This document shows positions 1-51,014 of a stretch of DNA of 51,014 nucleotides, piece by piece. The DNA is from a virus: positions 1-51,014 of the IMG/VR virus record IMGVR_UViG_3300046499_000562. One strand, 5' to 3'. The notes under the pieces are model-generated. The model was not told where the DNA came from and made no database searches. It saw only the letters and a list, made by a program, of their open reading frames with translations. Both the position numbers and the translations under genes were made by a program. Position 1 is the stretch's first letter; each line of letters starts with the position of its first letter.

Positions 1-499
1 ACCGGCCGCACAGGTAGCACTTCCCGTGGTCGTGGTGCTGCAGGAGCGGGTCCTGGCAGACGCAGGTGCGGTGCGCACTGTGGATCAGCGAGCATTCCCG
101 GTGGTAAAGGCCGGTCTCGCCCTGCCACCAGCGGCCGCGGGCACGGTCCCACTGAAGGGAGATGTTCACTGCATCGCCCTTGGTGTGCCGGCCCTTGCAC
201 CAGGTGCAGCGAGTGAGGAGGCGGCGGCGCAGTGCCTGCAGGGGCGCGACCTGGATGCGCCAGTGGTGGATGTGCCAACGCCACCGCTGGGTGCGGCAGG
301 TGGTGTCGTCGTAGCCGGAGGGATCGCGGTGCCACACGGTGATCAGGCACGGCCAGTAGACCTCGCGTCCGGCGAGCACCCAGAACGCGCCGCCGATCTT
401 CCAGCGCTCGCCCGTACGTACGGACTGCTCGGTCCGGTAGTTGTCGCGCCGGGGCCAGGGCCGGCGGATCTCGAAGGCAACCGTGAGCGGGTCGTGCAT
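1..499 (-). CDS. Partial hypothetical protein with Cys/His cluster, 3' end outside window
   Basis: The reading frame starts at ATG 499 and is still open at position 1, so at least 166 residues are visible and the C-terminus is missing. The start overlaps the stop of the upstream gene (TGATG), as in the whole early operon. The protein is rich in Trp, Arg and His. Its second half has a CTWCKGRHT motif and, near the edge, CVCQ and CYLCG, which suggests bound zinc. I do not recognise a family with a known function. Similar Trp/His-rich proteins are, from memory, common in actinobacterial phages and plasmids. A role in early phage or plasmid metabolism is only inferred from position. Confidence 0.7.
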   Translation of the reverse strand, partial: MHDPLTVAFEIRRPWPRRDNYRTEQSVRTGERWKIGGAFWVLAGREVYWPCLITVWHRDPSGYDDTTCRTQRWRWHIHHWRIQVAPLQALRRRLLTRCTWCKGRHTKGDAVNISLQWDRARGRWWQGETGLYHRECSLIHSAHRTCVCQDPLLQHHDHGKCYLCGR

Positions 500-864
500 C
501 AACTCTCCTTGGAGGTGGTGTTGGGGTGGTCGGCCTGGGCGGCGAGCAGGAGGGCCGCGATTGGACTGCGGGTGCACCGGTTGTGGTGGTGGGCCCTGCC
601 GCGGGAGGCTCCGGCCAAGAGGCAGCAGGGGCGCAGCGGCTCCGGGTTGTCCCCGACTGCGGCGCGTCTGGCCCATTCGTGCTCAGTCACGGTGCGCAGG
701 TGGTTGCGCCGTTCGCGGGCGGAGGCTTCGAAGAGCACGCCACTGCCGACGCCGACCACCAGGGCGGGCAGCCACAGGTGTTGGTGGAAGCAGGCGACGC
801 CGAGCGCGGCGAGGATGACGGCGCCGACAGCAGCGGCATATTGGTAGCGACGGTGGCTGGTCAA
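499..864 (-). CDS. Small membrane protein with basic cytoplasmic tail
   Basis: About 121 residues from a TTG start that overlaps the previous stop (TTGA). Two closely spaced hydrophobic segments near residues 9-25 and 28-40 (AAAVGAVILAALGVACF and LPALVVGVGSGVLF) form a hairpin. A basic region follows with CC, HHH and a C-rich stretch. An in-frame start further upstream would overlap the previous gene by more than 30 bases and is less likely. The protein has no family I recognise. It sits in a chain of translationally coupled early genes, so it is probably co-expressed with the zinc-ribbon-like protein before it. A membrane location is the only functional inference I would make. Confidence 0.6.
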   Translation of the reverse strand: MTSHRRYQYAAAVGAVILAALGVACFHQHLWLPALVVGVGSGVLFEASARERRNHLRTVTEHEWARRAAVGDNPEPLRPCCLLAGASRGRAHHHNRCTRSPIAALLLAAQADHPNTTSKES

Positions 865-1109
865 GGGGTGTCCTCTCTGCAGCAGTCGGCGCGCCACCCG
901 CGAGGGGCCTCGAGGCGTATGGGCGTGCCGGGTTCGAAGGGTGCGGCGCAGGCGGCGCAGGTGCCGGGGTAGATCGCGTGGAACCAGGGCCGTGACGTCG
1001 GCGGGATGGTGGGCTCTTCGAGGACATCGCCGCGGCAGTGCGCGCAGCCCTCGAGAGGCAGCTCGGTGAGCTCGCAGCGGGCAATGGCGTTGGCTTCGGG
1101 CCGGGTCAC
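861..1109 (-). CDS. Small double zinc-ribbon-like protein
   Basis: A protein of about 82 residues. The GTG start at 1109 overlaps the preceding stop (GTGA). It carries Cys pairs, CAHC and CAAC, plus a C-terminal CC, spaced like treble-clef or zinc-ribbon knuckles. Proteins of this kind in actinobacterial mobile elements are usually annotated as hypothetical. Nucleic-acid or protein binding through structural zinc is plausible from the Cys pattern but not shown. It lies inside the early minus-strand operon between a small acidic protein and a membrane protein. A longer frame starting at 1211 exists, but it runs deep into the neighbouring gene and has shadow-like composition, so I prefer the short form. 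Confidence 0.65.
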   Translation of the reverse strand: MTRPEANAIARCELTELPLEGCAHCRGDVLEEPTIPPTSRPWFHAIYPGTCAACAAPFEPGTPIRLEAPRGWRADCCREDTP

Positions 1110-1285
1110 AGGTAGAACCCGGTGAGCGTGACGTCCTCGATGGTGTGGAGCTGGATCGCGGTGAGGCCTTGCCCGTGGAGGTCGCGGAGATGAGGGTCTG
1201 GGTCCTCCCACTCGTCCTCGTCGTCCTCGTCTTCGTCGAGGGCGAGTTCGGACCAGTCGATGTCTTCGAGGGGGAGCTGGGTCAT
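1106..1285 (-). CDS. Small acidic hypothetical protein
   Basis: A 59-residue protein starting at ATG 1285, which overlaps the upstream stop in an ATGA arrangement. Residues 16-30 form an almost continuous run of Asp and Glu (DEDEDDEDEWEDPD). Very acidic small proteins are often DNA mimics or inhibitors of host enzymes in phages, but nothing else in the sequence supports that here. The C-terminal half (IQLHTIEDVTLTGFYL) looks like a short beta-rich segment. The coupling of both ends to neighbouring frames is the main evidence that it is a real gene. Function unknown. Confidence 0.6.
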   Translation of the reverse strand: MTQLPLEDIDWSELALDEDEDDEDEWEDPDPHLRDLHGQGLTAIQLHTIEDVTLTGFYL

Positions 1286-2064
1286 GACGGCCGCTCCGCC
1301 TCGACCTGACGGCGCGCCGTTCGAACGACGTCGGTGATCAGGTCCCGCTCGTCCTGCGTCATCTCGCTGCCGCCGCGCACGAGGACGGTGTCGCCGTCGA
1401 CGTCGACGGTCTGGCACCTGTTGGGGTCTTCCGGCTGCGCCTCGCTGTCGTGGCTGCCTACAGAGATCGCCTGCTGCCCCTCACACACGGAGACCGGGGC
1501 CGGATCCGGGGTCGGAGGGGTGCGGAGCGCCTGGTGCTCGGGGTCGTCGGTGTCGCACAGGACGCGGCCGTCATCGAGGACGGTCCAGCCCGCTGCCTGC
1601 ACGGCCTTGGCGGCTTCCTCGATCGAGTCGAAGAGGGCGGTGTACGCCTCGTCTTCGTCGTACGTGTACTCGCAGCACGCGCAGGCCACGGAGACCATCG
1701 AGCTCCGTGCGAAGCCAGCCGGCAGGACCTCCGGCGGCGCGGCGAGCACGGCGCGCAGCTTGGTTGCCGCGTCGCCGTATGCACGCAGCACGCCCCACTG
1801 GCGGGCGAGGGCGTACGCCCGCTCGACGGCGGACCGGGCGGCGAACGCTGCCGCCACCGCGTTCAGCAGCGACTCGAGGCTCACCGCCTGCTCGCCAGCG
1901 AGGAGCTTGGCCTTGTGCAGGCCCAGGAGCTCCGTGGCGCGCTCCATACCGGGCTGGTCCTCAGGGAGGCCGGCCTCGGCGTTGGCGCGCAGTGACGCGA
2001 TCAGTTGGTCGATGTGCGTGACGAGGGCGATGGCGGCCTGGGCGCGGGTGGCGGGTTCAGGCAT
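1282..2064 (-). CDS. Hypothetical early protein, helical N-terminus and acidic C-terminus
   Basis: 260 residues, with an AAGGAG ribosome site about six bases before ATG 2064. The first 110 residues are Ala-rich and strongly helical (IDQLIASLRANAEAG, LLNAVAAAFAARSAVERAY). A CACC pair then occurs near residue 130, followed by a compact DEDEAYTALFDSIEEAAKA region and a short TVDVDGDTVLVRGG beta hairpin. No recognised catalytic motif is present. A strong hairpin at 2102-2134 lies immediately upstream, so this gene begins a new sub-transcript or is reached by read-through from the WhiB-Lsr2 gene. Function unknown. Confidence 0.7.
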   Translation of the reverse strand: MPEPATRAQAAIALVTHIDQLIASLRANAEAGLPEDQPGMERATELLGLHKAKLLAGEQAVSLESLLNAVAAAFAARSAVERAYALARQWGVLRAYGDAATKLRAVLAAPPEVLPAGFARSSMVSVACACCEYTYDEDEAYTALFDSIEEAAKAVQAAGWTVLDDGRVLCDTDDPEHQALRTPPTPDPAPVSVCEGQQAISVGSHDSEAQPEDPNRCQTVDVDGDTVLVRGGSEMTQDERDLITDVVRTARRQVEAERPS

Positions 2065-2101
2065 GGCCTGCTCCTTCTGGGCTGTGGTGGACTGGGTGGG
2101 T

Positions 2102-2134
2102 GCGGCCGCTCCTGCTACGGACAGGAGCGGCCGC
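2102..2134. terminator. Perfect 13-bp hairpin between early genes
   Basis: A perfect inverted repeat with 13-base arms (GCGGCCGCTCCTG) and a seven-base loop sits in the only sizeable gap of this part of the operon, after the stop of the WhiB-Lsr2 gene and before the start of the next gene. There is no T-run, which is usual for actinobacterial terminators. It probably reduces transcription between the two genes or stabilises an mRNA end. Confidence 0.6.
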
Positions 2135-2145
2135 CTGCGTGTGGG

Positions 2146-2868
2146 TCACTGCTGGCGGGTGGGTGCACCGGCCTCGCGCCAGGAGTCGACGACGGTCTTC
2201 GGGACGCGTCCGTGGGCTGGGACGTCGATGCCCGCAGCTGCGGCCCAGGTCCGGACGTCCGCGGGCTCGTAGTCCCGGGTTGCTGTCGAGGCCTTCCTGG
2301 CCGGGGCGATGGAGGCCTTCTGCTCACGCAGCTGAGCGAGGCGTTCCTCGAGGGCCGCTGTCTCCGCGTCGATGGACTTCACCCGCTCGTCAGCGGCGTG
2401 CCGCGTGCGCAGAATCTGCAGCGCGTCCTTCGCCTGTGTGGCGGCCTTGCGGATCTTCGCGTCGGTGTGGTCGGTGGCCCAGGCCAAGAGCCGTCCGACG
2501 GGAATGGGTACGGGCTCGGGGGTGCGCGGGGTGGGGATGGTGTCTTCCATGTCGGCTCTTCCTTCGGTCGGTGCGGACTCGTCGGTGATGGCATCGAGTT
2601 GGTCGAGGTGGTCGCGGAGCGTGGCGATCGCCGCGGCCGGGGTATCGGGCAGTGAAGGCAGGTCCTCGCGCTCTTGGCGGGTGAGGCCGCCCCAGACCCC
2701 GCCGGGGGCGTCAGAGTCGAGGGCGTCGTACAGGCACTCGGCGCGCACCGGACACCGCTGGCAGATCGCGATCGCCGCGGCCGTAGACCTGGCGAAGAAC
2801 AGCGACGCCCTCTCCTCGGCGCAGGCCGCGGCCGCCCGCCAGTCCTCGCGCGACACGGCCGCCGTCAT
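2146..2868 (-). CDS. WhiB-like iron-sulfur regulator fused to a C-terminal Lsr2-type DNA-binding domain
   Basis: 240 residues. The N-terminal WhiB domain has four cysteines at 16, 36, 39 and 45 (C-x19-CxxC-x5-C), as expected for a [4Fe-4S] cluster, followed by the GVWGG turn at 57-61 that is diagnostic of the family. A linker with a DILD-type helix and a long coiled-coil-like stretch (about 150-190, IDAETAALEERLAQLREQ) leads to the last 30 residues. These (DVRTWAAAAGIDVP, then HGRVPKTVVDSW) match the Lsr2 C-terminal domain, which inserts an RGR-like loop into AT-rich minor grooves. WhiB proteins usually stop after about 90-130 residues, so the fusion is unusual. It starts at ATG 2868, overlapping the upstream stop. 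It likely acts as a phage- or plasmid-borne transcription factor. Confidence 0.85.
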   Translation of the reverse strand: MTAAVSREDWRAAAACAEERASLFFARSTAAAIAICQRCPVRAECLYDALDSDAPGGVWGGLTRQEREDLPSLPDTPAAAIATLRDHLDQLDAITDESAPTEGRADMEDTIPTPRTPEPVPIPVGRLLAWATDHTDAKIRKAATQAKDALQILRTRHAADERVKSIDAETAALEERLAQLREQKASIAPARKASTATRDYEPADVRTWAAAAGIDVPAHGRVPKTVVDSWREAGAPTRQQ

Positions 2869-3083
2869 GCCACATCCCGCTTGCTGTTGGCCTGCAGGGC
2901 GACACCGACGTGGAAACCGGAGATCCCCTCCGCGAGCGTGGCCAGATGCTCGGCCTGCTCCTCTGCCGTGCACGGCGGGAGGTGCGGCGGCAGGACAGCG
3001 GCGGGCTCCAGATGCGGGGCGCGCCATGCCGTGCCGGTGGAGTGGTCCTCGTCCGGCACGGGCACCGGGGCAGCCGCGCTCAT
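2865..3083 (-). CDS. Small hypothetical protein
   Basis: 72 residues. Both ends overlap neighbours in the ATGA pattern (start 3083, stop 2865), which supports it as a coupled gene just before the WhiB-Lsr2 fusion. The N-terminal half is Pro/Ala-rich and probably unstructured. The middle (TAEEQAEHLATLAEGISGFH) looks like a short amphipathic helix. I recognise no motif. It may only serve as a spacer or partner of the regulator, but that is a guess. Confidence 0.55.
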   Translation of the reverse strand: MSAAAPVPVPDEDHSTGTAWRAPHLEPAAVLPPHLPPCTAEEQAEHLATLAEGISGFHVGVALQANSKRDVA

Positions 3084-3580
3084 GACGCGCTCTCCTCATC
3101 CGACATGCCGAAGATCGCGGCGACTTGCGCGTCGAGCGCAGCCTCCGGGTCCCTCATCGGCCAGTCGGCCAGGTGCGCTCCGGCGATACATCCCAGCTCG
3201 ATGCACGCGACGGTCACCACCCCGTACGGCGGCCGTCCGTGGTGCGCCTCGAACGTCACTCGGCGCGGGATGAAGCTCTTCCCGTCGGCGCGGAGCCGCT
3301 GCACTCCGTTGCTGGCCGGTCCGGTCCAGCGCAGGTGGCCGTCGCCGTAGGCCTTGCTGTACATCGCGAGCGCTGCGGTGATGCTCCGGCCACGCCGCAG
3401 GTTGGGGACCAGCGGGATGCCGAGCCTGGTCCGTAGGTGCGAGATGGTCGCCTCGCTGATGCCGACCTCCCTGGCGATGCGCTCGTATGTTTCGCCGGCG
3501 CGGAGCATCTCGGCGACGCGCGGCACGATGACTCGCCGCTCAGCAGGGGTGAGGACGACGCCCCTGGCCCGCCCGGTCAT
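3080..3580 (-). CDS. HTH protein with a degenerate HNH-like C-terminal domain
   Basis: 166 residues from ATG 3580. Residues 15-55 form a resolvase/sigma-type helix-turn-helix (ETYERIAREVGISEATISHL). Residues about 78-150 resemble the HNH fold of phage homing-type endonucleases (DGHLRWTGP, then FEAHHGRPPYG, VACIELGCIAGAHLAD), where intact enzymes usually read H.C....C.NP.HL. Here the first His of that motif appears to be Ala and the Asn is Gly, so nuclease activity may be lost and the protein may only bind DNA. Its start and stop both overlap neighbours (ATGA). A DNA-binding early regulator or relic homing nuclease is the best reading. Confidence 0.65.
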   Translation of the reverse strand: MTGRARGVVLTPAERRVIVPRVAEMLRAGETYERIAREVGISEATISHLRTRLGIPLVPNLRRGRSITAALAMYSKAYGDGHLRWTGPASNGVQRLRADGKSFIPRRVTFEAHHGRPPYGVVTVACIELGCIAGAHLADWPMRDPEAALDAQVAAIFGMSDEESAS

Positions 3581-3933
3581 CGGCTCGTCCTCGGCCCGCC
3601 GGGCTGTCCCCACAGGGGCGGCTGCGTGGTTGGTCGTCGGCGCGCGGGCCGAGAACGCGGAGGCGCGGCGGACTGCTGCCCGGACCCGCTGCAGCTGGAC
3701 CAGTGGGCGACCGCTTTCCACTCCAGGTACTCGGGCTCGGCCCGGTCCCGGGTCAGCTCACGGACGAGGAGACCGCCGGATCCGGTGGTGTGTGCGGCGT
3801 ACCCGCCCATGGGCGACGGCAGCGCGTTGAGCGGCATCCGCTGGCCGGAGCCGATCACGGTGGCCCAGCGGATGCGTCCGCCGCAGCGGCCACATTCGGT
3901 GACACCGCGGGTGGGATGTGGGGTGGTGGGCAT
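3577..3933 (-). CDS. Hypothetical protein with N-terminal CxxC
   Basis: 118 residues, starting at ATG 3933, which overlaps the stop of the replication-initiator-like gene, and ending in overlap with the HTH/HNH-like gene. Near the N-terminus it has CGRCGGRIRWATVIGSG followed by MPLNA. In actinobacterial phage and plasmid proteins this pattern (CxxCG, then a Met-Pro-hydrophobic stretch) forms a small zinc knuckle. The second half is Arg/Pro/Gly-rich and probably disordered. No catalytic motif is visible. It is likely co-translated with the replication gene just upstream. Confidence 0.6.
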   Translation of the reverse strand: MPTTPHPTRGVTECGRCGGRIRWATVIGSGQRMPLNALPSPMGGYAAHTTGSGGLLVRELTRDRAEPEYLEWKAVAHWSSCSGSGQQSAAPPRSRPARRRPTTQPPLWGQPGGPRTSR

Positions 3934-5744
3934 CAGCTGTCCTCTCCGCTCGCGGCCTCGTAGGCCGCCGGGTGGGTGACATCAAGTCGGGCTTGGTGCG
4001 GGGTGTGGCGGCGCCGCCCGCGCGGCGTGGTGCACGCCTGGCCCGGGCCGGCCTGGCAGGTAGGGCACGCGCTGGTCTGCACCTGTACGGCGCCGGGGCG
4101 GACCGCGGCGCGGACCGGCTCGGGCATCCGCCCGAGGATCAGCGGCTCCACCGCCAGTACCTCCGGAACGGACGGGAGGGGCAGCTGCTCCTGGTAGCCC
4201 CCGGCGCGGAGCAGAGGGCCGGTGCGGAGGTGGCCGTAGATGTGGAGCGCTCCGATCGGTCCGTGCTCCGCGATCGCCAGCCGGATCTCCTCGTCCGACG
4301 CCCGGTCACGCTCCCGGTACGAGGCCTTCGCCGGGAGCACCGTCCCGTCGGCGGCCGCGGCCCGGGCGCGGAGCTCGTCCAGGCGGTGCTGCAGCTCGCG
4401 TGCCCGGCGCCACTGGGCGGACTGGACCTGGTGGGCGTGGGCGCAGATCTCGCAAGGCTCCCCGGTGGGCCAGACCTGGCCGTCCTCGCAGGAGTCCAGG
4501 CCACAACCGCGGTGGGGCAGGCCGACCTTGAGGAGCCAGCCGCCCATGCTGCGGATGTCCTCGCGCATGACCGGCTGCAGGCGGCGGCTGATGCGGTCGG
4601 CGATCCGGCCGCTGCTGCTGGCCGGGTTGGCGTCCAGCTCTGTGCCGATCAGGACGGCGATCTGGCGCAGCACGTGGGGACGGATGCCGTCGAGGTCGCC
4701 GCGGACCGGGGCGAGGGCGTCGTGGATGCGCTGCGTCCAGCGGAGCTCGGGCCCGGTGTACGGACCGGTCGCGGTGCTGTTGTCGGCGTCGGGCCGGGGG
4801 GTGTGGTCGCCGCGCGGAGCGCGAGAGGCGCCCGGCCCGAACGTCGCCGGAACAAGATCGCCAACGTTTTCCACAGGCGTACTACGGTCACCTCGCCTAC
4901 GGCGGGAACCACCAACTACCTGCGTCTCATCACGTCGGTCAGTCTGCAGGTCTTCCTTAGACGCGAGGGATCCGTCATGATCCGCCGGACCCGATCCGTC
5001 ATGAATGACCGGTGCCCCGGCCTCACCCACAACCTCCTCGTCGGGACGCTCCGAGGGGATGGCGCCGAGGAGGGTCAGCGGGTGGCGGCGGGTCTCGTAC
5101 GCGTGGCGGCCGCGCTCGCCCTCGCGGCGGCGTACGGCCAGCCAGCCGGTGGACTCGAGTTCGTCGACCAGGCGTCGGGCCTGGCGCTCGCCTAGGTGCT
5201 CGCCGACGCGCTGGCCGGTGTGGTGGTGGAGCATCTCGCCGAGCTCGGCCGCGGTCACCGGGATGCGGCGGGCGGTGGCGTAGGCGAGGAGCGCATACAG
5301 GCGCAGCAGCCGAGGCGAGAGGGCCTCGGCCGCACGAACCGGGATGCGGACCCAGAGTTCGCCAGCGGCGAGGGCTCGGGTGTAGCGCTCGGCGGACTGG
5401 CCGCGACCGTCCTTGTAGGTCCGCCGGCGGGTGGGCACCTCGATCAGGCCGTCAACGTCGTCGGGCCGAGTGAGCTCCTTGAGGGCCCGCTCGGTGCCGG
5501 ACTTCGACATGCCGAGGTATTCGGCGATGGTGGCGACCCGGGCGGTGCAGCCCTCCGGGCGGAGGGCGAGCGCTGCGATCTTGACGTAGACACTCAGGGC
5601 CGCATCGGCGTACTGAGCACCTACGACCAGGCGCAGGGGCACACGAACCGTCAGCCCGCCGCCGCGCGGGAGCGCCCCGGTAGCCGCGGTGTGCGGCTCA
5701 GGGTGCTCGGCAGCCGGGAGGGCTGCGTGCGCGGCGACGGGCAT
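3933..5744 (-). CDS. Replication-initiator-like protein with two winged helices and a C-terminal zinc ribbon
   Basis: 603 residues, AGAGGA ribosome site before ATG 5744. Residues about 45-115 form a winged helix (ATIAEYLGMSKSGTERALKEL), and residues about 130-215 form a second one with AELGEMLHHHTG and RQARRLVDELESTGWLAVRR. A long charged linker follows. A helical region at about 330-400 ends in a small Cys cluster (HRGCGLDSCEDG with CEICAHAHQ). The C-terminus has CPTCQAGPGQACTTP, a zinc-ribbon type I associate with actinobacterial phage and plasmid proteins. Large tandem winged-helix proteins of this kind occur as replication initiators of Streptomyces plasmids. The role here is inferred from architecture and its place in the early operon; a general early regulator is the alternative. 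Confidence 0.65.
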   Translation of the reverse strand: MPVAAHAALPAAEHPEPHTAATGALPRGGGLTVRVPLRLVVGAQYADAALSVYVKIAALALRPEGCTARVATIAEYLGMSKSGTERALKELTRPDDVDGLIEVPTRRRTYKDGRGQSAERYTRALAAGELWVRIPVRAAEALSPRLLRLYALLAYATARRIPVTAAELGEMLHHHTGQRVGEHLGERQARRLVDELESTGWLAVRRREGERGRHAYETRRHPLTLLGAIPSERPDEEVVGEAGAPVIHDGSGPADHDGSLASKEDLQTDRRDETQVVGGSRRRRGDRSTPVENVGDLVPATFGPGASRAPRGDHTPRPDADNSTATGPYTGPELRWTQRIHDALAPVRGDLDGIRPHVLRQIAVLIGTELDANPASSSGRIADRISRRLQPVMREDIRSMGGWLLKVGLPHRGCGLDSCEDGQVWPTGEPCEICAHAHQVQSAQWRRARELQHRLDELRARAAAADGTVLPAKASYRERDRASDEEIRLAIAEHGPIGALHIYGHLRTGPLLRAGGYQEQLPLPSVPEVLAVEPLILGRMPEPVRAAVRPGAVQVQTSACPTCQAGPGQACTTPRGRRRHTPHQARLDVTHPAAYEAASGEDS

Positions 5745-5822
5745 GGGTTCCTCTGCTGGCGGGTTGGGCGCCGGGCGGGCGCGGGTGGTCAGCGCCCGCC
5801 CGGCGGTCGGTGGGGCTGAGGG

Positions 5823-6353
5823 TCAGTTGGCCGGTGCGTCCTGGTCCTTGCGGGCGCGGAGCTGCTCGAGGACGAAGGCGGGCACGCACATCTGCAGGGC
5901 CGTTTGTCCGGCGCGCGGGCCCTGCTTTAGGGCTCGGGTGTAGGCCCATCCGCGCTGGGTGAGGACCTCGATCTGGACCTGGACCTGCTCGGTGGTGAGG
6001 CCGGTCGCGTAGGCGAGCTCCTCGGTGGTGGGAGTCCACCTCTCGTGGATGAGGCCGGTCTGGAAATTGGCGTAGCCGAGGAGGGTGAGCGCGACGAGAC
6101 GGGCGTGCGGCTGCATGCGGCTGAGCCGTACGCCCTGCTGGAACATCGGGCGCAGGAGCTCGCTCCTGTGCAACTTGCCGGGAGCGACGGCTTCGGCGGG
6201 GGTCAGCACGCGCGGCGTGTAGGGCTGAAGCTCCGGTGCCGGCCGCTGCTGCCGCTTGGGGTGGGCCGCTGTCGTGGACGTGGCGGGCGCCGGTGCCGGG
6301 GCAGGGCGGCGGGCGAGGTCGGCCGGGCTGGGGTGGTGAGCAGTGGTGGTCAC
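5823..6353 (-). CDS. Helix-turn-helix early protein
   Basis: 176 residues from GTG 6353, which overlaps the preceding stop (GTGA). The first 60 residues are Ala/Pro-rich and probably disordered. Residues about 85-150 form a winged-helix-like domain (LVALTLLGYANFQTG, then TTEELAYATGLTTEQVQVQIEVLTQRGWAYTRAL), where the helix ending QVQVQIEVL would be the recognition helix. It resembles the helix-turn-helix halves of the replication-initiator-like protein encoded just downstream, so the two may cooperate in replication or regulation. No enzymatic motif. Much longer frames through this region on either strand are shadows. Confidence 0.6.
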   Translation of the reverse strand: MTTTAHHPSPADLARRPAPAPAPATSTTAAHPKRQQRPAPELQPYTPRVLTPAEAVAPGKLHRSELLRPMFQQGVRLSRMQPHARLVALTLLGYANFQTGLIHERWTPTTEELAYATGLTTEQVQVQIEVLTQRGWAYTRALKQGPRAGQTALQMCVPAFVLEQLRARKDQDAPAN

Positions 6354-6574
6354 AGGTTCAGGTCCGATCGATGGTCGACTGCCGCCGAGGCGGCCGGTTG
6401 TACGGGAGCCGGTGGTGGGGTGCCCGGCTCGTCCTTCCCGGCGAGGGCGCTGGGTGTATGGAGGGGACAGCGCGGGCCGGGCAGGTAGTCGCGGATGCTG
6501 TCCCCGGACCGGCAGTGGCGGCGCTCGGCACCGATCCAGTGCCGGCACTCCGGGACCGGCGGGCCGTCCGTCAC
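6350..6574 (-). CDS. Small Cys/His protein
   Basis: 74 residues, with overlapping junctions on both sides (ATG 6574 on the upstream stop, stop on the next GTG). The sequence CRHWIGAERRHC with a later CPLHTP gives a plausible C-x10-C-H zinc site in the first 45 residues. The rest is Pro/Ala-rich. Short proteins with this RHCR...RY/DYLPGPRCPLHTP pattern are, from memory, frequent in Streptomyces mobile elements, next to replication genes. Function unknown. Confidence 0.6.
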   Translation of the reverse strand: MTDGPPVPECRHWIGAERRHCRSGDSIRDYLPGPRCPLHTPSALAGKDEPGTPPPAPVQPAASAAVDHRSDLNL

Positions 6575-7305
6575 TCGGTGTCGACGGGGCCGGGCTGCTC
6601 CGGCACCGTGGGCCGAGGAGCAGCCGCCTTGCTGTACCGGATGGGCAGCAGGGCGAAGCGCAGCGCGCTCTCGGCGAGGAGGCCGTACGCGTAGGCGGCG
6701 GGCCCGGTGCCGTCGGCGTGGGCGAACGCGTCGTGCATGTCGGAGGCTTCGTGATCGGCGAGGTAGTCCCGGCCTGCCAGGTCCTCGCCGACCTCGCCGG
6801 AGTACAGGCAGTCGGCGAGCCGCTCGTACGCCGCGGCCAGGGCCGGGGTTCCGGAGTAGCGGTCCAGGCCCACGATCTCGAACGACCTGGGCACCAGCTG
6901 GTCGGTGTCCTGGGGGTCTCGCTCGAAGGCGACGCGGTCCGGGGTGTTCCCCTTCTGTACCTGGGTGATGGCCCAGGCCGCGCCGGACGCGAACAGCAGT
7001 GACGCGTGCTCGAAGGCACCGCTGGTGGCGCCGAGCAGGCGGCCGTATGTCGCGTGCAGTTCGAAGATCGCGTTGCTGTGGGGGTCACGGCTGTGCGGCC
7101 GGAACGCCCAGCCCGCCCCATCCCGCGCGTTGGGCATGGGGAGGGCGTGGATGCGGCCCTCCTCGACGCGCCGGCGCTCGAACTGGACGCTGTCGCGCAG
7201 GCTCTTGGCCGACCGCTGGGCGACCTTGTACTCGTAGGCGGCCTCGCGCATGGCGGTGACGCTGTCGGTGAGGTCCTCGTACCAGGGGTGGGCGAGCTGG
7301 GTCAT
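6571..7305 (-). CDS. Helical hypothetical early protein
   Basis: 244 residues from ATG 7305, overlapping the upstream stop. The N-terminal 60 residues are strongly helical and charged (SVTAMREAAYEYKVAQRSAKSLRDSVQFERRRVEEG), like a coiled coil. The middle and C-terminal parts are Ala-rich with regularly spaced helices (FEHASLLFASGAAWAITQVQKG, ALAAAYERLADCLYSG). No active-site pattern or transmembrane segment is obvious. Gene order (coupled to the Cys/His protein and the HTH protein downstream) places it in the early operon. I do not recognise the family. Confidence 0.65.
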   Translation of the reverse strand: MTQLAHPWYEDLTDSVTAMREAAYEYKVAQRSAKSLRDSVQFERRRVEEGRIHALPMPNARDGAGWAFRPHSRDPHSNAIFELHATYGRLLGATSGAFEHASLLFASGAAWAITQVQKGNTPDRVAFERDPQDTDQLVPRSFEIVGLDRYSGTPALAAAYERLADCLYSGEVGEDLAGRDYLADHEASDMHDAFAHADGTGPAAYAYGLLAESALRFALLPIRYSKAAAPRPTVPEQPGPVDTE

Positions 7306-7829
7306 GGCGCTCCGATCGGGGAGGTGAGGGGCGGGAGTTCGGTGGTGGTGTGGCGTTCCCAGATCCCGGCGAGATGGTCGACGGATCCGCTGGGGACGAG
7401 GGAGCCGAGACGGCGGCCGCACTGGCAGGTGCCGAGGAGCTCGTAGCCGCCGTGCTCGACGATCAGGGCGTGACCGCCCGCGAGGCTCTCGGGGCAGTCC
7501 GGGTCCGGCTCGGCCTCGTGCGGCTCGCGGTGTGCGCGGGTGAGGAGCTCGAGCGCGGCGGCCTCGTTGTACCCGGCGTCGTCGAGGGCGGCGAGGATCT
7601 CGGCGCGGGCAGTGGACTCGTCCGCCCGCGGCCGACGGCTGCGGCTGGTGTCCTTCTGCAGCGCGCTGTCGATCGCCTCGGCCATGACCTCGGGCGTCGC
7701 CGTCCAGGTCGGGTCCGTGGTGCCGGGCCCGAGCAGTTGCACGACCGAGCCGCGCAGCTCGATGGCGAGGGGCTCGCGAACGGGCTGCGGGTGACGCAGG
7801 GCGGCGGCGATCGTGTCGATGCGGGACAT
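7302..7829 (-). CDS. Hypothetical early protein
   Basis: 175 residues, starting at ATG 7829 and overlapping both neighbours. The first 60 residues look like a small alpha/beta unit (MSRIDTIAAALRHPQ, then ELRGSVVQLLGPG). A short helical module follows at about 80-110 (ARAEILAALDDAGYNEAAALELL), UBA-like in hydrophobic spacing. The C-terminal part has CQCGRR, which may hold a metal with other residues. Function not recognised. Confidence 0.6.
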   Translation of the reverse strand: MSRIDTIAAALRHPQPVREPLAIELRGSVVQLLGPGTTDPTWTATPEVMAEAIDSALQKDTSRSRRPRADESTARAEILAALDDAGYNEAAALELLTRAHREPHEAEPDPDCPESLAGGHALIVEHGGYELLGTCQCGRRLGSLVPSGSVDHLAGIWERHTTTELPPLTSPIGAP

Positions 7830-8140
7830 CAGCGGTCACCGGCCCGGCGCATCGGGATGCTGCGGAGGTCCGCGCGCGCCCGGGCGATCGCGGCGCAGCG
7901 GCCGCGGCAGTACCAGTGCGCGGCCGCGCCGTCCGCTGCGCCGAGCACCCGGACCATGTAGGTGCGGGGGGTAGGTCCGGTGGTGGGGCTGCCGCAGCTG
8001 TCGACCGTGCACGTCTCGACGACGGCGGTCTGCTCGGGCGGGCGGGGCTTGCCGGTCATCCCCTGGTTCCAGGCGTGCTTGGCCCTGAGCTGGCCCTCGC
8101 TGGTCTCCGGCAGCCGGGGACGCTGAGCGCGCGCCGGCAT
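7829..8140 (-). CDS. Small zinc-finger-like protein
   Basis: 103 residues from ATG 8140 (TGATG overlap with the previous stop). It carries CTVDSCG near residue 45 and WYCRGRCAAIARARADL near residue 80, two Cys pairs consistent with one zinc-binding fold ending in a basic helix. That layout suits nucleic-acid binding. Similar short WYCxGRC proteins are common in Streptomyces and its elements, with no assigned function. Member of the coupled early operon. Confidence 0.6.
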   Translation of the reverse strand: MPARAQRPRLPETSEGQLRAKHAWNQGMTGKPRPPEQTAVVETCTVDSCGSPTTGPTPRTYMVRVLGAADGAAAHWYCRGRCAAIARARADLRSIPMRRAGDR

Positions 8141-8751
8141 CAGACCGCCACCACCAGCGGGCGCTGCGCGCGGGTCTCCGCACCAGCGATCCATGCGGCG
8201 GCCGCGTCCAGGTCGGCGAGGCCGGTGGAGCGGTGGCGCCAGCGCAGGCTGTGGACCTGGTGCGCGCCGTCCGGGTCGGGCAGTGCGCCAGCGATCCATC
8301 GGGGGGTGCCTTCGGCGTCGCGGTAGCGGGTGATGATCCCGTACAGGGACTCGGTCGTGACCGCGTCCACCTGCTCGCGGGTGACGAGGTAGTCGTGCGG
8401 CTCGCGGCCGGGGGCCGGGGGCTGGCCGGGCCACAGCCACACCCCGCCCACCCGCCGGGGCGCCTGGCCCCAGCCGGTGAGCGAGATGTGGGTGCAGACC
8501 TGGGTGAGGCCCTCGCCGGTGATCGTCCGGACGCTGCCACAGTCCCGGCACAGCAGCCGCAGCCGCACGCGACCGAACGAATCGGCGTGGGAGCAGGTGT
8601 CGTTGGCGCAGGCGTGGTGCTCGGCACCCGTCTGCACGATGCGACCGCCCTCGTCGTGGAGGATCTCGACGACATCCCAGGTGGGCCGCGGGCAGTCGGC
8701 GGGGTGGTCGAGCCGGCTCCACCCCAGGTAGAGGGATTCGATCAGCTGCAT
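8140..8751 (-). CDS. Hypothetical early protein with Cys-pair zinc site
   Basis: 203 residues from ATG 8751. It contains CANDTCSHA and LLCRDCGSVRTI (about residues 48-75), a probable zinc-binding pair, and a Trp-rich middle (GGVWLWPGQPP). The end (LRWRHRSTGLADLDAAAAWIAGAE) reads as a helical cap. The gene overlaps the downstream small zinc-finger-like gene and is overlapped by the membrane-protein gene upstream. No known family; its position suggests early phage or plasmid functions. Confidence 0.6.
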   Translation of the reverse strand: MQLIESLYLGWSRLDHPADCPRPTWDVVEILHDEGGRIVQTGAEHHACANDTCSHADSFGRVRLRLLCRDCGSVRTITGEGLTQVCTHISLTGWGQAPRRVGGVWLWPGQPPAPGREPHDYLVTREQVDAVTTESLYGIITRYRDAEGTPRWIAGALPDPDGAHQVHSLRWRHRSTGLADLDAAAAWIAGAETRAQRPLVVAV

Positions 8752-9074
8752 GCGGGGTCCTTGCGGTGGCGTGCGCGGTGGGCTTTGACCTCGTGGAGCT
8801 GCAGGGTTCGCTCCTGCAGGGGGATGGCCTCGGCCGGTGGACTGGTGGGGATGGGCAGGATGTCCAGCAGGTCAGGCCACGGCTCGGGGGCGGGTGCGGG
8901 TCCGGCCGGTGTCATGCGGCGGTCGCGTTCGGCGCGGTAGGCGGCGAACTCAGCGTCCGCGTCGGCGTGGGCGGATGAGGCGCCGAGGTGGGCGGCCATG
9001 GCGACGAGTAACAGCGCGCTGATGCCGAGGACGCCGGAGCCGATCCACTCCGCCGTACTGGCCGCCTGGCTCAC
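8742..9074 (-). CDS. Single-pass membrane protein, TTA codon present
   Basis: 110 residues from GTG 9074, overlapping the upstream stop (GTGA). One clear membrane segment lies at about residues 12-31 (IGSGVLGISALLLVAMAAHL). A charged helical region and a Pro-rich C-terminal tail follow. Codon 22 is TTA (plus-strand bases 9009-9011), the rare leucine codon that needs the bldA tRNA in Streptomyces, so translation may be limited to later growth stages. Function unknown. A frame starting much further upstream is a shadow of the neighbouring gene. Confidence 0.65.
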   Translation of the reverse strand: MSQAASTAEWIGSGVLGISALLLVAMAAHLGASSAHADADAEFAAYRAERDRRMTPAGPAPAPEPWPDLLDILPIPTSPPAEAIPLQERTLQLHEVKAHRARHRKDPACS

Positions 9075-9637
9075 CACGGGTGGCCGGCCATGAAGTCGCC
9101 CAGCCGGGCAGCGCTGCGGCCCGCGAGGAGGTCGGGCACGCCGTCGCCGCGGAGCTCGACGGTGATGTCGCCGTACCGGCCGGTCGTGGTGGTGCAGCAC
9201 GGCTGCTCCGGCGTGCACGTGGTGGCCTGGAACTTGTCGAGCCACCACGTCCAGGCCTGCGGGGAGCGGGGCTTGACGGTGACGACCAGCCTGGTCGCAC
9301 TGGGGATGTCGAGGGCCAGGACGTCGGACTGGGTGCTGCGCAGTTCCAGACCGAGGAGCGCGGCCGGCGCATCCTCCGCGACGTCCGGGTTGATGCTCAG
9401 GGTGCAGCCCGCGTACTCGCTGACGACGCGCTCGCCGGTGACGGCCGTGTCGGTCACGGTGTACGGGGCGGGCTCGAGCTCGGCGATTACTGCGTCCCGC
9501 TTGGCGAGCATCGCCCTTACCGCCGGGGTGAGTTCGACGGCGAGGCGCTCGAGCTGGTCGTTGGTCAGCGGCAGGTCGAGGACGGCCACCGCGGTGTCGA
9601 TGTAGGCGAGCAGCTGCTGCTGCAGGACCCGGCTCAC
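9071..9637 (-). CDS. Hypothetical early protein
   Basis: 188 residues from GTG 9637, with coupled junctions on both sides. The first 60 residues are helical (QQLLAYIDTAVAVLDLPLTNDQLERLAVEL). The rest looks beta-rich, with several Thr/Val strands and a CTPEQPCCTTT cluster near residue 145. This general form (short helical N-terminus plus beta domain) is common in siphovirus early proteins of unknown role. I see no catalytic motif. Confidence 0.65.
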   Translation of the reverse strand: MSRVLQQQLLAYIDTAVAVLDLPLTNDQLERLAVELTPAVRAMLAKRDAVIAELEPAPYTVTDTAVTGERVVSEYAGCTLSINPDVAEDAPAALLGLELRSTQSDVLALDIPSATRLVVTVKPRSPQAWTWWLDKFQATTCTPEQPCCTTTTGRYGDITVELRGDGVPDLLAGRSAARLGDFMAGHPW

Positions 9638-10155
9638 TTCGCGCCGTCCGCGATCGCGGCGGTGATGGGCACGACGGGGAGGACGGTGGCGTAGAGCGGC
9701 ACCGGCTCGGCGGCGGGCGGCGGCGGGATGGCGGGCTCTTCGGGCACCGTGTCCGTGTCCGGGACCGGGTCGTCGTCGAGGGCGTCAACGGCGTCCTTGG
9801 TGAGCAGCGCCCGGGCGATGACGTTGACGCCCTCGATGGTGGCGTGCGTCTCGACCCACACGCCGCTGGCAACGGGGTCCCGGAGGACGTCCGCGTCGGC
9901 GAGGGCGGCGACCTCGAGAACACCGCAGCCTGCATCCAGGTCGTTCCCGAAGTGGAGACGGATGCCGTACACGCCGCCGAAGTCTTCGTACTGCTCTATG
10001 GCGTGGGGCAGCACGGTCAGCTGGTCGACGATGCCGTCGGCCAAGGACGAGGCCCGCCGGTACGCGGCACGCGCCGGGTCGACCGGCGGGGTGGGCACTC
10101 TCGGTTCCGGCTGCACGGTGGGCGCCGGGTCGGTGGTCTGGGTACTCTTTTCCAC
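9634..10155 (-). CDS. Hypothetical early protein, sheet-rich core
   Basis: 173 residues from GTG 10155. A Pro/Thr-rich start is followed by a helix (AAYRRASSLADGIVDQLTVL) and a compact beta core (GGVYGIRLHFGNDLDAGCGVLEVAALADADV, then GVWVETHATIEGVNVIARALL). The end is Pro-rich. The first in-frame start after a TGAGG ribosome site was chosen; longer versions run into the intergenic region toward the excisionase-like gene. Function not recognised. The next gene (9071-9637) is coupled by GTGA. Confidence 0.6.
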   Translation of the reverse strand: MEKSTQTTDPAPTVQPEPRVPTPPVDPARAAYRRASSLADGIVDQLTVLPHAIEQYEDFGGVYGIRLHFGNDLDAGCGVLEVAALADADVLRDPVASGVWVETHATIEGVNVIARALLTKDAVDALDDDPVPDTDTVPEEPAIPPPPAAEPVPLYATVLPVVPITAAIADGAK

Positions 10156-10247
10156 GTGAACCTCATTCGTCAGTGGTGAGGTGAGCGATCTCGAGCGGGG
10201 CTGCAGCGGACCGGACAGGGTGCGCAGCGGCCCCGTTTGCTGTGCCG

Positions 10248-10523
10248 TCAGGCGCGCTGCAGTGCCGTGCCACGGCGCGGGAGCGGGCGCAGACTGCTCA
10301 GGGGATGCGGTGTGACCCCGAGTTGGGGCAGGGGAGCGACGGCCAGCGGGCCGGTCGTCGGCTCGTAGTGGGTGAGGGCGTCGATGCGATCGAGGTCCGC
10401 GTCCGAGAACGTGACCTTCCGGCCCTTCTTGGAGTGCGGCAGCTGCTTGATGTGCCGACGCAGCCACGACTCCTCGACGCGGAGGATCTCCGCCGCCTCG
10501 GGGTAGGTGTGGCGGCCGCTCAT
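10248..10523 (-). CDS. Excisionase/MerR-type helix-turn-helix protein
   Basis: 91 residues from ATG 10523, overlapping the stop of the regulator upstream. The first 55 residues form a winged helix of the HTH_17/excisionase type (YPEAAEILRVEESWLRRHIKQLPHSKKGRKVTFSDADLDRI), which normally recognises DNA at attachment sites or early promoters. The C-terminal tail is Pro-rich. It could be the directionality factor for the integrase at 12.7-14.0 kb, or an early transcription factor. The first reading fits its size and closeness to the switch region. Confidence 0.75.
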   Translation of the reverse strand: MSGRHTYPEAAEILRVEESWLRRHIKQLPHSKKGRKVTFSDADLDRIDALTHYEPTTGPLAVAPLPQLGVTPHPLSSLRPLPRRGTALQRA

Positions 10524-10873
10524 ACCAGCGCCCTGTCCTGCCGGGGGATCTCGGCGAGAGCCTCGACGCTGCGGCCGATCTCCTCCCAGAGGAGCCCCGT
10601 GTCCACGCCGAGGCGGCGGGCGACGCGGCTGGCCTGGCTGTGCGTGAGCTTGTTGCTCGTGCCCGTCAGGAGGTTGCCGATCAGGCCGTGCGAGACGCCG
10701 GCTGCCTGGGCGAGCTGTCGAACGTTGATCTTCCGGCCGTTCCCCGTGCGCTCCATGAGCAGACGGAGGAAGACTCGGCCCTCGCAGCCTTCGCGATCCG
10801 CGAGTTGGTACATGGGTTCGTCAGGAAGCAAGTTGTCCACCCCTGGATACAGCGTGTCTCTGTGGTGAGACAT
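10520..10873 (-). CDS. XRE-family regulator, first gene of the early operon
   Basis: 117 residues from ATG 10873. An XRE helix-turn-helix spans about residues 45-100 (INVRQLAQAAGVSHGLIGNLLTG, then THSQASRVARRLGVDTGLLWEEI). It is divergent from the putative repressor gene at 11101, and the 227-base gap between them holds repeated GTGGACA motifs. By analogy with temperate phage switches it is a Cro-like or early-operon regulator; which of the two is the prophage repressor cannot be told from sequence. It is the first gene of a chain of about 20 overlapping genes leading to the left edge. Confidence 0.8.
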   Translation of the reverse strand: MSHHRDTLYPGVDNLLPDEPMYQLADREGCEGRVFLRLLMERTGNGRKINVRQLAQAAGVSHGLIGNLLTGTSNKLTHSQASRVARRLGVDTGLLWEEIGRSVEALAEIPRQDRALV

Positions 10874-11066
10874 CAGAGTGTGGCACGGCGTGGACAGCTT
10901 GTCTATCCCGTGAGACAGCGCGTGTTGTGCGCCAAAAATTGGCCAATGACGCGAACGCGCCCTAGCGGCACCTGTCCGATCTCGTGGACACTTTGTCCTG
11001 CGTCAGATACAGGGCAGTCCGCTGAGCAGGATCAACATCACCGACGTATCACCAGCAACGTGGACA
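10834..11066. promoter_or_regulatory. Divergent switch region with repeated GTGGACA operator-like motifs
   Basis: The gap between the two divergent XRE genes holds four copies of GTGGACA: inverted at 10834-10840 (inside the first codons of the minus gene), direct at 10890-10896, 10984-10990 and 11060-11066. Two are part of dyads: GGACA-GCT-TGTCT (10892-10904, one mismatch) and GGACA-CTT-TGTCC (10986-10998, perfect). A second direct repeat, GTGAGACA, occurs at 10865-10872 and 10910-10917. Repressor binding at both promoters is the obvious reading. Exact -10/-35 elements were not assigned. Confidence 0.6.
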
Positions 11067-11100
11067 CCCCCGCGCCCAGACGTCGACTCGGAGTGGCAGG

Positions 11101-11508
11101 ATGACCCTCATGGTGGAGCAGGCGGCGCGGACAGATCTTTCAGATCTCGTGCGCACACGGCGAGCGGAGCTCGGACTCTCCCTGCGCGTCCTGGCCGGCC
11201 GGTGCATCAATCCGGAGCACCCCGACGCGGGGCCCGTGGTCGATCACAACTGGATCGATCGCCTCGAGAAAGGGCTGCTCCGGGAGATCCCGGACTATGG
11301 CCGCCTCGCGGGCCTGCATGTCGGCCTTCAGGTGCCGCTGAGCCTCGTCCAGGAAGCGGCCGGTAGCCAGTTCTGGCGCGTCGACACCGTCTGGAGTGAG
11401 GACGAAGAGGTCCGCGCACTCGTCCACGACTACCGGGACATGTCGCCCGAAGATCAGCAAAGGGTCCGTGCGCTCATGTCGTCCTGGCGCAATCTGAAGA
11501 CCGACTGA
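11101..11508 (+). CDS. XRE-family regulator, candidate immunity repressor
   Basis: 135 residues from ATG 11101, with GGAG seven bases upstream. The N-terminal 70 residues form an XRE helix-turn-helix (LVRTRRAELGLSLRVLAGRC, then HNWIDRLEKGLL). The C-terminal part (VRALVHDYRDMSPEDQQRVRALMSSWR) is a helical segment often seen at the end of actinobacterial phage repressors. It is one of the few plus-strand genes and faces the early operon across a region of repeated dyads, which is the expected position for a lysogeny repressor. It has no protease domain of the LexA type. Confidence 0.75.
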   Translation: MTLMVEQAARTDLSDLVRTRRAELGLSLRVLAGRCINPEHPDAGPVVDHNWIDRLEKGLLREIPDYGRLAGLHVGLQVPLSLVQEAAGSQFWRVDTVWSEDEEVRALVHDYRDMSPEDQQRVRALMSSWRNLKTD

Positions 11509-11689
11509 ATCGATTTTTCCGTCAACACCCTTTTAGGCATGGCCTGTTGGCCAGCCATGACTACTGGCTGTGTGTGCCCTATTGGCTGAAAGTGTTGATC
11601 GAGGTCTAATGGTGATCCGCCTGGGGGGTGGGAACGCTCAAGTAACCATGCTGCCTGCACCGCTGCGGTGCAGGAGACAGGGGGCGTAG

Positions 11690-12103
11690 ATGTCAGGCTT
11701 GCGCACGATAGCGGTGTACCACCTCGCTCAGCCGAAGCGGATGCCGACAGGCCGCCTCATACATGTCGAGGATGGCCCCGGGTCCGTCGTGGACATCTAC
11801 CTCGACAGTCGGCACATACGCGGCCGCCTCGTCTGGGAACTCAACTGGATGGGCCGCCACCAGGACTGGACGCACCACGAGCGCACACAGCCTGCGCTGG
11901 GCTTGTGTCCTGCGGCCGCACGCTGGGAGCTCATCCCGCCGCACGCGATGCCGAGCCGCCGCTTCGTAGTCCCGGTGGAGGAGGAGGACAGCCGCGTCTG
12001 GCTACTCCCGGCCGACCAGTGCACGAGCGCCTTGCGGGATGCCGTGAACGGTGCGCTGGGGTGCATCGCCTGCGGCGAACCTTCCCGGGCGGCGCTGGTG
12101 TGA
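11690..12103 (+). CDS. Hypothetical protein, immunity region
   Basis: 137 residues from ATG 11690, with AGGGGG seven bases before it. The N-terminal half looks beta-rich (RLIHVEDGPGSVVDIYLDS, then LVWELNWMGRHQDW). It ends with GCIACGEPSR. I recognise no family. It follows the repressor-like gene on the same strand after a 180-base gap containing an inverted TCAACAC/GTGTTGA pair (11522-11528 and 11592-11598), so it may have its own promoter. Genes expressed from lysogens next to the repressor often alter host traits or exclude other phages; that is only an analogy. Confidence 0.65.
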   Translation: MSGLRTIAVYHLAQPKRMPTGRLIHVEDGPGSVVDIYLDSRHIRGRLVWELNWMGRHQDWTHHERTQPALGLCPAAARWELIPPHAMPSRRFVVPVEEEDSRVWLLPADQCTSALRDAVNGALGCIACGEPSRAALV

Positions 12104-12365
12104 CTCGCGTAAGAGGCCGATGCCACGGACGCCGAGGGGCCGCTCCGCGACGCCAGCCGTATGGGCGCCGCGACAGAACACAGAGTTCTGGCCAGGGAAT
12201 TTACGGGTAGTCATACTTTCACCTGCCACGTGTTTCACTCTGGTCGCGGCGTGACCGGTGTGGCATCGTCGTGGGTCCGCCTGGGGGCGAAATCGGATCC
12301 GTCCGTTCGCGCGTTCGAACACGTGAACGAGTGTGCGCATGGACAGGGCAAGGGGGTCTCGCTAC
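12104..12365. other. Intergenic stretch without a visible gene
   Basis: About 260 bases between two plus-strand genes. I see no convincing reading frame, tRNA or hairpin. A relatively AT-rich patch around 12195-12245 could hold the promoter of the gene at 12366, but I could not assign clear -35 and -10 boxes. Confidence 0.4.
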
Positions 12366-12647
12366 ATGGCAGACGATGACGCTTCAACCGAGCGGAATCG
12401 GAACGACGAATCCAGCCCCGAACCGGTGACCCCGCCGGACCCTCAGATGGAAGTGCATATCGAGTTCGTCGACTCCCTGCCCGGCGGGCGAGTCGTCATG
12501 CCTGTCGAGCGAGACGGCACGTTCGCCTGGCTGGTCGTCCACGGCCACATATCCCCCCAGGCGGGCAGCGAGATGACCGCAGACCTGGACTACATCATCA
12601 GGTCCGGACTGTGGCGACAGAACTGGCGGCCGCCGCAGCCCGACTGA
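12366..12647 (+). CDS. Small hypothetical protein
   Basis: 93 residues from ATG 12366, with AAGGGGG nine bases upstream. The first 30 residues are charged and disordered. The core (EVHIEFVDSLPGGRVVMPVERDGTFAWLVVHGHIS) looks like a small beta sheet, followed by a short helix and a basic end (WRQNWRPPQPD). It is convergent with the integrase, with a terminator hairpin between. Function unknown; like its neighbour it could be expressed from the lysogen. Confidence 0.65.
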   Translation: MADDDASTERNRNDESSPEPVTPPDPQMEVHIEFVDSLPGGRVVMPVERDGTFAWLVVHGHISPQAGSEMTADLDYIIRSGLWRQNWRPPQPD

Positions 12648-12669
12648 CGCAGCTCACCCCAGCGGCTCG

Positions 12670-12693
12670 GGGGCGGCGCACTCTCGCCGCCCC
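12670..12693. terminator. Bidirectional terminator hairpin
   Basis: A perfect 9-bp GC stem (GGGGCGGCG / CGCCGCCCC) with a six-base loop lies exactly between the convergent ends of the plus-strand gene at 12366 and the integrase. Placement supports a shared terminator. Confidence 0.7.
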
Positions 12694-12702
12694 TGCCCGC
12701 TC

Positions 12703-13995
12703 TCAGACGACCTGCCGCAGACCAGCAGGCGCCGGCACCCCCATCGCCGCCTCGACAGCCGCGGCGATCTCGCCGTCCAGCGCCCGCACGAGATGCCCGT
12801 ACCGGTCCACCGTCGTCGTGATCGACTCATGCCCGAGCCGGGCCTGGATCGCCGGCAGCGGGATGTTGCTCGCGATCAGCCACGACACGTGCGTGTGCCG
12901 CAGATCGTGAATCCGCGGACGCTTGGTCAGGCCCCGCGAGATCGCCTCGTTGAGTGCCTTCTTCCACTTCCGGTTGTAGAAATTGCTGTGCCTCCAGGCC
13001 GCGCCCAGCCCGCCCTGGAACACGTAGTCCTCCGGCTGCTTGCCGGTCATGTGCCGCCGCAGCATCGTCAGCTGTCCATCCGACAGAGCCAGCACGCGAC
13101 GGGCCTTACGCGTCTTCGGCGGGCCCAGCTCGAACTGGTTGCTGTCGCTGCGCTTCCACGCCCGCTGGATGCTGACGGTGCGCTTGCCCAGTGAGATGTC
13201 CTTGATCTGCAGCGCGGTTGCCTCACCCCACCGCAGGCCCGTCCCGACGAGGAAGTCGCCGAGGTCGGCGGCATTCGGATCGATCTCGCGCAGGCACACA
13301 CTGATCCGCTGGTACTCGTCGTGCTCGAGGAACGTCATCTCCTCGTCGATGCCATCGTCGATCCGGGGCAGCGATGTCCTCGAGCACGGGTTGTCGGCCC
13401 GCAGCGCAGGCGTGGCCATGGTCGCGGCCTGGAAGATGCAGAACAGCAGACCGTGCCGGTTCGCGATGCTCTTCGGGCTGGCCTTCCTACGCAGCACCAC
13501 GCCCTCACGCTCGGGGTGGACGAGGTCGGCGTGCTGGCCGCCGACCCAGGCGGACACATCGTCCTGTGTCACCGTGCAGACCGTGGGCGGCCGCGGCGGC
13601 CCGCCGCCCGGGGGCGTGTGCGCCAGCCCGCCTACGCGCTGCTCGCTGCCGTCGGCGGCTGTGTAGGCCGCGCCGGCGAAATGGAGGTTGATGTCGCGCC
13701 GGTAGTCCTTCTTGGTCCGGTCGTCGACTCCGGTCAGGTTGTCGACGTACCGGCGCGCCCACTCGAGGAAGTCCAGGTCCCCCGGGACCGTGTCCGGCTC
13801 TACGAATCCCTGGCCCTTGACCCAGCCGTACGGCCACGTGTTGCCGTGCGCCTCGACGAGGGCCTTGAACTGTTCGGCCTGCGCCTGGCCCTCGGCGCCG
13901 CCGAAGTTCTCGGTCTGCCACTGGCCGGACTCTCGCCACTTCACCTGGTACGTGGTCTCGCCCGACTTCTTCGGGCGCGGAACGATGCTCGCCAT
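12703..13995 (-). CDS. int: Tyrosine recombinase (phage/ICE-type integrase)
   Basis: 430 residues. It joins and excises the element at a tRNA 3' end. An arm-binding N-terminus (about 1-65) is followed by the SAM-like core-binding domain (about 80-200) and the catalytic domain with all expected residues: R265 (GTGLRWGEA), K304 in PPKTRKARR, H373-x2-R376 (IHDLRHTHVSWL), H399 (RLGHESITTT) and the nucleophile Y409 (VDRYGHL). It is full length for the family. An attP-like site lies about 120 bases upstream of its start. The nearest excisionase candidate is the HTH protein at 10.25-10.52 kb. Confidence 0.95.
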   Translation of the reverse strand: MASIVPRPKKSGETTYQVKWRESGQWQTENFGGAEGQAQAEQFKALVEAHGNTWPYGWVKGQGFVEPDTVPGDLDFLEWARRYVDNLTGVDDRTKKDYRRDINLHFAGAAYTAADGSEQRVGGLAHTPPGGGPPRPPTVCTVTQDDVSAWVGGQHADLVHPEREGVVLRRKASPKSIANRHGLLFCIFQAATMATPALRADNPCSRTSLPRIDDGIDEEMTFLEHDEYQRISVCLREIDPNAADLGDFLVGTGLRWGEATALQIKDISLGKRTVSIQRAWKRSDSNQFELGPPKTRKARRVLALSDGQLTMLRRHMTGKQPEDYVFQGGLGAAWRHSNFYNRKWKKALNEAISRGLTKRPRIHDLRHTHVSWLIASNIPLPAIQARLGHESITTTVDRYGHLVRALDGEIAAAVEAAMGVPAPAGLRQVV

Positions 13996-14074
13996 GCGGG
14001 GAGATTAGGCCCCGAATCGGGTGCTGGGGAGGGGGCTGTGTTCCCGACTGTTCCCAAAGGGTCCGGGCATGACG

Positions 14075-14106
14075 AAGGGCTGACCCGTTTTCACAGGTCA
14101 GCCCTT
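14075..14106. terminator. 11-bp inverted repeat next to the att core
   Basis: Perfect arms AAGGGCTGACC / GGTCAGCCCTT with a ten-base loop. On the minus strand it directly follows the tRNA 3'-end sequence, so it may be the original tRNA terminator carried on the element. It might equally be part of the integrase-binding structure. Confidence 0.6.
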
Positions 14107-14115
14107 GATCACACA

Positions 14116-14139
14116 GGGTGAGTGACGGGACTTGAACCC
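14116..14139 (-). other. attP: Attachment-site core: tRNA 3' end (probably tRNA-His)
   Basis: The minus strand reads GGGTTCAAGTCCCGTCACT followed by CACC: the 3' half of a T-stem-loop, a seven-base acceptor strand and a C at the discriminator position, which is typical of tRNA-His. No anticodon arm, D-arm or 5' acceptor strand is present in the 60 bases before it, so this is not a whole tRNA. It is a tRNA fragment of the kind that serves as the crossover core of a tyrosine integrase. The inverted sequence GTTTTCAC..AGGTCAG flanks it on both sides (14087-14101 and, with ten extra bases, 14155-14179). Confidence 0.7.
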
Positions 14140-14206
14140 AAAATTGTTACACGTCTGACCTGCGGTGATGCGTGAAAACTGGGACATAGCGGCTGCGTTC
14201 GGTGAC

Positions 14207-14235
14207 GCTCAATGTCGCTCGATGAGGGCTCAATG
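14207..14235. repeat. Three helically phased GCTCRATG repeats (arm-type-site-like)
   Basis: GCTCAATG (14207-14214), GCTCGATG (14217-14224) and GCTCAATG (14228-14235) are spaced 10 and 11 bases apart, so they lie on one face of the helix. They sit about 70-120 bases from the att core, on the side away from the integrase gene. Their position and spacing resemble integrase arm-type sites. Confidence 0.5.
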
Positions 14236-14449
14236 ACGGGCCTTGTTCCCACGGGAACAGGCTGTCTGGAGATCGCCAAGGCTGACCGGCGGTGAGTGCA
14301 AAACGGGCCTACCGATGCGTTGGGAAAAGTCAGCGGCACCCCCGCCCGGGCGGGGGTGCCGCGGCCCCCTCCGTCCGCCTGGGGAGTTGGTCGGAGAGGG
14401 CGTCTAGGGGGTGCCCGCGTGATTCCCGCGCTCACCAAGATCACACATC

Positions 14450-14465
14450 TTAGGGCGGACCCTAA
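14450..14465. promoter_or_regulatory. TTAGGG-CGGA-CCCTAA operator-like palindrome
   Basis: Six-base perfect arms separated by CGGA, about 35 bases before the GTG start of the small XRE protein at 14500. An autoregulatory operator is the simple interpretation. Confidence 0.45.
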
Positions 14466-14499
14466 TCACATTTGATCATGGGGTCTGGAGTGTGGACGA

Positions 14500-14739
14500 G
14501 TGCCACCTCGTCCTGCCCAACCCGATGCCCGGGTCCTCGCCCGCCGCCGCGAGGTGGGCGAGCAGATCCGCCGGGTGCGCGAGCACCACAACCTCACTCA
14601 GCTCGAGGTCTGTAGCCGCTCCGGTGTCGACGTCGCCTCGTACAGCCGGATCGAGCAAGGCCACTCCTCGCCCCTGCTCGACACCCTGATTCGCATTGCG
14701 GACGCGATCGGCGTGGACCTGGCCGAGCTCGTCCGCTGA
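14500..14739 (+). CDS. Small XRE-family transcriptional regulator
   Basis: 79 residues from GTG 14500, essentially a single helix-turn-helix domain: VGEQIRRVREHHNLTQLEVC, then SRSGVDVASYSRIEQGHSSP and a closing helix. It has no effector domain. Its start is preceded by a TTAGGG/CCCTAA palindrome and its stop runs directly into a strong terminator hairpin, so it forms a compact single-gene unit. It lies just outside the att site on the side of the lysogenic cargo. It may control the neighbouring cargo or only itself. Confidence 0.85.
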   Translation: MPPRPAQPDARVLARRREVGEQIRRVREHHNLTQLEVCSRSGVDVASYSRIEQGHSSPLLDTLIRIADAIGVDLAELVR

Positions 14740-14764
14740 CGGCCGCCCCCGCGGGGGCGGCCGT
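14739..14764 (+). terminator. Terminator of the small XRE gene
   Basis: A perfect 12-bp stem (ACGGCCGCCCCC / GGGGGCGGCCGT) with a two-base centre begins at the last base of the stop codon. Its strength and placement make it an intrinsic terminator, probably also working for the minus-strand gene ending at 14807. Confidence 0.75.
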
Positions 14765-14806
14765 CTCGCCCGAGCCCCACCCTTTGCCGTCCGGGGCTCG
14801 GGAGAT

Positions 14807-14971
14807 CTACCAGGGGCGCACGCCGCGTCCCTGTTGCACTGTCGGTTGGTCCACGCGGCGGCACGGCTCTCTGTGTACGGTCACCGTGCCGCCCGGCCCG
14901 GACGCTCCGTCGATCTGCCTGGTGACGCCCTGGCCCTCGCGGATTGGCCGGTCGCAGGATGCACAGATCAT
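14807..14971 (-). CDS. Small Cys-pair protein of the XRE/DUF6879 locus
   Basis: 54 residues starting at ATG 14971, which overlaps the upstream stop (ATGA). It opens with MICASCDRPIREGQG, a CxxC knuckle, and has a later HREPC that could complete a zinc site. Very similar short MICxxCDKPI proteins occur, from memory, in Streptomyces beside XRE/DUF397-type regulator pairs, usually after the two small genes found here. Function unknown; I infer membership of the same conserved locus. Confidence 0.7.
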   Translation of the reverse strand: MICASCDRPIREGQGVTRQIDGASGPGGTVTVHREPCRRVDQPTVQQGRGVRPW

Positions 14972-15312
14972 CGGCGGTGCTCGCGCATCAGGCGGTACAT
15001 CCAGCGGCCGATCTCGCACCCTTCCGGGGCCTTACATCGGTCGCACTTCCGGGAGTGCGCGAACAGAGCGTCGTGGGCGCGCTGGGCCAGGTGCTGGTGG
15101 CAGGAGCGGGGAAACCAGCGCTGCCCGATCGTGCTGGCGGAGTCCGCCGGCGCCAGCTGCTCGCCGAGATCAACCGCGGTCTCGATCGTCAGACGCTCCC
15201 GCTCCCACACGCACGCCCGCCCGCTCGCCCTGTCCTCGTCCAGGCCGGCCAGTTCGGGAAGAGCTAAGGCCTCGAGGACCTCCGGCGGAATCTCGGTCGT
15301 GATCGTCGTCAT
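14968..15312 (-). CDS. Hypothetical protein of the XRE/DUF6879 locus, TTA codon present
   Basis: 114 residues from ATG 15312. After a short acidic helix (PPEVLEALALPELAG) it has a CVWERERLTIETAVDLGEQL segment and ends with CDRCKAPEGCEIGRWMYRLM, a Cys cluster likely to bind metal. Codon 16 is TTA (plus-strand 15265-15267), so translation should depend on the bldA leucyl tRNA. The gene overlaps small genes on both sides and is divergent from the DUF6879-XRE pair. Function not known. Confidence 0.7.
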   Translation of the reverse strand: MTTITTEIPPEVLEALALPELAGLDEDRASGRACVWERERLTIETAVDLGEQLAPADSASTIGQRWFPRSCHQHLAQRAHDALFAHSRKCDRCKAPEGCEIGRWMYRLMREHRR

Positions 15313-15512
15313 GCTGCTGCTCCTCGCAGTGCGTCGGCCAGTCGCATAGCCACGTCCGCACGGACCCGCCCGAGCTCGACCAGGCGCAAGGTCGGCGATG
15401 CAGGATCGACTGCGAGGGACGGCAGCACGATCCCGACGTGGTCCAGGGCCGCCCGGAGACACTCCATGGCGGTGAACGGGTCGACTTCGTGCAGCTCGGG
15501 TGCTGTGGCCAT
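15309..15512 (-). CDS. Small protein of the XRE/DUF6879 locus
   Basis: 67 residues from ATG 15512, overlapping the next start (ATGA). Sequence features: HEVDPFTAMECLRAALDHVGIVLPSLAV, then LRLVELGRVRADVAMRLADAL, a small helical protein with no Cys and no membrane segment. It is the first gene of the three-gene minus-strand unit and diverges from the DUF6879 gene across 170 bases rich in TTGC half sites. I recall this type of protein only as a conserved companion of Streptomyces XRE/DUF397-type loci. Confidence 0.65.
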   Translation of the reverse strand: MATAPELHEVDPFTAMECLRAALDHVGIVLPSLAVDPASPTLRLVELGRVRADVAMRLADALRGAAA

Positions 15513-15554
15513 GACGACGACGGTAGGAAGCCGTGTCGCCCTCCGGCCAGATCA

Positions 15555-15600
15555 GTTGCGCGATGTTGCTTGACGCACCAGCCATGTTGCGCAAAGTTGC
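15555..15600. promoter_or_regulatory. Divergent promoter region with four TTGC half sites
   Basis: GTTGC occurs four times within 46 bases (starting at 15555, 15565, 15586 and 15596); the third copy forms the perfect palindrome TTGCGCAA (15587-15594). The block lies midway between the divergent small-protein unit and the DUF6879-XRE pair. It may be the operator of the XRE-DUF5753 protein. Confidence 0.45.
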
Positions 15601-15685
15601 GGACGAAGGGGCGTGCGGCTGCAGACGAGCGACGCCCGGCTCAGCAAGGCTGTGCGGATCAGTCCTCCAGAGAAAGGAACTGACC

Positions 15686-16438
15686 ATGCGTCGACTGCGT
15701 TTCAACGGCACAGGCAGCGGAGTCAACGGCTGCCCGTCCATCCACGAGGACCTCGACACCGGCGAGGTGATCGTGCACGGCCCGGCACTGACCGACCCCG
15801 GCGACGTCGCCCAGCTGCGCCACCTCAACGACGGCGAGGTACCGATCGTGGTCCCGCGCGAACTCCTCGTCGACTTCGGCCCCAAGGAGGTCCACCGAGT
15901 GCCGAACATCATCGGCCTGGACGAGTTCGACCGCCTGTTCGCACAGTTCGCGCACACCGCCTGGCGCCTCGAGACGCGACGCCGCTACGCCTCGGACGAA
16001 CTCACCGACACCTACGCCCAGTTCCTCCGCGGCGAGACGGTGAACTGGGACGGCGTCGACGCCGAGTGGTGCGCCGAGCGGCGGCAGCAGACCGCCCTCG
16101 GGAAGCGGTTCGAGCGGGTCCGGGTCATCGACCAGCCGCCGACCCCGGGGCAGCTCTACCTGCTCGACAACGCCCGCCGTAACAGCCTCGTGGGTGAGGT
16201 GATCTACAGCCTCCCGCGCGCCGACGCCGAGCGAGTGTTACTGCCGGCGGAGGACTTTTGGCTCTTTGACTCCCGGCTCGTGGCCCGGCTGCGCTTCGAC
16301 GGTGACGACCAGCTGCTCAACGTGGAGCTGATCACCGAGCCTGCCGAGGTGATGCGGTACGCCCAGGCCCGCGACGCGGCCATGCACCACGCCATCCCGT
16401 ACGACGAGTTCGCGGCGCAGCTGCCCGGCATGGAGTAG
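15686..16438 (+). CDS. DUF6879-family protein, partner of the XRE-DUF5753 regulator, TTA codon present
   Basis: 250 residues from ATG 15686, with AAGGA eight bases before. The first 75 residues (GTGSGVNGCPSIHEDLDTGE, then VPIVVPRELLVDFGPKE) match a short protein that, as I recall, is often a separate gene; here it runs in frame into the DUF6879 domain starting at VPNIIGLDEFDRLFAQF. Codon 185 is TTA (16238-16240), implying bldA control. The stop is 11 bases from the start of the XRE-DUF5753 gene. Such XRE-partner pairs act in Streptomyces development and antibiotic control; direct function of the DUF6879 domain is unknown. Confidence 0.8.
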   Translation: MRRLRFNGTGSGVNGCPSIHEDLDTGEVIVHGPALTDPGDVAQLRHLNDGEVPIVVPRELLVDFGPKEVHRVPNIIGLDEFDRLFAQFAHTAWRLETRRRYASDELTDTYAQFLRGETVNWDGVDAEWCAERRQQTALGKRFERVRVIDQPPTPGQLYLLDNARRNSLVGEVIYSLPRADAERVLLPAEDFWLFDSRLVARLRFDGDDQLLNVELITEPAEVMRYAQARDAAMHHAIPYDEFAAQLPGME

Positions 16439-16449
16439 GAAAGGCACCG

Positions 16450-17304
16450 GTGAGCACGGACTACCAGCAGGCACGCGAGGCTCTCGGACTACGCCTGCGC
16501 GAGCTGCGGCTCTCGGCCCCTGGTGGCCGGCTCACCGGTGCTGAACTCGCCGAGCGGCGCGGGTGGAACAAGTCCAAGGTCAGCCGACTCGAGAACGGCC
16601 GGCAGACACCGACGCCCGAGGACCTCCGGCTCTGGGCGGAGGCGACCGATCAGCCCGAGGCGTACGACGAACTCCTCGCCAGGCTGCGCGGCTTCGAGTC
16701 CCACATCCGTTCGTGGCGCCGGCAGCTGGCAGCAGGACACCGCGCCGTCCAGGACACCCACCTCGGCGCGCATGCCGACGCCACCGTGCTCCGAGGCTGG
16801 GAAACCTCGATGATCTTCGGGATCCTCCAGACCCCGGACTACGCCCGGCACATCTTCACCCGGTACGCCGAGCTGCAGCGCACACCACGCGACACCGAGG
16901 AAGCCGTCCGCTCCCGCATACGGCGCCAGGACGCCCTGTACGACTCCTCGAAACGATTCCACCTGCTCCTCTGGGAACCTGCCCTCCACGCCCTGGTCTG
17001 CCCACCCTCCGTCCTCGCCGCGCAACTCGACCGCCTGACCGGGACCATCGGGCTCGACACCGTCGAACTGGGGATCATCCCCCTCGCAGCCTCGGTCAAG
17101 ATCCCTCCGGCGTCCGCCTTCTGGGTCTACGACGACCGCCAGGTGATCGTCGAGAACTGGCACGCCGAACTCTGGATCGACGACGCCTCGAGCGTGGAGA
17201 CCTACCTCCGGACGTGGACGACGCTCCGCGAGTCCGCGGTGTACGGCGCCGACGCGCAGGCCATCATCAACCGCGCACGGCGGGCCCTCGCCGGGCCGCG
17301 CTGA
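16450..17304 (+). CDS. XRE regulator with DUF5753 (Scr1-type) domain
   Basis: 284 residues from GTG 16450, preceded by GGAAAGG. An XRE helix-turn-helix occupies about residues 10-65 (LTGAELAERRGWNKSKVSRLENG). The DUF5753 domain follows at about 100-275, with typical landmarks: WETSMIFGILQTPDYARHI, RQDALY, LLWEPALHALV and PLAASVKIPPASAFWVYDD. Proteins of this class form pairs with small partners (DUF397 or DUF6879) and control differentiation or secondary metabolism in Streptomyces. It is co-transcribed with the DUF6879 gene. Its presence next to the att site suggests lysogen-expressed cargo that could alter host development. Confidence 0.9.
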   Translation: MSTDYQQAREALGLRLRELRLSAPGGRLTGAELAERRGWNKSKVSRLENGRQTPTPEDLRLWAEATDQPEAYDELLARLRGFESHIRSWRRQLAAGHRAVQDTHLGAHADATVLRGWETSMIFGILQTPDYARHIFTRYAELQRTPRDTEEAVRSRIRRQDALYDSSKRFHLLLWEPALHALVCPPSVLAAQLDRLTGTIGLDTVELGIIPLAASVKIPPASAFWVYDDRQVIVENWHAELWIDDASSVETYLRTWTTLRESAVYGADAQAIINRARRALAGPR

Positions 17305-17349
17305 GGGCGAGCTTCTCGAGGTCGCCTGAGCCCGCGCATGACGAAACGG

Positions 17350-17374
17350 CCCGGCGTTCCTGGGGAGCGCCGGG
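17350..17374. terminator. Terminator between convergent genes
   Basis: A hairpin with arms CCCGGCG / CGCCGGG and an inner TCC/GGA extension lies between the ends of the plus-strand XRE-DUF5753 gene and the minus-strand toxin gene. Confidence 0.55.
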
Positions 17375-17402
17375 GTGCAGGACGTCCGTGGGTGAAGTAC
17401 TG

Positions 17403-17822
17403 CTACACGTTCATGGGGTTGATCTTGACTCGCTGTCCGGCCTGTAGGGGGAAGTTGACTACCCGGAAGGCGTGGGCGCCGGTGACCTGGGACAGGGCGT
17501 CGAGGATGTGGGGCATGGCTGCCAGGTAGGCGGAGGCCGTGGCGGCAATGAGCTGCAACCCGGAGGCGTCCGGCTCGCGGTGGCCGATCCAGTGGAGGCC
17601 CGTTTCTATGTAGGCTGCCCGCTCTACCCGGTCGGACAGCTGGTTCCGGTCCTGCGTCATGATCGCGTCGAATCCCCGGCCTTTCACCTCGCGAATGAGG
17701 TCAGGGTCGAGGGTGCCCCGCAGTTGCTCGTCGTGTGCGGTCACGAACTCGTGACGGAAGAAAACGGCTCGTAGTGGAGCAAGGACAGCCGGAGACTCGT
17801 TCTCGTCCAGGAAGAATTTCAC
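17403..17822 (-). CDS. PIN-like DUF5615-type protein, candidate toxin
   Basis: 139 residues from GTG 17822, overlapping the stop of the DUF433 gene (GTGA). It begins VKFFLDENESPAV, with the acidic residues that open a PIN-like nuclease core, followed by an acidic FVTAHDEQL region and GFDAIMTQDRNQ, which carries the later Asp. This layout fits the DUF5615/PIN-like family, whose members pair with DUF433 proteins as toxin-antitoxin modules and are presumed RNases. The C-terminal 60 residues are an extra helical domain. Translational coupling after the antitoxin is the normal order for such modules. Confidence 0.75.
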   Translation of the reverse strand: MKFFLDENESPAVLAPLRAVFFRHEFVTAHDEQLRGTLDPDLIREVKGRGFDAIMTQDRNQLSDRVERAAYIETGLHWIGHREPDASGLQLIAATASAYLAAMPHILDALSQVTGAHAFRVVNFPLQAGQRVKINPMNV

Positions 17823-18430
17823 GCGGCCGTCCTGCGCAGCTGAGTCACTTCCGCGTGAAAGTCTGCGGCGTCCACTGCGGCGGCCTGGGTGACGCTGGGG
17901 TAGAAGCGTTCGACATCGGCCGGAGGAATGCCGCCCTCGACGAGCTTCGCCACTGTGTCGTAGGCGACACGGGTCCCGGCGACGGTAGGCCAGCCGCCGA
18001 GGCGCTGCTGCTCCACCTCCACGTGGGGGCGGGGCCGGCGGAAGTCGACGACGCCCCGGCCCTGGAGGTTGGTGAACGCGGCGAAAGCGTCCTCGACGCT
18101 GAGGAGGACTTCCTGACCGGGGCGGCGGACCAGGTCGATTGCCCGGTCGTGCTCCTGCAGGAAGACCGTGTCGCCGTCTGTGAGGAGGGTGTAGCGCGAG
18201 GGATGCTGCGTGAGGTCCCACTGCCGCATGGTGCTCACCGCCTTACGGATCCGCTGCAGCGGTACGTCGGAGCGGAGGCGGACGAACATTCGCAGAGCCA
18301 CAAGATCCCGGAAGGAGTACAGGACAGGATTGCTCTGCACCTCAGGGTGCAGGAGATCTTTGCGCCAGCTGGCTAGCTGCCACACAGATGCACCTGTGAG
18401 CGCGGCTGTCAGATCTACGGGGAATCCCAT
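17819..18430 (-). CDS. DUF433-type antitoxin with N-terminal MerR-like DNA-binding region
   Basis: 203 residues from ATG 18430, with GGAGGTGACGTC just upstream. The N-terminal 90 residues resemble a MerR-like winged helix (VDLTAALTGASVWQLASWRK, then YSFRDLVALRMFVRLRSDVPLQRIRKAV). The C-terminal domain is DUF433 (GGWPTVAGTRVAYDTVAKLVEGGIPPADVERFYPSV), found in antitoxins of PIN-like toxins. It probably neutralises the downstream protein and represses the shared promoter. A 21-bp direct repeat lies upstream at 18465-18523. Confidence 0.8.
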   Translation of the reverse strand: MGFPVDLTAALTGASVWQLASWRKDLLHPEVQSNPVLYSFRDLVALRMFVRLRSDVPLQRIRKAVSTMRQWDLTQHPSRYTLLTDGDTVFLQEHDRAIDLVRRPGQEVLLSVEDAFAAFTNLQGRGVVDFRRPRPHVEVEQQRLGGWPTVAGTRVAYDTVAKLVEGGIPPADVERFYPSVTQAAAVDAADFHAEVTQLRRTAA

Positions 18431-18464
18431 GACGTCACCTCCTTGGGGCTGACTCTCTCAGAAG

Positions 18465-18523
18465 GCGAAGCATGCCGTCGAGTCCACCTCGTCCGTCGGG
18501 GCGCGAAGCATTCCATCGAGTCC
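18465..18523. repeat. Two 21-bp imperfect direct repeats in a divergent promoter
   Basis: GCGAAGCATGCCGTCGAGTCC (18465-18485) recurs at 18503-18523 with two substitutions (19 of 21 identical), 38 bases apart. Both lie between the antitoxin gene (minus) and the small plus-strand gene at 18543. They are candidate operators for the MerR-like N-terminus of the antitoxin. Confidence 0.5.
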
Positions 18524-18542
18524 TTCCGCCAGACTGCAGTTC

Positions 18543-18809
18543 ATGGCAACAGAACATGAGGCGGACGCACTCGTCGTCATCGATGGCGAAGAGTTCCCCG
18601 TCCACGCACACTTCATCATCGACACCAGCGAGATCCCCAAGACCTGGTACGGCACCCTGACTTCCGACGTACCCGGACTCTCCTTCCACCTCCTCGCCGG
18701 ACAGCGATCGCTGCTCCGGATGCCGGACGGCAAGGAGGCGCCCATCGTTCCGCGAGGTAACAGCGCGGAAGGGGTCGATTTCATCGGCAACGGTCCAGCC
18801 CCCGTCTGA
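18543..18809 (+). CDS. Small hypothetical protein, beta-rich
   Basis: 88 residues from ATG 18543; no clear ribosome site. The protein alternates short strands (DALVVIDGEEFPVHAHFIID, then SFHLLAGQRSLLRMPDGKEAPIV), consistent with a small beta barrel. I know no function. It is the last plus-strand gene before the phage late operon and is separated from it by a strong bidirectional terminator, so it belongs to the cargo region. Confidence 0.6.
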   Translation: MATEHEADALVVIDGEEFPVHAHFIIDTSEIPKTWYGTLTSDVPGLSFHLLAGQRSLLRMPDGKEAPIVPRGNSAEGVDFIGNGPAPV

Positions 18810-18825
18810 CCCCGGACACGCCGAA

Positions 18826-18861
18826 ACGGCCCCCACCTCCCATGTGGGAGGCGGGGGCCGT
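18826..18861. terminator. Strong bidirectional terminator at the end of the late operon
   Basis: A 16-bp stem with a single mismatch (CGGCCCCCACCTCCC against GGGAGGCGGGGGCCG) and an ATGT loop lies between the convergent ends of the plus-strand gene at 18543 and the minus-strand collagen-like gene. It marks the downstream limit of the structural/lysis transcript. Confidence 0.8.
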
Positions 18862-18866
18862 GACGT

Positions 18867-19544
18867 TCACGCGTACTGGCGGCGGGTGGGATCGAGCCCC
18901 AGAGACAGCAGGCTCGCCCCGCCGTCGGGGCTGTTGTCGCTCGGCGTCGAGTCTCGTCTGCAGACCAGGACGTCAGGGTCATAGGCCGGCGCCTGCAGGC
19001 TGTAGCCATCAGGGCACGCCTGTCCGTCCGTCCCGTCCTCGCCTGCTGGACCGGGATCACCCTGGGGTCCTGCTGGCCCGGCCGGGCCCGTCGGACCAGC
19101 AGGACCTACTGGCCCCGTCTCGCCTCGAGGACCCGACGATCCCGGCGCACCAGTCACCGCCACACCGGGCGTGCCGGTCGCACCCGGATCGCCCTTCTCG
19201 CCTTCGGCTCCTCGAGGCCCGGTGGCTCCGGTCGGTCCCGGGATCGGCACCGGTACCCGAGCCCTCTCCGGTAGATCATCCACGGCCCGCTCCGGATCCG
19301 GTGCCGCGGGTGTACCGCCCCGAGCTTTGATCTGCGCCCGCAGGACTCTCACGTCACCGGCGAGCGTCGTGACCGCATCACCTCGGCGGTTGGCTTCCGC
19401 TGACAAGGCGTCGGCCCGCGCCGCCTCGTGATCGATGCGCAGCCACACGAGGACGACGGCGCCGCCGAGGACCAGGAGCACGGCCGTCACGGCCAGAGTT
19501 CGCCACCGCTGGGCGAGGGCGTGTTGTGCGCGGGCTCCGGTCAC
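18867..19544 (-). CDS. Membrane-anchored collagen-like protein of the lysis cassette
   Basis: 225 residues from GTG 19544 (GTGA overlap). One membrane segment lies at about residues 15-35 ([19 protein letters not shown]). A coiled-coil-like charged helix follows (about 40-78), then an uninterrupted run of Gly-X-Y triplets (about 100-170, for example [20 protein letters not shown]), and a C-terminal domain with two Cys ([10 protein letters not shown] and VLVCRR). The layout predicts a trimer anchored in the membrane with a collagen rod outside. Collagen-like segments occur in phage tail fibres; here the membrane anchor and place in the lysis cassette suggest a lysis or cell-envelope role instead. 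Confidence 0.8.
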
Positions 19545-19873
19545 GGCGGTTGGCCTCCCAAATCGGCGATGCGCTGCAGCAGCCGCGACTTCTCTGCGGT
19601 CAGGGCATTGATCTGTCCCTGCAGTGCGGCCTTGTCGGCGCGTTCCCCAGCGAGTTCGGCATACGCGGCCGCCAAGAGCCGTTCGGTCTCGGCGAGCTTC
19701 CCGGTGGCCCGGTCGCGCTCTTCCTGCAGGTTGTTGACGAGCGCGTCGTACGAGGTGAGAACCGCGCCGGTCGACCCGACGCGGTTCTCACCCCGCTTTC
19801 CGATGAGCGCGACTACGGCTGTCGCCAGCCCGACGCCGATCACGCCGATGGCACTGACGGTCGCAGCGTCCAC
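19541..19873 (-). CDS. Membrane protein with coiled-coil tail, lysis cassette
   Basis: 110 residues from GTG 19873, with GGAGGAG seven bases upstream. A membrane segment ([22 protein letters not shown], about residues 3-24) is followed by about 75 residues of coiled coil ([23 protein letters not shown], then [19 protein letters not shown]). This is the general shape of accessory holins or spanin-like proteins of actinophages. It sits between the holin and the collagen-like protein. The exact lysis role is inferred from position. Confidence 0.7.
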
Positions 19874-19923
19874 GCACTCCTCCTGAGATCCGATGTGCGG
19901 GCAGCCGCCGTACGCGGCGCGGG

Positions 19924-20226
19924 TCACCCGCCGCTGTACGGGGTGATCGGCGGCAGTCCGTCGTCCGTGGACGGGTAGGCCGGCGGCCGCGCCCACCCGA
20001 GCAGGAACCCGGCGAGCTTCTGCAGGGCGGTGCCGCGGAGCTTGGTACCGAGGACCTCGAGCAGCCGGAAGACGAGGTAGTAGGCGAGGACCAGGGCGAC
20101 TGTGACCGCGGTGGTGACGCTCTCGGAGTCGATGGTGACGCCCGCCTGTACGGCGAGGCTGAGCAGCCATCCGGCTATGAGCGGGATGACGGTCCGCAGG
20201 ACGGACGGGAACAGCGAGGCAGGCAT
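19924..20226 (-). CDS. Holin-like protein
   Basis: 100 residues from ATG 20226, AAAGGGGGG ribosome site. Two membrane segments (SVLRTVIPLIAGWLLSLAVQ at about 5-24, TTAVTVALVLAYYLVFRLLEV at about 35-55) are followed by a short Pro-rich tail. Small two-helix membrane proteins directly after the endolysin are the typical holins of Streptomyces siphoviruses; they permeabilise the membrane so that the amidase reaches the wall. Identification rests on topology and position. Confidence 0.75.
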   Translation of the reverse strand: MPASLFPSVLRTVIPLIAGWLLSLAVQAGVTIDSESVTTAVTVALVLAYYLVFRLLEVLGTKLRGTALQKLAGFLLGWARPPAYPSTDDGLPPITPYSGG

Positions 20227-20317
20227 GGGCCAGCCCCCCTTTCTGCTGGGCAGGCCGGATACCATCTCTGACCTGGGGTGTCATAGAGCCCGGAATAAAA
20301 TCACGCCGAAAAGTAAG

Positions 20318-20346
20318 GCCCCGGCGGCGCACCAGCCGCTCGGGGC
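20318..20346. terminator. Hairpin after the amidase gene
   Basis: Arms GCCCCG / CGGGGC with inner GGC/GCC pairs lie just after the amidase stop on the minus strand. An AT-rich stretch follows. A terminator or mRNA processing point before the holin gene is plausible. Confidence 0.45.
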
Positions 20347-20352
20347 GGGCTC

Positions 20353-21099
20353 TCACTTCTTCTCGAGCGCGGTGACGCGTTTCTCCAGGGACGTGAGCCG
20401 CTCCTCCGTGGTGGCGGACGGCTTCGGCGCTGGGGTCGTGGAGATGGCCGGGGACCAGGAGGCGGCGTGCTTGAGACGCTCGTCGACGTCCGTGCGGAGC
20501 TGGGCCATGGTGTACGTGAACCTGCCGTGGGTGCCGTAGCCCTCGACCGGTCCGGCCGGGTCGATCTTCCCCTCGACGCTGGTCTCCAGGTGGCCGGCGA
20601 CCGAGCCCGCACCCCACTTGTGGTGGCGGCAGATCGCGGCGTTCCAGCGGACCCACGCGTCGTACTGGGCGCGGGTATAGACGTCCTTGCCGTTGCCGAG
20701 GTTCTCGGTTTCGATGCCGTACAGGCAGTCGTTGCCGTCGACCGTCGAGGACTTGTCCTGCTTGGGGAGCTTCTTCTCGGCCGTGATCGCGTCGACCACA
20801 TTCTTGGCCGCCAGGCCCGCGTGGTTGGCACGGTGACAGGACACCAGGACGGCGACGCCGGACTTGGGCAGGTACGTGTGGCACAGAGGCGGAGGCAGGT
20901 TCGGCGCCCCGCCCGTGGTCACGGCTCTCAGCGAATCGGACCCGGCGGTGTGGTGGTTGAGGATGCCGTGCACGGGGCCGAACGGCTTGCCAGTCGCGGA
21001 GTCCCTGCCGCTGGTGGTCCAGTTGGCGAACTCGGTGAACTTCACGCCCTCGGCCTTGAGAGCTGCCCGCCACTCGGCGGGGGTCATCGGCTCGGCCAT
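20353..21099 (-). CDS. Endolysin: N-acetylmuramoyl-L-alanine amidase (PGRP/amidase_2 type)
   Basis: 248 residues from ATG 21099 (TGATG overlap; an in-frame GTG lies one codon earlier). It cuts the amide bond between MurNAc and L-Ala in host peptidoglycan. The zinc-amidase fold at about 40-185 shows ILNHHTAG (first zinc His), CHRANHAG, YGIETENLG, VAGHLE (second His) and KIDPAG (last ligand region). The C-terminal 30 residues form a short coiled coil (TEERLTSLEKRVTALEKK) instead of a classical wall-binding module. It has no signal peptide, so export depends on the holin. Length is normal for actinophage amidases. Confidence 0.9.
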   Translation of the reverse strand: MAEPMTPAEWRAALKAEGVKFTEFANWTTSGRDSATGKPFGPVHGILNHHTAGSDSLRAVTTGGAPNLPPPLCHTYLPKSGVAVLVSCHRANHAGLAAKNVVDAITAEKKLPKQDKSSTVDGNDCLYGIETENLGNGKDVYTRAQYDAWVRWNAAICRHHKWGAGSVAGHLETSVEGKIDPAGPVEGYGTHGRFTYTMAQLRTDVDERLKHAASWSPAISTTPAPKPSATTEERLTSLEKRVTALEKK

Positions 21100-21344
21100 C
21101 ACACACGCCCCGGCCAGATCCAGCGGCAGAGGCCTTCGCCGTCGTCGAGGTCGTCGACCAGGACGAGCGATGTACGCCAGTCGGTGGCGCTCGGCGGCGC
21201 GTCGGCGAGCACCCGGACGTTCACGGTCGTGTCGTTCCAGACACGCGTGATGACGGCAGGCGCGACGTCAGCGCCGTTGCTGGTGGACGGCTCAACGGGG
21301 ACGTGGACGATCCGTCCCACGGACGGCTTCTGTTGCGTAGTCAT
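21099..21344 (-). CDS. Small beta-rich phage protein
   Basis: 81 residues from ATG 21344, with GGAGAG close before it. The chain looks like an SH3-like small barrel (GRIVHVPVEPS, then PAVITRVWNDTTVNVRVLAD, and WRTSLVLVDD). From memory such proteins are common between the tail fibre and endolysin genes of Streptomyces phages. It overlaps the amidase start. Function unknown; possibly a virion or lysis accessory. Confidence 0.65.
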   Translation of the reverse strand: MTTQQKPSVGRIVHVPVEPSTSNGADVAPAVITRVWNDTTVNVRVLADAPPSATDWRTSLVLVDDLDDGEGLCRWIWPGRV

Positions 21345-21407
21345 GCGCTCTCCAGACACAGAGAAGGCCCCGGCCTTCTGGCGCGGGGCGGCTTGGGGGG
21401 TGGCCGA

Positions 21408-23876
21408 TCAGGTGGCGTAGCCGTACAGCAAAATCCCCGACCCGGTGCCGAAGGCTCCGGCCGTGAACCCGGCGCCGGACACGGTGGGCGGGGTGGACAG
21501 GCCGGTGTCGGTGCCGCCCCAGCCCTGGGCGACCGAGGCGAGGATGTCGGCCACGGAGCCCTCGGAGACGAGGGACGGAACCGTGGTGGCCTTGATCATG
21601 ACGCCGATGTAGTGCAGGCCGGTGTACGTGGTGGTGTAGCTGGATCCGGCCCCGGCCGTGGTCTGCGCGATCGCCAGGGCTTTGGCGGTGTTCGCCGCCC
21701 AGGCGGTCGTGGTCTGGTCCGCGCTGCGGGCCAGCATCTTCTTCGTGTTGTCGTGCAGCGAGAACCACCAGTTGGTCGGCGTCGCGGCCGCGGTGCCGGC
21801 GGACACGAATCCGAGGTTGCTGACGACGGCGCCCTTGGGCAGCCAGATCGGGACCAGGTACAGCACGCCGGAGGTCGGAGTGTTGCTGGTTCCCACGCGA
21901 AGCCTGCTGGTCGTCTCGTACCGGCCGGACGGCCGCAGGGCGTCCTCGACGCTGCCGTACCCGCTGTCGAACGGGCTGGTGCTGGGGAGGGCGCTGGCGT
22001 CGGCCACGCTCCCGGGCGTGTTCCCGTACCGCCGGAGTCCGGTGATCGTGTTGGTGATGTTCACGCCCACGGACGTCGTGTCCCGGGTGCGGACGTTGCG
22101 GATGACCGGACGCACCGTGCTGGTGGATACCTGCACGCCGAACCCGGTGAGCGAGTAGCAGTCGCAGTTGTCGACGATGACGTCCGTGCCGTCCCAGATG
22201 TGGATGCCGTTGGCGGCCGCGCCGGTGACCGCGCTGTTGCGGATCACGACGTCCGTCGCGGTGGAGGCCAGGGTGGAGCGGGAGTCGACGGTGATGCCGG
22301 CGCCCGCGGTGGTGTTGACGATGATCTGGTTGAGGATGCCGCGGCGCGCGCCGAGCTGGCTGACGGCCGTGGCCCCGGAGTCGTAGGCGATCACGTTGTC
22401 GACGGTGTAGTCCTCGACGTCGATCAGGCGCAGGGACTGCGAGCCGATCCCCCGAGTAACGATGTTGGAGATGGACAGGCCGCCGATGTATCCGGTGTCC
22501 TCGCCCTCCACGCGGACTGCGGCGTCGTAGCTGCCGCCGCCGGTCATGGTGACGTCGTCGATGACGATGTTGGTCAGGGCCTGGCTGCCCGCGATGGACG
22601 GCGAGCCCGCGCCAGCCGGTGTGCGGTGGGAGGTACTCGAGGAGTCCAGCGTCCTCATGCGTACGCCCGCGCCGCAAGCGCGCAGCTGCAGGCCGGACAC
22701 GATGACGTCCTGCCAGGTGTAGCCGCCGACCGCGAACTGGGTCAGGCCGTCGCAGCGCAGGTCCCGCACGCGGATGTCCGTGTGGGGCTTGCTGGGGGAG
22801 GCGGAGTGCGAGCCGAACGCTCGTGGCCAGCTGGTGGTGCCGGAGGTACCGGAGGGGCCGACCGAGCAGCCTTCCACCAGGATGTCGGTGCATGGGGTGT
22901 CGTCGTACGGGCCGAAACCGCCGAAGAAGCTGCTCCCCTTGGCCAGGTCGATCTGGAACGCCTCGGAGAACGTCCTGGTCCCGTCGGGGTCGAGGTAACC
23001 GTTCGCCGTGACGTTGATGATCCGGCCGCGCTTGGTGCTGTTCATCTCGATGCCGTGGAAGCCGCACACGTCCTTGATGACGGTGTCGCGGATGGTCACG
23101 CCCTCGGCGTGACCGATCGAGATGCACATGGCGGACGTCGGGTAGGAGATGGCTCTCGAGTCCCAGGTGCCGCCCTCAATGAGGATGTTGCCGTGCCCGG
23201 TGTAGACGCCGAGCGACTGGGAGGCGTCGCCGTTGAGGAGCATCGTGCCCGCCCCCGCGCGGCGGATGATGGCGCCGTCGCACAGCGTCAGGCGGGTGTT
23301 GCGGTAGATCCGCAACGGCAGGGAGGACACGTCGTAGGTGCCGGGCGGGACGATCACCCATCCGCCGCCCGCGTTGTAGGCGGCGGTCAGCGCGGTCTGC
23401 AGGGCAGCGCCCGTGACCGCGGTCGGTACCTGGATGCCGGCGCTGGTGAAGTTGGCGCCGAGGTCCAGCGGCTGACCGGCCACCAGGAGTTCGCCGACGT
23501 CGATGGTGCCGGTGACGTCCAGATCGCCGGTGATGGTGCCACCGGCGGTGTCGAGTTTGGAGTCGAGGCCTTCGAGTGCGGCGGTGATCGCCTCGCGGCT
23601 GGGCTCGTACCAGCGCAGCGGACCGTGCGCCCCGTTGAACTCGTACTCGATGGCGAGCACGGCGGCCTTGAAAACGCGGATCGCACCGGGGCTGTCCGAG
23701 TCGGCGTCGTTGGAGCGCAGGGTGGCGATGGGGGTGGTGCCGTCCTCCTCGAACAGAGCAGACACCACGGCGCCGGATCCGGCGACGCGCACCGTGACGG
23801 CGTAGTCAGGGACGACGTCGCCAGCGGCGGTGGTGAGCACGGCGGAGGTGGTCCCGCCGAAGGTGTAGAGCGGCAT
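21408..23876 (-). CDS. Tail spike with right-handed beta-helix (pectate-lyase-like) domain
   Basis: 822 residues from ATG 23876. The N-terminal 100 residues form a small beta domain (MPLYTFGGTTSAVLTTAAGD), probably the tail attachment. Short repeats of GTITGDLDVTGTIDVG then lead to the pectate-lyase-type start GGGWVIVPPGTYDVSSLPL and a long series of regularly spaced Ile/Val/Asn turns (about 190-640), for example GITVDSRSTLASTATDVVIR and GIHIWDGTDVIVDNCDC, the signature of a parallel beta-helix. A C-terminal beta domain (about 660-822) may trimerise. Such spikes bind or degrade surface polysaccharides or teichoic acids of the host. The enzymatic residues cannot be assigned by eye. Confidence 0.85.
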   Translation of the reverse strand: MPLYTFGGTTSAVLTTAAGDVVPDYAVTVRVAGSGAVVSALFEEDGTTPIATLRSNDADSDSPGAIRVFKAAVLAIEYEFNGAHGPLRWYEPSREAITAALEGLDSKLDTAGGTITGDLDVTGTIDVGELLVAGQPLDLGANFTSAGIQVPTAVTGAALQTALTAAYNAGGGWVIVPPGTYDVSSLPLRIYRNTRLTLCDGAIIRRAGAGTMLLNGDASQSLGVYTGHGNILIEGGTWDSRAISYPTSAMCISIGHAEGVTIRDTVIKDVCGFHGIEMNSTKRGRIINVTANGYLDPDGTRTFSEAFQIDLAKGSSFFGGFGPYDDTPCTDILVEGCSVGPSGTSGTTSWPRAFGSHSASPSKPHTDIRVRDLRCDGLTQFAVGGYTWQDVIVSGLQLRACGAGVRMRTLDSSSTSHRTPAGAGSPSIAGSQALTNIVIDDVTMTGGGSYDAAVRVEGEDTGYIGGLSISNIVTRGIGSQSLRLIDVEDYTVDNVIAYDSGATAVSQLGARRGILNQIIVNTTAGAGITVDSRSTLASTATDVVIRNSAVTGAAANGIHIWDGTDVIVDNCDCYSLTGFGVQVSTSTVRPVIRNVRTRDTTSVGVNITNTITGLRRYGNTPGSVADASALPSTSPFDSGYGSVEDALRPSGRYETTSRLRVGTSNTPTSGVLYLVPIWLPKGAVVSNLGFVSAGTAAATPTNWWFSLHDNTKKMLARSADQTTTAWAANTAKALAIAQTTAGAGSSYTTTYTGLHYIGVMIKATTVPSLVSEGSVADILASVAQGWGGTDTGLSTPPTVSGAGFTAGAFGTGSGILLYGYAT

Positions 23877-23889
23877 GAACGATCCTTCC

Positions 23890-24504
23890 TCAGTCGAGCC
23901 AGTAGTCGCCGCTGATGTCCACCCACGGGGTGCCGTCGGTGCCCTGGTACCACCAGAGAATGTCGCCGGGGTCTCCGTAGGCGGACGAGGTGTTGGCGCC
24001 GAGGACTTCGAGGCGGCCGGCGCCGTCGGTGGTGGCACCGCCCATCGAGCAGGTACCGGCCCACGTGCGCAGGGCTTCAGGGATCAGCTCGCTGGGCACG
24101 CTGCCGAGGTTGACCGCGTTGGCGTCCTGCAGGGTCGTGGTGTCGGTCCGCTGGATGCGGCCCTTCACGTAGACGTGTGTGCCGTCACGGCGGATGCCCA
24201 GCTCCACCGCCCCTTCCTCGAGGCCGGTGTTCAGGGTGATCAGGTCCTGCCAGGTCTGCAGCGGCTCCCACACGGTCGCCCACGTGCTACCCGACGACGT
24301 CTTGATCCACGTGGTGCCGTCCGGCGCGATCACCAGGGTCTGCACGGGCGCGCTCGCGTACGTGCTGTCGCGGTCGGCTTCGTTGGCGGCGTGTTGCACG
24401 AGGTGCGGGTCAAGGGCCTCGGCGAGTTCCGCGATGTCCGAGGGAATCGTGGGGCCGTCGCCGCCGGCCGGGATCGGCAGCGCTGCGTATCCGATGGTGG
24501 CCAA
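23890..24504 (-). CDS. Tail fibre-associated protein
   Basis: 204 residues from a TTG start (24504) with AGGAG six bases upstream. The beginning (ALPIPAGGDGPTIPSDIAEL) is a repeated feature of actinophage minor tail proteins. The rest is beta-rich with Trp (TWIKTSSGSTWATVWEPLQTW, later GDILWWYQGTDGTPW). It is immediately upstream of the tail spike and downstream of the minor tail protein, so it is probably part of the baseplate or a fibre. No enzymatic motif. Confidence 0.75.
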   Translation of the reverse strand: MATIGYAALPIPAGGDGPTIPSDIAELAEALDPHLVQHAANEADRDSTYASAPVQTLVIAPDGTTWIKTSSGSTWATVWEPLQTWQDLITLNTGLEEGAVELGIRRDGTHVYVKGRIQRTDTTTLQDANAVNLGSVPSELIPEALRTWAGTCSMGGATTDGAGRLEVLGANTSSAYGDPGDILWWYQGTDGTPWVDISGDYWLD

Positions 24505-24513
24505 GGGGGACTC

Positions 24514-25443
24514 CTAGCTGGCGGAGAAGGTGATGGTGATCGAGCCGCCGGTGAGTCCGGCGTAGTCGTTGCTGCCGGAGGCGTAGATGGCGAGGCCGCG
24601 GGCGCTGCCGGAGGCGAGAGCGGTCCGCCAGGACGAGGGCAGTGTCGCGGTGCCCTTCGCGCCGACGGACAGTCTCAGCAGGTCCTCGGGCCCGTCGCCC
24701 AGGTTCAGTTGCCCGGATGGTGCGCTGGTGTGGTTGTGCAGGTACAGGTGGATCGGAACCTTGCTGTTGCGTCCGGTGTTCCGCTTCCGGGTCAGGGTGA
24801 TCGTGATCTTGGAGACGGTCTTGCCACTGCAGGCCGTGGCGATCTTCGTGCCGTAGAACCAGCCGCCGCGGCGGTTGCCGCGGCCGGTCCAGTCGCCCTG
24901 GGTCGGGGCGGAGGCGTACTCGTCCGGTCGGCCCGAGCGCCAGGACCCGGAGTCGTCCGGGCTGATGGTGACCGTCTTGGGCGGCCGTGTCGGTGTCTCG
25001 GCCGGTGACGTGTCCGCGCCGCCGATCTGCGCGTACAGCTGGCCGATCCCGTTGGCGTCCTTGCGGGTGTACAGCTGGGTGACGGTCTGCCAGCCGCTCC
25101 CGCCCGGGGCGCCGGTGCCCCAGGTGTACGCCGAGATGGCGATGAGGTCCTGCGCCGCGTTGGCGGCCAGCTCCTTGATGCTGGCCGCGTCCGTCTCCGC
25201 AGGGTCGTCGCCCAGGCGCCACAGGACGACCGGGCGCGCACCGAGCTGCACGGCCACGGTGTCCCCAGCCGCCCGGTTGCGGTAGGAGTCCGTGCACGGC
25301 ACGTCCGGGACGAGCGTGCCCAGCAGATCCAGGTTGACCCGGCCATCGGCGGTGACGTCGATGACCGTTGCGGTCGCCTGCTTAGGGGTCTTCGTCCGCG
25401 CCCTCTGGGCGAGCTCGGCGCCGAGCGCCGCGACTTCGTCCAC
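24514..25443 (-). CDS. Minor tail protein
   Basis: 309 residues from GTG 25443, directly overlapping the previous stop (TAGTG). The N-terminus (RVNLDLLGTLVPDVPC, then AAGDTVAVQLGARPVVLWRL) looks like a small beta-barrel of the kind found in siphovirus baseplate hubs. The C-terminal half (about 150-309) is a jelly-roll-like domain with many Thr/Ser strands and SGSNDYAGLTGGSITITFSA at the end, possibly carbohydrate-binding. It follows the DUF5047-like protein, the usual order in actinophages. Confidence 0.75.
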   Translation of the reverse strand: MDEVAALGAELAQRARTKTPKQATATVIDVTADGRVNLDLLGTLVPDVPCTDSYRNRAAGDTVAVQLGARPVVLWRLGDDPAETDAASIKELAANAAQDLIAISAYTWGTGAPGGSGWQTVTQLYTRKDANGIGQLYAQIGGADTSPAETPTRPPKTVTISPDDSGSWRSGRPDEYASAPTQGDWTGRGNRRGGWFYGTKIATACSGKTVSKITITLTRKRNTGRNSKVPIHLYLHNHTSAPSGQLNLGDGPEDLLRLSVGAKGTATLPSSWRTALASGSARGLAIYASGSNDYAGLTGGSITITFSAS

Positions 25444-26600
25444 TACAGCCTCCTCGCGGTCGTCCTGGTGGTGAGCGACATCGACGCCGCGCCGAGGGTG
25501 TACGACAGGGAATCGACCAGGTGCCGCTCCCACACCCCGGGCAGAGCCTCGGCCTCGATGACGTCGCCCGCCTCGAGGGCCGGGTTGCACGCGGCGGTGA
25601 GCGACAGCGAGTACTGCACGCCGAGGCTGTCGGCCAGCTTGGCGCGGGCCACCTGGTAGGCCTGGGGGAGGCTGGTGATGACGGCGCTCGTGTAGCGCTG
25701 GACGCGCAGCCGTACGTGCCACAGGCCCAGGCGCTGCGGGGCGAGCGGGTCGGCGATGGGGTCCGGTCCGGCGTAGGTCAGGCTGGCCGGATCGTCGTCC
25801 CATGCGTACGCCGGCCCTATGACCGAGTCGCCGGATCCGGCATCGCCCGTGACCGCCCACACGTTGGCGAGGCCTTCGCTGGACTGCTCGGTCTGCGGCT
25901 CGATCAGCACCCCGCCGGCGCCGCGGCCGATGCGCCAGACGACCGGGTCGGCCAGGGTCGGGACGGGAGCGACCGTGATGATGCCCCGGGCGTCCGCGAA
26001 GAGCTCGGCGGCCAGAGCCTCGACGATGCCGGTGGCCGTGCCGGAGGAGTCGGTGCCGGAGGACAGCACGGCCCAGCGGGTGTCCTCGGCGAGGACCTGC
26101 GGGACCAGCGTGTCCGGGGCGACGCCGGGCCGCCAGGCGACCGGCACGCCTGGCAGAGCCTCCCCCACGAGGACTTCGACCAGGTCCCGGGCGGCGCCCG
26201 GGCCGACCGTGCGAGGGGTCGGCAGACCCGCGTCGCGGATCTCGTCCTCGATGCCGGTGAGCTCCACCGCGATCCCGGTCCGCGTGGTCTGCGGGCGGCC
26301 CACGGTGTACCGGCCTGCGGGAAACCAGACGGGGTCGGTGCGGGGGAGCTGCAGGCCCTGCCACAACCGGACGTTGGTGGAGATCGCGTTGACCCCGGAC
26401 GCCCCGGCTGCCACGTCGGTGAGGGTGGCCGAGCCGGTGTACCTCGTTTCGTTGGTGCGGCTGGCGCTGATCTGAGCGGATCCGGCCTGCAGCCCGCACG
26501 GCGTCCAGGTGCGGCCGCCGTCGTTGGACCAGTCGGCCCGGTACGGCCGGCGGACCGCACCGCCCAGCGCGGCCAGAGCCGCGGCGCTGATGGGCAGCAC
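25443..26600 (-). CDS. DUF5047-family minor tail protein
   Basis: 385 residues from GTG 26600, overlapping the upstream stop by one base (TAGTG). It shows the DUF5047 landmarks: an N-terminal strand pair with RADWSNDGGRTWTPCGLQAG, a middle VWFPAGRYTVGRPQTTRTG, EDEIRDAGL, and C-terminal AKLADSLGVQYSLSLTAACNP with ALPGVWERHLVDSLSYTLG. These proteins are baseplate or tail-tip components of actinobacterial siphoviruses, located after the distal tail protein. Good agreement in order and length. Confidence 0.8.
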   Translation of the reverse strand: MLPISAAALAALGGAVRRPYRADWSNDGGRTWTPCGLQAGSAQISASRTNETRYTGSATLTDVAAGASGVNAISTNVRLWQGLQLPRTDPVWFPAGRYTVGRPQTTRTGIAVELTGIEDEIRDAGLPTPRTVGPGAARDLVEVLVGEALPGVPVAWRPGVAPDTLVPQVLAEDTRWAVLSSGTDSSGTATGIVEALAAELFADARGIITVAPVPTLADPVVWRIGRGAGGVLIEPQTEQSSEGLANVWAVTGDAGSGDSVIGPAYAWDDDPASLTYAGPDPIADPLAPQRLGLWHVRLRVQRYTSAVITSLPQAYQVARAKLADSLGVQYSLSLTAACNPALEAGDVIEAEALPGVWERHLVDSLSYTLGAASMSLTTRTTARRL

Positions 26601-27478
26601 TACAGCAACCCCCGTACCGCGAGGGACTGATACGTCGGGTAGCTCGCGGCGACCGCGTCGTAGGTGGCGAACTCGGAGGCCACCTCGTCGTAGGACCAGC
26701 CGGGCATCCGCATCCGCTGGCCCTGCGTGTCCGGCCGGGCGACCTGCACTACGCCGGCGGTGAATGTCCTCGAGCCGTCCGGTCCGGCGTCCAGGGCTTC
26801 GGCCGGGGACGCGAACATGACGAACATGTCCGGCCGGTAGTAGCCGGGCCGGGTCTGCAGCAGCCGCACGCCCGGCTCGGTCAGCAGCCGCCTCACCGTC
26901 TCGATCGACGCGCCTTCCGCATCCATCGTGAGGTCCGAGGTCGCCGCTCCGTACACGTCCTGCGAGGCCACCGGGAACGGCGACCCGGTGACCGGGGCCT
27001 GGTCGATACGCGACTCCCACGACAGCTGCGGCCAGGACGTGACCGTCACCCGGGCCGACATCCCCGGCTCGTCCAGGGACTTGATCCATACGTCGGCCAC
27101 CGGCTCGGGCGCCGGCAGTTCGATCCCGAGCGACGACTCCGGCCCCCACGTGCCGTCCGCGTACTGCGGACGGCACGTGTAGGTGACCCCGACGCCGAGC
27201 GGCGCCTCATGGTCATAAGCCTGACCGACGCCCTCCACCGCCCATGCCGTGTCCGCCCCGCGCACGGGCACGCCCGCGGCCGCGCCCGGGTCCTGCCGCG
27301 TGATGAGGATCTTGCGGACGTCGGCCGCATCGGCGAGCGGGGTGCCGAGGGTGTAGTCCACCGCCAGGACGACCCCGGCCCAGGCCGTGTCGGCCGCTGC
27401 CCGCAGCCATCCATCAGGGCTGGCTACGGTGTCGGGCGGCTCCACCGGAGGCGCGTCCGGGTCCACGATCATGGGCAT
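26600..27478 (-). CDS. Distal tail / minor tail protein
   Basis: 292 residues from ATG 27478, with GGGAGG upstream. The chain is beta-rich, with fibronectin-like segments (PDGWLRAAADTAWAGVVLAV, later GVGVTYTCRPQYADGTW). A receptor-like C-terminal half contains YRPDMFVMFASPAEALD and a closing helix. It is the first gene after the tape measure, where the distal tail protein is encoded in siphoviruses. I cannot match it to a named family by eye, hence the general call. Confidence 0.75.
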   Translation of the reverse strand: MPMIVDPDAPPVEPPDTVASPDGWLRAAADTAWAGVVLAVDYTLGTPLADAADVRKILITRQDPGAAAGVPVRGADTAWAVEGVGQAYDHEAPLGVGVTYTCRPQYADGTWGPESSLGIELPAPEPVADVWIKSLDEPGMSARVTVTSWPQLSWESRIDQAPVTGSPFPVASQDVYGAATSDLTMDAEGASIETVRRLLTEPGVRLLQTRPGYYRPDMFVMFASPAEALDAGPDGSRTFTAGVVQVARPDTQGQRMRMPGWSYDEVASEFATYDAVAASYPTYQSLAVRGLL

Positions 27479-27492
27479 CCCTGTACCTCCCT

Positions 27493-30400
27493 CTACCTGG
27501 AGTTGCGGACGGTCTGACGCAGCTGCTTGAACCCGGCGTCCACGCGGCCATCAGCCCGGCCGTCGATGTACGCCCGGAACTCACGCCCGTCCTCGACGAC
27601 CAGGCGCAAGGCGGTGCCCGCGGGCAGGCCCTGCGCGCTCGAGGCGGCCGCGCTGTACGACGCCGGGGACACGGCCGGAACGTCCGGCACCATGGCGTCC
27701 GCAGTGCGGGCTGCGGCCGCGGCGACCTCGGAGGCGGTCTTGTCCAGGCCCACGACGACGCCCCGTGCTGTGTTCGTCCCGACGGGCACCAGGGCCTTGG
27801 CCGGGCTGTGGATGCCGAGCTTCTTCTCGATGCCCTTGACCAGCGCCCCGCCGAGCTTGTCCATCTGGGCTTGGAGTTCCTTCTCCTGGCTCTTCAGCCC
27901 GAGCAGGAATCCCTTAGACGCGTTGGTGCCGGCGTCGAACATTGCGTCGGCCATCGCGTTGCCGTAGCTCGCCGAGAGCTTGGCACCCGACTTGGCGAGG
28001 GCGTTCAGCTGGGCGAGCTGGCTCTTGGACGCACCCGAGACCAGGCCGATCAGATTGCTGCCGGGGCCCGCGGACACCAGCTGGCTGATGAGGTCCTGGT
28101 TGAGCCCCTTCTTCGACAGACCGGTGATCTGCTGCTGGAACGCCTTGGCCTGCGCCTGGCGGGACTTCAGCCCGCCGAGCAGGTCCGAGAACGTCGACAC
28201 CTCGCCGACCTGGCTCAGGCCGAAGAAGTCCGCAGCGCTCTTCTTCTGGTCGGCGGCCGCCGACTTGGCCGCCTGCAGCCGGGAGTCGACCGAGTCCCGC
28301 TGCTTGGCCAGAGCTACCAGCTTGGCGGAGGCCTTCGTGCTCGAGGCAGCGAGCGCCTTGCTCGCCCCGCCCGCCGCCTTGAGGTCCTTCGTCAGCTCGT
28401 CGAACGCCTTCTTGATGTCCGACGCGGACGCGGTCAGGACCTTGTGTACCGCCGTGAGATCACCCGGCACCTGCTTGCGCGCGGCAGCCTGGGCCTTGGC
28501 GTTACTGGTGCCCTTGGCGAACCCTCGCAGTGCGCCGAGCCCGGAGGCCATCGCCATCGATGTCGCCGAGTCCCACACCGTGGCGCCGCCCGACCCGAGG
28601 CGCATCAGCTCGGGGCCGTTCTCACCGACCCAGAACGTCTCGCCCGCGCGCGGCCGGCCGCCGGCCGCGTAGCCCTTGGGCGACTTGGAGGCGTTGGCCT
28701 GCTGGACGCCGGTGATGTTGCCGTACCGGGCGACGATGTACCGGATCGCCGCGGCGACGTTGGCGACCGGGTCGAGGATGCCGCGGCTCTTGAGCGAGCT
28801 CGGCACGTACGCGTTGAACGTCCCGGGGATCGTCTGCGCCAGCCCCTGCGACGGGGTCCCGTTCTTCGCGTTGATGTCCGTCCGGTTGACCGCCGAAGCG
28901 TTCCAGCCGGACTCCCTGGTGATGAGGGTGTTGAGGCCGGACAGCCACTGCGCGAGGGTGCCGGGCGGCGGCACACCGGCGGCCGACAGGGCCCGGCGGA
29001 TGATCGCGGCATGCTGCCCGGACGGGATCTTGCCTCCGCCGAAGCTGTCGCTGGCTCCCTTCTTGTCAGCCTTGTCGGCGTACCCGAACAGAGAGTCGAT
29101 CATGTGCGTGGGGATCTTCGCGATCATGTCGCCGATCCCCGAGCCCAGCCCCGGGATGCTCCTCAATAGAGGCTTGACGACGGCGTTGACGCCCGCTCGC
29201 GCGGACCCCGCGATGGTGTCCTTCAGCCAGGACGCCCCGTCCTTGATCTTGTCCCAGGCCGACGAGCCCCACCCGGCCACCTTGGAACCGGCGCCGCCGA
29301 TCCAGCCGAACAGGCCGCCGCCGTCCTTGAATCCGGGCCGGGCTCCGCGCCCGCCGGCCGCAGCCCACTGGCGCATCGCCATGACCGCGCCGTGCCCGCC
29401 CGCGCCCTTGACCTCCTTGGCGGTCCAGACGTGCTCGTTGCGGGACAGCCAGGCGGGGACGTCGTCGCTCGTCTCGGTGCCCGCGCCGAACACCGGCCCG
29501 CCTCGGGCGAACTTGAACGTGGACAGCTTCGGCGCACCGAACGCGCTGGCCACCTTGTTCCAGACGCCGACGATGCCCTTGTTGTAGACGGTGTTGACGA
29601 TGAAACTGATGGGCGCCTTGGCGATCGCCTTGACCTTGTCCCAGGCGAGTTTGATGGCGTCCTTCGCTGTGCTGAAGGCTTTGCCGACCTGCCCGACTGC
29701 CGTCTTCAGCGCGTTGAAAACCGGCTTGATGCCGACGTTGTAGACGGTCGAGATCACCGACTTGATGCCGTTCAGGGCCGGGGTGACGGCCGCAGTCCAC
29801 AGCCACTTGACCCACCCGGCGGTGGTCTTGATCCCGCCGACGAACCAGCCGAACACAGCCTTCACACCGGTCCACAGCAGCTTGAACCCGGCGACGATCC
29901 AACCGACGACCGGTGAGATCGCTGCCGTCCACAGCCACGTCCCCCACCCGGCTACGACCTTGATGCCGCCGACCAGCCACCCGAACACGGTCTTCACGCC
30001 AGCCCACAAGACCTGGAACCCGGCGACGATCCAGCCGATCACCGGGGAAATCACCGTCGACCAGAACCAGACGGCGACCGCCGCCACCCCCCGGAACGCG
30101 GACATGACCAGGCCGAAGTAGATCTGTACGGCCGCCCACCAGAGTTTGAACCCGCCGATGATCCAGCCGATCACCGGAGAGATCACGCTCTTCCAGAGCC
30201 AGACAAAGACGGCGCCGAGGGCGTAGAAGATGACGCCCATCACCGTGAGATAGATCTTCACGGCGGTCCACCACAGCTTGAACACCGCGATGATGAACCC
30301 GACCACGGGCTTGATCACGGCGCTCCACAGCCACACGAACACGCCGCCGATGGCCTTGAGACCGACCATCAGCCCGGCGAACATGGGCTTGAGAATGTTG

Positions 30401-31995
30401 TTCCAGGCGTACAGCGCAGCGGTCTGGATGCCTTTCCAGGCGGCTTGCACGATGGCCCGGAAAGTCGCGCTGCGTTTGTAGGCGATGACCAGGGCAGCGC
30501 CGAGCGCGACCACCGCGATGGCCACCAGGACGAACGGATTCAGTGCCATCACGGAGTTGAGCAGGGCCTGCGCGGCAGCCCAGCCCTCGGTGACCAGCGC
30601 GATGCCGCGGCTGGCGAGGGAGTAGATCCCCATGACGCCGATGACCGTGCTGGTGATGATTGCCTGCGCGGACAGCGCGAGCGTTACGCCGCCGATGAGA
30701 ATGGCGAGAGGAGTGAGCCAGATGCCCCATTCCTTGACCCAGTCGACCACGGCCGTGCCGGCCGTCCACAAGGCCTTCAGTGAGGGGACGAGGAGCGAGG
30801 CGGCCGTGGTCGCCAGCTTCTTGAGCGGCGGCAGGAGGACGGTGTTGGCGATCTTCCCGCCGCGTGCAAGGAGCGGCAGGACCTGCCCGCCGAGGACGTT
30901 GACGAGAGATTGCTTGAGGCTCCGCTGGAACACCGTGAGCTCGTACGCCGGACCGCTGTGCAGGTCCTTGCCGAGTTGCTTCGCGGCGCCGCCGGTGTCG
31001 CCAATCGCTTTGACGGCTTTGGACGGGTCCAGCTTGAAGAGGCTGGTGCCCAACTCCTCGGCCTGGGTGCCGAACAGCCCGACCGCCGCGGCCTCCCGCT
31101 TGACCGGATCCTTGATCGACCGGAGCTTGTCCAGCACGGTCTGCAGTCCGGCGGTCGCGCCCTTGCCGCCCTTGGCGATCTGGCTGGACATCTTGCCCGC
31201 GTCCAGTCCGATCGCCTTGTACGCGGCCTGGCTGCCCGCCGACATGTCGATCGACCGGATGCTGAATTCCTTGAGCGCGTCCGCGACGATGTCCGTGTCG
31301 CGGGCGCCGCCCTTGAGCCCCTGGGAGAACAGGCCGAGCGCCGTCTTGGAGTCGAGCCCCAATTTCTTGAGCTGGACCGGGTACTCCTGGAACGTCTCGA
31401 GGAGGTCCTCCGCGTTCGGGCCCAGCTTCTGGAACCCAGTCGTCATGAGGTCCAGGGCTGCCTCGGCGTTCGGCGCGAGCCCGTTCTTCAGCTGCGCAGA
31501 CACGGCCTGCGACTGCAGGCTCAGGTCGGTCCCGAACGTCGTCGCGAAATCGCTCATCTCCGCAGAGATGACCTTGAGTCCCTTGGTCGCGTTCTTCGGG
31601 ACGAGGCCGCCCTGCACGGTCGCGCGCACGGCCTCGGCAGCGGAGTCGATGTCCTCGGTGATGCCCTTCGCGAAGAGCTGCCCAGCGATCTTCCCGTAGC
31701 GCCCCGCGTCCTTGCCGGACGCACCGAGCTGCGCCTTGAGCATGCCGGTGACGTTGGACTGTTCCATCGCCTGCTCGAAGGCATCGGTGAACTGCTCACC
31801 GATCTTCCCTGCGATCTCGGTGACGCCGATCGCAGCGAGGGCGCCGGTGAACGCATCACGGAAGCCACCGCCGGCCGCTTCACCGGCTGAGTCACCGGCG
31901 TCCCCTGCAGGTCCGATGAGCTGGCGCCGCAGATCGTTGGCGATACCCCGGACGGAGGGGATGACCTGCAGCGTGGCGTAGCCGACAGACGGCAT
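27493..31995 (-). CDS. Tape measure protein with 44-residue repeats and a transglycosylase domain
   Basis: 1500 residues from ATG 31995, which sets the tail length. The N-terminal half holds a PhageMin-tail-type region (IGVTEIAGKIGEQFTDAFEQ, LGLFSQGLKGGARDTDIVAD). Hydrophobic segments at about 410-520 follow. Five tandem 44-residue repeats start near residue 553 (W-x-W...I-x-P-V-x-G-W-I...F...W-x-x-V-K). At about 1010-1110 there is a transglycosylase (SLT-like) domain with ITRESGWNASAVN (catalytic Glu in ESGWN), GTPSQGLAQTIPGTF and VAAAIRYIVARYG, likely used to cut peptidoglycan during DNA entry. A coiled-coil C-terminus and SPAKALVPVGTN, a frequent tape-measure end motif, close the protein. 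Confidence 0.93.
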   Translation of the reverse strand: MPSVGYATLQVIPSVRGIANDLRRQLIGPAGDAGDSAGEAAGGGFRDAFTGALAAIGVTEIAGKIGEQFTDAFEQAMEQSNVTGMLKAQLGASGKDAGRYGKIAGQLFAKGITEDIDSAAEAVRATVQGGLVPKNATKGLKVISAEMSDFATTFGTDLSLQSQAVSAQLKNGLAPNAEAALDLMTTGFQKLGPNAEDLLETFQEYPVQLKKLGLDSKTALGLFSQGLKGGARDTDIVADALKEFSIRSIDMSAGSQAAYKAIGLDAGKMSSQIAKGGKGATAGLQTVLDKLRSIKDPVKREAAAVGLFGTQAEELGTSLFKLDPSKAVKAIGDTGGAAKQLGKDLHSGPAYELTVFQRSLKQSLVNVLGGQVLPLLARGGKIANTVLLPPLKKLATTAASLLVPSLKALWTAGTAVVDWVKEWGIWLTPLAILIGGVTLALSAQAIITSTVIGVMGIYSLASRGIALVTEGWAAAQALLNSVMALNPFVLVAIAVVALGAALVIAYKRSATFRAIVQAAWKGIQTAALYAWNNILKPMFAGLMVGLKAIGGVFVWLWSAVIKPVVGFIIAVFKLWWTAVKIYLTVMGVIFYALGAVFVWLWKSVISPVIGWIIGGFKLWWAAVQIYFGLVMSAFRGVAAVAVWFWSTVISPVIGWIVAGFQVLWAGVKTVFGWLVGGIKVVAGWGTWLWTAAISPVVGWIVAGFKLLWTGVKAVFGWFVGGIKTTAGWVKWLWTAAVTPALNGIKSVISTVYNVGIKPVFNALKTAVGQVGKAFSTAKDAIKLAWDKVKAIAKAPISFIVNTVYNKGIVGVWNKVASAFGAPKLSTFKFARGGPVFGAGTETSDDVPAWLSRNEHVWTAKEVKGAGGHGAVMAMRQWAAAGGRGARPGFKDGGGLFGWIGGAGSKVAGWGSSAWDKIKDGASWLKDTIAGSARAGVNAVVKPLLRSIPGLGSGIGDMIAKIPTHMIDSLFGYADKADKKGASDSFGGGKIPSGQHAAIIRRALSAAGVPPPGTLAQWLSGLNTLITRESGWNASAVNRTDINAKNGTPSQGLAQTIPGTFNAYVPSSLKSRGILDPVANVAAAIRYIVARYGNITGVQQANASKSPKGYAAGGRPRAGETFWVGENGPELMRLGSGGATVWDSATSMAMASGLGALRGFAKGTSNAKAQAAARKQVPGDLTAVHKVLTASASDIKKAFDELTKDLKAAGGASKALAASSTKASAKLVALAKQRDSVDSRLQAAKSAAADQKKSAADFFGLSQVGEVSTFSDLLGGLKSRQAQAKAFQQQITGLSKKGLNQDLISQLVSAGPGSNLIGLVSGASKSQLAQLNALAKSGAKLSASYGNAMADAMFDAGTNASKGFLLGLKSQEKELQAQMDKLGGALVKGIEKKLGIHSPAKALVPVGTNTARGVVVGLDKTASEVAAAAARTADAMVPDVPAVSPASYSAAASSAQGLPAGTALRLVVEDGREFRAYIDGRADGRVDAGFKQLRQTVRNSR
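29812..30339 (-). repeat. Four in-frame 132-bp tandem repeats in the tape measure gene
   Basis: Units 30208-30339, 30076-30207, 29944-30075 and 29812-29943 each encode 44 residues that begin FVWLWSAVIKPVVGF-like (variants FVWLWKSVISPVIGW, AVWFWSTVISPVIGW, GTWLWTAAISPVVGW). A fifth, degraded unit follows. Units 3 and 4 are the most similar. The repeat length equals a fixed tail-length increment. Confidence 0.8.
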
Positions 31996-32021
31996 AGGGC
32001 ACCCCCGTGTTCAGTTGTCGG

Positions 32022-32806
32022 TCAGGTGATCTCGCCTGCAGCGAGCGCGCGCCGCCTGTCGGCCGCGCGGTCAAGTGCGGCCTTGCGCTTGGCGATCCGC
32101 TCGGGGCTGTTCTTGTCGCGGCCGCGCCTGGTGCCCGGGCGGTCCATGGGCTTGGGCGGCTTCGTCTGCTTGGAGGGCTTGACCCCGTCGTTCGAGCGCT
32201 GCCAGTTCGCGATCCGCAGCTCGTCGATGGTGATCGCCTGCAGGTGCTCCTGCAGACCCCAGACCCCATCGGCGTCGCCCGTCGCCAGACGCAGGCGCGC
32301 CCGCGGGGGGAGCTGGCGGATGTACCCGCCGAGCTCCCGCCACGACAGCAGAGGCCGGCCGTACGGATCGCGGGCGAACAGGTCCGAGAGCCGGATCCCG
32401 TAGTGCTCGCGGAGGTCGGCCTGGACTGCCTCGCCGTGCTCGGTCAGGAGTCGGACGAGGCCGAGGATTCCCCCGGCTCCATCCCGCAGTGCTTCTGGTA
32501 CGCAGTGAAGAGCGGCATCAGCTTGTACTGCGGCATGGGCACAGCGCGGAAGTCCGGCCACTCGTCGCCGAGCGCCAGGCGCAGGGAGCCCATGACGGCG
32601 TTGGCCTCGCCGGAGTCGGCGGCCGCCAGGAGCTCCCAGGAGTCGAGGTCCTGCATGTGCTTGAAGGTGAAGCGGCGGCCGTTCCAGTGGACGCGGAACG
32701 GGGTGGACTCGACCTCGGCCTTGACGGCGTCGAGGTTGAAGTCGAACGGCTTGTCGTCCGGCGCCTGGGCGGCCGGGCTCTTGCTGGTCGCGGTTCGGGT
32801 GGTCAT
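32022..32806 (-). CDS. Tail assembly chaperone GT fusion made by -1 frameshift
   Basis: Reading begins as the shorter chaperone at ATG 32806 and shifts by -1 at GGGGGAA (plus-strand 32468-32474), about eight codons before the normal stop. It continues in the frame that ends at 32022 (start of the new part reads GILGLVRLLTEHGEAVQADL). The long product is about 260 residues, with a basic C-terminus (KPSKQTKPPKPMDRPG, ending RKAALDRAADRRRALAAG). As in lambda G and GT, the long form is needed in small amounts during tail assembly on the tape measure, which is encoded next. A separate start for the second frame with a ribosome site is not evident. Confidence 0.8.
32444..32806 (-). CDS. Tail assembly chaperone (G-like, short form)
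   Basis: 120 residues from ATG 32806. It has the form of actinophage G-type chaperones (FDFNLDAVKAEVESTPFRVHW, then FTFKHMQDLDSWELLAAADS and an acidic PGESSASSDS end). It assists folding of the tape measure and tail tube, is not part of the virion, and lies between the tail tube and tape measure genes, the canonical place. The acidic end contains the slippery heptamer that produces the longer GT form. Confidence 0.85.
   Translation of the reverse strand: MTTRTATSKSPAAQAPDDKPFDFNLDAVKAEVESTPFRVHWNGRRFTFKHMQDLDSWELLAAADSGEANAVMGSLRLALGDEWPDFRAVPMPQYKLMPLFTAYQKHCGMEPGESSASSDS
32468..32474 (-). promoter_or_regulatory. -1 ribosomal frameshift heptamer GGGGGAA
   Basis: On the minus strand the frame-0 codons read CCG GGG GAA TCC. 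Slipping one base back gives GGG GGA ATC, the frame that opens into the longer chaperone. The frame-0 stop comes shortly after at 32446-32444. Gene position between tail tube and tape measure supports this as the conserved tail-chaperone frameshift. Confidence 0.75.
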
Positions 32807-32810
32807 GGTG

Positions 32811-33167
32811 CTACTCGCTTTCGGTGCTGTCGGGCTGGGGCTTGAGGACCTGGACGGACTCGGCCAGGAGCGTGAGGCGGACGGTGCCGGAGCCATCGGG
32901 GGCGAGGCCGATGTCCATCGGCGCCCGGGCGACGAGCCAGGGGAACGGTCTGCCGTCCACCGTGATCTCGGTGCCCCGGACGGTGATCTCTTTCGCACAC
33001 ACGGGCTCGGCCGACTTCTCCGGCCGGCCGTCGGCGCGGCGCTCCTCGAGGAGCGCGGCCGCCACGCGCGAGCGCATTGCGCGGGGCAGGGCCTCGCCCT
33101 CCTGGACGAGGCCGAGCTGCACGGCCTTGGCCGCGAGCTCCACATCGTCGAAGTGCTGCAGGGGCAC
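32811..33167 (-). CDS. Phage tail-region hypothetical protein
   Basis: 118 residues from GTG 33167 with AAGGA seven bases before. It looks alpha/beta with DDVELAAKAVQLGLVQEGEAL at the start, KEITVRGTEITVDGRPFPWLVARAP in the middle and TVRLTLLAESVQVLKP near the end. It sits between the tail tube protein and the tail chaperones. It has no family I can name; likely a tail assembly factor. Confidence 0.65.
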   Translation of the reverse strand: MPLQHFDDVELAAKAVQLGLVQEGEALPRAMRSRVAAALLEERRADGRPEKSAEPVCAKEITVRGTEITVDGRPFPWLVARAPMDIGLAPDGSGTVRLTLLAESVQVLKPQPDSTESE

Positions 33168-33255
33168 GGCGCGGTTCCTTCCGTCGCGGTTCGGGTGGGG
33201 TGCTGCACCGGGGCGCGGTCCGAACCGCGACGAACGCCCGCGCCCCGGCGGTCGG

Positions 33256-34023
33256 TCAGGAGACGGTCACGGCGCAGGTGTCGGACTGTCCCTGGTAGGT
33301 GGCGGTGACGGTCGCCGATCCGGCGGAGATGCCGGTGACGAAGCCCGCGCTGACGGTGGCCTTGGACGGGGCGGAGCTGGTCCAGGTCGCCTCGGCCGTG
33401 ACGTCGGCGGTGCTGGAGTCGGAGAAGGTGGCGGTGGCCACCAGGGCGCCGATCGCCGCGACAGCCAGGCTCTTGGTGGACGGGGTGACCTCGATGGACT
33501 CGAGGACCGGTGTGTCCTGCCGCTCGAACAGCCAGCCGTCCGACGTCGGGTAGATGGTCGCGGCGATGGTCGCCGACTCGAGGTCGGTTTCGTTCTCGCC
33601 GTGGTCGCCGTCGAGGGAGCACTCGGCGTACTGGCTCGTGATGAGCCGGCGGACCTTCTCACCCTCCCGGGTCTCGAACGCGACGAGGACCCGCTCGGGG
33701 CGCGGGACCTTGATACGCGTGGAGGTCGATCCGGGCCACACCAGCTTGCGGGTGGTCTCGTTGTCCTCGAGCGCCGTGAACGACTTGGTCAGCTTGAAGT
33801 GCTGACGGCTCGTCTTGACGAGCACGCCGCCCCACGCGAACTTGTCGTCGGTGTCCTCGTCACGGGACTCGGGGAATCCCTCGTCGCCGTCGAGCAGGCC
33901 CACGAGCTTCCAGTCGACGCCGAACGGTGTCTCCGCGTCCGCGGGCAGCGTCGCGTTCAGGTTCCAGGACACGTACACGTCTGCGTCGGTCCAGAGATTT
34001 GCGTTTGTCGGGTCGCCGGACAT
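33256..34023 (-). CDS. Major tail tube protein with C-terminal bacterial Ig-like (Big_2) domain
   Basis: 255 residues from ATG 34023. The first 165 residues have the tail-tube type (LWTDADVYVSWNLNATLPAD, FGVDWKLVGLLDGDEGFPES, HFKLTKSFTALEDN). It ends with IYPTSDGWLFERQDTPVLESI. The last 80 residues form one Big_2 domain (EVTPSTKSLAVAAIGALVAT, then TWTSSAPSKATVSAGFVTGI and GSATVTATYQG). Such Ig domains decorate the outside of siphovirus tails and may give weak cell-surface contact. Position between tail terminator and chaperones is canonical. Confidence 0.85.
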   Translation of the reverse strand: MSGDPTNANLWTDADVYVSWNLNATLPADAETPFGVDWKLVGLLDGDEGFPESRDEDTDDKFAWGGVLVKTSRQHFKLTKSFTALEDNETTRKLVWPGSTSTRIKVPRPERVLVAFETREGEKVRRLITSQYAECSLDGDHGENETDLESATIAATIYPTSDGWLFERQDTPVLESIEVTPSTKSLAVAAIGALVATATFSDSSTADVTAEATWTSSAPSKATVSAGFVTGISAGSATVTATYQGQSDTCAVTVS

Positions 34024-34075
34024 GCGGCGCCCTCCTCTCAGTTCAGGGTGGTGGGAGCCGCGGTTCAGTGCGGTG

Positions 34076-34495
34076 TCAGGCCAGCCTCGGCCTGATGTTG
34101 GCGAGCACCGTGAAGGTGCTCAGGTCGACGCCGCTCACGTCGTCGACGGCCGGGAGCGGGCCGGTGCCCGGGCGCACGCCTCGGATGACGAGGCCGGAGT
34201 GGACCAGGAGCAGGCCCTGGCAGAGCATCGCCAGGTCGTGCGCCTGGTCCGCGTCCTTGTGCCAGACCGTCACCCGCAGCGTGACCCGCGAGTTCGCCAT
34301 GGACGAGTGCGGCACGTCGCTGTCCTTGCGGACCATGACGTACGGCAGCCGCGACAGCTCCGGCGACCTGTCCGTGGGCACCCTCGTGCCGACCGCCGCA
34401 TTGGCCGTGAAGGGCTCGCCCCGCCCGCCGAGTGCCGTACGCAGCACGTCGGCGCCCGCTGACTGCGCGTCGCCGAACACGGTCAGAGTCTTCAT
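34076..34495 (-). CDS. Tail terminator/completion protein
   Basis: 139 residues from ATG 34495 (ATGA overlap; a GTG nine bases earlier with GAGG is an alternative). It shows a DUF3168-like pattern: TVFGDAQSAGADVLRTALGG, later PYVMVRKDSDVPHSSMANSRVTLRVTVWHKDADQAHDLAML, a strand-helix order typical of tail terminators that cap the tail tube at the head side. It precedes the tail tube gene, as in other HK97-like siphoviruses. Confidence 0.75.
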   Translation of the reverse strand: MKTLTVFGDAQSAGADVLRTALGGRGEPFTANAAVGTRVPTDRSPELSRLPYVMVRKDSDVPHSSMANSRVTLRVTVWHKDADQAHDLAMLCQGLLLVHSGLVIRGVRPGTGPLPAVDDVSGVDLSTFTVLANIRPRLA

Positions 34496-34773
34496 CTCTG
34501 CCACGCCTTTACCTCGAGGCCGGCCGAGGCCGCGGCGCGGGTGAGGAGGCCGTCACGGGCCTGCCACGCCATCGCGCGGACGTTCTGCACGGTGATCGAG
34601 GCGGAGCCGCGGTCTGTTGTGTAGCCGCGCACGACGACAGGCGTGTCGGCAGGGACGGCAGCCTGAACGTGGGCGGCGATCTCGTTGGCCACGTCGTCGA
34701 TCACGCGGCGGACGTCGGGGCCCTTGAGGATCTCCCGCACGCCGGCGGTGTCGAGTCGGAAGGACTCGAGCAT
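34492..34773 (-). CDS. Head-tail joining / tail component (HK97 gp10-like)
   Basis: 93 residues from ATG 34773, with GGAGG seven bases before. The helical start (VREILKGPDVRRVIDDVANEIAAHV) and strand-turn end (VVVRGYTTDRGSASITVQN) correspond to the small HK97 gp10-like/minor structural type that lies between head-closure and tail-terminator genes. Function by order and size. It overlaps the next gene. Confidence 0.7.
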   Translation of the reverse strand: MLESFRLDTAGVREILKGPDVRRVIDDVANEIAAHVQAAVPADTPVVVRGYTTDRGSASITVQNVRAMAWQARDGLLTRAAASAGLEVKAWQR

Positions 34774-34783
34774 GAGCGGCCTC

Positions 34784-35152
34784 CTATCCGGTCGCGCGGG
34801 CCATGGTGAACTCGACGTGATGCACACCCCCGGTGAGCGGGTCGGACCATTCGGCGACCTCGCCCTGGACCTCGAGCGTCATGCCGCGCCACTCGACGCG
34901 GTCGGTAGCTGTGATGTCCGGGCGGGTGCCCTCCTCGGACTGCACACGCCAGCCGGTGATCACGGCGTTCCGCGTCGGGTCGGGGGCCCCGTTCGACGCG
35001 CTGGTGCCCTCGGCCTGCGACGAGGGCTGGATGTTGAGCTGGTCCACGTTCAGCCGGGTCACAGCGTCCTCGGACCAGTTGGGCATGGTGTTGCCGCCGC
35101 GGTCCGTCCGCGTGCCCGCGCGCACACGGACGAGGGAGTCGAAGAAGAACAC
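34784..35152 (-). CDS. Head closure/stopper protein
   Basis: 122 residues from GTG 35152, with GGGGGT before it. It is beta-rich (FFFDSLVRVRAG, then NAVITGWRVQSEEGTRPDITATDRVEWRGMTLEVQGEVAEWSDP) with the short barrel layout of SPP1 gp16-like stoppers. It sits between the connector adaptor and the gp10-like gene, the canonical place. Upstream in-frame alternatives extend into the adaptor gene and are unlikely. Confidence 0.7.
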   Translation of the reverse strand: MFFFDSLVRVRAGTRTDRGGNTMPNWSEDAVTRLNVDQLNIQPSSQAEGTSASNGAPDPTRNAVITGWRVQSEEGTRPDITATDRVEWRGMTLEVQGEVAEWSDPLTGGVHHVEFTMARATG

Positions 35153-35160
35153 GCCACCCC

Positions 35161-35718
35161 CTACAGGTCGCTGCCGGTGCGGACCTTGTGCCGGGCGACA
35201 GCGAGCGTCCACGCCTCGGTGCTGCCCGATGCGGCCTGCGCGCCGAACGTCACGGACTGCCCGCCGACCGCCTTGGACTGGACGCCGACCGGGATGGTGA
35301 ACCCGGCCTCCGCCCGCTCGAGGACCACCTCTTGGATGTCCTCCGGGATGTCCGCCCAGCCGTGGCTGTACGTAACCTGCAGACAGCGCAGACGGTCAGG
35401 CCAGCGCGCGCAGCCGAGGCGCCGCAGGATGCCCGCCTCAGACCAGTCATAGTCGGTGCCCTCGACGAGGAGGACGCCGTCGAGGAGGACCTCGGCCACC
35501 GCAACCGTGGGCCAAACCGGCAGCAGCAGCGACTCGCGGCCGAGGCCGTCCAGAACCACGACGACGTCGGCCACCAGGATGACCGGGTGCCCGACCTGCC
35601 CGCGGAAACGGCGGCTCGCGGCCCTGAGCGCGTACAGGAGTTTCGGGTCGTCCTCCGACCGGCCGAGCTTCGCGGCGAGCTCGGCCGGATCCGCGAGGAG
35701 ACTCTCGTCAGCTGCCAC
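35161..35718 (-). CDS. Head-tail connector (gp6-like adaptor)
   Basis: 185 residues from GTG 35718, overlapping the previous gene by 11 bases. It begins with helices (DPAELAAKLGRSEDDPKLLYALRAASRRFRGQVGHPV), continues with strands (VAEVLLDGVLLVEGTDYDW) and YSHGWADIPEDIQEVVLERA, the typical end pattern of HK97 gp6 / SPP1 gp15 adaptors that bind beneath the portal. Position supports this. Length is a little above the family norm. Confidence 0.8.
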   Translation of the reverse strand: MAADESLLADPAELAAKLGRSEDDPKLLYALRAASRRFRGQVGHPVILVADVVVVLDGLGRESLLLPVWPTVAVAEVLLDGVLLVEGTDYDWSEAGILRRLGCARWPDRLRCLQVTYSHGWADIPEDIQEVVLERAEAGFTIPVGVQSKAVGGQSVTFGAQAASGSTEAWTLAVARHKVRTGSDL

Positions 35719-36298
35719 CGTCGGCGGCCTTGGTCTCGGCCCCGGTACGGGCCTTGTTGGCCGAGCCTGCCGCACGCTTGCGGGCCGGAGCCTTGGGCGC
35801 GGGTGCCTGCTCGGCGGCCGCACCCTGGACGTCGCCGCCGTCCTCGGGCGACGCCTCGGCCTGGCCGTCGTCCGGGTCGCCGGCGGGTGCCGACGGGTTA
35901 CCCGCCGCCTGGCCGTCGACGCCCGGAGCCTGCTCCGTCTCCTGGGCAGGGAGGCCAGAGATCAGGCCCTCGGAGACCACCGTGCCCGCATCGGCCATCG
36001 CGGCAGCAGCACCGGACGGCTCTCCGCTGTCGGCGGGCTGTACCGGCTCGATCGTCGATACGGCGTCCGAGACCTGGTACGGGCCCGCGCCCAACTTGGC
36101 TGCGTCCGCGTCGGACAGCTTCATCACGGTCTCGAAGCCGTTCCGCACGACCTTGTACTTCTTGAGCGGACCGCTCACCGCGGCCACCTCCTCGATGTCT
36201 TGGCCCACCGGTACGACGTTGGAGGGCGGGCCGCACGCAGCATCAGCTGCTCCGCACGGGCACCGCCCTCCGGCGTTGCGGTGGACGAACAGGCTCAC
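35708..36298 (-). CDS. Hypothetical structural-region protein with long Ala/Pro/Glu-rich tail
   Basis: 196 residues from GTG 36298 (GTGA overlap). The start has a possible metal site (RCPCGAADAACG). The next 50 residues form a compact domain (YKVVRNGFETVMKLSDADAAKLGAGPYQVSD). From residue about 80 on it is low-complexity, rich in Ala, Pro, Glu, Gly, and ends basic (KAPARKRAAGSANKAR). The DADAAKLGAGPY motif also appears, from memory, in small proteins next to actinophage capsid genes. The charged tail may line the head interior or act as a linker; function is unknown. Confidence 0.65.
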   Translation of the reverse strand: MSLFVHRNAGGRCPCGAADAACGPPSNVVPVGQDIEEVAAVSGPLKKYKVVRNGFETVMKLSDADAAKLGAGPYQVSDAVSTIEPVQPADSGEPSGAAAAMADAGTVVSEGLISGLPAQETEQAPGVDGQAAGNPSAPAGDPDDGQAEASPEDGGDVQGAAAEQAPAPKAPARKRAAGSANKARTGAETKAADGGS

Positions 36299-36510
36299 GA
36301 CGACGCGATCAGACCGGCAGTTCGCAGCTTGGCGAGGAGCCCGTTGATCGTCGTCCGGGCGGCCGCCAGGTCGACGACGACCTTGTCGAACTCGGCCTTG
36401 GTCGGGGTGGCGCCAGCGGCGGCCGCAGCGGTGGCCGCCGCCATGTCCGCCTGGGCGGCGGCTTGCTTGCCCTCGCGGGCAGCCCCCGCTTCGGGGTTCA
36501 GGTACGTCAT
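36295..36510 (-). CDS. Small helical capsid-associated protein
   Basis: 71 residues from ATG 36510, with GGAGG before it. It is Ala-rich with a helical end (KVVVDLAAARTTINGLLAKLRTAGLIA), of the kind seen in phage head-fibre or decoration proteins that trimerise through a C-terminal coil. It follows the major capsid gene directly. No further motif. A head-decoration role is an inference from order and composition. Confidence 0.6.
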   Translation of the reverse strand: MTYLNPEAGAAREGKQAAAQADMAAATAAAAAGATPTKAEFDKVVVDLAAARTTINGLLAKLRTAGLIASS

Positions 36511-36525
36511 GGGTGACGCCTCCTA

Positions 36526-37851
36526 TCAGGCGATGAGGTCGACCTCGACGAACGCGGACGGCTGAAGGACGCCGAACGCCGCGCGCATCTCGGCGAGGAT
36601 CGCCACGAGGTTGCGGACGAAAAAGTCCAGGTGCGAGTCGGTGACCTGGACGGTCGCCTGCTCGCGGTCCCAGAGAACGGCCTTGCGGAAGTCGCCGACG
36701 TACCCGACTCCCTGAGGCACCGCCTCGGTCTCGATGACCGGGAGGTTCCACAGCGGAGACGCGACACCGGCGCCGGTCGGACCGCCGAAGTAGTACCGGG
36801 CCTCGTTGTCCTGCAGGAGGTCCAGCGCCTCGAGGTCGACCGGGTTCAGCAGGTACGCGTTCGCGATGCTGCGCCCGACGGTACGGACCTTCGTCTTGGC
36901 CTTGCGCAGGGTCGTGAGGAGGTTGGTGTCCCAGGCCTGCGCCTGAACGCCGGAGACGTTGCCGAGGCCCTCGAAGTTCTCCCCGGTGCCGTCGCCCTGG
37001 ATCATCTGGTCCTCGAGCTCCTCCTCGAGCCCGTACATCAGGAACGCGTCGATCAGGGTACGGATCTGCGCGGCGTCGGACAGTGCCCGCTTGGTGGCCG
37101 GCATCCAGTGGGCGATGGTCTTGACCGCCGTGGTGATCTTCGCCAGGGCGACGCCGGACTCCGGCTTGTAGCCGCCGTTCGCGTTGTTCACCAGCGCACC
37201 GGCGCCGCCGGGGGCGGTCGGTGCGGCCGAGCTCGTCGCCTCGGCGACCGGGGCGGCGTTGTTCGTTACGGACGTGACGCGCACGTACTCCACCGTGTCC
37301 GACGTGGTGGTGCCCGGCGTGACCACATCCCGCAGCCGCAGCGGCCGCTGGAAGACGTCGATACCGACCTGCAGGCCACGCCAGTCGTTCTGGACCAGGG
37401 CGCCACCGGAGGTGTCGGAGCCGCCGGTGACCAGGCTCTTGACGCCGAACATCTCCGACTGCACACGCTGCTGCGCGCCGAACTTTCCGTTCGGCGCCTT
37501 GGCGAGCAGGCCCTTGAACTCGGGCGACTCGGTGAACTGCTCACCGAGGCTCTTGCCCTTCTCCGGGAGGTGGAAGCCGGACGCGGTCTGGCGGTGCCCG
37601 TCCTCGTCGGTCTTGGCGTTGAGGGCGATGTCGTCGCCGAGCTGGGCGAGGGTGGCGCGCAGCTCGTCGTTGCCCCTGCGCTCCTCGATCGCGGCCTTCG
37701 CCGCGGTGGCTTTGGACATGTGCTCGCGCAGGTCCGCAGCCTCGTCGGCGGTGAAGTCGCGGTCGTCCTTCTCCGCGGCCGCGGTGATCGCCCGTGCCTT
37801 GAGGAGGTGGTGCTTCATCTCCTCGGACAGTTCCTTGATGCTCTTGGCCAT
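36526..37851 (-). CDS. HK97-fold major capsid protein with N-terminal scaffold (delta) domain
   Basis: 441 residues from ATG 37851. The first 100 residues are coiled coil (IKELSEEMKHHLLKARAITA, then LREHMSKATAAKAAIEERR), the delta domain removed by the protease during maturation. HK97-type capsid features follow: VTGGSDTSGGALVQNDWRGL, later ITTAVKTIAHWMPATKRALSDA, LEDQMIQGDGTGENFEGL and the C-terminal VQVTDSHLDFFVRNLVAILAE. Length and order after the protease gene are typical. Confidence 0.93.
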   Translation of the reverse strand: MAKSIKELSEEMKHHLLKARAITAAAEKDDRDFTADEAADLREHMSKATAAKAAIEERRGNDELRATLAQLGDDIALNAKTDEDGHRQTASGFHLPEKGKSLGEQFTESPEFKGLLAKAPNGKFGAQQRVQSEMFGVKSLVTGGSDTSGGALVQNDWRGLQVGIDVFQRPLRLRDVVTPGTTTSDTVEYVRVTSVTNNAAPVAEATSSAAPTAPGGAGALVNNANGGYKPESGVALAKITTAVKTIAHWMPATKRALSDAAQIRTLIDAFLMYGLEEELEDQMIQGDGTGENFEGLGNVSGVQAQAWDTNLLTTLRKAKTKVRTVGRSIANAYLLNPVDLEALDLLQDNEARYYFGGPTGAGVASPLWNLPVIETEAVPQGVGYVGDFRKAVLWDREQATVQVTDSHLDFFVRNLVAILAEMRAAFGVLQPSAFVEVDLIA

Positions 37852-37863
37852 TGGCCTTGTCTC

Positions 37864-38790
37864 CTATTCCGTGAGCGAGGCCTCGAGCTCCAGGAGCTCG
37901 AGGTCGGTACGCAGACGGGCGGAGGCGGCACCGGCCTGGGCGGCATCCGAGGATGCTTCGCGGGGGTCCGGCGTGGTCTCTTCCGCGGTGCTGCTGTCGG
38001 TCTTGCTGGGGGTGTCCTCGACGTTGTCCTGGGCGTTGTCCTGGGCGGGCGGGGTCTCTGCGGGCTGGGCGGACGGCTCGGTGCCGGTGGCCGCCGCAGA
38101 GCCGGGCTGGCCGGACTCCTCCGGGGTGTCGGTGTTCTTCAGGGCTGCCGCACGTCGGGACTTCTCGGTCTCCGGGGTGGCGGCAGTCAGGACCTCACCG
38201 ATCGACTCGTACGCCGCGGTGAGACGGTCATAGTTGGACTGCGACAGGACGCGTCCGGCCTTCGCGCCGGCCGCGATGTGGGCGGCCTTCGCGGCGAGGA
38301 GCTCGGTCTCCCTGTTCACGCCGAGCAGGCACGGGCCGACCTCGTGGAGGTCCAGGCGCCGCAGCTCGTAGTAGCCGCCCCAGGGATGCTCGTCGTCGCT
38401 GATCCAGCCGCCCTCGCCGACGTCGTAGGCGAAGGAGAACTGGGTGACGCGGCGGCCCTTGAGGAGCCGGTAGACCTGGGCCGCGGTGCGGTTGTCGTCG
38501 AGGTCCTCGATCTGCCCGGTGACCTCGAGCCCCTGCAGCGTCTCCACCGCCTTGACCACGCTGCCGATGTGGGAGAACGGATCGCTCCACTGGTGCGACC
38601 AGATCACAGGGATCTGGTCGCCCTTGGCCGCCCACTCCTGCAGGGTCTGGGTGAAGGCGCCCGGCCTCACGATGTCCCCGTAGCTGTCCTCGTTGTTGAA
38701 GACGGAGACCAGGGCGGTGAACTGCCCCTCGGCCAGGCCATCGGCGACGCCCGCCGCCTTGATCTTGGCGGTCACTTCCATGGTGCGCAT
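37864..38790 (-). CDS. HK97-family prohead protease
   Basis: 308 residues from ATG 38790, GGAGG nine bases upstream, only five bases from the portal stop. The serine-protease domain (about 1-185) shows a catalytic His in IPVIWSHQWSDPFSHIG and Ser in VTQFSFAYDV, as in the S78/U35 family. The C-terminal 120 residues (from about 190) are Ala/Glu/Pro-rich and end in a helix with LELLELEASL, probably a scaffold or targeting region. It cleaves the capsid delta domain in the prohead. Confidence 0.9.
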   Translation of the reverse strand: MRTMEVTAKIKAAGVADGLAEGQFTALVSVFNNEDSYGDIVRPGAFTQTLQEWAAKGDQIPVIWSHQWSDPFSHIGSVVKAVETLQGLEVTGQIEDLDDNRTAAQVYRLLKGRRVTQFSFAYDVGEGGWISDDEHPWGGYYELRRLDLHEVGPCLLGVNRETELLAAKAAHIAAGAKAGRVLSQSNYDRLTAAYESIGEVLTAATPETEKSRRAAALKNTDTPEESGQPGSAAATGTEPSAQPAETPPAQDNAQDNVEDTPSKTDSSTAEETTPDPREASSDAAQAGAASARLRTDLELLELEASLTE

Positions 38791-38794
38791 GGCG

Positions 38795-40738
38795 TCATTC
38801 CTCCTTCGCGTAGTCGAGAGTGCAGTTGCAGTTGACGAGCTCTTTCGTCTCGCCGCCGCTGTCCCCGGGCCAGCGCAGGCCGTTGGAGAACACGTCGTCC
38901 AGGTCGACCTGTTCACCGTTCTGCGCCTTGTGGCTGGCGCGCGGGTTGGTGCCGCCGGTGACCCAGACCTTCTTGGTCAGACCGCTCGCGCCGGCGGCGT
39001 CGTGGCCCCCGAACGAGCGGAGCTCGGTCGCGGCGGTCTTGGCCCGTGCAGAGGCCGCGGTGCCCCACGCAACCGCGGCCGTCTGCAGGGCCTCCCGCCA
39101 GCCGTCGCCGCCCTCTTCCTGCACCTTGGCGACGGCTCCCCGGCCTGACTCCTCGTGCTGCGCCGCGTGTGTCTGGGCGGCTGCGAGGATCCAGGCGAGC
39201 ATTACGTCGGCCGACCAGTTCTCGGCCTCCGGGTTCCAGACGTCGAGCACATCCCACGCGCCGACCTGGGCGAGCCGGAAGCCGTGGTGTGCGAGGAGCG
39301 CCTGCAGTTGCGCGAGCCGGTCCTCGGATCCGGCGGCCCACAGTGCGAGCAGGTCGGGCATCCCGTCGGTGTCGGCCTTCGCGCCGGCGGTCGCCAGGAA
39401 CGCGTCGGCCTGCCGCTCGGTGAACGCGGTCAGCGTCCGCTCGAGGGCGTCCCGCTCGGACGCGAAGGTGCCGAGCGACGAAGGCCTGCCGGAAGTCTTT
39501 CTACGCGGCAGGCCGCCCGCTTTTGGGGGAGCATCCGCAGGGTCGGGCGCAGTATCACGGGGGCTGGCAAGGCCACCCTCGGTGACGTTCATCGGGACGA
39601 TCAGCTCGTCGCCGCCCTCGATCGCGGGCAGGTTGTTCCTGCCGCGGATCTCATTGCGGGTCATCCACGGACCGCCGGTCGCAGTCGACGCCGCGGCCGC
39701 CTGCGACTCGAAGTCGCCCCGCATCTTCGCCTCGACGTTGAACTCGCAGTACACGTCGGCGTTGTCGGGTAGGTCCGGCAGGACCTGCGCGACGAGCTCC
39801 TGCTGCAGCATCACCGTCCAGGGACCGAGGGTGTCCTGGTACAGGTGGGCGTGCTGCTCCTTGATGTTGCTGTACGTAGCGTGGTCGAGGATCCCGATGA
39901 GCGGCGGCGGGATGAAGTACGCGGCCGCGCACTCCTCGCGCGTCAGCTTCCTGGCCTCGATGTACTGGGCCGCCTTGGGGTCGAAGCCGACGGCCTTGTA
40001 GTCCATGCCGTCCTCGAGGATCGGCGTGCCGCCGTCGCTGCCCCCGCCGGAAGAGAAGGCGCGCCACATCTCGCGGAAGCGAGCCTTGTCCTTGGCGTCC
40101 CACTCTGGTGCGTCGGCCGGCCGGACGAGGACGCCGGTCATACGGGCGCCGCCCTTCCACATCGCGGTCCGCTGCTTGGCCGACTCCGACGACTCGAGGA
40201 TCAGCTCGCGCAGCGACTCGATGGGGGACTCGCCGTAGGTGAGGTCGGTGGGCGAGTACCCGTGGATGTGGACCACCTCGTCTGGGGCGAAGTCCCGGCC
40301 GCCCGCGGTCTCGTACTTCTCCGGCCGGATCCAGTTCCCGCCGTACGGGCGGATCAGCGTGGGTGGCACTGGCAGGATCCGCAGCCGCCCGTTGAGCTTC
40401 AGCTTGATCCCGTACCAGTTGTCGTACAGGCAGACGTCCGACACCATCCGCTCAACGAACCGGTACTGCGTCATCCCCGGCAGCGGCTCGGCGAGCAGCT
40501 GCGCGAGCGCGTGCCCGGACAGCCGCTCACGGTCCGTGTCGCTGACCCGGCGGAAGGTGTGGATGCCGAGCTGGGCGATGTTCCGGGCGACGAACCCGAT
40601 CACGGTCCGGACCTGAGGCTGGGTGCGCCAGATCGTCTCGTACTCCCACGGCGCTGCCCGCAGGGACATCGCCGCGTACGAGGGGAGGACTCCGGCCCCG
40701 GTCGTCGAGAGCTCGCCGGAGCTGACCACGAACGCCAT
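38795..40738 (-). CDS. Portal protein with C-terminal MuF-like domain
   Basis: 647 residues from ATG 40738 (TGATG overlap). The portal domain covers about 1-400, with the HK97-like patterns APWEYETIWRTQPQVRTVIG, LLAEPLPGMTQYRFVERMVS, LYDNWYGIKLKLNGRLRIL and EECAAAYFIPPPLIGILDHA. The remaining 230 residues are helical (FASERDALERTLTAFTERQADAFL) and end with KKVWVTGGTNPRASHKAQNG, LDDVFSNGLRWPGD and VNCNCTLDYAKEE. That end matches the Mu gpF/SPP1 gp7-type head morphogenesis domain, usually a separate gene. The fused architecture may place the internal head protein on the portal ring. Confidence 0.88.
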   Translation of the reverse strand: MAFVVSSGELSTTGAGVLPSYAAMSLRAAPWEYETIWRTQPQVRTVIGFVARNIAQLGIHTFRRVSDTDRERLSGHALAQLLAEPLPGMTQYRFVERMVSDVCLYDNWYGIKLKLNGRLRILPVPPTLIRPYGGNWIRPEKYETAGGRDFAPDEVVHIHGYSPTDLTYGESPIESLRELILESSESAKQRTAMWKGGARMTGVLVRPADAPEWDAKDKARFREMWRAFSSGGGSDGGTPILEDGMDYKAVGFDPKAAQYIEARKLTREECAAAYFIPPPLIGILDHATYSNIKEQHAHLYQDTLGPWTVMLQQELVAQVLPDLPDNADVYCEFNVEAKMRGDFESQAAAASTATGGPWMTRNEIRGRNNLPAIEGGDELIVPMNVTEGGLASPRDTAPDPADAPPKAGGLPRRKTSGRPSSLGTFASERDALERTLTAFTERQADAFLATAGAKADTDGMPDLLALWAAGSEDRLAQLQALLAHHGFRLAQVGAWDVLDVWNPEAENWSADVMLAWILAAAQTHAAQHEESGRGAVAKVQEEGGDGWREALQTAAVAWGTAASARAKTAATELRSFGGHDAAGASGLTKKVWVTGGTNPRASHKAQNGEQVDLDDVFSNGLRWPGDSGGETKELVNCNCTLDYAKEE

Positions 40739-40959
40739 CAGCCGCCACCCCCGGCGAGGACCTGGGTGAACTCGACCCGTGCCCGCTCGATGACGACCTC
40801 GCCGTCCACCGGCTGGGGAGCGCGGCCGGCCTCGAGGAGCTCCGCGTCGCGGAGGACCAGGAGCGGGCCGCGCTTGGCCCAGAGGATCCCGCGGAACGCC
40901 TTGTCGGCGAGGTTGACGACGACTCGTCTGCGTACGGCTGTACGGCGCCACGCGAACAC
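40738..40959 (-). CDS. Small conserved protein between terminase and portal
   Basis: 73 residues from ATG 40959. It has a basic N-terminus (FAWRRTAVRRRVVVNLADKAFRGILWAKRG) and an acidic middle. Proteins with the RRxVVVNLxxxxAfrGvLw pattern lie at this place in many actinophages, from memory, between terminase and portal genes. No function is known to me. Stop and portal start overlap. Confidence 0.7.
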   Translation of the reverse strand: MFAWRRTAVRRRVVVNLADKAFRGILWAKRGPLLVLRDAELLEAGRAPQPVDGEVVIERARVEFTQVLAGGGG

Positions 40960-40980
40960 AGCAGCCTCCCGTTCCGGCCG

Positions 40981-42771
40981 CTACACGACCATGATTTCGT
41001 CTTCGTCCGCGTACCGGCTCTTGCGGCGCGGGGGCCTGGCGAGGACCTCTGACATGGCTGTCAGCAGCGCGGACACGCCGTCGATCTTGTCGCCGCTGTT
41101 CTTCTTGTCGGGCTTGACGTTGCCCGCGGGGTCCATGGCGACGGCCATGTTGTCGACACACCACCGCACGACGGGATTACCCCCGTGACGGAGCACGGTC
41201 TTCTCCGGGGTGCCGCGCATGATCAGCCGCTGCGTCTCCTTGAGGACAGGGCTCATGGTCTGGAAGCCCTGCCGCACCTTGACCATGGGCGCACGTTCGG
41301 AGACCAGGTCGTTGGTCAACTGGCTCGCGTTCCACGGGTCGTAGCCGATCGACCGGACGCGGAAGACGTCGCGGTCCTTCTTGATCTGGTCCTTGATCCA
41401 GTCGTAGTCGGCGACGTTGCCGGGGGTCTTGGTCAGCCACCCTTCCTTGACCCAGCGGCTGGCGGCCTTGGCGGTCCGCTTGTCCAGGGCGGGGAGGTTG
41501 TCCTCCGGCGTCCAGAACCGCCAGACGGCGTCGATCGAGCCGTCCTCGTCGTTCGGGAACAGCCAGGCGAGCGCGCACAGGTCGGACGTGGCGGCGAGGT
41601 CCAGGCCGCCCCAGGTCTCCCGGCCGTGCAGTGCGGTCTCGTCGACCAGGCCGGCGTTGCGGTCCCAGTCCTCGATCCGCAGGTACTTGCCGTCCGGCCG
41701 CGTGCGGATACCGAGGTTGAGCCGCAGGTACGAGGCCAGCTCGGTCGGCGAGGACTCTGCCTTGCGCGAGGCCTTCACCAGGAAGGCCCGGGTGGGCGAG
41801 ACGCCGAACCCGGGGTTGGCCGCGCGCCAGGTCTCCTCGGCGTGCGGGTCCGCGCCCTCCGGCGCCGCGAAGATGACGCCGTACACGGACGGGTCGTGCA
41901 GCACTCCGCGCGCCAGCTGCTCGATGCGCCGGCGCTTGTTGTCGTACGGCGTCTCGCGGCGGCCGGTGTCGGCGGTGGTGATGACCACGCCGAGCGGCTG
42001 CCGGCGGGAGCCGGTGCCGGTCTCGAGGGTCTCGAGCATGTCCGGCGTCTTGTGGATGTGCAGCTCGTCGCAGATGTAGCAGTGCAGGTTCGCACCGTGC
42101 TGGGCGTCGGCAACGTTCGAGATGACCTGGAAGTACGAGCCGCTCTTCGGGTGGACGATCTTGTCTCTGAGCGGTTTGACGTGCCCCTTGAGCGCGGGCG
42201 CCTTGTCGCACAGCTGCCGGATCGGGTCGAAGACGAAGCGCGCCTGGTCCTTGGTCGTCGCCGCGGCTAGGACCTCGGCGCCTGGCTCGTCGTCCGCGCA
42301 CGTCATGTAGATCGCGATGCCGCCGCACAGCGTGCTCTTGCCGTTCTTGCGCGGGACGTCCACGTACAGCTCGGAGATGATCCGGACGTAGCTGTCGGCG
42401 TCGTCGTCCCAGTTGACCCACCCGAAGACCGGGGCGATCACGTACGCGACCTGCCACGGGTCTGGGCGTAGCGGCTGCCCAGCCCACTGACCCTTGGTGT
42501 GCCGCAGCTTGGAGAACGCGTTGATGACCTTGTCGACCCGCGCCGCGTCGAACAGGGCGCCCGGCTCGTCGCGCGGCTCGGGGGTCTTGTGCAGCGGCGG
42601 GCAGTCCGGCAGCGGGATACCCCGGGAGGCCAGGTACCAGCCGACTTCCGGCGACAGCTTCAGCCGGTCCAGGGTCTCCTGGTCCGGCATCTCCACCGTG
42701 TCGGTGCGCGGAGAGGGCTTCGGCTTACTCGGCTTGCGGGAGCTACGCGAAGGGGTTGTCGTCCTCGCCAT
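40981..42771 (-). CDS. Terminase large subunit
   Basis: 596 residues from ATG 42771 (GAGGGG before; the frame extends to a GTG at 42801). It is the packaging motor and DNA-cutting enzyme. The ATPase domain has Walker A-like VPRKNGKST at about 155 and Walker B CYICDELH, followed by GVVITTADTG (motif III). The nuclease domain includes WGGLDLAATSDLCALAW (first acidic residue), SIGYDPWNASQL and the late region DNMAVAMDPAGNVKPDKK. This corresponds to the Terminase_1 family. The gene overlaps the small subunit by a few bases. Confidence 0.93.
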   Translation of the reverse strand: MARTTTPSRSSRKPSKPKPSPRTDTVEMPDQETLDRLKLSPEVGWYLASRGIPLPDCPPLHKTPEPRDEPGALFDAARVDKVINAFSKLRHTKGQWAGQPLRPDPWQVAYVIAPVFGWVNWDDDADSYVRIISELYVDVPRKNGKSTLCGGIAIYMTCADDEPGAEVLAAATTKDQARFVFDPIRQLCDKAPALKGHVKPLRDKIVHPKSGSYFQVISNVADAQHGANLHCYICDELHIHKTPDMLETLETGTGSRRQPLGVVITTADTGRRETPYDNKRRRIEQLARGVLHDPSVYGVIFAAPEGADPHAEETWRAANPGFGVSPTRAFLVKASRKAESSPTELASYLRLNLGIRTRPDGKYLRIEDWDRNAGLVDETALHGRETWGGLDLAATSDLCALAWLFPNDEDGSIDAVWRFWTPEDNLPALDKRTAKAASRWVKEGWLTKTPGNVADYDWIKDQIKKDRDVFRVRSIGYDPWNASQLTNDLVSERAPMVKVRQGFQTMSPVLKETQRLIMRGTPEKTVLRHGGNPVVRWCVDNMAVAMDPAGNVKPDKKNSGDKIDGVSALLTAMSEVLARPPRRKSRYADEDEIMVV

Positions 42772-43222
42772 CGTCGGCCCCTCTCGCGAGGGCCTGCTCA
42801 CTGCTGGGCGTCAGGCCGAACTGTGCGGCGTACGCCCGCAGCTCGCGGCCGGCGGACCGGGCGATCGCCACCGCCGGGTGCGGGACGGTACGCGTCGTCT
42901 CGCTCCCGGATGCGCTGACGGTGGTGACCTCGGCGGTGATGCCCTCTCTGTTCACCATGCGCGTGGCCACGCAGAACTGGTTCCACGTCTCGCAGTACGC
43001 GGCGAGCGTGGCGCGGTCCTCCTCCTTGAGGAGGTCCAGGCGCTGCAGGCCGGGAGCGACGCGACGCCATTCGGCCTTCGCCTCGACGCTCATCCACGTC
43101 GGGGGGTTCGGAGCGATGCGGCGGAAGGCCGGCCCTTGGTTGACCTTGCGGCCGCCGGAGTCGGTGCCGTTGCCGCGGCCCCCGATCAGTTTGAGGGCGG
43201 CGGGCTGCGGGGTCCGTCCCAT
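42743..43222 (-). CDS. Terminase small subunit (P27 family)
   Basis: 159 residues from ATG 43222, with GGAGGTGATC before. It shows P27-type features: MGRTPQPAALKLIGGRGNG, PTWMSVEAKAEWRRVAPGL, LLKEEDRATLAAYCETWNQF and a C-terminal ARSAGRELRAYAAQFGLTPSS. It recognises the phage packaging site and delivers the large subunit. Next gene is the large subunit, overlapping. Confidence 0.9.
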   Translation of the reverse strand: MGRTPQPAALKLIGGRGNGTDSGGRKVNQGPAFRRIAPNPPTWMSVEAKAEWRRVAPGLQRLDLLKEEDRATLAAYCETWNQFCVATRMVNREGITAEVTTVSASGSETTRTVPHPAVAIARSAGRELRAYAAQFGLTPSSEQALARGADDGEDDNPFA

Positions 43223-43454
43223 GAGGGATCACCTCCTACGTCAGCGAGGGCCGAGGTGGAGCCGGCCGCACCGGCAGACGGGGCGTCGGCGGCGAGCTCG
43301 GTCGGAGCGATGGTGGACGCGGAGGCGCCGGAGCACGAGCGAGAGCACGGGTTCACCTCCCTCGTTCACGCAGCGTGACGGGCCGAGGGCCCATCGCCCG
43401 AAATTTATTCTGAGACGACGTGTTCCGAGTTGACCGCGCCGGGGCCCCAGAAAA
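43223..43454. other. Gap upstream of the small terminase, possible packaging-site region
   Basis: About 230 bases without a convincing gene. It includes a relatively AT-rich patch (43401-43425, GAAATTTATTCTGAGACG) and ends at the palindrome at 43451. Cos or pac sites of siphoviruses often lie near the HNH and small terminase genes; I cannot see cohesive ends, so this is only a candidate. Confidence 0.35.
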
Positions 43455-43470
43455 TCACCCTGGTGATTTT
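43451..43470. terminator. AAAATCACC-CT-GGTGATTTT palindrome
   Basis: Nine-base perfect arms around the stop codon of the 43455-43697 gene. On the minus strand it ends in TTTT, like an intrinsic terminator. Because it lies between HNH and terminase genes it could also be a protein-binding site for packaging. Confidence 0.5.
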
Positions 43471-43697
43471 GACTCCCCTACCCCCTCCGGAGGGGTCTGA
43501 GGGGCCAAATCCAGGGCGTAGGAGACCGATTCCAGGCCTGGATTTGCTCGCAGGACCAGGTCGGCGACCCCCGGGATGACGCTGATCCGTTCCGCGGGCC
43601 CGGGCGTACGCATGGCGCGGGAGGCCTCGCGGAGCTTGGTCATCGCCTCGGCTGCCTCGGCCAGGAGCAGCACCTGTTGCACGCTGAGGGTTGGCAT
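43455..43697 (-). CDS. Small hypothetical protein before terminase
   Basis: 80 residues from ATG 43697, with GGAGAG before it. The first 35 residues form a helix (VQQVLLLAEAAEAMTKLREASRAM), then PAERISVIPGVADLVLRANPGLESV. No recognised family. It lies between the HNH nuclease and small terminase genes; some phages encode a small packaging or DNA-binding accessory here, so that is the most likely type of role. Confidence 0.6.
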   Translation of the reverse strand: MPTLSVQQVLLLAEAAEAMTKLREASRAMRTPGPAERISVIPGVADLVLRANPGLESVSYALDLAPQTPPEGVGESKSPG

Positions 43698-43713
43698 GGG
43701 CTCTCCAGGGTCG

Positions 43714-44118
43714 TCAGCGGGCCCTGCGGCGCTTCGTGTTGGCTCGTCGGGCCTCGAGCTTGCTCTTTTCGTCGTGGCACGCGGTGCAGGCGAGCCCGAG
43801 GTTGTCGAGGGAGCGGCGTGCTCCTCCCTCGCTGATGGGGATGACGTGGTCGAGCTCGTGTGGATGCGTGCTGCGGTCGTCCTCGTCGTGCAGCTCGGGG
43901 TCGGGTGCCTCGGTTCCGCACATGTAGCAGCAGCCGTGATCACGCTTGGTGATCTTGCGCTTGAGGGTGCGCCACTCGCCTGAGCTGATGCCGTATCGCT
44001 CGGCCTTGTTGTCGCGTCCTGCCCAGGGGATGCGCTGGTGTGTGTCACAGCGTGAGCCCTTGGTGGCGAGCTCATGGCACTCGGGATCGGTACAGCGTGA
44101 GGGTGGGGCGTACGGCAT
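43714..44118 (-). CDS. HNH endonuclease (packaging-associated type)
   Basis: 134 residues from ATG 44118. It starts with a zinc site (CTDPECHELATKGSRCDTH) and carries the HNH core CCYMCGTEAPDPELHDEDDR, ELDHVIPISEGGARRSLDNL and LACTACHDEKS, with the DH, N and H residues present. HNH proteins next to terminase genes are required with the terminase for DNA cleavage at cos sites in HK97-like and related phages. That function fits the location here. Confidence 0.9.
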   Translation of the reverse strand: MPYAPPSRCTDPECHELATKGSRCDTHQRIPWAGRDNKAERYGISSGEWRTLKRKITKRDHGCCYMCGTEAPDPELHDEDDRSTHPHELDHVIPISEGGARRSLDNLGLACTACHDEKSKLEARRANTKRRRAR

Positions 44119-44189
44119 GGCCAGCCCCTCCCTCTAGGTAGCCCCCGGGGTAGCCCCAGGGGATACGCCTGGGCATGCGTGAGGTCCTG

Positions 44190-44480
44190 TCAGGTGATGA
44201 TCAGTAGGCCTGCATTGCGCTCGGGTCTCTCTGCTCCTGCTGTGAGGCGGATCCAGATGCGGTATCGCCCTGGGGAGAGCTGTACGGCGCCCCCATCGGG
44301 CCCTATGAGCAGGCGTGCAGTGCCCTCGTGCCATGTGGCCTGTAGCCAGTCGTCGTCTCCTGGTGGGCCTGTTGTGGTCAGGAAGGCCAGGGAGGGGGCT
44401 GTGGTGAGGTCTGGGTTGCCTGGGACGGGTACGTGGACGTACTCGCGTGTGGTCCTGGGGAGGACGAGGGGGTTCACCAT
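44190..44480 (-). CDS. Small beta-rich phage protein
   Basis: 96 residues from ATG 44480, overlapping the end of the previous gene by seven bases. It begins VNPLVLPRTTREYVHVPVPG and goes on with strands such as PGDDDWLQATWHEGTARLLI and SPGRYRIWIRLTAGAERPERNAGLLI. Such proteins (with YVxVPV...YxVWvRltag...) are, from memory, found after LamG-like proteins in actinophage virion clusters, and have no named role. A virion or baseplate accessory is likely. Confidence 0.7.
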   Translation of the reverse strand: MVNPLVLPRTTREYVHVPVPGNPDLTTAPSLAFLTTTGPPGDDDWLQATWHEGTARLLIGPDGGAVQLSPGRYRIWIRLTAGAERPERNAGLLIIT

Positions 44481-45403
44481 GGCTGTCCTGCCTCCCAGTT
44501 GGTGTAGGGCTGGCCGATCTGGATGTCGGCCTCGGCTGCGGTGAGGGAGGCGAGGACGTGCGCGGTGGCGGTCTCGAGGGCCGGTGTCAGGGCGTATGCC
44601 TTGTGGGTGCTCAGGGGTTGGGCGGTGACCGTCTGGAGAGCTGTGGGGAGGTCCAGGCGCTTGCCCGTGTCGAGGGACGGGGCGGTGCAGATGGCCTGGG
44701 CGGTCGTGAGCGCCCGGGCCTTGGTGTACGCGAGGCCGCGAGGGGTGACGTGGACGGTGATGGTGCCCAGGCGGAGCGTCTTGCCGAGGGCCAGGGGCTG
44801 GGCCTGGGCGGTCTCCTGCGCGGTGCCGAGGTCGCGGACGGGAGAGACGTTGATGCTGTCGACGGCGATGTCTGTGGTGGCGCCGGCGTCGCGGTGGCCC
44901 TCGATGAGGAACGCGGCGTCCGTGTCGGCGGTCCAGGCCGGGGACGTTGCACTGCGCCGGGTGGTCCAGTCGATGCCGTCCGGGCTGGTCTCCCAGTAGA
45001 GCGTGCCAGCGGTCTCGCGTAGGCGGAGCCAGGCGTGCGCGTCGGGATCGTAGGTGGGGAAGAGCGCGCCGGCGTCGGCGTAGCCCTCGCGGAGCCACAG
45101 GCCGATGGCGTTCTGGGCCGGGTCGACGATGAATCCGGCGTCGCGGCCGCCGACGGAGCTCAGTACGAGGACGGAGGCGGCTGCGGAGGCCGCTCCGGTG
45201 GGGTCGGGGGCGTGGAGACGTATGGCGATGGCGCTGCTGGCGAGGGTGTAGGCGGCGGCGCTCTTGAGTCCGGCGTAGCCGGTGCTGCAGGGGATGTGGG
45301 CGCGGCCGCCGCTCTCGGTGGGGTCTCCGTAGGAGCCGCTCCACTGGACGGTGTCGAGTGTGCCGTCGGCGAAGTCGTCGGCCAGCTCGTTGAAGCTGGG
45401 CAT
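44474..45403 (-). CDS. LamG-like (concanavalin-fold) phage protein with C-terminal 22-residue repeats
   Basis: 309 residues from ATG 45403. Residues 1-195 look like a concanavalin/laminin-G jelly roll (FADGTLDTVQWSGSYG, AHAWLRLRETAGTLYWETSPDGIDW, TDAAFLIEGHRDAG), a domain that binds glycans or decorates virions. The last 110 residues hold about four degenerate copies of an A-x-x-TAQ-PL...K-x-x-x-L unit (for example ETAQAQPLALGK, AICTAPSLDTGK, TVTAQPLSTHK). It is unusual that these structural-looking genes precede the terminase. A role in host binding or decoration is inferred. Confidence 0.75.
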   Translation of the reverse strand: MPSFNELADDFADGTLDTVQWSGSYGDPTESGGRAHIPCSTGYAGLKSAAAYTLASSAIAIRLHAPDPTGAASAAASVLVLSSVGGRDAGFIVDPAQNAIGLWLREGYADAGALFPTYDPDAHAWLRLRETAGTLYWETSPDGIDWTTRRSATSPAWTADTDAAFLIEGHRDAGATTDIAVDSINVSPVRDLGTAQETAQAQPLALGKTLRLGTITVHVTPRGLAYTKARALTTAQAICTAPSLDTGKRLDLPTALQTVTAQPLSTHKAYALTPALETATAHVLASLTAAEADIQIGQPYTNWEAGQPW

Positions 45404-45419
45404 GGAGGCTCCTTCGGGC

Positions 45420-45866
45420 TCAGGTCGCGGAGGTGACCCGCAGGAGGTCGTTGACGCTGGCGGTGAAGTCGGTGCCGTCGGGCGTCATGGGGGCGTCGTA
45501 CTTACACAGGGGGATGAGGGTGCTGTCGGAGCCGGTGGTGGTGTCCGGGTCGTAGCAGATGACGATGGCGCCGATCGGGTTGCCGCTGGTGTCGTCCCAG
45601 GTGATGTCGGCGGAGTCGACGGCGAGGCGGTCGTTGGTGTCGTCGACTGTGGCGGTGACCGTGGTGAGGGTCTGGCGGCCGAGGGTGGTCTGCTCGTTGG
45701 TGGTGCCGGAGACGATGTCGGCGAGGGTGTCCTTGTCGCGCAGGACGGCGTCGGTCTCGAGGCCCGTTGCTTCCAGGGGGATGGCGATCAGGGCGTCGTT
45801 TGAGGCGGGCAGGGTGGCGTAGTAGCCGACCATGCCGAGGGCGACGTTGAAGACGAAGTTCGCCAC
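45420..45866 (-). CDS. Phage hypothetical protein, virion-cluster type
   Basis: 148 residues from GTG 45866, with GAGGAG before it. The N-terminus (ANFVFNVALGMVGYYATLP) is hydrophobic but not a clear signal. The rest is beta-rich (DALIAIPLEATGLETDAVLR, LGRQTLTTVTATVDDTNDRLAVDSADITWD and IVICYDPDTTTGSD). This pattern precedes the LamG-like gene in related actinophage clusters, from memory, and is of unknown function. It is the first gene of the late transcript after the terminator at 45994, so a late promoter should lie in 45867-45993. Confidence 0.7.
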   Translation of the reverse strand: MANFVFNVALGMVGYYATLPASNDALIAIPLEATGLETDAVLRDKDTLADIVSGTTNEQTTLGRQTLTTVTATVDDTNDRLAVDSADITWDDTSGNPIGAIVICYDPDTTTGSDSTLIPLCKYDAPMTPDGTDFTASVNDLLRVTSAT

Positions 45867-45993
45867 GGTGGGCTCCTCACGTAGCTGGGGTGGGCGGCAC
45901 CCGCCGCGCGCGGGCCGGCGGCTTGCCCCAATCTCGGCCGCGCGGAGACCTCCCCAGGTCCTGGCGGGCGCGGAGGCGGGTGCCTGGGCATGG

Positions 45994-46027
45994 AAAAAGG
46001 CCCCTGGAGTCAGGTCTCCGGGGCCTT
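45994..46027 (-). terminator. Intrinsic terminator upstream of the phage late region
   Basis: On the minus strand AAGGCCCCGGAG pairs with CTCCAGGGGCCTT and is followed by TTTTT-type bases (plus-strand AAAAA at 45994-45998). This is the clearest T-run terminator of the window. It ends the MerR-like gene transcript and separates the plasmid-like block from the late phage operon. Confidence 0.75.
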
Positions 46028-46112
46028 GATCAATGCCTGTATGTGAGTCCGTTTTCGGACATGGGTGTGCGGGAAGATCGTGGCGCATCGATCGGCGCAC
46101 GTCAAGCGGCGT

Positions 46113-46346
46113 TTACCTGCGGGCGCGTTGGCCTTCGCGGGTCGGCTTGGGGGCGATCTTCGCGGCCATGACGTCCTCGACGCGATAGATCGCGCGCCGC
46201 GGTGATCCGCCGGCCCGCTTCAGCACGCCCCGGCGTACCCAGTCGCGGATCGTGTCTGGCACTACGCCGGCGGCCATGGCGGCCTGGCTGGTGGTGAGTT
46301 GGCCGGGAGGCAGGGATGCGTACTCCATGGGTACATGGTGCGTCAT
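46113..46346 (-). CDS. MerR/excisionase-type helix-turn-helix protein
   Basis: Up to 77 residues (ATG 46346; ATG 46328 is an alternative, no clear ribosome site for either). Almost the whole protein is a winged helix: LTTSQAAMAAGVVPDTIRDWVRRGVLKRAGGSPRRAIYRVEDVMAAK, ending in a basic tail. It may regulate the late operon, whose terminator and promoter region lie just downstream, or be a second recombination directionality factor. Confidence 0.7.
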   Translation of the reverse strand: MTHHVPMEYASLPPGQLTTSQAAMAAGVVPDTIRDWVRRGVLKRAGGSPRRAIYRVEDVMAAKIAPKPTREGQRARR

Positions 46347-46440
46347 GGGGCGGGTGGTACGCAGGTGAGGGCCCCGCCGCGATGGGAATGCGCGGCGGGG
46401 CCTGCTCTGTCGGTCAGCGGCTGCCTCTGGGCGGGCCGGG

Positions 46441-46887
46441 TCAGACCTTGCAGAAGCCGAGGCCCTTGAGCGCCTCGTTGATCTGCTTGCCCTGGGCCTC
46501 GGTGGTGGTGACGTCTTTGTAGGTGAAGCGCTGCGAGGCCGACCAGTCGAGTTTTTGGCCGCCGCCGTTGATCGCCGAGCACTGGTTGCGTGCGGCGTCG
46601 ATGGCCTTGTCCTCGTAGCGGACGGTGTCGGGGTTTGCCGCGGCCAGGGCGCGGAGCAGTTGGGCGCGTTCGGCGCCGGTCGGCTTCGGAGGGATGCCTG
46701 CGGCCTTGGCGGCCTGGTCCTTCTGTTTCTGCGTGAGTTCCTTCTCCGCGGTGGCCGCGGGCTTGCTGGCGGCCGGCTTGTTGTTGGCCGACTTGCCGGA
46801 GTCCTTGCTGGTTCCGTCGTCGCAGGCGGCGAGGAGAGCGGTCGCGGCGAGCAGGGCGGCGGCGGACAGGATGGTGCGGTGCTTCAA
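46441..46887 (-). CDS. Secreted lipoprotein
   Basis: 148 residues from a TTG at 46887 with GGGGGG just before it; an ATG at 46920 would add eleven residues before the signal peptide and has no ribosome site. The signal peptide (KHRTILSAAALLAATALLAAC) has a perfect lipobox LAAC, so the mature protein starts at Cys and is anchored outside the membrane. A Lys/Ala-rich linker is followed by a small helical domain (LLRALAAANPDTVRYEDKAI, then NQCSAINGGGQKLDWSASQR) with two Cys that may form a disulfide. Phage lipoproteins often block superinfection, but plasmids carry such genes too. Confidence 0.8.
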   Translation of the reverse strand: MKHRTILSAAALLAATALLAACDDGTSKDSGKSANNKPAASKPAATAEKELTQKQKDQAAKAAGIPPKPTGAERAQLLRALAAANPDTVRYEDKAIDAARNQCSAINGGGQKLDWSASQRFTYKDVTTTEAQGKQINEALKGLGFCKV

Positions 46888-47061
46888 GGTCCCCCCAGGG
46901 AGCGCTAGTTGAGTGGACATCATGGCGCATCAGTGCGGTCAGTGTGGCAAGGTGCGACAGATGTGCAAGTAGCGGGCGTTCTTCGTCTCCCAGCGATGGC
47001 CCGAGGCGTAGCTGGGCCCCGCCGAGGAGGTGCGCGGCGGGGCCGGTAGCAAGGATGGTGA

Positions 47062-47325
47062 TCAGCTGCGGTCGCGAGGGGGACTGGTCCATCCGGCCGG
47101 GGCGTGCAGAGCGCGGGTGAGGGCGTAGCTGCAGGCGAGGATCCAGGCGTAGGCCGCGGGTGACCACAGGAGCAGTCGGTTGCCGTTCTGGGTGCCGATG
47201 GTCCAGGCGATGACCGTGAGGAGGCCGACGCAGATGAGGACCGGTACGCCGGCCGCCCGGACGTTGCTCCGGAGCAGGTTGATGATGCGCCCGCGGTTAC
47301 GCAGGAGACGCAGCATGGTGTCCAT
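47062..47325 (-). CDS. Small two-helix membrane protein
   Basis: 87 residues from ATG 47325 with an excellent GGAGG site. An Arg-rich start (LRLLRNRGRIINLLRSNVRA) precedes two membrane helices (GVPVLICVGLLTVIAWTIG and LLWSPAAYAWILACSYALTRAL). The tail is Pro-rich. It lies next to the membrane-anchored nuclease, possibly as its partner. Function unknown. Confidence 0.7.
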   Translation of the reverse strand: MDTMLRLLRNRGRIINLLRSNVRAAGVPVLICVGLLTVIAWTIGTQNGNRLLLWSPAAYAWILACSYALTRALHAPAGWTSPPRDRS

Positions 47326-47357
47326 CTGTCCTCCGGTCCGGTGTGGGGTCGGCCTGC

Positions 47358-48017
47358 TCATCTTCTCGCGGGCGTGCTGGTGGTGGGGCCGTTTCGGGAC
47401 TCGAGCATCCAGGGGGCGGGGCCGGTGCGGCTGGCCCAGGCGGCGAGGGCGTGCTGGTCGAAGAGGTGGATGCCCATGGAGTGGGCGTAGCCGCTGGCGG
47501 GCTTGGTGAAGCGGCTGGTGGTGACGACGGCGGCGACCTGGGCGCCGTGGACGGCGTAGCAGGTGCCGCCGAACTTCTGCAGGTCCGGGGAGCCGACGTT
47601 GTTCGTGGGCCCGTAGCGCTTGCACTGGATGACGATGCGGCGGCCGTCGGGAGCGATGGCGGTGACGTCGGCGCCGAGGTCGCCAGCGCCGCCGACGCGG
47701 CGGGCGTCGCGGCAACCGTCGCGGTGGCAGAGGTAGGCGATGGCGTCCTCGAACTCGCGCGGGTCCATGAGGTGGTAGCGGGCGATCTCCCTGGACTGGG
47801 CGTCGCGGATCTGTGCCTGCTCGGCGTTGCGGGTCCGGCGGACGCTGTGGCGCCGGGCGTACAGGACGGCTCCGCCGATGAGGAGGAGTGCGGCGACAGG
47901 CCGGACGGCGGGCGTGGTGACCGCCCAGTGGACGATCGCGGTGAGCAGGACGGTGGCGATGATCAGTATGAAGGCGACGGCGACACAGGTGTCGTCGCTC
48001 TTGCGGCGGCGCGGCAT
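47358..48017 (-). CDS. Membrane-anchored Mrr-type restriction endonuclease
   Basis: 219 residues from ATG 48017, AAGGA upstream. Two membrane helices at about 10-32 (CVAVAFILIIATVLLTAIV) and 36-52 (AVRPVAALLLIGGAVLY) precede a soluble Mrr-cat domain: MDPREFEDAIAYLCHRDGC, GDLGADVTAIAPDG with the catalytic Asp, and VIQCKRY with the catalytic Lys. It should cut DNA at the membrane. In actinobacteria such nucleases sit in plasmid transfer or defence islands, so incoming-DNA control is likely, although the substrate is unknown. Confidence 0.85.
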   Translation of the reverse strand: MPRRRKSDDTCVAVAFILIIATVLLTAIVHWAVTTPAVRPVAALLLIGGAVLYARRHSVRRTRNAEQAQIRDAQSREIARYHLMDPREFEDAIAYLCHRDGCRDARRVGGAGDLGADVTAIAPDGRRIVIQCKRYGPTNNVGSPDLQKFGGTCYAVHGAQVAAVVTTSRFTKPASGYAHSMGIHLFDQHALAAWASRTGPAPWMLESRNGPTTSTPARR

Positions 48018-48164
48018 GGGTGTCCTTGGGGCAGGGGTGTGCCGGGCCTCGCCGCGCGCGTGGCAGCGAGGCCCGGGGACCGGTGTGTAGAGGCATGATG
48101 TGCTGCGCACGCCGGACGTGGACGTGGTGTAGCCGTCTTGTGACGGAGTGATGTGATCGGGTGG

Positions 48165-48329
48165 TTAGTCCTCGAGCTGGGGCGTGCCGTTCTGCTCGCG
48201 CATCGCCCGGTCCGACTGGTCCGCGAACCGGGCGCGCTGCTCCGGCGTCCAGGTGGCGACCTGGCGGGGCAGTTTGGCCACGGTGTCGGCCAGCTTGGCG
48301 GTCTCGTCCTTGCCCTTGAAGAGGCCCAT
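48165..48329 (-). CDS. 54-residue small protein
   Basis: ATG 48329 to TAA 48165, with GGAG eight bases upstream. The protein starts MGLFKGKDETAKLADTVAKL and ends in acidic residues (GTPQLED). It is short and charged, helical throughout, and shares the GC-biased codon pattern of its neighbours. It lies between the Mrr nuclease and the transfer-like membrane protein. A function is not evident. Confidence 0.65.
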   Translation of the reverse strand: MGLFKGKDETAKLADTVAKLPRQVATWTPEQRARFADQSDRAMREQNGTPQLED

Positions 48330-48416
48330 GATGGAGCTCCTGTCTCGTGATCGGGATGGGCCCGGGGCGGCCGCCGTTGCTTGCCGGCTGGAGCGGCCGC
48401 TCCGGGAGTCTGTGGG

Positions 48417-49160
48417 TCAGGCCGTGCCCTTGCCGCCGGTACGAGCGGCGGGACGCGCGCGGCGCGGGAGGACGTGCCAGCGGTTCGGGTTGGCCGCGTC
48501 CTGGACGATGTCCTCGCCCTGCTCCTCAGCGGGCTCGCCGTTGTTGCCGTTGTTGTTGTTGCTCTGACCTGCGGCGACAACGGCCGCAGGGGTGGTGTCT
48601 TCGGCGGGGGAGGGCAGGGGTGGGATGTCGGCCCGGTGTACGCCCTCCCGTCCGCCCACGCCGGGCACCCGTACGCCGGGGCGTACGCGGATGCCGTGGG
48701 AGGCCAGGAGGGAGCGGACCTGGCCGGTCTTCCAGGGGCCGCCGGGCAGGGCCTGGGCGAGGTCCTGGAGGTGCACGCCACCGGTGTCATGGAGGAGGCC
48801 GTGCAGGGCCTCGATCACGGTCTCGCGGAACGGCTCGCGAGCGGCTCCGGCGGCCCCCTCGCGGACGTCGGTCGAGGCCTCGGAGGCGGTCTCGTCGGCG
48901 CTGGCCTCGCCCTGCTCGGAGGTCTTCGGCTGGGCGGGCGCGATGGTCGGGGTGGGCAGGCGCAGGCCGACGGTGATGGCGGTGAACAGCCAGCCGACAG
49001 CGAGCAGGACCGCGATGGACGTGGTCCAGGGCAGGCCCTTGATGAACCCGGCGGCCAGGGCGAGGCCGATGAGCCGTGGTGCCGGTCCCCCGCGGATCCA
49101 GTTGCAGATGACCCTGGTGATGGCGCTGGACCCGGTCCAGACGGCGATCCAGACGCGCAT
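48417..49160 (-). CDS. Membrane protein of a plasmid-transfer-like block
   Basis: 247 residues from ATG 49160. A membrane-proximal N-terminus (ITRVICNWIRGGPAPRLIGL) is followed by two membrane helices (GLALAAGFIKG and TSIAVLLAVGWLFTAITVGL). A Glu/Ala-rich stretch comes next, and then a winged-helix-like segment (FRETVIEALHGLLHDTGGVHLQDLAQALPGGPWKTGQVRSLLASHGI) that ends in a Pro/Asn-rich tail. Membrane proteins of this build occur near spread or transfer genes in Streptomyces plasmids and integrative elements, from memory. Helping intermycelial DNA movement is plausible, not shown. Confidence 0.65.
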   Translation of the reverse strand: MRVWIAVWTGSSAITRVICNWIRGGPAPRLIGLALAAGFIKGLPWTTSIAVLLAVGWLFTAITVGLRLPTPTIAPAQPKTSEQGEASADETASEASTDVREGAAGAAREPFRETVIEALHGLLHDTGGVHLQDLAQALPGGPWKTGQVRSLLASHGIRVRPGVRVPGVGGREGVHRADIPPLPSPAEDTTPAAVVAAGQSNNNNGNNGEPAEEQGEDIVQDAANPNRWHVLPRRARPAARTGGKGTA

Positions 49161-49161
49161 G

Positions 49162-49605
49162 TCAGCCGCCCACCATCATCAGGACGGCGGCCGCGAGCTC
49201 GCACGGCAGCGCCCAGATGGAGTCGCTGCCGGCAGCGGGCCAGACGATGCCCGCGATGAGGCCGAGGGTGGCGCCGCGGGCGGGCGTCATGTCCCAGCAG
49301 AGCATCAGGATGAGTAGCAGCAGGGCGACGGATCCGATGCCTACCTGGCCGAACGCGCCATTGCCGGTGCCTACTCCAAGGCCGGTGAGTCCCTGCTTGG
49401 TGATCCGCTCCGGGTTGTCCCAGATCTTCCCGGCCGCTTGGAACGCGGTGGCCGCGATGAACGCGGTGATCATCGCCGGGTTGTCCTTGAGCTTGACCTT
49501 TCCCTTGCCCTTGACGCCGAGGACCAGGAAGGCAGCAGCGCACAGGGCCAAGCCTCCGGTGCCCAGGGCGCCGAAGACGGCTCCGTTCTGTGCTGCGAGG
49601 TACAT
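49162..49605 (-). CDS. Multi-pass membrane protein, transfer-like block
   Basis: 147 residues from ATG 49605, AGGAG seven bases before. Four hydrophobic segments are visible: GTGGLALCAAAFLVLGV, AMITAFIAATAFQAAG, GIGSVALLLLILMLCWD and ALPCELAAAVLMMVGG. A basic KGKGKVKLKD loop follows the first. It is a compact pore-like protein of unknown role, and stop and start of the next gene almost touch, so the three genes 50222-48417 are one unit. Related to Streptomyces plasmid genes by context only. Confidence 0.65.
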   Translation of the reverse strand: MYLAAQNGAVFGALGTGGLALCAAAFLVLGVKGKGKVKLKDNPAMITAFIAATAFQAAGKIWDNPERITKQGLTGLGVGTGNGAFGQVGIGSVALLLLILMLCWDMTPARGATLGLIAGIVWPAAGSDSIWALPCELAAAVLMMVGG

Positions 49606-49613
49606 CGGTGCTC

Positions 49614-50222
49614 CTAGAGAACGGCGTTGGGCGCGTGCAGCGCGGTGACGAGGAGGGCGGTGGCGAAGGGGATGCGGGCGGTCCAGTGGACGGCGGCTCG
49701 CAGGCGGGCGGGGAGGTGGCGGCCGAGGCGGTCGGTGACGATCTCGGCGAACAGCCAGCCGATGCCGGCCAGTCCGAGGCCCGCGGCGGCTCCCCCGCGT
49801 TCCGGGCTGTCGAGGAGCGCGGCCATCGACTGGTAGAGGCCGAACATCCAGCCGACGCCGGCGGCCGCGCCGTGACGCAGGAGCCACCGGCGGATCCGGA
49901 GGCGCCAGAGGCTGGTGGGCGCGGGGGCGGACGGTGCCTGGGGCGGCTGGTTGATGGTGACCTGCACGCCGGGCGACACCGTCCAGGTCTGCGGCCCGGC
50001 GGGGTCCGGGTCCGGCTGGTCGGGGGCTGGTCTCGATGACCACCAGGGCTTGCGCTCCTCCTGGTCCCCGTCGTCGGCGTCCTCGAGGTCCTCGGCGTCG
50101 CCGGGCTCCTGGTCCTCGAGGACCTGCTCGGCCGCCGCGGTGTCGTCCTGCCCGGGGGCCGACGGGGCGGGCTGTGGATCGGCAGCGGGACGGCGAGGGA
50201 TCCACTTCCTCCACGCGGTCAT
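49614..50222 (-). CDS. Membrane protein with long acidic N-terminal tail
   Basis: 202 residues from ATG 50222 (ATGA overlap with the Pro-rich protein). The first 100 residues are Pro/Asp/Glu-rich and disordered, containing WTVSPGVQVTINQPPQ. The rest has three to four membrane helices (HGAAAGVGWMFGLYQSMAALL, GGAAAGLGLAGIGWLFAEIV and RIPFATALLVTALHA). The layout recalls other transfer-block membrane proteins. It has no known enzymatic motif. Function unknown. Confidence 0.65.
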   Translation of the reverse strand: MTAWRKWIPRRPAADPQPAPSAPGQDDTAAAEQVLEDQEPGDAEDLEDADDGDQEERKPWWSSRPAPDQPDPDPAGPQTWTVSPGVQVTINQPPQAPSAPAPTSLWRLRIRRWLLRHGAAAGVGWMFGLYQSMAALLDSPERGGAAAGLGLAGIGWLFAEIVTDRLGRHLPARLRAAVHWTARIPFATALLVTALHAPNAVL

Positions 50223-51014
50223 CGGGAACTCCTTGACTCGGCGGCGAGCAGATCGCGGATCAACTGGGCCTTCGGCTGGCCGACGCCGAGCTCCTTCTTG
50301 AGGGTGTGGATGCTGGCCGGGCGCTTGTGCTCCTGGCGGTGCGCGTCGTCCACCGCGCGGGCCCGGACGAGTAGGGCGGGTACGTCGTCCGCCCCGCCCG
50401 TACCCGCCGGGTGGGGTACGGGTACGGGGCGCTCGCGGGTGTCAGGTACGCCGGGTACGGACCGCTCGGGTACGCCGGGTACGGGCTCGGCCCGGGTATG
50501 GGTACGCGGCTCCCCGGGTACGGCCTCCCGCTGCGCGTGCTCCTCGAGGGCACGCCGGCGGATGAAGGCGAAGGCGTCCTCGACCGGGCCGGGTGCGTCG
50601 GGTACGCGGGCGTGCACCTCGGGCCGGATACGGTGGGTACGCACCTGGGTGGCGGGTACGGCGCAGGCGAACTCGGGGCGTACCTCGGGCTCGGTGGTGA
50701 CGTCGAGGTGCAGGCCAGTGTGGGTGTACTCGTACCCGGTGGTGTCGGGTACGGGTCGGTGCTGCGGGTCGGGTGCGGGTGCCGCAGCGGGTACGGCCTG
50801 CGGCTTCGGCTCGTCTGCAGGTGCGGCCGGGAGGGTGGGCTGCTGCGGCTCGGCGTCCTCGGGTACGGCGGGTAGGGCCTGCCGGATACGGGTACGGACC
50901 GCGACCAATACCTGGGTCGGTGAGACGGGTACGCCGTACTCGGTGCACACCGAGGCGAGTTCGGCATTGGTGAGGTCGGGGTGCGCGGCCTGTACTCGGA
51001 GTACGGCGTCGAGG
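50219..51014 (-). CDS. Partial Pro/Val-rich protein with terminal helices, 5' end outside window
   Basis: At least 265 residues; the frame runs out of the window to the right without a start. The visible beginning has a helical LDAVLRVQAAHPDLTNAELA, with a likely second helix VSPTQVLVAVRTRI. The middle 150 residues are low-complexity, with repeated Val-Pro. The C-terminus is a helix-turn-helix-like segment (RPASIHTLKKELGVGQPKAQLIRDLLAAE). The DNA of this gene holds an exceptional number of GGTACG motifs and uses the rare Val codon GTA before Pro. A DNA-binding protein of a plasmid replication or transfer block is likely. Confidence 0.7.
   Translation of the reverse strand, partial: LDAVLRVQAAHPDLTNAELASVCTEYGVPVSPTQVLVAVRTRIRQALPAVPEDAEPQQPTLPAAPADEPKPQAVPAAAPAPDPQHRPVPDTTGYEYTHTGLHLDVTTEPEVRPEFACAVPATQVRTHRIRPEVHARVPDAPGPVEDAFAFIRRRALEEHAQREAVPGEPRTHTRAEPVPGVPERSVPGVPDTRERPVPVPHPAGTGGADDVPALLVRARAVDDAHRQEHKRPASIHTLKKELGVGQPKAQLIRDLLAAESRSSR
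50378..51003. repeat. Array of GGGTACG-type motifs
   Basis: The tetramer GTAC occurs about 25 times in 625 bases, mostly as GGTACG or GGGTACG, for example at 50378, 50414, 50420, 50445 and 50453. In DNA of this composition about two are expected. They lie inside the Pro/Val-rich gene. Unequal spacing argues against a simple tandem repeat. Confidence 0.65.

What the first reader, a model, noticed from the sequence alone, without database searches (positions are those of the whole stretch)
2146..2868. WhiB iron-sulfur domain fused to an Lsr2-type DNA-binding domain
One 240-residue frame has all four WhiB cysteines and the GVWGG turn at the N-terminus, and a 30-residue Lsr2-like C-terminal domain with HGRVP in place of RGRIP. 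WhiB proteins usually act through the sigma factor and Lsr2 is a xenogeneic silencer. A single protein with both would sense redox or NO through the cluster while binding AT-rich DNA. On a mobile element it could counter or redirect host silencing.
Basis: partly seen in the sequence, partly recalled or inferred. Interest (0 to 1): 0.75.

Follow-up and report, generated by a model that had tools for sequence, protein, structure and literature searches.

The report
Phage WhiB–Lsr2 fusion with nested start
A Streptomyces temperate phage carries one gene whose protein joins an iron-sulphur sensor of the WhiB kind to the DNA-binding end of the Lsr2 gene silencer, and a conserved ribosome-binding site inside the gene suggests that the DNA-binding half is also made on its own, so one gene would give two partner regulators.

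Summary
The fusion is real. It lies on the minus strand (2868→2146, 240 aa). WhiB (PF02467, E 1e-18) and the Lsr2 DNA-binding domain (PF23359, 33.3 bits against a cut-off of 26.9) both pass. The predicted C-terminus matches the solved Lsr2 C-domain (2kng, probability 0.99, 1.2 Å). The same fusion occurs in 12 further diverged Streptomyces phages or prophages, including isolated phage Kromp gp52, so it is not an assembly accident.

Two things were missed. First, between the domains lies a 51-residue helix in place of the Lsr2 dimerisation domain (PF11774: 0 of 22 members). Second, an in-frame start codon with a strong Shine-Dalgarno sequence precedes this helix+Lsr2 module in 27 of 27 homologues that carry the junction, with or without WhiB. 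The purine tract falls in all three codon phases and uses rare Arg codons (13/15 against 10/426), so selection acts on the nucleotides. The gene therefore probably makes two proteins: long WhiB–helix–Lsr2 and short helix–Lsr2.

I infer that these form mixed oligomers: a sigma-anchored, WhiB7-like regulator that uses an Lsr2-type reader. Redox sensing, AT preference and counter-silencing are untested. I found no description of the fusion or its nested start in the papers searched.

The parts
2146..2868 (-). Whole gene, long form: WhiB - linker - long helix - Lsr2 DNA-binding domain, 240 aa, ATG at 2868
   Evidence: start codon overlaps the stop of the upstream gene (ATGA)
2659..2841 (-). WhiB domain, residues 10-70; Cys 16/36/39/45, GVWGG 57-61; aromatic W10, F24, F25, W59
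   Evidence: PF02467 E 1.2e-18; PF02467 in six-frame search of the record; phmmer to solved WhiB1 5oay E 7e-10
2584..2640 (-). Linker helix (residues about 77-95) aligned with the conserved 'leader' M/VTIAALRRLLDEID that begins the WhiB-less homologues
   Evidence: alignment; helix in model
2556..2565 (-). Predicted internal ribosome-binding site GAAGGAAGAG (AGGA 9 nt before the internal ATG)
   Evidence: strong SD at the same junction in 27 of 27 homologues, in all three codon phases
2146..2550 (-). Predicted short form (134 aa) from internal ATG, Met107: long helix + Lsr2 DNA-binding domain, no WhiB
   Evidence: AlphaFold2 mean pLDDT 90
2308..2460 (-). 51-residue single helix (residues 137-187), proposed coiled-coil oligomerisation segment in place of the Lsr2 N-terminal domain
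   Evidence: pLDDT 92-98 over most of the helix; PF11774 absent in 22 of 22; oligomerisation itself is inferred
2170..2274 (-). Lsr2-type DNA-binding domain, residues 199-233, with HGRVP at 219-223
   Evidence: PF23359 33.3 bits; Foldseek 2kng probability 0.99-1.00
2865..3083 (-). Upstream 72-aa gene, overlaps the fusion's start by ATGA
   Evidence: no family match
3080..3721 (-). Upstream helix-turn-helix / HNH-like gene, homologous to the middle of phrog_472; fused between WhiB and the Lsr2 module in L014, L111 and L112

Best explanation
The gene is a two-product regulator of a temperate Streptomyces phage. Read from its first ATG it gives a WhiB domain joined through a linker and a long helix to an Lsr2-type DNA-binding domain. 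Read from a conserved internal ribosome-binding site it gives the helix + Lsr2 module alone. Shown: both domains, their in-frame fusion in many phages, the conserved internal start signal, the Lsr2 fold of the C-terminus (predicted). Inferred: the long helix makes coiled-coil oligomers, so the short form multimerises with the long form; the short form binds or silences DNA, while the long form brings the WhiB iron-sulphur domain to the principal sigma factor, much as WhiB7 combines a sigma-binding WhiB domain with a C-terminal AT-hook. The ratio and cluster state would then switch phage (or host) promoters between silenced and activated. My confidence: fusion 0.97; two products 0.7-0.8; sigma-anchored switch as stated 0.35. 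The single figure below is for 'fusion with two products, acting as a DNA-binding regulator'.
For: Domains and fold. Recurrence: 13 non-redundant WhiB-fused members out of 30 homologues of the C-terminal module. Internal start: SD duplex <= -6 kcal/mol in 27/27 against 9/48 other in-frame ATG/GTG codons of the same modules (p 8e-12); Arg codons just upstream are AGG/AGA in 13/15 against 10/426 elsewhere (p 4e-17); Gly GGA/GGG 10/11 against 26/186; synonymous-recoding null, Fisher p 5e-10 for all and 2e-6 for WhiB fusions; the SD core lies in all three codon phases (10/7/10), so the DNA signal and not the peptide is conserved. Kromp's internal ATG has a better SD (-8.5) than the median annotated start of that phage segment (-6.7; median of internal ATGs -2.1). 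In-frame joining is also kept: WhiB 13/13, leader 14/14 in frame with the module. In L010 the same leader, SD and ATG are followed by a different protein. WhiB sigma contacts (WhiB1 W3, F17, F18, W60; PMC10245118) are present as W10, F24, F25, W59. A plasmid carries WhiB, a GGDEF gene and a leader-Lsr2 gene as separate neighbours.
Against: No expression, binding or cluster data. For the window's own gene alone the synonymous-codon test is not significant (p 0.54); the case rests on the family. The internal starts were picked knowing the SD, though most sequences offer a single ATG there; three more homologues (L099, L100, L101) have another N-terminal part and were left out of the 27. Homologues are related, so counts are not independent. 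The HGR motif departs from Lsr2's Q/RGR, and the GVWGG tryptophan is R or Y in some fused relatives (L092, L105, L009, L012), so sigma binding may not be universal. The heptad pattern of the helix is weak.
Confidence: 0.6

Rival explanations
1. One product only: a WhiB-Lsr2 fusion made as a single chain. The internal start signal is a remnant of the time when the two parts were separate genes, and is weak or silent now.
For: The WhiB-less homologues and the separate plasmid genes show that the parts existed apart. The window's own SD is the weaker kind (-6.5).
Against: The SD is kept in every fused member despite 35-57% protein identity, in different codon phases and with rare codons; a remnant would have decayed.
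Confidence: 0.17
2. Two separate genes that have merely lost the stop codon between them: the Lsr2-like module is made from its own start and the long read-through protein has no function of its own.
For: The strong internal start, the weaker upstream SDs with ATGA coupling (mean -5.5 against -8.2), the swap of the downstream protein in L010 exactly at the internal start.
Against: All 13 WhiB fusions and all 14 leaders are in frame with no stop, though junction lengths vary in steps of three; unselected junctions would show stops or frame changes.
Confidence: 0.12
3. A decoy or dominant-negative against host WhiB proteins (as proposed for mycobacteriophage TM4 WhiB) with the Lsr2 end as a DNA anchor; the effect is on host development or superinfection, not on phage promoters.
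For: TM4 WhiB represses host whiB2 and blocks superinfection (described in PMC8612146); the phage is probably temperate (integrase).
Against: No data here bear on host targets; the gene sits in the early replication-side operon, not beside the repressor or integrase.
Confidence: 0.15
4. A counter-silencer that opposes host Lsr2 on AT-rich phage promoters (Ler-like: Ler has VGR in place of QGR and relieves H-NS silencing). This can hold together with the two-product reading.
For: HGR, VGR/VGQ and TGR in this family parallel Ler's VGR (PMC4466236); AT-rich islands lie at control regions (10.8-11.5 and 14.0 kb).
Against: No binding data; other members keep RGR.
Confidence: 0.25

Closest known systems
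WhiB7/WblC (Wbl family activator with C-terminal AT-hook)
   Same: WhiB Fe-S domain with sigma-contact aromatics, followed by an AT-hook-like minor-groove reader
   Different: Reader is a folded Lsr2-type domain, about 130 residues away behind a long helix; an internal start can release it; phage-borne
Lsr2 / CgpS xenogeneic silencers of Actinobacteria
   Same: C-terminal DNA-binding domain (PF23359, fold of 2kng)
   Different: No PF11774 dimerisation domain, long helix instead; RGR is HGR; WhiB fused in front
Ku-Lsr2 fusion of cluster J mycobacteriophages (Omega, Corndog; PMC8612146)
   Same: Phage protein with an Lsr2 DNA-binding tail fused to another domain
   Different: DNA end-joining partner rather than a WhiB regulator; no nested start reported in the passage read
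PHROG 472 'WhiB transcriptional factor'; Streptomyces phage Kromp gp52
   Same: Same family, already catalogued as WhiB; covers WhiB, HTH-HNH and the C-terminal module
   Different: Catalogue names neither the Lsr2 domain nor the internal start
Cas8b/Cas11b, Cas10d/Cas11 (internal in-frame translation; PMC11899642)
   Same: One gene, long protein and C-terminal protein from an internal start, both parts of one complex
   Different: Proven by mutagenesis there, only predicted here; unrelated proteins
Mycobacteriophage TM4 WhiB
   Same: Phage-borne WhiB regulator
   Different: WhiB domain only (from general knowledge and PMC8612146; not compared here)

Membership tests
Wbl (WhiB-like) family | Four cysteines, CxxC spacing, G[IV]W[GA]G turn | tested here: met
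   C16/36/39/45, GVWGG; PF02467 67.9 bits, cut-off 23.6
Wbl (WhiB-like) family | Aromatic residues that contact sigma A region 4 (WhiB1 W3, F17, F18, W60) | tested here: met
   W10, F24, F25, W59 in the alignment with 5oay/6ono (residues from PMC10245118); W59 is R or Y in some relatives
Wbl (WhiB-like) family | [4Fe-4S] cluster and its redox/NO response | not testable with these tools
   no biochemical data
Wbl (WhiB-like) family | C-terminal basic cluster or AT-hook directly after the turn (common, not universal, so not defining) | tested here: not met
   LTRQEREDLPSLPD follows GVWGG; the DNA-binding domain is far downstream
Lsr2 family | C-terminal two-helix DNA-binding domain | tested here: met
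   PF23359 33.3 bits over cut-off 26.9; 22/22 relatives; Foldseek 2kng
Lsr2 family | N-terminal dimerisation/oligomerisation domain PF11774 | tested here: not met
   0 of 22 members; 51-residue helix instead
[quoted passage not shown]
   HGR in the window; RGR, VGQ, VGR or TGR in relatives
Lsr2 family | Preference for AT-rich DNA and silencing | not testable with these tools
   needs binding or ChIP data
Nested (internal in-frame start) genes | Conserved start codon with SD inside the frame, beyond coding expectation | tested here: met
   not significant for the window sequence taken alone
Nested (internal in-frame start) genes | Both products observed | not testable with these tools
   needs protein or ribosome-profiling data

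The most novel reading that the evidence does not exclude
A phage regulatory class in which one gene encodes both a DNA-coating Lsr2-type protein and its own sigma-factor-recruiting, iron-sulphur-gated version, the ratio being set by an internal ribosome-binding site; the silencer and its counter-silencer share one reading frame and oligomerise together, and the WhiB part has been gained or lost repeatedly on a fixed downstream module.
Probability: 0.3. Interest if true: 0.85.

Novelty: new variant of a known kind. Interest (0 to 1): 0.6.

Why it matters
WhiB and Lsr2 proteins are among the commonest regulators in actinobacteriophages and have been studied as separate families; how phages use them is largely open. 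A protein that holds both ties the two together physically, and the predicted short form gives a simple, single-mutation test of whether silencing and activation are coupled in one gene. It also suggests that start-to-stop annotation hides a second product in phage, prophage and plasmid copies of this family.

Tried and rejected
Plus-strand reading of the coordinates: has a stop codon and no WhiB or Lsr2 motif. Artefact of assembly or frameshift: rejected, since the same fusion is in isolated phage Kromp and many contigs. Near phage relatives of the whole window: only short patches match (Kromp, VWB, Arthrobacter phages). Solved structures and NCBIfam gave no fusion precedent. Foldseek hits other than Lsr2 (GltPh, gyrase) are low-probability helix matches and were ignored. 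The WhiB half of the model is too poor to use. Coiled-coil heptads were weak on a simple count, so oligomerisation stays inferred. Class-wide search outside Streptomyces found nothing new (1 of 395, the known one).

Full report
What is there. The frame lies on the minus strand, 2868 to 2146, 240 aa. Its ATG overlaps the stop of the 72-aa gene before it (ATGA). PF02467 (WhiB) covers residues 10-70 and PF23359 (Lsr2 DNA-binding) covers 199-233, both above the curated cut-offs. Four cysteines (C16, C36, C39, C45), GVWGG and the aromatic residues that in WhiB1/WhiB3 hold sigma A region 4 (W10, F24, F25, W59) are all present (PMC10245118). The record is a virus contig of IMG/VR with a tyrosine integrase, HTH regulators, capsid, terminase, tape measure, tail-spike and endolysin genes, so the phage is probably temperate. 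Its scattered matches are mostly to Streptomyces phages.

The C-terminal profile match holds. AlphaFold2 on 22 window/locus sequences gives pLDDT above 90 for the C-terminal domain core and for a single helix from 137 to 187; the WhiB half is poor because the alignment is shallow there. The predicted short form alone has mean pLDDT 90. Foldseek against the PDB puts the Lsr2 C-domain first and second (2kng, 6qkp), with high probability but, for so short a domain, weak E-values.

Relatives. One isolated phage carries a full-length relative: Kromp gp52 (41.5%), annotated 'WhiB family transcription factor'. IMG/VR and GTDB genomes give a family centred on Streptomyces (11 of 394 sampled Streptomyces genomes match strongly; 1 of 395 across the class, the one already known). 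Among 30 non-redundant homologues of the C-terminal module, 13 have WhiB in the same frame, three of these with a helix-turn-helix/HNH segment in between; most others start with a short leader, M/VTIAALRRLLDEID..., to which the window's linker aligns. In the tree of the module the WhiB label changes at least 6 times by parsimony (at least 2 forced by well-supported branches), so WhiB has been gained or lost more than once. On a Streptomyces violaceus plasmid a WhiB gene, a GGDEF gene and a leader-Lsr2 gene are separate neighbours with overlapping ends.

The nested start. Just before the module stands an in-frame ATG or GTG with a purine-rich tract at SD distance. Over 27 homologues with this junction the tract pairs with the 16S tail at -6.2 to -10.4 kcal/mol, against 9 of 48 other in-frame ATG/GTG codons of the same modules reaching -6. 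Rare Arg codons AGG/AGA make up 13 of 15 Arg there and 10 of 426 elsewhere. The tract is read as E-R, E-G, K-G, K-D, Q-R or E-E, that is, in all three codon phases: what is conserved is the nucleotide signal, not the peptide. A synonymous-recoding null gives p 5e-10 for the family and 2e-6 for WhiB fusions, although the window's own sequence is not significant by itself (p 0.54). In Kromp the internal start has a better SD than the median annotated start around it. The frame is kept as well: WhiB 13/13 and leader 14/14 are in frame with the module. In L010 the same leader, SD and ATG lead into a different protein. I conclude that both a long and a short product are probably under selection. 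The sequences are related, so the p-values overstate the number of independent observations.

How it may work. The short form looks like a minimal DNA-binding oligomer: long helix plus Lsr2 reader, without the Lsr2 dimerisation domain (PF11774 0 of 22). The long form adds a WhiB domain that has the sigma-contact residues. Mixed oligomers could silence or activate depending on ratio and cluster state. The HGR motif (VGQ, VGR or TGR in relatives) recalls Ler, which has VGR and relieves H-NS silencing (PMC4466236), so a counter-silencing role is possible. None of this is shown.

What is known. Sharma et al. 2021 (PMC8612146) surveyed WhiB and Lsr2 in 2951 actinophages and describe a Ku-Lsr2 fusion; in the sections and passages I read they do not mention WhiB-Lsr2. 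PHROG 472 already holds this family under the name WhiB. Internal in-frame translation of a C-terminal partner is established for Cas11 (PMC11899642). Paper searches found no account of this fusion or its nested start; the library lacks many subscription papers. I rate it a new variant of a known kind.

Noticed in passing
L010:3983-4930: WhiB-leader with the same internal SD and ATG, followed by an unrelated C-terminal protein without Pfam match: the downstream partner is swapped exactly at the internal start.
   Followed up: partly
L014:2951-4462; L111; L112: Longer fusions WhiB - helix-turn-helix - HNH-like - Lsr2 module, like the 523-position PHROG 472; the middle part is a separate upstream gene in the window (3080-3721).
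   Followed up: partly
L180:1779-3360; L181:1502-3354: Streptomyces plasmids with a GGDEF-domain gene directly before the leader-Lsr2 gene (in L180 preceded by a WhiB gene); the annotated Lsr2 gene holds an internal GTG after AAGGAG, so its annotated start may hide a shorter product.
   Followed up: partly
L013:3995-5230: A fused copy whose frame departs from the family within the Lsr2 domain (RAWARRQQRW...), a frameshift or a sequencing error.
   Followed up: no
L101:1063-2865: HTH-helix-Lsr2 gene followed by a WhiB-HNH-like fusion gene: another shuffling of the same parts.
   Followed up: no
window:10801-11600 and 14041-14190: AT-rich islands (GC 0.53-0.55 in a 0.70 genome) near the turn between the two early operons and upstream of the integrase gene: candidate targets of an Lsr2-type reader.
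   Followed up: no
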